DNA from: a virus | Strand: one strand, 5' to 3' | Virus record (IMG/VR): IMGVR_UViG_3300024346_000373 | Coordinates: 1 to 29,028 of that record | DNA: 29,028 bases | Shown: positions 1-29,028 of the stretch, in pieces | Numbering within the stretch: position 1 is the stretch's first letter | Layout: each line of letters opens with the position of its first letter | The notes under the pieces: model-generated | Seen by the model: the letters and a program-made list of their open reading frames with translations, nothing else | Database searches by the model: none | Told to the model about the DNA's origin: nothing | Made by a program: the position numbers and the translations under genes

Positions 1-1518
1 AATTTCTAGAGGTTTGTTGATTGGCAGATCTTGCATATATAATGTGAAATACATGCCTTCACCGTCTGCTGATAGTTTTGTACCAACATCATCAAACGGA
101 ATCAAAATTTCTTTGCTAAACGGATCGATCAAACGCCAATGCATCGATGGAAATATTTTTAGTTGAGCCTTGTAAGGCAAATAAAAGCTTTTAAGTGTCG
201 GATCATAATCGTACACAAAAACTTGTAGCTTCGTTGCATCGTCAGCAATATATGATTCCTTAAGGTTGGTTATATTAACTCCATAGTTTCGAGATGAAAC
301 CATGGAACTCAAACCGCCGAGGGGATTCATTACCAAAGATGGCTGTCTAGCGAATATAACGGTATTATCCAGTGATCTCCACGTTGGAACAAAGTCAACG
401 GTGCCATCAACACTATTGCGAACGTTAGATAAACCTGGAGCATTTGAAGAAATATAAACATCTGCATAATAGCTACCGGTTTGGTTATTTGTTCCGAGAG
501 TTATTTGCGAACCTGTAAAGCTTGCAGAAAAGTATACCCAACTCGAAGACAAATAGGAGATATTAGCTTGATGACTTATACTGTATGTTGTGGCTGTGAC
601 ATATTCGCTTTTACTTGCAACCAAATCCAAAACCAATGATCCGGAACCGACAATTTGTGTGCTCCCAGATATAAAGTTGGTTGGGTTACCAAATGGTGAG
701 TAATATATTCCAACCTTGTTCCCATAATCAAAATAAGCTTGTGCTTGGTTGTCAAAAAAACTGTCATCGTATTTCACAACAAGAGCAGGATGTAGGTTCG
801 TATTTCTGCTTTGTCTTGTAGAAAATCGTTTAACAAAACGTGTAACATTATCTGACTCTTGTGATCCAGTAAAACTTAATCTAAAACCATAATCTGGAAT
901 GGCGCCGGTCAGTACCAGTTTTATCGCTGGTGTTACATCGATAAAAAGATCTTCGTCACCTCTTGCAAAACTTTGAGTGAACTCTAGTGGAACATAACCA
1001 AGAGAGGAGGAGTAAGACACATAATAATCTGCATCTGTGTCAGAGTTATCATTTCCATAGAATATTCCTCCACTTGTCCATGTGACAATGTTGGGATCAA
1101 GAGAAGCTGTATACCAATTGACAGCATCTAGATCACGATAACCTATAACATCGAAACCTCTACCTTCGCTCCAATCTTTTGCTAGAGGAAAAAGACTGAG
1201 AGTATAATTGGAAGGTACCGTTTGTCCGCCATATACGTTTTTCATTGAAACATAGCATTTAAAACTTGGATCGGTAATATCCAAAACAGAACCGGTTAAT
1301 GTCCGCAGTTCGTCCAAAACAAAATGAATAATGCCACGAGAAAGTTCGATACCAGAAGTACCAGAAACAACAGGCGTGACGTTATATAGCTTAAACAAAT
1401 CGATCGTACCAGCTTGACCAACGTTAGCGTCGGTACTGCTAGATAAAGATGGTTTGCTGCTGATTATAATTTTGTTTGTGACGTACGCATCTTTGTCCGC
1501 TTTAAGAATTCGATACAT
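1..1518 (-). CDS. Putative virion structural protein downstream of gp6 (C-terminus cut by window edge)
   Basis: An open frame of 506 codons runs from the ATG at 1518 to the window edge without a stop, so the 3' end is missing. The protein starts MYRILKADKDAYVTNKII and is rich in Ser, Thr, Tyr, Asn and Gly, with beta-type composition and no obvious catalytic motif, as is usual for tail or baseplate proteins. It follows the gp6 homologue on the same strand after a 108-nt gap. In T4-like phages the genes next to gp25-gp6 are other baseplate wedge or fibre-attachment components, so a baseplate-periphery role is inferred from position only. I do not recognise a specific family. It could also be a short-fibre or gp7/gp8-like protein. 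Confidence 0.75.
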   Translation of the reverse strand, partial: MYRILKADKDAYVTNKIIISSKPSLSSSTDANVGQAGTIDLFKLYNVTPVVSGTSGIELSRGIIHFVLDELRTLTGSVLDITDPSFKCYVSMKNVYGGQTVPSNYTLSLFPLAKDWSEGRGFDVIGYRDLDAVNWYTASLDPNIVTWTSGGIFYGNDNSDTDADYYVSYSSSLGYVPLEFTQSFARGDEDLFIDVTPAIKLVLTGAIPDYGFRLSFTGSQESDNVTRFVKRFSTRQSRNTNLHPALVVKYDDSFFDNQAQAYFDYGNKVGIYYSPFGNPTNFISGSTQIVGSGSLVLDLVASKSEYVTATTYSISHQANISYLSSSWVYFSASFTGSQITLGTNNQTGSYYADVYISSNAPGLSNVRNSVDGTVDFVPTWRSLDNTVIFARQPSLVMNPLGGLSSMVSSRNYGVNITNLKESYIADDATKLQVFVYDYDPTLKSFYLPYKAQLKIFPSMHWRLIDPFSKEILIPFDDVGTKLSADGEGMYFTLYMQDLPINKPLEI

Positions 1519-1566
1519 GGTTTATCCGCTATGACTAAATAGCAGCCTTTATAAAAGCTTACCCAT

Positions 1567-1584
1567 GCAGAATCTAGATTCTGC
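1567..1584. repeat. Perfect 18-bp palindrome between gp6 and the next structural gene
   Basis: The 108-nt gap 1519-1626 contains GCAGAATC-TA-GATTCTGC, a perfect inverted repeat that could fold into a hairpin 43 nt after the gp6 stop codon in the minus-strand transcript. No run of T follows on the minus strand, so it is not a textbook intrinsic terminator. It may be an RNA-processing or 3'-protecting hairpin separating gp6 from the next gene. The rest of the gap shows nothing clear apart from a TATAAAG string that only loosely resembles a late promoter. Confidence 0.5.
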
Positions 1585-1626
1585 CAAAGCTACGCCGTTA
1601 TAATTGGTAAAGCGACGTTTAGATGG

Positions 1627-3489
1627 TCAATTAACCCTACCAATCAAGTCAAAATCTGTATATTTGATTTCGAACATGCCACCCATAGGAGGAATGAGTA
1701 TTGAGTTGTTGATTAAGTTTGTGGTTATATCGTAACGTACGTTGCTATATGTACGGTCTGCTATGGTACCTGTTGCATTAACGGCTGTGATTCCACGAAC
1801 AGCCAGCACACCAACGTTGTTGTAAATGATGTTTCTTACGTCATCCAAGATTAATGGCTGATCCATTCTAAAGTTGCCTAGCTCGAAATATTGCACCAGT
1901 TTAGATTGTACGTTTTGCAGAACTAGTTGACGATTGAATGTAGGATCAACAGTTATGTCATAGTTGATTTGCAAATTAATGACACGCCCATCCAGAATAT
2001 CTATCGCATCAGATATCATACGATATTGATTAAGATATACTTGAAGATTTTTTTTAAGAAGATCTGGAGCGAGGATGAGTTGATCGGAATTGTTTTTGCA
2101 TAAAATGTAAAGCAAAGCGCCATTGGAGTTATCTGGATTGTTATGAATCGCAGCACGATACACACGACCAAAATTGGATGGCAAAGTGTATATTCTTGCC
2201 ATTAAGTCTTCTTTGCTGACGATACGACTTTGTGCTGCTCTCGCTGCTGGAACTTGAAAACGCAGTTCGTTTAGTGTTGGAGCATCAGCTCCACCTGCCC
2301 CGGCAGAGTTGTTTTGTGCATCGGCTGACGATCTTACATCAGCGGCTATAGCTGAAGTTGGATTGCCGGGAAATTCTGTTATAAGCGTTCCAATGTTTGT
2401 GATGCTTTTAACTGGTACATTATGGCTTAAACCACCACCGGCACGATACGTGACAGTGATAGTAACGTTAGGAGCGATAGCACCAAGTGTCGAGGTTCTC
2501 AGCAAACTGTTTGGATCGATTGCAAATCTGGAAAAATTTTTACGTCCATATAAAGGCAAAGCAGCCTCAGAAGGATCTGGCACCAGATCATCGTTCATAG
2601 TTTGCCCAGACCCACCACCAAACGTTAAAGTAGTCAACCGTGTTGCTATAGCTGTTGAACGATAAAATCTGAATGGTGCAGGTTGTATCTCGATGTTTGC
2701 TTCCACATATTGTTCACTGGTAGGGCTAACAGAAATTGGTGATCTGTTTTTAACAGATTTGAACACAGTGTCTTGTGTTAAAAAATCAACCTCATAGTAG
2801 TTGTTTCCATCACTGTCCACAACCGAAACAATATCGGTTACATCACGGTTTTGAAGAGTATAACGTTTAAAGGGCTCAAAACCATTCACTGTAAATGATT
2901 CAGCAGTTGTAACACTGCTTAAACAATTACCGGTTGCAGAAAATATAAAGTTGGTTGGTCTTAGGTTGTTGTCGATATCCCCATTTTCGTATTTGATTCC
3001 GTTTGCAGGTGCGCCACTACTGTTGGTTACTGTAAAATCAATATCTTCAACGAGTTGAAACTGGATACCACGATTCGAATTAGCGATCGTGCCTTCTTTC
3101 ACAACAGGAAGAGCAGATGTGTCGTATGTTCCTTGTGAGTTCGCAGGTATACGAAAATAAAACGTGACAGGCAAAACCGCTGGTGCTGCTCCAACTATCT
3201 GAACACCAGCTTCTCTTAAAAGTTTTTCAATATTTTTAGATTCAACTGCCGTTTCTGCGTTTAGTTCACCAAATTGGTGATCCAGATAAAAGCTTTGAAC
3301 GTCACCAACGTACGATGCTAGCTCTAAAAGCAAACCACCAAAACCATTAGCAGAAAAATCTTGTACACGATCTGGAAAAAACGTTCGTGCATATTCTTCT
3401 AAATCTGAACGAAAAGCATCAAAATCTTTGTTGAGATATTTTCGATATTTAACGACTTGATTAATCGTTTGTCTGGAGTCAACAGGCAT
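1627..3489 (-). CDS. gp6: Baseplate wedge protein, T4 gp6 / baseplate J family
   Basis: This 620-residue protein matches the gp6/baseplate J plan. The N-terminal region (about residues 1-105) reads YLNKDFDAFRSDLEEYA, then FSANGFGGLLLELASYVGD and FYLDHQFGELNAETAVESK, the conserved helical start of gp6 homologues that places the wedge around the hub. The C-terminal third has the SKEDLMARIYTLPSNFGRV segment and the repeated alpha/beta module seen in J proteins. In T4, gp6 dimers form the inner ring of the baseplate wedges and join neighbouring wedges. The start ATG at 3489 is preceded by AAGGTGA. The gp25 homologue lies 38 nt upstream, the same pairing as in many T4-like phages. Length agrees with T4 gp6 (about 660 residues). 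Confidence 0.93.
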   Translation of the reverse strand: MPVDSRQTINQVVKYRKYLNKDFDAFRSDLEEYARTFFPDRVQDFSANGFGGLLLELASYVGDVQSFYLDHQFGELNAETAVESKNIEKLLREAGVQIVGAAPAVLPVTFYFRIPANSQGTYDTSALPVVKEGTIANSNRGIQFQLVEDIDFTVTNSSGAPANGIKYENGDIDNNLRPTNFIFSATGNCLSSVTTAESFTVNGFEPFKRYTLQNRDVTDIVSVVDSDGNNYYEVDFLTQDTVFKSVKNRSPISVSPTSEQYVEANIEIQPAPFRFYRSTAIATRLTTLTFGGGSGQTMNDDLVPDPSEAALPLYGRKNFSRFAIDPNSLLRTSTLGAIAPNVTITVTYRAGGGLSHNVPVKSITNIGTLITEFPGNPTSAIAADVRSSADAQNNSAGAGGADAPTLNELRFQVPAARAAQSRIVSKEDLMARIYTLPSNFGRVYRAAIHNNPDNSNGALLYILCKNNSDQLILAPDLLKKNLQVYLNQYRMISDAIDILDGRVINLQINYDITVDPTFNRQLVLQNVQSKLVQYFELGNFRMDQPLILDDVRNIIYNNVGVLAVRGITAVNATGTIADRTYSNVRYDITTNLINNSILIPPMGGMFEIKYTDFDLIGRVN

Positions 3490-3527
3490 TTTATTTCACC
3501 TTATGTTAGATATGAATCAACAGTATT

Positions 3528-4004
3528 TTAAGTTACAGCAAACGTTATTTGCAATCTGGAAGTAGGAACTAAAGCTCTTGGAATACTATAGTCGATCGTT
3601 ATAATAACCACACCCAACCCCGGATCATTTGCATATGCACGCTGTGAGCTATCAAACCCTTCTAACTCAACATAAGGCATCCATTTCCCTACAGCATATG
3701 AAATTCTTTGCATAACAGCATCATCAAACGAGTCTTTGCCAAGTTCGTATTCCGTCACCAAAGGACCGAGATTACCACCGTAATCATACAAAGCTAAACG
3801 CTCACCCCAGTTGGTCATCAACAAATCTCGCAAATTGTTTCGCATGGTATCACTTACTGTATAATGCATACCCAACAATCCCTCATCGCCTGATCCAACT
3901 CTCAAAGGCGTGATGATACCAATTGGTTTAGGTGTTGGTGCGATAGCGTTTTGTTGCTGTGTTAAATCAGCAGAAGTAATACCTACACTCTTGAAACTTC
4001 TCAT
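3528..4004 (-). CDS. gp25: Baseplate wedge protein, gp25 / GPW family
   Basis: This 158-residue protein carries the gp25/GPW signature: a helix with MRNNLRDLLMTNWGERLALYDYG (written here as overlapping parts: MRNNLRDLL at 54-62, LLMTNWGERL at 61-70, YDYGGNLGPL at 73-82), then a C-terminal strand region GLGVVIITIDYSIPRA. Members are structural parts of the baseplate wedge that contact gp6 and the first sheath ring. The old name 'gp25-like lysozyme' reflects an early proposal and not a clear active site; I see no catalytic signature. The first 45 residues form a Pro/Gly-rich extension longer than in T4 gp25 (132 residues). The gene lies 8 nt after the preceding ORF and 38 nt before gp6. Confidence 0.92.
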   Translation of the reverse strand: MRSFKSVGITSADLTQQQNAIAPTPKPIGIITPLRVGSGDEGLLGMHYTVSDTMRNNLRDLLMTNWGERLALYDYGGNLGPLVTEYELGKDSFDDAVMQRISYAVGKWMPYVELEGFDSSQRAYANDPGLGVVIITIDYSIPRALVPTSRLQITFAVT

Positions 4005-4012
4005 GGTTATAA

Positions 4013-4822
4013 CTATAGACCAAACAATCTACGGTAGGATTCGTAAGAAGATACAGCATTATCTTCTGTTGAATGCCATTCTGGCTGATCTGGCGCTGCT
4101 ACATTCTGTACAGGCGCATTTGTTGTTTGTGCCAGTTGACCTTGAAGTGCTTCTCTTGGACCTTGACCGATACCTTCTGTTGTTTGCGCAGTTCTTGGAG
4201 CAGTTTTTTCAACAAATTCGGCAAAAGTCATCCCCGTCGCACCAGAATCCATCGGACCACCAGCGTTAGGTATCGATATATTTGTAACATTGCGATTTGC
4301 GTTAGCTATCGCTTCGTTCTGAGCTTCGGTTAAAGCGATATTTTGCAACGCACTTGCATTTCGGTTGTTGGCAGCATTTAAAGCTCGATTTTCGGGATCT
4401 TGGTCCGCTTCCTGTTTTGCCGCTCTTGCGTCGTTTGATAAATTTATCCCACTGATTTGTGGGTCATCAGAGCAAAGAGGAAAAAACAATCCGATAATCG
4501 GCAATGGATGCAAAAGACTTTTGATAAAGCACCATATTGCTTTTAAAATCGCAAAAGCTATTGCATATGCCATCAACTTAATCGGATCTTCCAAGGAGTT
4601 TGCAGGTTGTTTAACGGCATCGGCACTTGTTTTAAGCGCAGCGTATAATCCATCACCCAAAGCTTTTGCGGCAGCATTAACAGGCGGCGGCATCGTAGCG
4701 AGAACAGCATCGATTGCTATAATCTTACCGGCTGTTGCAGCCTTGTTCGCTACATCCTTGGCTGTCGTTTGAGCTGTTTGCTGCGTTGAGGTTGTTGCTC
4801 TTCTTAGATCTTCTACGGACAT
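4013..4822 (-). CDS. Ala/Asn-rich protein with a hydrophobic segment, in the baseplate operon
   Basis: I do not recognise this 269-residue protein. Residues about 1-75 are Ala/Thr/Lys-rich and probably helical. Residues about 85-118 are strongly hydrophobic (AYAIAFAILKAIWCFIKSLL, then HPLPIIGLFFPLC), long enough for one or two membrane passes or a buried helical hairpin. The remainder is polar, Gln/Asn/Ala-rich and probably flexible. The start ATG at 4822 has GAGGA eight bases upstream. It lies between the OB-fold baseplate protein and gp25, so a late-expressed virion or assembly role is likely from position. A hydrophobic segment is unusual for a baseplate wedge component. It might be a membrane-interacting tail-tip or assembly factor; this is inference. 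Confidence 0.8.
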   Translation of the reverse strand: MSVEDLRRATTSTQQTAQTTAKDVANKAATAGKIIAIDAVLATMPPPVNAAAKALGDGLYAALKTSADAVKQPANSLEDPIKLMAYAIAFAILKAIWCFIKSLLHPLPIIGLFFPLCSDDPQISGINLSNDARAAKQEADQDPENRALNAANNRNASALQNIALTEAQNEAIANANRNVTNISIPNAGGPMDSGATGMTFAEFVEKTAPRTAQTTEGIGQGPREALQGQLAQTTNAPVQNVAAPDQPEWHSTEDNAVSSYESYRRLFGL

Positions 4823-4864
4823 GGATGGTTCCTCATATTAAGTAGAGAGGGGACGTTTTACAAC

Positions 4865-6646
4865 CTATGATCCGAATATTTTAGCAGATCTAGACTTATA
4901 TACGGCTTGGTTGGTTTTGTTTCTTGCATCCGAGACTGCACTGGAAAGTGTGCTACGTTTTGCAACACTGCTTTGATATAGTGGTTCCCATGCAGAGTTG
5001 GCGCCACCATGAATGCATATATTAACTCTTGCGTCTCCGAGGTCATCCACCAATCCAGAGTATGCGGTTTGCAAGGCATCTATTTGACGTTGCAATCCTT
5101 CTACAACCTTTTTGAACTCGGTCCATTTGATATAAGGTTCAGCGCCGACGAAAAGGTTTTGATCGCCTACGGTTAGTTCTGCATTAGCTCCGTTTGGATT
5201 TCTTGGTACATCTGGTGGTGGATACTGGCTTGGATTTGTACCACTTAAAGCAGCACCTCCGAGAAATATTTGCAATCCATCAACTTGAACACGGCCTTCT
5301 GGGCTCATGTAAAGATAAGCTAAATGATCATGGTCTGCCGCTTGAGCGTCTAAATCTTCTGGAGTTCTATTGTTTCCTTCTTTAAGAATCAAAACTGAAC
5401 CAGAAATGGGCGGAGCTAGATTATCTTCGGCAGGAACAGATCTTCTTGCAATCAATCTTAAATGATCAGCTTTTGCCACAATATACGAAGAACCTACGTT
5501 TGCGCTTGAAGAAGCAAATTGAAATGGATATAAACTGTTGGGGGAATAGTTGATACCGGTTGGTTGCAAAACGTTATTAACAGCGCCTTCGGTTGTTTTA
5601 GCTGTTTTAAAATTGAAATCTCCCAAGGTTTTCATGCTCATGTATATACGAGCAGCATCATGGGTGAAATCCGGATCACCTTCTCTTATTTGCTCTACTC
5701 GACCATTTAATCTTGGAGCTTTATCGACTTCTTGCAATCCACGAGAGTTCGTTACAACAAACGGACTCGTTTTCTTATGTTCGGATTGTGCTGCTGGGAT
5801 TGTTAAATCTGTTGGTTCTAATAGATAACGACTTCTTCCCGCAACAAGATCAATCGCCCCAGCGTAGCTTTTTTGTTCATTGATACCAGAACCAGTAACG
5901 TATCCAACACGATCTCGCCCAAGCATGATAAGCGAGTTATTCATACCTTGAATAACAAACTCATGGGGTCGTTTTGTCCAACGAGGAACTATCTCATATT
6001 CGTGTTGCAAACTTCCCGAGCGTGATTGCTGATAAAGTCTGTCATATGGATTGGTTGAACCATTTTGAGGAAGTGTATATGTGTTGCTTTCATTTCCTCC
6101 GTTTGGAAAGTTTGTTGTATATGAACCGGTACTACGATTAAGAGATTCGCTCGTGCGAGAACTTTGAAAAAACTCTTGATTAAATCTTCTATCATTATGT
6201 GTAAAGTTCGGATCTTCAACAGGTAAACCTTCGGGCGCTCTTGTAAGCCATCTCGCACCTTTCCAGCCATATTTTTGAAAATCATCAAATGCGATGGTAA
6301 CTTGTTCACCGATTTGTACCGGCAACATGAAATGACTTTGAAAAAATGGAGCAACAAGAACGTTGGTTGGAGTTGAATCGCTTACTCCATCTGAAATTAC
6401 TGTGACTATAACACTGTTTGCCGGTGCTTGATCTACTTCTTCTTGATTAACAACCAAATTTCTTATTCGTTCACGGTCTAATTTCGTTAGATCTTTTGGA
6501 TTATAGATAATCTCTAAAACGGTACCTCGTTGAAAAATTGGTGGTGAACCAGCCGTCTGACTGTTCATGACCAATTTTGTCATGTCTAAAACAGGTGACG
6601 ACGCACCAGCTAATATTCTTCCAACGTTAAGGTTTTCGTTCGCCAT
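4865..6646 (-). CDS. Putative baseplate hub/spike protein with gp5-like OB-fold N-terminus
   Basis: This is a 593-residue protein. After a short N-terminal arm, residues about 38-165 look like an OB-fold of the gp5/VgrG type: a strand GTVLEIIYNPKDLTKLDRER, a later segment SHFMLPVQIGEQVTIAFDD, then YGWKGARWLTRAPEG, which parallels the 'interface must be passed through a channel-sized OB ring' pattern of hub spikes. The middle is Asn/Ser-rich. The segment near residue 415-460 (GSVLILKEGNN, DHDHLAYLYMSPEGRVQVDG) is beta-rich. No lysozyme active site is evident, so it would be a non-lytic hub/spike or hub-cap relative. The start ATG at 6646 has AAGGGA upstream. It sits in the baseplate gene run. 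The family assignment is by pattern only and could be wrong. Confidence 0.6.
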   Translation of the reverse strand: MANENLNVGRILAGASSPVLDMTKLVMNSQTAGSPPIFQRGTVLEIIYNPKDLTKLDRERIRNLVVNQEEVDQAPANSVIVTVISDGVSDSTPTNVLVAPFFQSHFMLPVQIGEQVTIAFDDFQKYGWKGARWLTRAPEGLPVEDPNFTHNDRRFNQEFFQSSRTSESLNRSTGSYTTNFPNGGNESNTYTLPQNGSTNPYDRLYQQSRSGSLQHEYEIVPRWTKRPHEFVIQGMNNSLIMLGRDRVGYVTGSGINEQKSYAGAIDLVAGRSRYLLEPTDLTIPAAQSEHKKTSPFVVTNSRGLQEVDKAPRLNGRVEQIREGDPDFTHDAARIYMSMKTLGDFNFKTAKTTEGAVNNVLQPTGINYSPNSLYPFQFASSSANVGSSYIVAKADHLRLIARRSVPAEDNLAPPISGSVLILKEGNNRTPEDLDAQAADHDHLAYLYMSPEGRVQVDGLQIFLGGAALSGTNPSQYPPPDVPRNPNGANAELTVGDQNLFVGAEPYIKWTEFKKVVEGLQRQIDALQTAYSGLVDDLGDARVNICIHGGANSAWEPLYQSSVAKRSTLSSAVSDARNKTNQAVYKSRSAKIFGS

Positions 6647-6652
6647 GGATGA

Positions 6653-7069
6653 TTATCCCTTACTATTACGTTTTATTCTTTCGAATATCGATCTGCTATC
6701 TGGGGTTTCATCGCTCTCTTGTTTGTCTTTGGCTTTATAGACCAACTCTGCCAGTTTTAACAGTTGTGTGTTGGCTTTTTCCATACGTTCCATATATTTG
6801 GACAAATGATCACCATGAATCACATGCTGTTCAGGATTGCCATGCACAGTAAGATATAAGTCAGTCCAAATCATATAAGCGTTTCTGCGATCAATTAATG
6901 CGTTTTCGTAAATTTGTTTCCACAGAAGCTTTAAACGTTCATCGATTGTGGTGATAGAATTTAGGAGATCAACAAACGTAGCAAGATCTTCATCGGTTTT
7001 CTTGATCAGTTGTTGACCAGATGGATTGTCGTCCATTTGGATTATTTCTTCTTCAAATGATTGAGTCAT
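6653..7069 (-). CDS. Small helical protein; candidate terminase small subunit (gp16-like)
   Basis: This 138-residue protein starts by an ATGA overlap with the gp55 stop codon, indicating translational coupling. It has an acidic N-terminus, then one long helical region: LLWKQIYENALIDRRNAY, LTVHGNPEQHVIHGDHL and YMERMEKANTQLLKLAELV, followed by a short charged tail. T4 gp16 has the same order: acidic arm, two antiparallel helices forming a coiled coil with a 'SPR...' turn, then a short tail; its size (164 residues) is similar. Small terminases recognise or load DNA for the large terminase. I rate this as a hypothesis, because helical proteins of this size are common and no large terminase is in the window to support it. 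That the gene is real is much more certain. Confidence 0.45.
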   Translation of the reverse strand: MTQSFEEEIIQMDDNPSGQQLIKKTDEDLATFVDLLNSITTIDERLKLLWKQIYENALIDRRNAYMIWTDLYLTVHGNPEQHVIHGDHLSKYMERMEKANTQLLKLAELVYKAKDKQESDETPDSRSIFERIKRNSKG

Positions 7070-7803
7070 TGCCCCAGCTCATATTCCTCTTTGGCAGCCT
7101 TGTAGTGGCGTTTCATGAGGGATAGGACGACAGAAAGCTGCTTTGGCGACAAGGAGGTAATTTCACGCAAATAGAGCATCACGGCACGTTTGTTAAGGAA
7201 ATCCAGTTCATTTACATTTGAGAACAACAAATTGATTCCTTTAAGGCATTCTTGTTCGTTGTCTGTTGTTGCTTTTTCTGATATAGAACGTAATATTGTT
7301 TGAATTTTTCTTTGGTCACAGTCGATGGCCATTGTTTCTTCGGGCGACGGCGATATGCTGTGATTTTCTATTGTTTCTAAATCATGTTGCGATAAAGCTT
7401 CTGTGTCATCAATAGATGTAAACACATGAATATTACGAACACTTTGTTTGCTTTTGATTATCAACCAATGCTTGGCAACAACATTGAAATACGAGAATGC
7501 TTTTGTACCTTTTGATGCATCGAATTTTGTGATGACTCCATAAAGAAACTCGATGCATTCGGTTTGTAAGTCTGCTTTGCTCTCGTATTGAATTTGAAAC
7601 CCATATACATTGATAAGGTTCTCTACAAGTTTTGAAAATGCAGGTAAAATCTCACGAACGTATATATTGTTACGTTTAGCTGAATTGGATTCCGCTTTGT
7701 AATCAACGATAGCTTGCTGGGTGTTAGCGTTAAAATAGAATTCTTGGGGCGCAGCACCACCTTTAGGCTTGCGTTTGATTAGTTTTTTACCGTTTAATTT
7801 CAT
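7066..7803 (-). CDS. gp55: Late-transcription sigma factor, T4 gp55-like
   Basis: This 245-residue protein shows the sigma-70 region-2-like segment kept in gp55 homologues: residues 93-114 read KFDASKGTKAFSYF, then NVVAKHWLI. That is the aromatic, basic helix pattern used to contact the beta' coiled coil and the -10 element. A C-terminal helical part (ALMLYLREITSLSPKQLSVV-like, about 205-235; seen here as VMLYLREITSLSPKQL) could be the rest of the sigma fold. T4 gp55 directs host RNA polymerase to TATAAATA late promoters together with gp33 and the sliding clamp. The gene overlaps both neighbours by ATGA (7800-7803 and 7066-7069). It makes late promoters elsewhere in this genome likely; see 18209-18216. 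Confidence 0.85.
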   Translation of the reverse strand: MKLNGKKLIKRKPKGGAAPQEFYFNANTQQAIVDYKAESNSAKRNNIYVREILPAFSKLVENLINVYGFQIQYESKADLQTECIEFLYGVITKFDASKGTKAFSYFNVVAKHWLIIKSKQSVRNIHVFTSIDDTEALSQHDLETIENHSISPSPEETMAIDCDQRKIQTILRSISEKATTDNEQECLKGINLLFSNVNELDFLNKRAVMLYLREITSLSPKQLSVVLSLMKRHYKAAKEEYELGQ

Positions 7804-8120
7804 TCGGCCTCATCTTCATCTACAAGCCGTACATAACGTTGCTTGCTGCGCTGGGTGAAGTTTTGAATCAGTTTGTGTGTCGCAGCTTGACACATTTTGA
7901 CGTTTTCCATAGCTTCGTCAACTGCTGCTTTTACTTGTGGATTATCAAAAAACATTGGAGTTTTAATGATCGCTTCCAACGTTTCGATTGTTCTTTCATG
8001 AATTGCAATAGCTTCCGCTAAATCATCCTCCAAGACAAATATAATGCGTGCCCATTTAACTGCGTGATATACAACAAGGCATAATGCAGCAAAAAACAAG
8101 AACGCTAAAAGATATCCCAT
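7800..8120 (-). CDS. Small membrane-anchored protein
   Basis: This 106-residue protein begins MGYLLAFLFFAALCLVVYHA, one clear N-terminal transmembrane helix, followed by a charged, helical domain of about 80 residues (EDDLAEAIAIHERTIETLEA) and an acidic tail ending DEDEAE. The helical part is probably cytoplasmic or forms a coiled coil. It lies between the sugar cluster and gp55 and overlaps gp55 by four bases, so it is expressed from the same mRNA. I do not recognise the family. Single-helix proteins like this are frequent next to tail genes in T4-like marine phages, but no function is assigned. Confidence 0.8.
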   Translation of the reverse strand: MGYLLAFLFFAALCLVVYHAVKWARIIFVLEDDLAEAIAIHERTIETLEAIIKTPMFFDNPQVKAAVDEAMENVKMCQAATHKLIQNFTQRSKQRYVRLVDEDEAE

Positions 8121-8121
8121 G

Positions 8122-9297
8122 TCATTCTTCTTTCATATGATCATTCAAAGAATGAGAATAAATACTTGCAACAGCTTCAAACGAATATCGTTCTTTGATT
8201 TTTATCGAAAGATCTTTAGCCCATTGTTGTGGCATCTGTGAAGCTTCGTAGAACTTGCGCATTCTACGTTTGGCATCAGCTTCATTTGGCATCGCCCATT
8301 TCATTCCCTTTAAGAAAATCTGTCCATCAACACGACTTTCTGGAATATCAGCCACAGTTTGATCCACGGCAATAAACTTGCCATGCTTTAAGAATTCTAG
8401 ATGCCCACTCCAATTGGTTGCGATAATTGGCAAACCACAAGCAGCAGCTTCTAGGATTGGCAATCCATAACCTTCACCGTGAGTAAATGTTACAAGAGCC
8501 TTGATGTCTGGATGTGTATACAATCCATGCATCTCTTCATCTGTCATGTGACCGTGAAGAAGATAAAACTTGGGACCATTAGGAGTCGATACCTCCCCAA
8601 CAAGCTTGGAAAAAATACTTTGAACGTTACGTTTATCAAGCTGCGTTTGAGCTCCGGAATTAGTTTTGAGAACGATCCCTACATCCGGACAACCTGCAAA
8701 AGTATCTGCCAACCATTTGATTGTATATGGAAGATTCTTGCGGTCATTGTCAACGTTATTGCCTGTTAATTGTCCAACAATTAGGAAGTTGAACTTGGTG
8801 GTCAATTCCAAATCAACGGGCGCTGCTGGGGCTGCAAAAAGCTCTGGGAAGCTTTCTGGAATGACAATAATGGGAACCGTGACGTTCCCGCTGTTAAGAA
8901 ACGTTTGTTTGGTGAATTCACTTGGGACAATCACCATATCCATGCGATTGACACAATCAATCCAAGTTGGATTGCACTTGTCTGTCTCAACCCCAGCAGT
9001 TACTCCGATGTTAAAGTTGCCAAGGAATGGATTCCATTCATTTGGAAGTTGAAGTTGAATGGTAACGTCATAAAAGTTCTTTTTATTTCCTGTTGCTTGG
9101 AGAATTTGGCCGATAAGACCATCTTCGGCTTCGGGATCAAGAAGAAGGTGACATTTGCCCCATGGAAGAGGTTCGGTTGTAATGTCTAGCTGATGTGTCT
9201 CTGTTGCAACACGAAACAACCATTTTGCGATTTGACGGGCGTGTTGTCCATAACCAGAGTGAGTAAGAAGAGGAGCACGAAGTAGTACGGATTTCAT
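8122..9297 (-). CDS. Glycosyltransferase, GT4-type (GT-B fold)
   Basis: This is a 391-residue protein. The N-terminal half begins MKSVLLRAPLLTHSGYGQHA, with the acceptor-domain Gly-rich loop, followed by VIVPSEFTKQTF (residues 122-133), which is typical of GT4 enzymes at the domain junction. The C-terminal half has KFNFLIVGQLTG (168-179) and the donor-binding motif HGEGYGLPILEAAACG (273-288) with the conserved E-x7-E arrangement of retaining GT-B enzymes. It should transfer a nucleotide-activated sugar to a glycan or protein acceptor in the cytoplasm. The start ATG at 9297 has GGAAGG upstream. The split glycosyltransferase gene is 18 nt upstream, and the two enzymes probably work in the same pathway. 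Acceptor and sugar are unknown. Confidence 0.9.
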   Translation of the reverse strand: MKSVLLRAPLLTHSGYGQHARQIAKWLFRVATETHQLDITTEPLPWGKCHLLLDPEAEDGLIGQILQATGNKKNFYDVTIQLQLPNEWNPFLGNFNIGVTAGVETDKCNPTWIDCVNRMDMVIVPSEFTKQTFLNSGNVTVPIIVIPESFPELFAAPAAPVDLELTTKFNFLIVGQLTGNNVDNDRKNLPYTIKWLADTFAGCPDVGIVLKTNSGAQTQLDKRNVQSIFSKLVGEVSTPNGPKFYLLHGHMTDEEMHGLYTHPDIKALVTFTHGEGYGLPILEAAACGLPIIATNWSGHLEFLKHGKFIAVDQTVADIPESRVDGQIFLKGMKWAMPNEADAKRRMRKFYEASQMPQQWAKDLSIKIKERYSFEAVASIYSHSLNDHMKEE

Positions 9298-9315
9298 TGT
9301 GTTATAACCTTCCTA

Positions 9316-10903
9316 TCATTTACCAAAAGGGCGAAGTTGTTCACAAGTCCATTGCTTCGGCTTGTTTGCTTTCCAATCGCTGATGCATTTGTCGAGAGTT
9401 TCATCCCACGCTTTAATCATGTTGGGATAACCGAACTCATGCTCGCAATAAGCAATGTTTTTTGTTGCCATAGCCGATTTCTCTTCGGGTGTCATCTTAT
9501 ACACTTTCCAGTAAGCTTCAGCTACATCTAGATAATTAACATGGTCGTCATAGATGTATGGTACCATTTGGCTTCCAACCATGGTACGTGCTGCTGGTTC
9601 GATTGCTACACCGTGTTCTGTACCATCACGATAGTCAACCACCTGACGAGTCATGCCACCTGTTTTAAGGGCAATAATAGGTTTGCCAACCATCATTGTG
9701 GATAGAGTAGCTAGCCCAAAGCCTTCTGCCTTGGAAACGTTAATAGTAAAATCGGTAACGTTATAAAGAGTGTTCATATCATTGAAATCAACCTTTTGGG
9801 TTGAAAACATGACATTATGTGCGATTCCAAGCATTTCAGCAACAGCTAAAAGGTTTGGGCCTTCGTTGTCATTTGGATCGGTATGCATGATAAGCATTGC
9901 TTTACGATGGTCTTCTTCTTTTTCCAAACGCTCAAGGAATACTTTCCATCCGTTTAATACGTCGTTAGGCATTTTGCGGGTAGCATTACGATTAACCCAT
10001 GTACCAACAAACCAATCCGCTCTATCTCCAAAGTTTTTTCTACGCAGCTCTGTTTTAACTTGTTCTGGTAGAGGGAAATAAACTTCTTTTGGAAATGCGT
10101 GAGGAATATAATTTGTACGTTCTGGGAACTTTGGTTTCACAAGTTCATATGTTTTGTATGAAAGGCAGTTGATAAGATCTGTTGAACGATACCAAACATC
10201 GTTGAATGCTGGATATGGATCGTTGTCCCAAACGTGCCAATAGGTGATTGGGCAAAACTGATGAATTTCATCTTCGATTTCCCAGAGCCACATGAACTGA
10301 CGAGGATCTGTAAAAAGAAGAACTGCGTCGGGACGTTCTGTTACTAGTAGGTTCCGAATAATGTCATGGTTTCCGAATCCATCAACAGGTTTGATGATGA
10401 AGTCTGGGTTGACCATAATTGGATCGTAGTTTGGATGCTTTACTGCGCCACCCAAGCAACGAAAACTATACTTGCCCGTATTTAATAGTCCTTGAATAAG
10501 AAATCTTGCTTGAACGCCAACACCACTTGTGCATACGATTTATCAAATATCTTTCAATATTTGTCAGACTATATCATCATCTCAACCAATTGGTTGAGAT
10601 GCTGGGCGCTGTCGGATCATCACCATGAGCTTTTGAGGGCTTTTAGGTTAACCGTAGTCGTTGAACCTTCTCCAGTATTTCTACCGAGGAGCTTGGCTGC
10701 TGATTGCCTAATCTTCATGTTTTTCATACTGTCACACTTACCATTTCTAGTTATGTTGTAGTACATGAAGCTCTAAAGGTTTTCCAGCAATTCACCCAGT
10801 TTTGTATCCGCTATTATGTCAACGGATGGTCAGAGAGCATTAGGATTTTATGTTTCTTTTGTGGAAGCATTGGCTGGACTAAGCCTGTTGAATCTATAAG
10901 CAT
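9316..10903 (-). CDS. Glycosyltransferase split by a group I intron (join 10903-10822 and 10535-9316)
   Basis: The gene has two exons. Exon 1 is 10903-10822: ATG at 10903, AAGGAG at 10916-10911, protein start MLIDSTGLVQPMLPQ then KKHKILMLSDHP. Exon 2 is 10535-9316. Without splicing, the exon 2 frame is closed by TGA-TAA just upstream (10545-10540). With splicing (10822 to 10535) the frame gives SDHPLCTSGVGVQARFLIQG, the Gly-rich N-terminal loop expected in GT4 enzymes, and a 433-residue protein (1302 nt, divisible by three). The donor-binding motif SKAEGFGLATLSTMMVGKP lies in the C-terminal half. The first 15 residues come from DNA that also encodes the 3' end of the upstream homing endonuclease, so the original N-terminus may have been replaced. 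A TTG at 10455 also opens the frame but would delete the conserved loop. Confidence 0.85.
10536..10821 (-). ncRNA. Group I self-splicing intron (286 nt, no internal ORF)
   Basis: The minus-strand RNA shows the conserved core in order. P is AAUUGCUGGAAA (10792-10781); Q is AAUCAGCAGCC (10705-10695); P4 is UGCUG/CAGCA. R is GUUCAACGACUA (10666-10655) and S is GAUAUAGUCUGA (10575-10564); P7 is GACUA/UAGUC. P3 is UGAAU/GUUCA. P5 has an 8-bp CUUCAUGU/ACAUGAAG extension. P6 is capped by a GAAA tetraloop. P8 is CAUCUCAACC/GGUUGAGAUG (10601-10578) and P9 is CAAAUAU/AUAUUUG (10563-10544). P1 pairs exon AUCCGUU (10827-10821) with guide AGCGGAU (10812-10806), putting a U.G pair exactly at the 5' splice site (10822). 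The intron ends with G (10536). P10 can form between exon UAUG and CAUA. Subgroup IA is likely from the extra helices between P3 and P8. In vivo splicing is unproven. Confidence 0.92.
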
Positions 10904-11771
10904 CAATTTTCTCCTTGAGAAGTGTTATAACCTGATTCCTATCTTTTGTGTAGTCAGATTCCCATACAGGAATAATAACGTAACCAAACGCTTCAAGTAT
11001 TTCTTTTCTGATCCGATCAGCTTCCCAAATATCTTTAGCAAGAAGCCCTTTTTTCTTATGCAAATAGGTTTCTTCATACATATTTGGATTACAATGCCAA
11101 TAGTTCCCCATAAACTCAACTATGACGTTCAGTTCCGGAATGAGGATATCTGCAAAGTATCGTATGGTATGAAAAGGCAATAAAACTTCAAGTTTGCAGG
11201 CGTATGTCTCACACAAGCTATCATAAAGTTCTCTTTGTGGTTTTGAAACAGTGCTGCGCTTGGCTAAGAAATAGGCATTAGTCACGCCATAACGTTCGAA
11301 TAAAGTAGATTTCTGTTTATTTTTTTGTTGTTCAGTGAGCCTTTTGCCATACATCGGATTTTGATCGCCGCCGAAAAGTAAAGTAAAATACGACTTTTCG
11401 CATTCAATCCCACACAACTTTACCAACGACTCCATAGTTTTGAATCTAGGTTCAAGATAAATTGGCTGTCGGCACATTTTGCAAGAGCCATAAAACCCTT
11501 GGCGCTCGTTGGTTCTTAGACGCCATTTGTCATATGTTCCATTCTGGATGTAATACTTTGAAGCACAGGAACGATCGCAGAAAGATTTTGGTTTATACCG
11601 TTTTGCTCTGAATAGTTCCCCACAAAACTTACATGTTCTTGTTACTGTAACGTTCTCATCGCTCTTTTTTCTGCGATTTTTACGATGCAATATCCGACAT
11701 TGCTCAGAGCAAGTTTTCTGAAATTTTGAAGCTTCAAATTTTGTTTTACAAATAAGACAGTCTTGAGTCAT
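10848..11771 (-). CDS. Homing endonuclease, Vsr/EDxHD-like, with N-terminal zinc fingers
   Basis: This is a 307-residue protein. Three Cys-rich fingers come first: C5/C8/C21/C25, C47/C50/C65/C69 and C97/C100/C120/C124. A NUMOD-like linker follows (GGDQNPMYGKRLTEQQ and TLFERYGVTNAYF, about 134-168). The C-terminal catalytic part has FADILIPELNVIVEFMGNYW (206-225), then KDIWEADRIRKEILEAFGY and VIIPVWESDY (246-274), the layout of Vsr-fold nucleases such as EDxHD homing endonucleases. It would cut an intron-less or insertion-less allele and promote its own transfer. It lies outside the ribozyme, upstream of exon 1, and overlaps exon 1 by 56 nt in another frame. The GGGAG ribosome site sits in possible RNA stems (11773-11813). 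Confidence 0.85.
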   Translation of the reverse strand: MTQDCLICKTKFEASKFQKTCSEQCRILHRKNRRKKSDENVTVTRTCKFCGELFRAKRYKPKSFCDRSCASKYYIQNGTYDKWRLRTNERQGFYGSCKMCRQPIYLEPRFKTMESLVKLCGIECEKSYFTLLFGGDQNPMYGKRLTEQQKNKQKSTLFERYGVTNAYFLAKRSTVSKPQRELYDSLCETYACKLEVLLPFHTIRYFADILIPELNVIVEFMGNYWHCNPNMYEETYLHKKKGLLAKDIWEADRIRKEILEAFGYVIIPVWESDYTKDRNQVITLLKEKIDAYRFNRLSPANASTKET

Positions 11772-11772
11772 A

Positions 11773-11813
11773 CCACTATACTCCCATTTTAGGATAAGTA
11801 GTGGAGTGGGAGT
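11773..11813 (-). promoter_or_regulatory. Two interleaved stems over the endonuclease ribosome binding site
   Basis: In the minus-strand RNA just before the endonuclease ATG (11771), ACUCCCA (11813-11807) can pair with UGGGAGU (11786-11780), and CCACUA (11804-11799) can pair with UAGUGG (11778-11773). The order A-B-A'-B' means the stems either exclude each other or form a pseudoknot; the one-base linker makes a simple pseudoknot geometrically tight. Both 3' arms cover the GGGAG Shine-Dalgarno and the bases up to the start codon, so folding should lower translation. Homing endonuclease genes of T4 are known to be held down by RBS-sequestering hairpins; the same role is inferred here. Confidence 0.5.
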
Positions 11814-11817
11814 ACAA

Positions 11818-11910
11818 TCAACAAAATGGATGATCAGAAAGTATTAAAATCTTGTGTTTTTTCGAGGGTTTAGCGATTAGATCATTGTCAATTTTTTGTT
11901 GCTCACTCAT
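11818..11910 (-). pseudogene. Second copy of the glycosyltransferase 5' exon (orphan or alternative exon 1)
   Basis: A start with good AAGGAG (11926-11921) opens a 30-codon frame: MSEQQKIDNDLIAKPS, then KKHKILILSDHPFC and TGA. Residues 17-27 repeat exon 1 of the split glycosyltransferase (KKHKILMLSDHP), but codons differ at nearly every third position (for example CAC/CAT, ATT/ATC, CTT/CTC, GAT/GAC, CCA/CCG), so it is a diverged homologue and not a recent copy. Homology ends right after the intron insertion point (11826). Joined there to exon 2 it too would give HPLCTSGVG in frame. Its last seven bases (AUCCAUU) could pair with the intron guide sequence with one mismatch and keep the U.G pair. 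It is either a stranded original start or a usable alternative first exon. Confidence 0.7.
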
Positions 11911-11967
11911 ATGTTGTTCACTCCTTGTGTGGAATTTACCTTCACAGATCTTGCAAAGAATGTATGT

Positions 11968-12432
11968 TTATATGTAAATCACACCAAAATTTTGGAACAG
12001 TTCATATTTTCTGTTTGTTTTTTCTGCTATTTTTAACAACATTTCTTTTTCTGCGCCTCGCCATGTATCGTCAACAACAATCGGTACATCGCTGCGAAAC
12101 AAGTCAAGGTTGTGCAGGAAACCCCAACGGCTACCTTCCCCAGCAGGTCCATCTACCAACAAACAATCATATTCTTTTGGAAGCTCTTCTTCTAAAGCTT
12201 TTCGGTAATACCAACCAGTAGCTGTATCGATTGGTGCATAAATGTATGTGCTTGGATATACGTTCAAATACTTTGCGTTGTTTTCAACTGAATATAGCTT
12301 GTACTTACCTGACAAAAACTTGGTGCTTACGTAGCCTGCTCCAAGTTCAATCATAGTTTTTCCAAGAGGAATGGTTTTAACAATCCAATCAAACAACTCT
12401 TCAGTAATCCCTGATCCACCAAACTCACTCAT
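11968..12432 (-). CDS. Putative SAM-dependent methyltransferase (class I-like, small)
   Basis: This 154-residue protein has the Rossmann-type pattern of class I methyltransferases: MIELGAGYVST (27-37) as the SAM-binding loop, YSVENNAKYL (47-56) with the acidic residue after the second strand, and YDCLLVDGPAGEGSRWGF (88-105), then PIVVDDTWRG. This layout is common for small methyltransferases in polysaccharide clusters. The start ATG at 12432 is preceded by AAAAAGGA. It follows another methyltransferase after one base and precedes the orphan glycosyltransferase exon by 57 nt. At the stop codon the minus strand reads TATAAACA (11972-11965), one base from the T4 late-promoter consensus, which might serve the genes downstream. 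Substrate is not evident. Confidence 0.7.
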   Translation of the reverse strand: MSEFGGSGITEELFDWIVKTIPLGKTMIELGAGYVSTKFLSGKYKLYSVENNAKYLNVYPSTYIYAPIDTATGWYYRKALEEELPKEYDCLLVDGPAGEGSRWGFLHNLDLFRSDVPIVVDDTWRGAEKEMLLKIAEKTNRKYELFQNFGVIYI

Positions 12433-12433
12433 A

Positions 12434-13000
12434 TTATTTTTCCTTTTTTATATCGAAGATCCACTCATGATCGAACAAACTAGAGATAGAAGATGCACCT
12501 AAACGTTCCAAATCTTCAACAGAATATGTAAGCATCCTCTTGTTTTGTTTTCTTTCGTACTCGTATCCAATTTTTCTAGCAGTTGCCCTTATAAAACCTT
12601 GTGGATGCAGCAAACCCATGGCCTTTACTATCTCATGCTCATATATCTGTTTACATTTTGCGATGTCGTCATCGAAAGCATAGCTTATTGTACCAGCAAA
12701 CACAGCTATATCGAAAACAAAATCCAAACATAAGGCTGTTGAAAACTGATATGTTGGGTTTCTCTGTTGAGCTATGGTTATCGTTTCCTCACGAATGTCG
12801 TAACCATGATATAAAGCTGGTTTTTGGTTGTTTCTAGAAAACCATGATGCCATATTGCCCGGACCACAACCATAATCCAAAACTTTTGTCTCGTTTATGT
12901 TTAATCCTTCAAATATACGACTGAAACGAATATTCGAAGACACAATACTATAGTCGCTACTAGCTGGGTTACTGTAGCATTTAGTAATGGCGTCTATCAT
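12434..13000 (-). CDS. SAM-dependent methyltransferase, class I
   Basis: This 188-residue protein contains motif I as KVLDYGCGPGNMASWF (39-54), then HGYDIREETITIAQQRN (motif II region) and FDIAVFAGTISYAFDDD (post-motif strand), the standard order of class I SAM methyltransferases. The first 38 residues form a short helical cap. It probably methylates a small sugar or precursor in the same pathway as the neighbouring glycosyltransferases. The start ATG at 13000 overlaps the stop of the upstream gene (ATGA), so translation is coupled. Some phage methyltransferases act on DNA, but no target-recognition domain or catalytic [DN]PPY motif is present, so a DNA substrate is unlikely. Confidence 0.85.
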   Translation of the reverse strand: MIDAITKCYSNPASSDYSIVSSNIRFSRIFEGLNINETKVLDYGCGPGNMASWFSRNNQKPALYHGYDIREETITIAQQRNPTYQFSTALCLDFVFDIAVFAGTISYAFDDDIAKCKQIYEHEIVKAMGLLHPQGFIRATARKIGYEYERKQNKRMLTYSVEDLERLGASSISSLFDHEWIFDIKKEK

Positions 13001-13815
13001 AGCACGAAAAGCTCAGAAGCTTTTGGCAGGAAGCCGTAAAGATACTCGTATACCGGTATAAAATGTTGAGCATTCTCTCTGCATGGTCGCAAAAAGTTAC
13101 AAAGAATGTACTCACCAGCGTTTAGCTTGTCTTTATTGATACCCCACCAAGATCGATCAATCCAATCTTCATGAATATTTGCTCCACGTTCAACTTTTTG
13201 CACCATATGATGCAAATCATGCTTGTTTATTAGTCCACGGATCATAGATTCGTCTGAAAACCGAGCAGCATCGTTCGCTATGTTTTCTTTATGATCGACA
13301 ACACGCATACCAACATATGATTTCAAGAGCTCTTCATGTTCAAGGCTGTCTGGATTGAACAGCTTTTGAAAGTTCCTACCTTCGGTTGTGATATTACTGA
13401 TTGGAAACTTGCCAGAATCAACTGTATTTGCCAAAACTTCGTGTCCAACAGCTAAAATACGGTCGGGTTGACGTGCTTTCAACCTATCTTCAAAAAATTT
13501 TCGTTGCAAAGGAACTGTATCGATATCTTCAATCATGCATACTTCGTCACCCATCCTCGAAGCTACAAGAAAACGTGCGATTTTTGCTTGGTTCGGTGTT
13601 GGAATACCTTGAATATAAGGTACAGTAAACACGTCACCGTATTTCGTTAGTTTTGCAAACAAAGGATCTGATTCGGATCTGTTTGTGACAAGTGCTAACG
13701 TGGGTTTTGTGTCAAAAAATTTTTGCCAAGCTTGCGATACGCAAGGCCAAAAGTTCAAAAAGGCAGGTGAATCATCGGAACTAACAACAACACGATCAAA
13801 GAGTTTTTGTGACAT
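12997..13815 (-). CDS. Putative glycosyltransferase (GT-A-like)
   Basis: This 272-residue protein starts LFDRVVVSSDDSPAFLNFWP, typical for 'observed movement of a hand-off' GT-A folds in which a first strand is followed by a Ser/Asp loop. A metal-binding DxD-type motif is likely in EVCMIEDIDTVPL (91-103, DID at 97-99). The rest is consistent with a single-domain nucleotide-sugar transferase: GRNFQKLFNPDSLEHEELLK and later DWIDRSWWGINKDKL, possibly acceptor-site residues. No experimentally known family is recognised. Related proteins occur in phage and bacterial surface-glycan clusters. It overlaps the methyltransferase downstream and lies 3 nt after the WbqC-like gene, so it belongs to the sugar operon. 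Confidence 0.6.
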   Translation of the reverse strand: MSQKLFDRVVVSSDDSPAFLNFWPCVSQAWQKFFDTKPTLALVTNRSESDPLFAKLTKYGDVFTVPYIQGIPTPNQAKIARFLVASRMGDEVCMIEDIDTVPLQRKFFEDRLKARQPDRILAVGHEVLANTVDSGKFPISNITTEGRNFQKLFNPDSLEHEELLKSYVGMRVVDHKENIANDAARFSDESMIRGLINKHDLHHMVQKVERGANIHEDWIDRSWWGINKDKLNAGEYILCNFLRPCRENAQHFIPVYEYLYGFLPKASELFVL

Positions 13816-13818
13816 GGC

Positions 13819-14373
13819 TTATAGAATATCAAGCACATGGATAGATTGTTCAGTTGCAACGTTTTGAAATTCGACTTTTATCCCAGCCGCTTCAAATTTA
13901 TCAAGCTCCATGTATTTCTTACCACCACGCCCAGCCAGATAGGTTGTGGCGTTCAGTTTTTTGCAAATGTCCACAAGCCTGTCTGTTCCAACTAAATCGG
14001 TTGGCCAATCGTATTCAACCGCTGTCCCAACGTTAAGCTTTTTTAACGTCTTGAGTATGATCGCATGGTTAGTCTCATACAAGCTATCACTCAAACAGTC
14101 GTCATATTGGTCTAAAATAGCTTTTTTATCCCGTAAGTTGGCTTTTATTTTGTTCCAATCCTTTTGATGATTTACATATGTTTTGTCAACGATAGACTCT
14201 AAACCCTTGTTGACGCTCATTGTATGCCAACGCTCACGATAATCAAACCGGTTTTGATAGTTGTTTTTCTCAAACTGACAATGCTTTAGAAAAACAAACA
14301 CATCAGCTTGTTTGATTTTTTCGAAAAACGGCAACCATGGGAAAAAGTTTGGTTGATGAATAGAAACAATCAC
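13819..14373 (-). CDS. WbqC-like family protein
   Basis: This 184-residue protein begins MIVSIHQPNFFPWLPFFEKI, then KQADVFVFLKHCQFEKNNYQ, the characteristic start of the WbqC family found in O-antigen and other glycan clusters. A later AGRGGKKYMELDKFEAAGI segment (about 148-166) is also typical of the family (the YL.G.GG..Y.. element). The biochemical activity of WbqC proteins is not well established; they are linked to synthesis or modification of amino sugars. The start is GTG at 14373, overlapping the TGA of the deacetylase-like gene (GTGA), so coupling supports the non-ATG start. It points to an unusual sugar being made or modified by this phage. Confidence 0.85.
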   Translation of the reverse strand: MIVSIHQPNFFPWLPFFEKIKQADVFVFLKHCQFEKNNYQNRFDYRERWHTMSVNKGLESIVDKTYVNHQKDWNKIKANLRDKKAILDQYDDCLSDSLYETNHAIILKTLKKLNVGTAVEYDWPTDLVGTDRLVDICKKLNATTYLAGRGGKKYMELDKFEAAGIKVEFQNVATEQSIHVLDIL

Positions 14374-14954
14374 GCTACTTTTGATCTTTCCAAGATAGCT
14401 TTAAATTCGTCCAGTGTAAAGTCGTGAGTATGAAAGTAATATGAACTAGAGTTGTTGTTTATCGCCTCATATCCAAGATGCTTCCAGCCGCTTTCAAACT
14501 TGATCAAATGGATATTAAACTCTTTGCAGATCTCCACAGTATCTGCATTCCATTTGTTGAATGGAGGAATATAAGTCTTAGCACCAATCAGGTTACAAGA
14601 AGTTACAATACTCAGCTCCTGAACTTCTTTGGTTAGCAATCGATGATCAACGTGAATCAACCCGTGACCTGCGAGATCGATCTTATTACCGTAAGTTTTT
14701 ATGAGGGTGGCAACAATGTCAGGTATGCCGCACTTCTCTACCCTGTAGAAAATACGATGATCGCTGTATGCATTAAAGATTGACGGAAAAATTCTTTCGT
14801 TTCTTTTGTCGGTGTGTTCTTGCATATTGCAAACAAGAGGAGAAATACCTAGTAAAAAACGTGAATGAACAAACTTTTCATCCAATAAACGAATCATCTC
14901 CAAAAGCTTATCTTGATTAGTGTTAATACTAACGTCATCGATACGAAATATCAT
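14370..14954 (-). CDS. Polysaccharide-deacetylase-like protein (NodB-type fold)
   Basis: This 194-residue protein has the sequence layout of polysaccharide deacetylases. IFRIDDVS (2-9, DD at 6-7) would supply the catalytic Asp and a metal ligand; AGHGLIHVDHRLL (95-107, H97 and H101) resembles the H-x3-H ligand motif; YIPPFNKWN (128-136) is the substrate-groove motif; and SYYFHTHDFTLDEF (171-184) matches the C-terminal catalytic His region. Such enzymes remove acetyl groups from N- or O-acetylated sugars using a divalent metal. It may edit a glycan made by the surrounding transferases, or act on host surface sugar. No signal peptide is seen, so action would be cytoplasmic or in the virion. Both ends overlap neighbours (ATGA, GTGA). 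Confidence 0.8.
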   Translation of the reverse strand: MIFRIDDVSINTNQDKLLEMIRLLDEKFVHSRFLLGISPLVCNMQEHTDKRNERIFPSIFNAYSDHRIFYRVEKCGIPDIVATLIKTYGNKIDLAGHGLIHVDHRLLTKEVQELSIVTSCNLIGAKTYIPPFNKWNADTVEICKEFNIHLIKFESGWKHLGYEAINNNSSSYYFHTHDFTLDEFKAILERSKVA

Positions 14955-15790
14955 TTGTTTTCTCCGAGGTATTCTTTTCCAAACGTGATCAACGCTGGAT
15001 GTAAGTGCTCTAATACGTATTTTTTGTGCTGTCTTATTTCTTCTATTCCATCGAATACAGATGAATCAAAACCCAAATCTCCGACAATGGATGCAGGAGT
15101 TTGTACCGCACAAAAGTTTAAACCATTTACTACTGGATCGTATCTTCCATTGATGTTTTCTATTGAGTGATCATAGTTCACGAGCTCATAATGCTTGTAC
15201 CACAATTGTTTCAAAGCATAAAACCTACGGTTAATGGCTTGCAAATGAAGTATTCCGTAATCTTTTGTGTGTGTTTTAGGAAGATTAACGGCAGGCACTC
15301 TAGGGGTGTGATACTTCCACTGTGATAGATCCAAGTTGCCGGTGTGTTTCAACGGCAGGATAAAGCTCCTATAATTGTTTACGTAAGCAGGATCATTTCT
15401 TGTTTGATTGAGTGAGTCATTCACTACATTGTACCAAAACAACCAAATGTCTCGGGTGTCATAATCCTTTAAAACAACTCTTAGATCTTGACACAAGTTT
15501 GCCGAAAGCAGTTCATCGGCGTCAATAGAAAGTACATAATCAGCACGTTTCTTGCGGCTGTGTTGCAGCATTTTTGAACGATGATAAGCTTCATTGAACG
15601 CAGGAAGTTTATCATTATATATAACATAACGTTCTGCTGGGAGATGTTTTGCAATCACTTCTAAGGTGTTGTCGGTTGAGTTGTCGTCATAGAATACGAA
15701 CTGATCAACATCGTATGTTTTCCATATTGGCAAAACACGATCCAACAGCAAACCTTCGTTTTTTACCATGGTGTTGAAATGAACGTTCAT
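14951..15790 (-). CDS. Glycosyltransferase, GT2/GT92-like
   Basis: Counting from ATG 15790 (279 residues; GGAAGG eight or so bases upstream), the protein starts MNVHFNTMVKNEGLLLDRVL, with the VKNEG motif (9-13) at the nucleotide site of GT2/GT92 enzymes, then FVFYDDNSTDNT (31-42) and DYVLSIDADELL (84-95) with the DxD metal-binding motif at 90-92. The remainder (WLFWYNVVND, then HTGNLDLSQWKYHTPRV) is the acceptor part seen in GT92-type proteins. A TTG at 15802 would add four residues, but the ATG overlaps the upstream TGA as in the rest of this operon. It is a cytoplasmic inverting transferase by family. Acceptor and sugar are unknown. Confidence 0.87.
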   Translation of the reverse strand: MNVHFNTMVKNEGLLLDRVLPIWKTYDVDQFVFYDDNSTDNTLEVIAKHLPAERYVIYNDKLPAFNEAYHRSKMLQHSRKKRADYVLSIDADELLSANLCQDLRVVLKDYDTRDIWLFWYNVVNDSLNQTRNDPAYVNNYRSFILPLKHTGNLDLSQWKYHTPRVPAVNLPKTHTKDYGILHLQAINRRFYALKQLWYKHYELVNYDHSIENINGRYDPVVNGLNFCAVQTPASIVGDLGFDSSVFDGIEEIRQHKKYVLEHLHPALITFGKEYLGENK

Positions 15791-16500
15791 AGTACCTTCC
15801 AATCAATATTGTTGGCCGCAAGATAATCTCGGTAAGAAACCGTTCCGTAATTCTTTACGTCCAAGATATATCCATTTCCATCATAAGCTTGACCGACAAA
15901 ATGTTCAGAACTTCTTTTGCCAGAAGCAACAGGAAACGGTTTTTTCTCAAAAAACTCGTCATGAACACATGCTACGTTTTTTATTTTTGGATAAACATGA
16001 TCCCTTAAATACTCTTGGTCACACTGCCAGTAATTACCAGCTTTATGATCGATCATGCCCCCACCAACTAACTCTCTAAAATCTTGAATCTTTGTACCCC
16101 ACATACCGCCAAGGATAGGAACTCCATGTTGAGGGTTGTCTCTCATTATATGAAAAGTTTTGCCTCCTTGCAACCAATCTTTTACAGCTTCAGCCTCACG
16201 AAATCCAAAACGACTATCTGTGTCTCTGGATAACATCACATCAACCGTTGGGTCTAAAGCAGCATAAAATCTCCAAAACATCCCAGCCCAGTTTCCTTCT
16301 TCATTCATCTCGTATACTTCAACGTTTTCATTGCTTTTTACTTGGGAGATGAACTTTTTATTGGCTAACGTACTCTTGCCAACATAGAACCGACAAATCC
16401 AATCCGGATAAAAGATCTTAGCCAGAGATATGTTTTGAATAGAGCCACCCAAATAACGTGGATCGTTGCCCCATAAAGAAAATGCTATAACTTTCTTCAT
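15787..16500 (-). CDS. Putative glycosyltransferase (GT-A-like, DxD)
   Basis: This 237-residue protein starts MKKVIAFSLWGNDPRYLGG and continues with IQNISLAKIFYPDWICRFYV (first strands and helix of a GT-A domain). It has a DxD motif in DVMLSRDTDSRF (87-98, DTD at 93-95), followed by WLQGGKTFHIMRDNPQHGVP and GGMWGTK, which look like acceptor-binding elements common to a group of bacterial and phage transferases. The C-terminus (HFVGQAYDGNGYI) also recurs in that group. It is coupled to both neighbours by ATGA overlaps. Family-level assignment is by motif; neither donor nor acceptor can be stated. Confidence 0.7.
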   Translation of the reverse strand: MKKVIAFSLWGNDPRYLGGSIQNISLAKIFYPDWICRFYVGKSTLANKKFISQVKSNENVEVYEMNEEGNWAGMFWRFYAALDPTVDVMLSRDTDSRFGFREAEAVKDWLQGGKTFHIMRDNPQHGVPILGGMWGTKIQDFRELVGGGMIDHKAGNYWQCDQEYLRDHVYPKIKNVACVHDEFFEKKPFPVASGKRSSEHFVGQAYDGNGYILDVKNYGTVSYRDYLAANNIDWKVL

Positions 16501-17219
16501 CGTGGGAAACCTAGATCCTTACGCTGTTTATAGTTTCGTGCATCCAACTGCTCAAAAGGTAAATTTTTCATAAACGTTTGATCAATTCCAGTACCGCCGG
16601 TTTTGTGAATGTTCTCATACATCTTAGCAGTCACTTCATCACGCTGAATCCAATCTGGATGAATGTGACGAATTATAACCTTGTCAATAAACGTTTGCTT
16701 GCCTAGTTCATTAGCAACATCTGTAAACTCATTATCACACCAAAAGCTTTTATAGCTTGGATGATAAATGTAACCAAATCGTTCGAAATACTTCTTACCT
16801 AGAATACAGAGAGTGTTGAAGTCTCTTCGATAACCATCGAAGAACCATAAAACTCCATCTGTATCTGGGTATAGATCTGTCATCTTTTGCCGGATGATTT
16901 CGTCATAACCTTTTTCTTCTGGTACCATATCGTCAGAAGCCAGAAGAATGATATCGTATTCTGGTGCATGAATCATGTCAGCATTTACAGCTTCGATTTT
17001 GCTTTTAGAGTTACCATATATAACAGCTAAATTTTTATATCCTTGAAGTTTTTGACGCACTGCATCATTGTTCATGGATGCATCATCTAAGTCGCAAGTA
17101 ACAAGAAAACTTGTTAGATCTTTGCGTTTTGCACCATAATAATATCGATCAAGAACGGTGAAAAACTTGTCTGGTCTACCACGGGTGGGGAACTTTACAA
17201 GGAGCTTATAATCGTCCAT
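16497..17219 (-). CDS. Putative glycosyltransferase (GT2-like)
   Basis: The likely start is ATG 17219 (240 residues, MDDYKLLVKFPTRGRPDKFF). A much longer open frame extends upstream to 17405 but lies inside the epimerase gene and has the composition of a shadow frame. The RGRP motif after the first strand, TCDLDDASMNND (acidic metal-binding region) and IILLASDDMVPEEKGYDE are consistent with a GT2-like GT-A domain. FFDGYRRDFNTLCILGKKYF and DVANELGKQTFIDKVIIRHI follow as acceptor-side elements. It overlaps the epimerase stop by 14 nt. In phages such proteins sit next to capsule- or tail-modification genes. The donor is unknown. Confidence 0.75.
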   Translation of the reverse strand: MDDYKLLVKFPTRGRPDKFFTVLDRYYYGAKRKDLTSFLVTCDLDDASMNNDAVRQKLQGYKNLAVIYGNSKSKIEAVNADMIHAPEYDIILLASDDMVPEEKGYDEIIRQKMTDLYPDTDGVLWFFDGYRRDFNTLCILGKKYFERFGYIYHPSYKSFWCDNEFTDVANELGKQTFIDKVIIRHIHPDWIQRDEVTAKMYENIHKTGGTGIDQTFMKNLPFEQLDARNYKQRKDLGFPR

Positions 17220-18123
17220 ATTGTTTATTGATCCAATCTGGCAATACAACTTTTGGTTCCCAATCCAACAAACTTTTTGCTTTTGAAATATCAGCCAAGG
17301 TTTCTTTTGATTCCCCTTTGCGTTCAGGAATATAAAAAACGTTTGTTGTTGGTTTACCAACCATTGCAGCCAAGTCCAACATATTGTAATTGGTACCGGT
17401 ACCAATGTTAAACAATTCTCCGCTTGCTTGTGGGTTTGATGATGTGGCAGCTAATATATTTGCTTCAACTACGTCATCGACATGTGTAAAATCTCTACGT
17501 TGCAACCCATCCCCGACTATAGTCATTGGCTGGTTGGCATCATGCTGGCGTATAAACAAACCCACCACAGGTGCGTATTGGCCTTTTAGGGGCTGGTTCT
17601 TTCCGTATACGTTGAAGTACCTAAGAGTAACAGTTGATAGCCCAAAAAGGCGTGTATAAAGCTTGCAATATTCTTCCCCAGCTACCTTGGATACCGAATA
17701 TGGAGTAAGACAGTCTGGCACCATATCTTCCTTGTATGGCACCTGATGTTTTTTTCCATATGCAGAAGATGTTGAGGAATACACAACACGTTTCACTCCA
17801 GCGTTACGAGCAGCTTGAAGAACGTTCAGTGTCCCCAATATATTTGTTTTGGTTGCAAGGAAGGGATTTATAAGAGAAGGCTGAATGCGTGCTTCCGCAG
17901 CTAGATGAAAAACGTAATCAACATTTTTGAACAATGGCGCTATGTCATTGTAGTCACATATGTCGTAAACATAGTTTTCTGCCTGTTTGTTCCAGTTAAA
18001 TTTATCGTGGCATTCTGCGGATTCATTATCGATAGCAACAACACTGTGACCTTCTGCTATTAATCTTTCAACCAAGTTGGAACCAATAAATCCTGCGGCA
18101 CCTGTTACAAGGCATAAACTCAT
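17206..18123 (-). CDS. NAD-dependent nucleotide-sugar epimerase/dehydratase (extended SDR)
   Basis: From ATG 18123 the protein is 305 residues long. Motifs in order: LVTGAAGFIGSNL (5-17) is the NAD-binding GxxGxxG; YVFHLAAEARIQPS (70-83) follows; then VYSSTSSAYG (114-123) and PYSVSKVAGE (141-150) with the catalytic Tyr142 and Lys146. RDFTHVDDVVEA is the substrate loop of UDP-sugar epimerases, and LDWEPKV closes the fold. It should interconvert or oxidise a UDP- or dTDP-sugar to feed the transferases. A TTG at 18129 would add two residues and seems less likely. It overlaps the upstream HNH stop by four bases and the downstream transferase by 14. The exact sugar cannot be read. Confidence 0.92.
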   Translation of the reverse strand: MSLCLVTGAAGFIGSNLVERLIAEGHSVVAIDNESAECHDKFNWNKQAENYVYDICDYNDIAPLFKNVDYVFHLAAEARIQPSLINPFLATKTNILGTLNVLQAARNAGVKRVVYSSTSSAYGKKHQVPYKEDMVPDCLTPYSVSKVAGEEYCKLYTRLFGLSTVTLRYFNVYGKNQPLKGQYAPVVGLFIRQHDANQPMTIVGDGLQRRDFTHVDDVVEANILAATSSNPQASGELFNIGTGTNYNMLDLAAMVGKPTTNVFYIPERKGESKETLADISKAKSLLDWEPKVVLPDWINKQYGRL

Positions 18124-18965
18124 GGACAATGCTCCGTTCCTGCATCTTTTGGCAACAAATCTTCAATATTGAATTTTTTAACCAGTTCCATATCAAGCAT
18201 GTTTGCCTTATTTATATTTTCACTGGCTTCTAGCATACGAAGATTTCGATAATTCCAACATTTTTTTAACTCCAAATCATCAATCGATGTAATCGTATAA
18301 GACGAGATAGGGATTATATGGTCGATATGAAATGATTTTTTTTGTTTCAATGCCATGTTTAAGGTAATTCCTTCAGGTAAGGTTGTTTCTAAATGTTCTA
18401 TTAATTGTTGTGATGTGTATCCTAATATATTTTCCCAATGTGAACCTTTTTTGTAAATCGATAAATTTGCTAGAGTATTACGCAAGGAAGTTCTAATTCG
18501 TCCATTTATTGCAAATTTAATATCAGTTTGGATTTTTTTTGTTCGATAGGTTTTGCGCCATGATTTTGCTTTTTCAGATTTAAGATATTGCTTATTATAT
18601 TGTCGTATTCTTTCTCTGTTTTCATCACGGTATTGTTTATCACGCAACAGATATTCTTCTTGGTTTTCTTGTCTTTTCCTTTGACGTTTCAATCCAATTT
18701 GTTTTGCATTAGATTCCCAGTATTTCTTCTTTTTTTCCTTGGTTTCTTCTTTCGAATTGTATAGTTGTGAACGAAATAAAGCTCTTTCTTTTCTTTCTTC
18801 TTCGCTCAATAACGGAACTTTACGAACAGAAACGTAGTTTTCCTCATAATAAGCTTTTTTACAAACCTTACATTGTACAGAATAACCATCAGGTCTAGAT
18901 TTATTCTTGGTAAAATCACTTAAATTTTTTTCAAGTTTACATGTGGAGCAAATTTTTGTGGTCAT
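18120..18965 (-). CDS. Free-standing HNH homing endonuclease
   Basis: Counting from ATG 18965, this is a 281-residue protein. It begins MTTKICSTCKLEKNLSDF with Cys pairs C6/C9 and C32/C35 (a zinc ribbon). A long, strongly basic helical stretch follows (EEYLLRDKQYRDENRERIRQ and neighbours). The HNH nuclease lies about 211-255: FHIDHIIPISSY, then WNYRNLRMLEASENINKAN, with the His-His-Asn pattern. The C-terminus is short. The frame opens farther upstream (to 19013), but ATG 18965 lies 15 nt after the nuclease gene and starts just before the zinc ribbon; no strong ribosome site is visible. It is a selfish element inserted between the nuclease and epimerase genes, and its 3' part carries a TATAAATA late-promoter sequence. 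Confidence 0.87.
   Translation of the reverse strand: MTTKICSTCKLEKNLSDFTKNKSRPDGYSVQCKVCKKAYYEENYVSVRKVPLLSEEERKERALFRSQLYNSKEETKEKKKKYWESNAKQIGLKRQRKRQENQEEYLLRDKQYRDENRERIRQYNKQYLKSEKAKSWRKTYRTKKIQTDIKFAINGRIRTSLRNTLANLSIYKKGSHWENILGYTSQQLIEHLETTLPEGITLNMALKQKKSFHIDHIIPISSYTITSIDDLELKKCWNYRNLRMLEASENINKANMLDMELVKKFNIEDLLPKDAGTEHCP
18209..18216 (-). promoter_or_regulatory. Exact T4-type late-promoter box TATAAATA
   Basis: The minus strand reads TATAAATA here, within the HNH coding region (codons Asn-Ile-Asn-Lys) and 86 nt before the epimerase start at 18123. This is the sequence recognised in T4 by gp55-containing RNA polymerase, and a gp55-like gene is present at 7066-7803. It would start a late transcript covering the sugar cluster. 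The match may be chance in AT-rich coding sequence; no other perfect copy was seen on this strand when scanning the window by eye. Confidence 0.35.
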
Positions 18966-18979
18966 GCAGATAACTATTG

Positions 18980-19918
18980 CTAAATGCAGAATTGTGTATT
19001 GTTGTAAGAACAAAATTTGCAGCTTTCACGGTTCTTTGGGAACATACGTTTTTGAATATAACCCAGCATAGTATCAATCGTTCCCATAGCCTTTTCCACT
19101 GCCTTGTCTCCGACACTGACCGTAACTAGCTCGCAGTTACCTTTCTTCTTGCTTCTACGCAAGAGAATAAACCCGCACTTAACATCCTTGAGAGTTAGAT
19201 TGTGCTTGCGAGCATAGAAGTGTTTATAAAAGGCTAGCTGCATGGTTTTCTTGGGATCAATACGCTTGGCTACAGGCCAAAAGTATGAACAAGTCTTCCA
19301 ATCGATGATCCAAACAACATGTTCACCCTTTTTGTTTACTCCTTCAATAACTCCATCGATGAATCCCTTGAACATATGATTATGATTATCAATAGATTCC
19401 ATCAAAGGAAGTTCAGCAGCAACAAACTTCCAATCACCAAAAGTTTCTTCCATAAATGCTGGAACCTCCGAAAGAATCGGCTCGATCGTATCATGCCAAT
19501 CAGCTTCTTTCAATGACGAAGCATTTGGTAGCTTGGAAAAGAACTCGTTAAGTTGAGCCTTTGTTTGCTCAACAGGTGGCATAACTCTGGTTGTTAGGTA
19601 CTGCTCTAGAGCATCGTGAATAACTTGACCAAACTCTGTATGCTCAGAGGGTCCATCATTGTCAGTTTTAATTTCGTCGAGATACTTTAGCTTGTGTTTA
19701 TATGCACAATCCATCCAAGTAGCAATCTCAGAATAAGAGACATGCTTGCGAAGCTGAATATATTCGACGTTCGTAGGGGCTGAGAAATCAAGACCAGTTG
19801 ATATTGTCATTTTACCATCTAAAAGGTTGTCTATGCTATTAGACAATAGCACATCTTTTTTGGCATTCTCAATTAATTTTAGATGTTTTTTTGTTAGGTT
19901 TGGTGTTTCTTTACTCAT
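18980..19918 (-). CDS. PD-(D/E)XK nuclease, Cas4/RecB-like, with likely Fe-S cluster
   Basis: This 312-residue protein follows the RecB/Cas4 nuclease order. C71 (WMDCAYKHKLKYL) lies before the FGQVIHDALEQYL motif (96-108, His101 as metal ligand). FKGFIDGVIEG (183-193) carries the metal-binding Asp188, and VVWIIDWKTCSYFW (201-214) has the D206-x-K208 active-site pair, followed by QLAFY (227-231). Three C-terminal cysteines (C300, C303, C311) with C71 form the four-Cys pattern that holds a 4Fe-4S cluster in AddB, Cas4 and Dna2. It probably acts as a DNA exonuclease in replication or recombination, and may also work on DNA ends. The start ATG is 19918. No cas1/cas2 or repeats are near, so a CRISPR role is not supported. 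Confidence 0.9.
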   Translation of the reverse strand: MSKETPNLTKKHLKLIENAKKDVLLSNSIDNLLDGKMTISTGLDFSAPTNVEYIQLRKHVSYSEIATWMDCAYKHKLKYLDEIKTDNDGPSEHTEFGQVIHDALEQYLTTRVMPPVEQTKAQLNEFFSKLPNASSLKEADWHDTIEPILSEVPAFMEETFGDWKFVAAELPLMESIDNHNHMFKGFIDGVIEGVNKKGEHVVWIIDWKTCSYFWPVAKRIDPKKTMQLAFYKHFYARKHNLTLKDVKCGFILLRRSKKKGNCELVTVSVGDKAVEKAMGTIDTMLGYIQKRMFPKNRESCKFCSYNNTQFCI

Positions 19919-19958
19919 GACAATGAGTATAGAGACACGTTTTTTGGAAGGCTAGCTT

Positions 19959-20330
19959 TTATGTATTTTCAGTAGAAGCTGGGAGTTGTGCGGGCGCTGG
20001 GCCTAGGCGAACCTCGCCTGATTGTACTTCAAGCACTTCTACACGCTCACCACCCGCCATAATAGCATGTTTAGCTCCAGCAGAGATGTTAGCATTCGTG
20101 CCGGGAAGAATCTTTTTCTTCATCGTGCCATTTTGATAATCGCCATTACCCTTGAGAAATAACCATGTTTTGCTGGTTAGCTCTTGTGTAGTAAACGTTT
20201 CTGTTGACTTTGATGGATCGACCCAAAAGTGAGTAACCTTAAGGTGCGGAAGATCAACAAGGACTTTCTTTTCGCCCCAAGAAAGAGGAGCTTGCTTCTT
20301 TTTGAATAGATTTTTAAACCATGTAATCAT
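19959..20330 (-). CDS. Small cupin-like protein
   Basis: This 123-residue protein has the short beta-barrel pattern of cupins: WVDPSKSTETFTTQ, then TWLFLKGNGDYQNGTMKKKI, then LPGTNANISAGAKHAIMAGG, and ERVEVLEVQSGEVRLG. The second and third segments correspond to the two cupin half-motifs (G-dyad, PG turn, H near the second motif), as in the domain of mannose-6-phosphate isomerase type II and related small phage proteins. Only one of the usual metal-binding histidines is evident (His in AKHAIMAG), so metal binding and catalysis are uncertain. A Pro/Ala-rich tail follows (GPAPAQLPASTENT). It could act on or bind a sugar-like ligand, but no direct evidence exists. It lies 14 nt downstream of the acidic protein gene. 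Confidence 0.6.
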   Translation of the reverse strand: MITWFKNLFKKKQAPLSWGEKKVLVDLPHLKVTHFWVDPSKSTETFTTQELTSKTWLFLKGNGDYQNGTMKKKILPGTNANISAGAKHAIMAGGERVEVLEVQSGEVRLGPAPAQLPASTENT

Positions 20331-20344
20331 ATCGAATTAGCCTT

Positions 20345-20788
20345 TCAGTGTTTTAGTCTGGATTTGTTTGCTTTGATTTCATTTTTTTTGCTAGCAGGTT
20401 TAGGTGCTGCTCTGCGTGGTGGAGGAGGTGGAGGCTCTTCATCCTCGTCTTCGGGATCAGTTTCTTCTAGATCGCATTCGCATTCATGTTCACTTTCCCC
20501 GCATACGACACAATTCGTATCATACTCGTCATCACAAGATTCGTCATCACAAGATTCGTCGCATGTTTCGTGTGACGAGCCATGATCGCAACAGCGAATG
20601 GTGACCTTTTTAAACTCCACAAGAGTCAAATCGATTGCCGTGCGTACATCACCAAGTTCTTCGACGAAATCTTTGGATACAGCCCCGGTCTTCTCAATAT
20701 TGTCAAGAGTTTCAACAACTCCAATCAATAATGATTTAAGACCACCAACAAACATTCTTGCTTTAAGCGGATGATTTACTTTTTGCAT
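20345..20788 (-). CDS. Acidic, Cys-rich repeat protein with a proline stretch
   Basis: The best start is ATG 20788 (147 residues), which has AAAGGAG six bases upstream; an ATG at 20812 overlaps the IMPDH stop and has no such site. The N-terminal part (MQKVNHPLKARMFVGGLKSL and about 50 more residues) is helical and plain. The C-terminal half changes sharply: a run of ESCDD/CDES-type repeats, then VVCGESEHECECDLEE, a Glu/Asp block, six prolines, and a basic tail (KPASKKNEIKANKSRLKH). Many Cys and acidic residues suggest metal binding, but no known finger spacing fits. A 15-bp tandem DNA repeat underlies part of it. No family is recognised; it may be an acidic protein that interacts with nucleic acid-binding partners. 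Confidence 0.7.
   Translation of the reverse strand: MQKVNHPLKARMFVGGLKSLLIGVVETLDNIEKTGAVSKDFVEELGDVRTAIDLTLVEFKKVTIRCCDHGSSHETCDESCDDESCDDEYDTNCVVCGESEHECECDLEETDPEDEDEEPPPPPPRRAAPKPASKKNEIKANKSRLKH
20527..20560 (-). repeat. 15-bp tandem repeat coding for ESCDD units
   Basis: Two exact copies of a 15-bp unit (plus strand CGTCATCACAAGATT, at 20527-20541 and 20542-20556) are followed by four bases of a third. They encode repeated Glu-Ser-Cys-Asp-Asp on the minus strand, in frame, so a change in copy number would lengthen or shorten the protein by five residues without a frameshift. Confidence 0.85.
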
Positions 20789-20808
20789 ATTATTCTCCTT
20801 TTTGTCAT

Positions 20809-21807
20809 TCATCGGCGATAACCAAATGATACTTTACTCGAAAATTCATGGGTTGTTCTAGCACCAATATAAGAAAACGCTGAACGCAACCCACCAGCAA
20901 TCTCTTCAACTACAACCTTAGCACTTGGTTTGAGGTTTGTGGTTGTACTTCGACCTTCTGGTGTTGGGAGTCCCTTTTCAGCTTCCCGAATTACAGCCAT
21001 TGCATCTCGTGAAGCCATGCCACGATAAATAGGTTTGTACGTATGATTAACAGGATCATAAATTTTCGAACGTTCTGGATTCTCTGGGCAACCTGCGAAA
21101 AAGTATCCGCTCATAACTGCTGTTGCCCCAGCGCCAATAGCTTTGGCTATATCACCGTACGCTCGTGCTCCACCATCTGCAATAATAGGTTTATCGGTTA
21201 CTGCTGCGCATTCTCGTACGGTTGTAAACATTGGAGTATTAACTCCTGTGACATTTTTTGTCTCACAGACGAATCCACCACCGATACCGACTTTGATAGC
21301 GTCAACACCCCAACGATCTAGATCTATTACACCTTGTGGAGTTCCAACGTTTCCTGCCATGATGAAAACATCTCGACCAAAACGTTCACGAAGCCAAGAA
21401 ACTGTATTTTTCATCATTTGTGAATGACCATGGGCAATGTCAACCACAAAGAAACGAGCTCCTGCACTATAAAGAGCTTCTGCTCGTTCTTGCCAATCAC
21501 GACTAGTACCAATCGATACAAAACAATCCAAACCTTCATTGGATGCAACTTGAAGATAAGAAAGAACGTTATCAGCAATAGGAAGAAAACGATGAATGGC
21601 ACCACATGCACCAACTTCTGCTAGTGCCTTTGCCATCTCGCCTTCGGTAATTGTATCCATGTTAGCAGCAATAACCGGTACACGAAGCTTCATCGCAAGG
21701 TTCGAACTAGAACTTGCCAGAAGTGCAGAAGTATCGACTTCTGCACGACTGATAATGTTAGAAAAACTAGGTCGAATAAAAACGTCGTCATATTCGTAAT
21801 AGATCAT
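20809..21807 (-). CDS. IMP dehydrogenase / GMP reductase family protein (no CBS domains)
   Basis: This is a 332-residue TIM-barrel enzyme. VIAANMDTITEGEMAKALAE (45-64) is the IMPDH/GMPR family motif; DIAHGHS (123-129) and MAGNVGTPQG (150-159) are phosphate-binding or core loops; KVGIGGGFVCETKNVTGVN (172-190) is the active-site loop with catalytic Cys181; IIADGGARAYGDIAKAIGAG (208-227) and VMSG bind phosphate; YRGMASRDAM (261-270) is closer to IMPDH's YRGMGS than to GMPR's usual form. It lacks CBS domains, as GMPR does and some IMPDHs do. It would convert IMP to XMP or GMP to IMP to steer guanine nucleotide supply. The loop deviates from both textbook consensuses (GPGS-[IV]-CTTR). RBS AAAGGAAC precedes the start. 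Confidence 0.9.
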   Translation of the reverse strand: MIYYEYDDVFIRPSFSNIISRAEVDTSALLASSSSNLAMKLRVPVIAANMDTITEGEMAKALAEVGACGAIHRFLPIADNVLSYLQVASNEGLDCFVSIGTSRDWQERAEALYSAGARFFVVDIAHGHSQMMKNTVSWLRERFGRDVFIMAGNVGTPQGVIDLDRWGVDAIKVGIGGGFVCETKNVTGVNTPMFTTVRECAAVTDKPIIADGGARAYGDIAKAIGAGATAVMSGYFFAGCPENPERSKIYDPVNHTYKPIYRGMASRDAMAVIREAEKGLPTPEGRSTTTNLKPSAKVVVEEIAGGLRSAFSYIGARTTHEFSSKVSFGYRR

Positions 21808-21864
21808 TGTTTGTTCCTTTTTTTCAAGATAGCAGATATAAAAAAAGAAGGATAGTTATTGGTG

Positions 21865-22290
21865 ATGAAACTCACGAAACACAACATCGAAACAATAGAA
21901 AAGTTTGCAAAACATTGCATCAAAGAACTTGAATTAAAAGGTAAGATCAAGATAACGTTATCTAAACATCAAACAGGAATGCCAACAGCAGGGTATTTCG
22001 ATCCAGTTAGTTGCGATGTGTTTGTTGCTGTTCATAATCGTGCTATTGCAGATGTTATGCGAACACTATCACATGAACTAACTCACTGCCGTCAAAAACA
22101 ACAAGGAGTAGATTTCCCTCACGATGATCAAGGTTTACAGCCGCTGGAGGATGAAGCGAATCTAATGAGCGGGCGGCTGGTGAGGTTTTGGGGTCGCAGT
22201 CACCGTGAAATATATGCGGATTTATCTCCCACAAATCTTCAAGAATTCCTCTTCCCAAATGCTAATAACCGTAAAATCATCAAAGATTAG
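21865..22290 (+). CDS. Putative zinc metalloprotease with HELTH motif
   Basis: One of only two plus-strand genes in the window. It is 141 residues from ATG 21865; GTG 21862 and TTG 21859 are also possible and place GAAGGA (21847-21852) at 9 or 6 bases, so the exact start is open. VMRTLSHELTHCRQKQQG (64-81) carries the HExxH zinc site (H70, E71, H74), and PLEDEANLMSGRLVR (93-107) offers Glu95/Glu97 as third ligand, as in gluzincin-type proteases. No signal peptide is visible. It could process a phage or host protein, or act in prohead maturation; none of this is shown. An AT-rich TATAAAAA at 21837-21844 is a weak promoter candidate. It overlaps the convergent glycosyltransferase by 11 nt. Confidence 0.8.
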   Translation: MKLTKHNIETIEKFAKHCIKELELKGKIKITLSKHQTGMPTAGYFDPVSCDVFVAVHNRAIADVMRTLSHELTHCRQKQQGVDFPHDDQGLQPLEDEANLMSGRLVRFWGRSHREIYADLSPTNLQEFLFPNANNRKIIKD

Positions 22291-23194
22291 ATTCGATCAC
22301 CCTCCAAAAACGATCTGGCCCATCTAGAAAATAGTCCTCGATAACAGATAAAGCCTCAGAATACCATGGTTCAAATTGAGGCAATACGTTTTCATTTATC
22401 ACAGGAATACAATCCAAAAGTTTGCATTCGATTAAGGTGCGACTTCCGACATCGATATCTCTAGGAAAAAAGATCATTCCTTTGCTTTTTGCTAGTTCCT
22501 CAAGAAACTGCTCGTTGGATACGCCACCAATAAGAAACGAATTAAGACCGTTATCTTTGCAATATTTCATCGCATCTTCTGTGCCTTTTATCCAACTGTC
22601 TGACTTTAAAATAAGCCAACGATCTTGTACTTCTAATTCTCCACGCTCTTTACGCTCTCTTACCTTGCGAATGTTCAATATGGTTTCTGGATAAAAGGTT
22701 GAACTCTGGGTGAAGTCCTTTGTTTTCCCTTTTAATTCTGGATATAGCCGATAAAACTTATCACGTTGACCATCACTGCACCAAAACAAAACCTTGGCAT
22801 GTGTCATCCAGTATGCTATGTATTGGCCAGCAGGTGTTTCCTCGCATCCGCAAACACCAACTTGTAGCTCATGCTTCTTCGTCGATCTCATAACACAAGG
22901 TTTGAAATCATATTCGAAAAAATAATACCGAATATTTAGGTCAATGAACTTCTGGAGGAGATACGTCGGGGTCATTGTTTGATTCCCGAATACCCATATC
23001 TTGTCTTTATGTTTTTTGATCAAACTTTCTGTAATTGAATGTGCATGAAGCTCAAACAGTTTTTTAGGACAAGCTTTGATGATGGCATCAGAGGTTAACT
23101 CTGCACCACCTATAAGCTCTTTTGCAAAAAAATCTTGAACGAATATAACTTCGGTCGAAGCTGGAATGTAGAATTCTTTAGGAAGGTTTATCAT
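22280..23194 (-). CDS. Putative glycosyltransferase (GT-B-like), separate from the main sugar cluster
   Basis: From ATG 23194 (304 residues; a GTG at 23200 adds two). The N-terminus reads EVIFVQDFFAKELIGGAELT, resembling the GxGG acceptor loop (IGGAE) of GT4 enzymes. WMTHAKVLFWCSDGQRDKFY is the inter-domain helix. DRWLILKSDSWIKGTEDAMK and LNSFLIGGVSNEQFLEELAK form a donor-domain Rossmann half, and PRDIDVGSRTLIECKLLDCI takes the place of the usual EALACG region. So it is likely a sugar transferase with a degenerate donor motif. A late-promoter-like AATAAATA lies 22 nt upstream. It sits among plus-strand genes, away from the main cluster. The sugar is unknown. Confidence 0.7.
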   Translation of the reverse strand: MINLPKEFYIPASTEVIFVQDFFAKELIGGAELTSDAIIKACPKKLFELHAHSITESLIKKHKDKIWVFGNQTMTPTYLLQKFIDLNIRYYFFEYDFKPCVMRSTKKHELQVGVCGCEETPAGQYIAYWMTHAKVLFWCSDGQRDKFYRLYPELKGKTKDFTQSSTFYPETILNIRKVRERKERGELEVQDRWLILKSDSWIKGTEDAMKYCKDNGLNSFLIGGVSNEQFLEELAKSKGMIFFPRDIDVGSRTLIECKLLDCIPVINENVLPQFEPWYSEALSVIEDYFLDGPDRFWRVIESNL

Positions 23195-23216
23195 AGTCAC
23201 TATTGTAACTGAGCTC

Positions 23217-23224
23217 TATTTATT
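23217..23224 (-). promoter_or_regulatory. Late-promoter-like AATAAATA upstream of the glycosyltransferase
   Basis: The minus strand reads AATAAATA, one base off the TATAAATA late consensus, 22 nt before ATG 23194 and in the short gap between divergent genes. Spacing to the start is short but suits T4-type late genes. It is weak evidence alone because the region is AT-rich. Confidence 0.3.
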
Positions 23225-23233
23225 TGTAACCAT

Positions 23234-23827
23234 ATGAGCAAAAAACTTTACGATATATTGTTCGAAGACGCTGCGCCAGCAAAAAGACCAGATCTTGCAG
23301 CTCGTTTAAAAAAAACTCAAGATGCGGCAACTCCAAAAAGATCACCAAGTGGTAAAATTGAAGTTCATCCACACCAAGTATTAAGTGCAATGCAAAATCA
23401 AATCGAAAAGGAAATACCTACAATCACTCAAATAGCAAAAGAAATTAATCCATCTAAAGATGCAATTGCAACAGCAAAAAAAGCCATAGATCAAGTCGAT
23501 AAAGTTATAGACGGAATTGCTTACTTTCAAGGTGATTCTTCAAAACAATCACAACCACAACAACCTACCGATAAACCTCAACAAGCGCAACCAAGCGAAC
23601 CACAAAAAAATCCAACCGTTGCCAAAACTCAAGAAGTTCCGCAAGCAGCCATCGAAGACGCAATGCGCCAACAAACAAAATCGCAAGGAACTAATACAAG
23701 TGTACCCCCCGCAAATAAACCCGGCTTATTCAACCGACTAAAGCAGGGAGCACAAGCAGCTAAACAACGTATTGGATTGGAAGAAGCAATCAAAGAAGCC
23801 GTAAAGGATGGATTTAAGTCTCGCTAG
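23234..23827 (+). CDS. Gln/Pro-rich hypothetical protein
   Basis: The second plus-strand gene encodes 197 residues. The N-terminus MSKKLYDILFEDA is followed by a Lys/Arg-Pro segment. Residues about 50-98 are helical (LSAMQNQIEKEIPTITQIAK and onward to VDKVIDGIAYF). About 99-150 is low complexity, rich in Gln, Pro and Ser (SKQSQPQQPTDKPQQAQPSE); a basic helical tail ends GLEEAIKEAVKDGFKSR. Codons are very A-rich compared with neighbours. No Shine-Dalgarno is visible before ATG 23234. No domain is recognised. A linker-rich protein of this kind could be a scaffold or structural adaptor, but there is no direct evidence. Its last 14 bases overlap the next minus-strand gene tail-to-tail. Confidence 0.75.
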   Translation: MSKKLYDILFEDAAPAKRPDLAARLKKTQDAATPKRSPSGKIEVHPHQVLSAMQNQIEKEIPTITQIAKEINPSKDAIATAKKAIDQVDKVIDGIAYFQGDSSKQSQPQQPTDKPQQAQPSEPQKNPTVAKTQEVPQAAIEDAMRQQTKSQGTNTSVPPANKPGLFNRLKQGAQAAKQRIGLEEAIKEAVKDGFKSR

Positions 23828-24245
23828 TATTCGCCTCTTTAGCCTTAAGGTGATTTACAATCTTCACCTTTACCTGTTTCTCCGTTTCAATTCCATATGG
23901 TTTGCCATCCCTATATAGAATCTCACAATATCCAGAACCAAGACCCATCGTCATATCCTCAACACCAACAACCTGTGACAACTTCGTGCGAACGTTGAGC
24001 CCAATAAAGCTCTCAGCGGATACTTCCTCTACCTTGTATTGGTTGTGTTCCACACCTACAATATCACTCTCCTTGATGGTCTTCAAAAAGCTTTGCACAC
24101 GCTCAACATCAACCATCTTACCACCAGCACTCATATATTGCATAATCCCAGACAGATGCTCTCGGGTTTGTCTCCCCTCGTAATACATGTCTCTAGGATG
24201 GTTCTTAACCTTTACTGTGACCGTCTTCTCTGTTACTTCACTCAT
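23814..24245 (-). CDS. Hypothetical protein (beta-rich, 143 aa)
   Basis: The protein begins MSEVTEKTVTVKVKNHPRDM and continues with a mixed alpha/beta segment GRQTREHLSGIMQYMSAGGK. It then has strands and turns (VEHNQYKVEEVSAESFIGLN, VEDMTMGLGSGYCEILYRDG) and a final strand KQVKVKIVNHLKAKEANT. The repeated short basic strand VKVKN/VKIVNH at both ends may pair in a small barrel. I do not recognise it. The ATG at 24245 follows a 48-nt gap after the paralogue-family block; no strong Shine-Dalgarno is seen. Confidence 0.75.
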   Translation of the reverse strand: MSEVTEKTVTVKVKNHPRDMYYEGRQTREHLSGIMQYMSAGGKMVDVERVQSFLKTIKESDIVGVEHNQYKVEEVSAESFIGLNVRTKLSQVVGVEDMTMGLGSGYCEILYRDGKPYGIETEKQVKVKIVNHLKAKEANTSET

Positions 24246-24293
24246 TGTGTTTTCCTAACCTTTCTTGGCCGTTTAAACCGCTATAATCGTTTT

Positions 24294-24593
24294 TTATTCT
24301 GAAATTCGCTTCCAAGCTTTAAGCACGCTTTCGTTTATTCTTGACCATCCAATGTCACCATACTGGGATAAAGCCTTAATATCCCGTGACGTATATTCAT
24401 CATTATTCGCTATACACTCCAACAAGCAAATATACTCATGCTCTCGAATGGAAAAACAATCTGGACCGTATATGTTGTGCCTGTCACCAAAGTAAAAATA
24501 GAAATTAGGGTACGCTGCTCCTAGCCTCCCTACTGCTAGCACGCCATGTAACAGGGCAGGCTCCCAGCTATATAGCTTTCCTATCTTAATCAT
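24294..24593 (-). CDS. GKLY...G-x-IG family small protein (member 1)
   Basis: From ATG 24593, 99 residues (a TTG at 24605 adds four). It starts MIKIGKLYSWEPALLHG and ends with ALSQYGDIGWSRINESVLKA. The two ends are the family marks, with a G-D-I-G in place of the usual DGxIG. The middle (SIREHEYICLLECIANNDEY) aligns in position with the others' strand plus helix. Members look like small beta-barrel proteins. Members 1-3 (24294-25186) form a direct tandem array, so local duplication is likely. The function is unknown. Confidence 0.75.
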   Translation of the reverse strand: MIKIGKLYSWEPALLHGVLAVGRLGAAYPNFYFYFGDRHNIYGPDCFSIREHEYICLLECIANNDEYTSRDIKALSQYGDIGWSRINESVLKAWKRISE

Positions 24594-24605
24594 GATGCAT
24601 CTCAA

Positions 24606-24911
24606 TTATTCTGTTACAAGGTTCCAATCGCTAATCGTATATACCCTGCACCATCCAATCGATCCGTCCGGACTTAGAGCTTTAAATGCAAACATACATT
24701 CGCTTTCCGACGCAATCTTACGAACTTCTTGGTTTGTAATGCACGCTAGCACGCAAACAACATCGTTGGATTTAATTTCGAACTTAACACCGTGTGTAAA
24801 CATATTCTCGTTTACTTTGTCATAGAAAAACAACGACTGCCGAATATCGCCCAAATGTCGTTTAGGCTGCCATGCATATAGTTTTCCTACCTTGAACATG
24901 TCCCAGCTCAT
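24606..24911 (-). CDS. GKLY...PDGSIGW family small protein (member 2)
   Basis: ATG 24911 overlaps the stop of member 3 (ATGA), so I prefer it to ATG 24926 (101 residues). MSWDMFKVGKLYAWQPKRHL opens the protein. SNDVVCVLACITNQ is the middle strand. KALSPDGSIGWCRVYTIS is the clearest copy of the C-terminal family motif. It is closest to member 1 in the block (both have GKLYSW/GKLYAW, C-LACI/C-LECI and IGW), so the two probably arose by tandem duplication. The function is unknown. Confidence 0.8.
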   Translation of the reverse strand: MSWDMFKVGKLYAWQPKRHLGDIRQSLFFYDKVNENMFTHGVKFEIKSNDVVCVLACITNQEVRKIASESECMFAFKALSPDGSIGWCRVYTISDWNLVTE

Positions 24912-25186
24912 AGAGTTTGTACCCATTCGTCTGGGTATGCCCTCGCCCAGCCAACGTTGCCATTCGGGGTAAGTACAAACAAGTCGTAAACGATAGTGTC
25001 ATGTACTTGGAAAAAATGCCCTACTTTAAGGAGTAGAACATGGTCGGGATCATGTATGAATTCTTTTTCGGCCCCCAACTTGAATATGTCTGTTTGCTCA
25101 CCCAAGTAGACTACTGCTACTCGCTTTCCTGAGCTAGCAGGTCGATATAATCGACCTACAATGAACTGTGTTTTAGTGGTTTTCAC
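24908..25186 (-). CDS. GRLY...PNGNVGW family small protein (member 3)
   Basis: The frame is open to TTG 25195; GTG 25186 gives 92 residues (VKTTKTQFIVGRLYRPASSG). Neither start has a clear ribosome site, so the true start is uncertain. The C-terminal motif is FVLTPNGNVGWARAYPDEW. HDPDHVLLLKVGHFFQVHDT is the middle strand, comparable with SIREHEYICLLECI of member 1. Its start lies inside the end of the deaminase gene (stop 25173), so it depends on translation of that gene. The function is unknown. Confidence 0.75.
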   Translation of the reverse strand: MKTTKTQFIVGRLYRPASSGKRVAVVYLGEQTDIFKLGAEKEFIHDPDHVLLLKVGHFFQVHDTIVYDLFVLTPNGNVGWARAYPDEWVQTL

Positions 25187-25595
25187 GGGGGTCAATTATC
25201 CGCAACACGCCATACTCATTGTTGCTAATCGTGTAGATTGCTCGCTTGATTCCGTAGCTATGCAAAACAGCTTGACACATTGTGCAGGGCTTTGCCATAG
25301 CCAAAGCAAGATTGTTTTGATTGTCTGCACGAAGGCGCCGAACAACAACGATCTTGCTTCCACGGAGATCGATCTTTCGCCTCACATTCAAAACAGCATC
25401 AACCTCGGCATGAATACTGTTGCAGTGTGGATTAGTCTTATAACGCTCCTGCAAACCAGAGTTCGCACGAGAGTTATAACCAACAGAGAGAACACGCCCG
25501 CCGCCGACAATCGTCGCTGTAAGCCAAGCTGGCATACTGTCATCGTGTCGGTGCGACCTCGCAAAACCAAGCGTGGCTTCGATCAGGCGGTTCAT
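25173..25595 (-). CDS. CMP/dCMP deaminase-like zinc enzyme
   Basis: This 140-residue protein has the zinc-deaminase pattern: CNSIHAEVDAVLN (58-70, His62 ligand and Glu64 proton shuttle in H-A-E) and KPCTMCQAVLHSYGIKRAIY (102-121, Cys104 and Cys107). This identifies the CMP/dCMP deaminase superfamily. SVGYNSRANS (37-46) is the substrate-side loop. A phage deaminase supplies dUMP for thymidylate synthesis, but tRNA adenosine or other cytosine substrates cannot be excluded; the sequence is shorter than dCMP deaminases that carry an allosteric dCTP/dTTP-binding insertion. It precedes member 3 of the small family, which it overlaps. Confidence 0.87.
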   Translation of the reverse strand: MNRLIEATLGFARSHRHDDSMPAWLTATIVGGGRVLSVGYNSRANSGLQERYKTNPHCNSIHAEVDAVLNVRRKIDLRGSKIVVVRRLRADNQNNLALAMAKPCTMCQAVLHSYGIKRAIYTISNNEYGVLRIIDPRENH

Positions 25596-25603
25596 TGGAT
25601 CGT

Positions 25604-25786
25604 TCAGTCTTCGTCAGTAACGCCGAAAAAAAAGTCATCGTCGGATTCAGCGATTGGCCGGATTGCTCCCCGTTCCAGCTTTCGCTGTCGTTCACGCTCC
25701 AAGGCATCCTGCCCCACAGAGCGAGCCCTACGAACGGGTTGGAAACTCTCGCCGCTAAAACGCTTGTTCTTGTTGTGATTAGCCAT
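25604..25786 (-). CDS. Small charged hypothetical protein (60 aa)
   Basis: The protein reads MANHNKNKRFSGESFQPVRR, followed by a basic helix (RSVGQDALERERQRKLERGA) and an acidic, aromatic end ESDDDFFFGVTDED. The mixed charge and the terminal D/F block resemble short phage peptides that bind nucleic acid or a partner protein. The ATG 25786 is preceded only by a weak AAAAG-type site. Its end lies 8 nt before the deaminase start. No family is recognised. Confidence 0.6.
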   Translation of the reverse strand: MANHNKNKRFSGESFQPVRRARSVGQDALERERQRKLERGAIRPIAESDDDFFFGVTDED

Positions 25787-25818
25787 TTTCTTTTGTTTTC
25801 TTGTTTATTAGGTGTGAA

Positions 25819-26070
25819 TCAAACCGAAAGATATTGAGCGGTATAGTCAGAAAGATAGTGCATACCAACCTCGGCAGCACGCTGATGAACAGTGGTAGTA
25901 ACGCTATACTTGCGAGGATTGATCGTAACAGTCTTGTGATCACGATCAACCGTGGCAATTACGGTGTTATAGCTGCGAACCTCGTTACCCTTCATGGTAA
26001 GAGAACCAAACTTGAAGCTCTTGCCAGTGTTAACAAAGGTCACGAACTCATTAGAACGGATGCGAGCCAT
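25819..26070 (-). CDS. Small conserved-looking phage protein (83 aa)
   Basis: It reads MARIRSNEFVTFVNTGKSFK, then FGSLTMKGNEVRSYNTVIAT and VTINPRKYSVTTTVHQRAAE, a compact all-beta start and a helical end. I recall short phage proteins with the same N-terminal pattern (TGKSFKFGS...GNEV.SY...IA, then NxxKYSxTTxxHQ) of unknown function; this is by memory only. ATG 26070 has a purine-rich AGAGAGAAAAGAA upstream. It lies after the 84-nt AT-rich gap 26071-26154, which has an AACAATATTGTT palindrome but no clear promoter. Confidence 0.75.
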   Translation of the reverse strand: MARIRSNEFVTFVNTGKSFKFGSLTMKGNEVRSYNTVIATVDRDHKTVTINPRKYSVTTTVHQRAAEVGMHYLSDYTAQYLSV

Positions 26071-26154
26071 TTCTTTTCTCTCTTTCTATAAACAGAATAC
26101 CATGCAACAGTGATTATATAAAACAATATTGTTCTTTTTTTGTTTTTGGTTTAT

Positions 26155-26415
26155 TTACAGGGTTTTGACGAGTTCAATTTCATCGTACCAGAACGAGGTA
26201 TATCCGATTTTTCCATCTGTTGTTAGGATTTTGAGTTTGTGGATGCTCCCGCCCAAGAAAATTTCTGGGCTCATACCGATTCCTTCCGACGTTTCGAGTG
26301 CCACAAATGTTTCATCATTTTTGATTGTGGCAATAATCTCAAGTTTTTCATCAAAAACAGCGGTTTCTGCAAAAAGCTTTTTGCAGAAACGATACATTTT
26401 TCCTGCGAGGATCAT
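26155..26415 (-). CDS. GKMY...DGKIGY family small protein (member 4)
   Basis: This 86-residue protein starts MILAGKMYRFCKKLFAETAV and ends KILTTDGKIGYTSFWYDEIE, followed by LVKTL. The G-K-M-Y and T-D-G-K-I-G-Y positions are the family marks. The middle segment NDETFVALETSEGIGMSPE has no strong resemblance to the tandem members, so it is a divergent copy. It lies 5 nt after the preceding ORF. The function is unknown. Confidence 0.75.
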   Translation of the reverse strand: MILAGKMYRFCKKLFAETAVFDEKLEIIATIKNDETFVALETSEGIGMSPEIFLGGSIHKLKILTTDGKIGYTSFWYDEIELVKTL

Positions 26416-26420
26416 TGCGG

Positions 26421-26714
26421 TTAGTTCATTACGGTTGTGTTAACAATTCCAAGGCGAAACAAAGCTTTTACAAAAGCTTCTTCGCTATGTGTTGGAATGT
26501 TGATGTTTGCTTCGGCGGCAGAGTCTTTAAAAGCTCCACGAATGGAGTTAGCAATATAATTCATATACACTTCGTTGGTTGGTGTGTTCCCATCCGGATG
26601 ATCCCGTTTGCAAATATATGCAACAAAATCCTTTGCGTTTGTATACTGAATAACCTCACGATCAAAATCGGTTTTGCCGAAAATAACCACCATCTCACCA
26701 GTCTTTGCAACCAT
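26421..26714 (-). CDS. Hypothetical protein (97 aa) with a strong ribosome site
   Basis: The gene starts with ATG 26714 behind AGGAGGAAACTG, the best Shine-Dalgarno in this block. The protein reads MVAKTGEMVVIFGKTDFDRE, VIQYTNAKDFVAYICKRDHP and then NSIRGAFKDSAAEANINIPT and EEAFVKALFRLGIVN. It has a first strand, then probably helices, and no motif I recognise. The 148-nt gap upstream (26715-26862) starts with a hairpin and holds no clear tRNA or promoter. Confidence 0.75.
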   Translation of the reverse strand: MVAKTGEMVVIFGKTDFDREVIQYTNAKDFVAYICKRDHPDGNTPTNEVYMNYIANSIRGAFKDSAAEANINIPTHSEEAFVKALFRLGIVNTTVMN

Positions 26715-26831
26715 CAGTTTCCTCCTGTCAACAACTAGAGTCTATTCCCAGAACCACTCAATTGTCTATGCACCGATCAATCACGGTCTTGCATCAAACT
26801 CTTGAACCATACATAGTGTGTTCGAATCGTT

Positions 26832-26852
26832 TTTACCTTAAAACAAGGTAAA
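26832..26852. repeat. Hairpin just downstream of the 62-aa gene
   Basis: TTTACCTT (26832-26839) and AAGGTAAA (26845-26852) form an 8-bp inverted repeat with a five-base loop, starting 10 nt after the stop of the gene at 26863. In the minus-strand transcript the stem is followed by AAACG and not by a U run, so it is probably a 3'-end-protecting hairpin or a weak terminator. Confidence 0.5.
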
Positions 26853-26862
26853 TTGTGAAAAA

Positions 26863-27051
26863 TCAATCATAACAATCATTGCAATCTTCGTTAAGAAGAT
26901 GATCATCAGCAATCTCACATTCATATTCCTCAAGATATTCACGTTGCATATTGCGTTGACCTTTACGTGGTTCATTTAAGGAACGTGCATGCATCCCACC
27001 CTTGCGGTTATAAGCCAAAACAGCAATCATATTACGAACGTTGTGATTCAT
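26863..27051 (-). CDS. Small hypothetical protein (62 aa), acidic C-terminus
   Basis: It reads MNHNVRNMIAVLAYNRKGGM, then HARSLNEPRKGQRNMQREYL and EEYECEIADDHLLNEDCNDC, ending YD. The first half is basic and the last third is acidic with three Cys. An AGGTGGT-like site precedes the ATG. No family is recognised. It lies between two hairpins (27091-27114 and 26832-26852), so it may have its own short transcript. Confidence 0.6.
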   Translation of the reverse strand: MNHNVRNMIAVLAYNRKGGMHARSLNEPRKGQRNMQREYLEEYECEIADDHLLNEDCNDCYD

Positions 27052-27090
27052 AGGTTTATCATACCACCTGTTTGATATTATCTAAATATA

Positions 27091-27114
27091 TTTCGTTTGA
27101 TTAATCAAACGAAA
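27091..27114. terminator. Perfect 24-bp palindrome over the end of member 5; possible terminator
   Basis: The arms TTTCGTTTGA and TCAAACGAAA flank a TTAA centre. The palindrome contains the stop codon of the gene at 27105-27341 and is followed on the minus strand by the T/A-rich TATATTTAGATAATAT. It could act as a weak intrinsic terminator for either strand or as a binding site for a dimeric protein. The gene's last codons (Arg-Phe-Val-stop) are inside it. Confidence 0.45.
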
Positions 27115-27341
27115 CGTCTCAGCTTGTCAGGTTGCCAGAATTCTCCAATATTGCCATCAGGCAGGAGAACACGAACGCTACATGGCTTTCCGTTGGGATT
27201 GTTACCAAATTTATATACCTCAAGAACGAACATATATGTGGTTGCTGTTTTGTAATACATCCATTGATTAGCTATACGAAACGCAATCGGGCTGTGGATT
27301 CCTTCCACGATATACAGGCCCCCTACATCAATAGTTGTCAT
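27105..27341 (-). CDS. GGLY...PDGNIGEF family small protein (member 5)
   Basis: This 78-residue protein starts MTTIDVGGLYIVEGIHSPIA, with middle strand TYMFVLEVYKFGNN and C-terminal motif VRVLLPDGNIGEFWQPDKLR, ending RFV. The V-L-L-P-D-G-N-I-G-E pattern is nearly the same as in member 6 (VLLPDGSIGE), making these two closest relatives. ATG 27341 overlaps the stop of the 62-residue gene upstream (ATGA). The stop lies inside a 24-bp palindrome. The function is unknown. Confidence 0.8.
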   Translation of the reverse strand: MTTIDVGGLYIVEGIHSPIAFRIANQWMYYKTATTYMFVLEVYKFGNNPNGKPCSVRVLLPDGNIGEFWQPDKLRRFV

Positions 27342-27526
27342 ACAAGAGATGCATTCATGAAACGATGCTGGGGGATGATTTCGTAACCTTTGGTTTTAAG
27401 GTCGTAAACCACGAAGGTGTTTTTTTCATTATCTACGTCACAAACAATACCATGCACATTCGCTTTGTGCGTAAACGTGAATTCATAACACTTGCCACGA
27501 CGCAAGGACGTAATCTTGTTGTTCAT
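27338..27526 (-). CDS. Small hypothetical protein (62 aa), possibly a reduced family member
   Basis: It reads MNNKITSLRRGKCYEFTFTH, KANVHGIVCDVDNEKNTFVV, YDLKTKGYEIIPQHRFMNAS and ends LV. RGKCYEF near the start resembles the GKxY of the neighbouring family, and the strand pattern is similar, but the PDGxIG end is missing, so relationship is only possible. An AAAGGT site precedes ATG 27526, and an ATCATATATGAT palindrome lies 12 nt upstream of it. The end overlaps member 5 by ATGA. Confidence 0.65.
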   Translation of the reverse strand: MNNKITSLRRGKCYEFTFTHKANVHGIVCDVDNEKNTFVVYDLKTKGYEIIPQHRFMNASLV

Positions 27527-27556
27527 ACCTTTATCATATCATATATGATCGATTAA

Positions 27557-27772
27557 CTAAAATATTTGTTCCAATTTTGGCAAATTTGAATACACGTAAA
27601 GCTCGCCAATCGAACCATCTGGGAGAAGTACCCTGTAATTTGCCCCGAGGCACGATTGTGCTCCCTCTATGATCATGATTATTGTGCTCGAATCATACGA
27701 GCACCATCCTTTTGATGGAGTGAATATGACCATCTCCGGTGTGCATTTATAAAGTTTCCCAACAATGATCAT
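27557..27772 (-). CDS. GKLY...PDGSIGE family small protein (member 6)
   Basis: This 71-residue protein reads MIIVGKLYKCTPEMVIFTPS, with STIIMIIEGAQSCLGANYRV as the middle strand and VLLPDGSIGELYVYSNLPKL at the end. It is the shortest and cleanest member, and shows the family's minimum: GKLY start, hydrophobic middle strand, then R-V-L-L-P-D-G-S-I-G-E. ATG 27772 overlaps the stop of member 7 (ATGA). The function is unknown. Confidence 0.8.
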   Translation of the reverse strand: MIIVGKLYKCTPEMVIFTPSKGWCSYDSSTIIMIIEGAQSCLGANYRVLLPDGSIGELYVYSNLPKLEQIF

Positions 27773-28056
27773 TGTGTAACCTCGAACAGTCTATCCGCTG
27801 CAACCGAAAAATCACCAATCACACCATCAGGGAAAAGCGCCCGCCAAGAAGACCAATCCTTTGGTGCATACATGAGACCTCCTTGGCCGAGAATTACAAC
27901 AATCGTACCGCATTCATACTTCCGGAATTTACCTTCGGCTACAACCAAAAAGTGTGGCATCGGCGTTCCGACTGATCTGCTAACTGGAACCATTTCCACC
28001 CGGTACATTTTACCAATTATAATTTTGCCATATTTGGTATTGATGAAATTAGTCAT
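27769..28056 (-). CDS. GKMY...PDGVIGDF family small protein (member 7)
   Basis: This 95-residue protein reads MTNFINTKYGKIIIGKMYRV, then GTPMPHFLVVAEGKFRKYEC and GTIVVILGQGGLMYAPKDWS, ending SWRALFPDGVIGDFSVAADR and LFEVTQ. The middle GTIVVILGQGG and the end R-A-L-F-P-D-G-V-I-G-D match member 6 in layout. ATG 28056 overlaps the mnmA stop (ATGA), so it is translated with the tRNA-modification enzyme. The function is unknown. Confidence 0.8.
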   Translation of the reverse strand: MTNFINTKYGKIIIGKMYRVEMVPVSRSVGTPMPHFLVVAEGKFRKYECGTIVVILGQGGLMYAPKDWSSWRALFPDGVIGDFSVAADRLFEVTQ

Positions 28057-29028
28057 GAAATTACACCTCCACCAACAACTTCATCACCATGATAAAACAC
28101 ACAACTCTGACCCTTTGCTGCTGCAAACACAGCGTCCCGCAAAGTGACTTGCAGATTATCGCCAGAATTCGTAATTGTTTCGACGGCAACCGGAGCGGAG
28201 TGGTATCGAATGATTGCTGTGATGTTCTCGCAGTTTACTCCAGCATCGATCCTAGCATTTGTGAGAAAGAGAGTTCTAGAACTGGCTTGCTCCCTAGAGC
28301 CAACCATGATGTCCCCAGAAGAAGATACAATATTGAGAACGTAACGACGCCGACCATTGTTATCAACGCCGGTACGCTGTCCTGCGACATACTTCGTGAA
28401 CCCCTCATGCTTACCTACAATCTTTCCATCCACATCAATAAAGTTACCAACAGAGGAAACAACATTGTTTCGCTCCAAAAACTTTTCCTTGGTTCCTCCA
28501 CCAAGGAAACACAAGTCAGTTGAATCTTTCTTATCAGCAACGTGAAGACCAAACTCACGGGCAAGTGCTCTAGTATCGTCCTTGCTATCAAAATCTCCAA
28601 GGGGGAAAATAAGTCGAGAAACAACAGATGCTGGAGTTTCCCAGAGAAAATAACTTTGATCCTTCTTAAGATTCTTAGCCTTGGTGATTCGTCCATTGTT
28701 TACCCTTGCATAATGACCTGTAGCAATATACTCACAACCAAAATGATTAGCCACAGCCGCAAGCACAGGAAGCTTAATGGTGCTGTTGCACGTAACGCAT
28801 GGATTGTATGCGACACCCTGCTTTGCTCCATCCAGATACCGATCAATCACGTTCTTCTTGAACTGCTGCTTCCAGTTAGTGACAAGATATTCAATGCCCA
28901 TTTGGTCACAAACCATACGAGCATCACGAATATCTTTGAAGGTACAACAACCTTCGGAATCCTCCGAGGTTGTCTCAAGAAGTTTGAGTGTATAACCAAA
29001 GACTTCGTGCCCTTGTTGCTTAAGAAGA
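28053..29028 (-). CDS. mnmA: tRNA-specific 2-thiouridylase MnmA (N-terminus outside the window)
   Basis: The frame is open to the window edge, so the SGGVDS ATP loop is missing. What remains matches MnmA in order: LLKQQGHEVFGYTLKLLE; CCTFKDIRDARMVCDQMGIE, with the family's double Cys; AYNPCVTCNSTIKLPVL, with the first catalytic Cys; ATGHYARV; QSYFLWETP; KKDSTDLCFLGG, with the second catalytic Cys; AGQRTGV (the usual GQR.G motif); and the C-terminal OB-like domain ending VGGGVIS. MnmA makes the 2-thio group on wobble U34 of Lys, Glu and Gln tRNAs using a sulfur relay from host TusE or the like and IscS. Being phage-borne, it may tune decoding of A-ending codons. All key residues seen are intact, so it should be active. 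Confidence 0.93.
   Translation of the reverse strand, partial: LLKQQGHEVFGYTLKLLETTSEDSEGCCTFKDIRDARMVCDQMGIEYLVTNWKQQFKKNVIDRYLDGAKQGVAYNPCVTCNSTIKLPVLAAVANHFGCEYIATGHYARVNNGRITKAKNLKKDQSYFLWETPASVVSRLIFPLGDFDSKDDTRALAREFGLHVADKKDSTDLCFLGGGTKEKFLERNNVVSSVGNFIDVDGKIVGKHEGFTKYVAGQRTGVDNNGRRRYVLNIVSSSGDIMVGSREQASSRTLFLTNARIDAGVNCENITAIIRYHSAPVAVETITNSGDNLQVTLRDAVFAAAKGQSCVFYHGDEVVGGGVIS

Follow-up and report, generated by a model that had tools for sequence, protein, structure and literature searches.

The seven small genes next to mnmA

The window, that is, the whole stretch of DNA analysed here (G000), is an IMG/VR virus fragment of 29,028 bp. It encodes T4-type baseplate proteins (Baseplate_J- and gp25-like according to Pfam), a GMP reductase/IMPDH homolog and MnmA; sugar-transfer genes were spotted by eye as well. 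No DNA-level homology to the window was found in isolated phages. Because the closest isolates by baseplate wedge protein, Flavobacterium phage immuto and Microcystis phage Mel-JY01, are only ~28-31% identical in it, we regard the window as part of an uncultured branch. All seven small ORFs named in a preliminary description of this DNA are present, on the minus strand. Their likely coding spans (71 to ~98 aa) are listed below together with two neighbouring genes:

24294..24593, minus strand: member 1, 98-99 aa, MIKIGKLY...YGDIGW, sister of member 2; leave-one-out HMM E 5.5e-5
24606..24899, minus strand: member 2, 97 aa; leave-one-out HMM E 8.4e-11
24908..25195, minus strand: member 3, 95 aa, TTG start, ortholog in contig L009 at 11853-12119; leave-one-out E 1.8e-4, tree support 0.88
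25173..25595, minus strand: cytidine/deoxycytidylate deaminase-like gene, within the block and outside the family; PF00383 E 6.3e-10
26155..26415, minus strand: member 4, 86 aa, ortholog group in contigs L008, L009 and L010; leave-one-out E 4.6e-3, support 0.994
27105..27341, minus strand: member 5, 78 aa; leave-one-out HMM E 5.3e-6
27557..27772, minus strand: member 6, 71 aa, minimal form; leave-one-out HMM E 1.9e-6, AlphaFold2 model
27769..28056, minus strand: member 7, 95 aa, first gene after mnmA, relatives at L008 10406-10660 and L010 5482-5712; leave-one-out E 1e-4, support 0.90
28053..29027, minus strand: mnmA (tRNA 2-thiouridylase), cut by the window end; Pfam PF03054 E 3.5e-52

The seven do not form a single contiguous array, as unrelated ORFs including the deaminase interrupt them. 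The ORF at 27338-27526 resembles the family by eye and was rejected as an eighth member (family HMM E ~2). In the alignment of the seven, the columns without variation are the G and Y in G-x-[LM]-Y and the L and both G in L-x-x-x-G-x-[IV]-G. The originally proposed motif needs one correction: its D/N before the first motif glycine is replaced by Y in the 24294 member (SQYGDIG).

Identity to the first member is only 15-36% among the window members and no DNA-level repeats were found among the seven genes, as would be expected if unrelated small ORFs had a short motif in common by chance or through faulty annotation. We consider this extremely improbable, and several results refute it. Firstly, when an HMM of six members was used to find the seventh among 195 window ORFs, every member was recovered (E 8.4e-11 to 4.6e-3), with the best non-family ORF at E 0.056 to 0.44. 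Secondly, mnmA is a syntenic anchor of the small-gene block in five phage records, and the HMM of the seven finds ORFs downstream of mnmA in the independent contigs L008, L009, L010 and L011, which played no part in its construction (1.1e-9, 1.3e-7, 4.5e-7 and so on among 6,197 ORFs). The profile search of phage proteins that had been proposed as a check therefore matched independent relatives with E down to 1e-9. Thirdly, pS in window ortholog pairs is at or near saturation with pN of 0.35-0.46 (for the 26155 ortholog, pS saturated at 0.78 and pN 0.38), so the genes are protein-coding and under constraint. Lastly, the fold models described below are confident. The existence of the seven ORFs and their significant relatedness beyond chance are confirmed, and their early reading as a paralog family holds.

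Predicted fold and its known counterparts

AlphaFold2 models the 71-residue product of 27557-27772 as a six-stranded barrel (pLDDT 90.9). A family protein from the related genome G001, belonging to a subfamily with an insert, has the same strand order in its model (pLDDT 87.0), with a lower-confidence helical insert between strands 2 and 3, i.e. at the position of the RT loop. According to DSSP, the predicted models have the SH3 strand order, and the RT loop, c-d hairpin and 3-10 turn are present. The window genes are predicted, with good models, to encode single-domain SH3-fold proteins with the strand order a, RT loop, b, c, d, 3-10 turn, e, in which the conserved G-x-L-Y and L-x-x-x-G-x-I-G-W residues would mark strand a and the c-d hairpin, respectively.

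Foldseek aligned the G001 model with SH3 domains of Pex13, Lck, Hck and Eps8 (prob 0.93-0.99, rmsd ~2.2 over ~45 residues, E 0.04-0.2) and the window model with WYL, Tudor and SH3b domains, at weak E-values. Because all Foldseek E-values against solved structures exceed 0.04, the fold assignment rests on topology and weak profile matches. SH3_3 (PF08239) is the only Pfam family matched by many members: 15 of the 115 scanned reach E<=0.1 (best 3.6e-5) over their C-terminal half, and the best score of 24.3 bits lies below the 27-bit gathering cut-off. The NCBIfam model TIGR04211 SH3 was matched by 5 members. None of the seven window proteins matched SH3_3, and profile scans of the seven gave non-significant matches only. 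The small beta barrel suggested at the outset is thus supported, as a single SH3-like barrel, by the models, Foldseek and the weak SH3_3 matches, and it remains true that no named family in Pfam, PHROG, NCBIfam or PADLOC fits. The proteins resemble the SH3 clan in predicted strand order and in the position of the GW-like c-d hairpin; they differ in being stand-alone, single-domain, multi-copy phage proteins, with an RT-loop insert in one subfamily.

The nearest viral structures bring in the main rival to the binding repertoire discussed below, namely that early in infection these barrels, like T4 MotB, attach to nucleic acids (DNA or RNA) or to the transcription machinery. Searched against BFVD, the window model matched best to T4 MotB.1 (P39415) and a MotB-size Shigella phage 'transcriptional regulator' (prob 1.0, E 0.029-0.038, TMq 0.63, rmsd ~7), and the UvrD/PcrA Tudor and ribosomal L2 SH3-like domains are among the PDB matches. 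MotB itself, with a predicted SH3-like KOW domain and an OB fold, is an early, toxic, DNA-binding protein that acts on DNA and H-NS and has a duplicated neighbour, MotB.1 (PMC6070864, PMC7827196). Like the family, MotB and MotB.1 are small proteins encoded by duplicated genes of a T4-type phage, and they may have an SH3-like fold in common with it. However, MotB is two-domain and strongly basic, with two genes as opposed to dozens. Its pI is 9.2, whereas in seven of the eight records the family median is ~5.5-6.4, although two of the window members are more basic (8.1 and 8.9). The family HMM matches neither MotB, MotB.1, MotB.2 nor anything else in the T4 genome (~1 bit, E>=0.12 against T4 proteins), so homology to MotB is not supported by sequence. 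On balance, we hold a MotB-like nucleic-acid role to be unlikely.

Copies in related phages and the variable insert

About 170 members are spread over ten related IMG/VR records. The iterated profile over fetched loci found 164 in eight of them (G004 47, G001 41, G002 32, G005 19, the window 7, G034 7, G017 6 and G003 5); the members from G005 and G034 diverge most, and some of these may reflect profile drift. Further matches come from G039 (8) and G040 (1). Copies are dispersed or tandem, up to ~47 per record. They occupy 17.8% of bases in the 65.6-kb fragment G004 (~47 members), 7.2% in the 123-kb contig G002 (32), 4.4% in the 260-kb genome G001 (41) and 6.1% in the window. Many further records of up to 157 kb that are related through their baseplate protein or MnmA lack a clear family match, as do the phages T4, immuto and Mel-JY01 and an uncultured phage of 484 kb; within the data searched, the family is therefore confined to one branch. 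Searches of IMG/VR and INPHARED with single members from the window or its relatives returned no family matches. With the patterns used, copies of the insert subfamily were absent from GTDB representative contigs.

Repeated local duplication, as first proposed for the window, applies to one pair. In a tree of 161 members and 75 columns, in which deep nodes are weak, 24294 and 24606 are sisters (support 0.956) and the sole window-specific pair. The gene at 26155 clusters with genes of G001, G002 and G003 (0.994), 27769 with genes of G001 and G003 (0.90) and 24908 with a G002 gene (0.88). Since other phages carry orthologs of these three, in several cases at the corresponding mnmA locus, most of the duplications are older than the split between the phages; separate expansions are seen in G001, G004 and G005. 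The window's seven are old, stable paralogs. Fast divergence, also part of the preliminary description, is confirmed: across phages, family orthologs are 28-47% identical, as against 76-81% for the neighbouring MnmA. Insert-type genes follow mnmA in G001 (four) and G002 (two) and in neither G003 nor the window. As the hypervariable subfamily is absent from the window fragment and its seven genes are old and stable, the argument for an arms race comes mostly from the relatives.

The insert subfamily includes 18 copies in G001. Their common framework, GKMYLVKE.FWFLYPTKELA ... CNVxVVEPxTxxVLLE ... LDSNGNIGWI ... YFELVKE, is interrupted by 11-25 variable residues. Nucleotide identity is ~0.8 in the framework and 0.37 in the insert. 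Framework dN/dS is 0.39-0.53; the pooled NG86 value of ~2.0 for the insert is indicative and carries no formal test, since pairs are non-independent and the loop is poorly alignable. GC content is 70-73% in the insert and 36% in the framework. Codon usage was rejected as the source of the GC-rich loops, because observed GC3 far exceeds the value expected from insert amino acids and phage codon usage (G001 0.80 vs 0.36 +- 0.02, G002 0.60 vs 0.25, G017 0.71 vs 0.16). The GC-rich stretch recurs in G039, G040 and one G004 gene, and 20 of the 32 G001 segments with >=70% GC over 45 nt fall within family genes, which make up the above-mentioned 4.4% of that genome. Compared with shuffled loop DNA, the inserts are enriched in Ala and depleted of Gly and Pro, which fits selection for a helix.

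The insert-type copies are mosaic. PHI is significant at k=5 and 10 (p<0.001; p=0.11 at k=20), and the distances between copies in the N- and C-terminal framework are almost uncorrelated. No two insert-type G001 copies share an identical stretch of more than 69 nt, a length reached by copies 80 kb apart. Usual sequencing read lengths exceed 69 nt, so chimeric assembly is unlikely to account for the mosaicism. A hypervariable patch on a constant scaffold is reminiscent of diversity-generating retroelements, although here the variable part differs in length and is rich in GC. RVT_1 reverse transcriptase (PF00078) is absent from six records, some of them fragments, in a search whose control was positive in three known genomes. 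Within the 260-kb G001, 19 loops gave no non-self match beyond one of 15 nt in a neighbouring copy. Such a retroelement was rejected because these searches revealed neither a reverse transcriptase nor a template. No close strains showing loop change directly were found.

Extreme copy number, mosaic copies and strong variation between related phages could also mean that frequent recombination makes copies that are kept, nearly neutrally, as genomic ballast or recombination substrate. Yet nearly all copies keep open frames (among the matches listed, 3 have an in-frame stop). Moreover, purifying selection is evident in ortholog pairs, the framework keeps a dN/dS of 0.4-0.5, and the amino-acid composition of the loop is non-random. 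We find such proliferation very improbable.

Possible function

We suggest, at roughly even chances, that the family is a repertoire of small binding modules directed against proteins of hosts or rival phages, with specificity residing in the RT-loop region. The proteins are so small that an active site is not evident; judging from their sequences, they would most likely be cytoplasmic binding modules. Each paralog might grip a different host or rival-phage protein with its variable RT-loop face, and the gripped target would be blocked or redirected in the course of host takeover, counter-defence or superinfection exclusion. Tandem duplication and recombination between copies would enlarge and reshuffle the set; in one subfamily, the tip of the RT loop would be replaced by the hypervariable, Ala-rich and GC-rich helical insert. 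By analogy, we infer that the proteins may function as host-takeover or counter-defence binders, a role that is plausible because of this analogy and the evolutionary pattern. We further infer cytoplasmic binding, the targets, the timing in infection and the benefit to the phage. Among the 115 members scanned, no match to curated defence or counter-defence models was obtained (PADLOC, which holds mainly defence proteins, NCBIfam, PHROGs, Pfam). Sigma-70-like sites are no commoner than chance in the promoter scan, and early expression is thus unsupported.

A bolder version, to which we give clearly lower credence and which we regard as rather unlikely, is that the repertoire is immune-like: halves of the SH3 framework are shuffled among the copies and the RT-loop tip is repeatedly swapped for a GC-rich, hypervariable segment, by an apparently template-free, reverse-transcriptase-independent process undescribed in phages. 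If the loop does arise without a template, the diversification mechanism would be worth finding.

The hypervariable surface loop on a constant scaffold could also serve virion decoration or adhesion, where many small variable proteins would coat the particle and diversify attachment to hosts. SH3b domains often bind cell-wall ligands, and the same window contains baseplate genes. The block, however, adjoins tRNA-modification and nucleotide-metabolism genes, ~17 kb from the baseplate genes; the T4 late promoter motif TATAAATA has a single match in the window, which is within chance; and numerous weakly similar copies seem ill-suited to regular decoration. Decoration is quite unlikely in our opinion.

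Returning to the repertoire of binding modules, the contrast between the conserved framework and the GC-rich, hypervariable RT loop is indicative of selection for diverse binding. Should the family act in counter-defence or superinfection, each array would represent a ready-made library of binders against host or phage proteins. Phages are already known to carry SH3 barrels and to have expanded small domains. In the family libraries and open-access literature searched, we did not find this family, its size or its framework/hypervariable design, which does not in itself prove novelty. Bacillus phage G is reported to have ~35 copies of a zinc ribbon (PMC7824862), likewise a case of one small domain expanded to tens of copies within a lineage; its fold is unrelated, and the passage on it reports no hypervariable loop. 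The ~40-47 copies observed here are at or above this highest precedent found. In phage T6, anti-defence genes undergo segmental amplification driven by SegB (PMC13096335). Both cases involve tandem gene amplification, in T6 in answer to defence; the T6 copies are recent segmental duplications, whereas those of the present family are diverged, mosaic and old. As a separate observation, GIY-YIG- and HNH-like ORFs were noticed, by eye only, near the family arrays.

A palindrome in the 26155 gene

Window 26363-26390: perfect 28-nt palindrome GTTTCTGCAAAAAGCTTTTTGCAGAAAC

Lying within the 26155 gene, a member of the SH3-like family, the palindrome codes for the beginning of the RT-loop region of its protein, and it was not found in the orthologs (none of the three compared). 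A template switch could be its source.

Surroundings of the arrays in related records

Loci L128 3691-4716, L131 11682-13196: GIY-YIG-looking ORFs
Locus L130 4237-5495, 8885-9424, 15213-15965: pentapeptide-repeat-like proteins (ANLRGANL...)
260-kb genome G001 258845-259029, 174009-174146, 46999-47087: strongly GC-rich non-family segments

GIY-YIG-looking ORFs, recognized by eye, stand close to SH3-like family arrays in G002 (123-kb contig) and G004 (65.6-kb fragment). These are possible homing endonucleases, and as such could drive array amplification there. In G004, several pentapeptide-repeat-like proteins (also by eye) are scattered among the arrays and possibly represent a second expanded small family. 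GC in the G001 segments peaks at 82-84%, against 40% for the phage.

Other genes of the window

10545-10900 (-): intron of group I, matching Rfam RF00028 at 101 bits
10848-11771: zinc-finger, endonuclease-looking ORF
20809-21807: phage-encoded IMPDH/GMP reductase homolog
28053-29027: phage-encoded MnmA tRNA thiouridylase

The intron overlaps the end of the endonuclease-looking ORF, and a glycosyltransferase gene next to it is probably interrupted by it. A single T4-like phage encodes both the IMPDH/GMP reductase homolog and MnmA.
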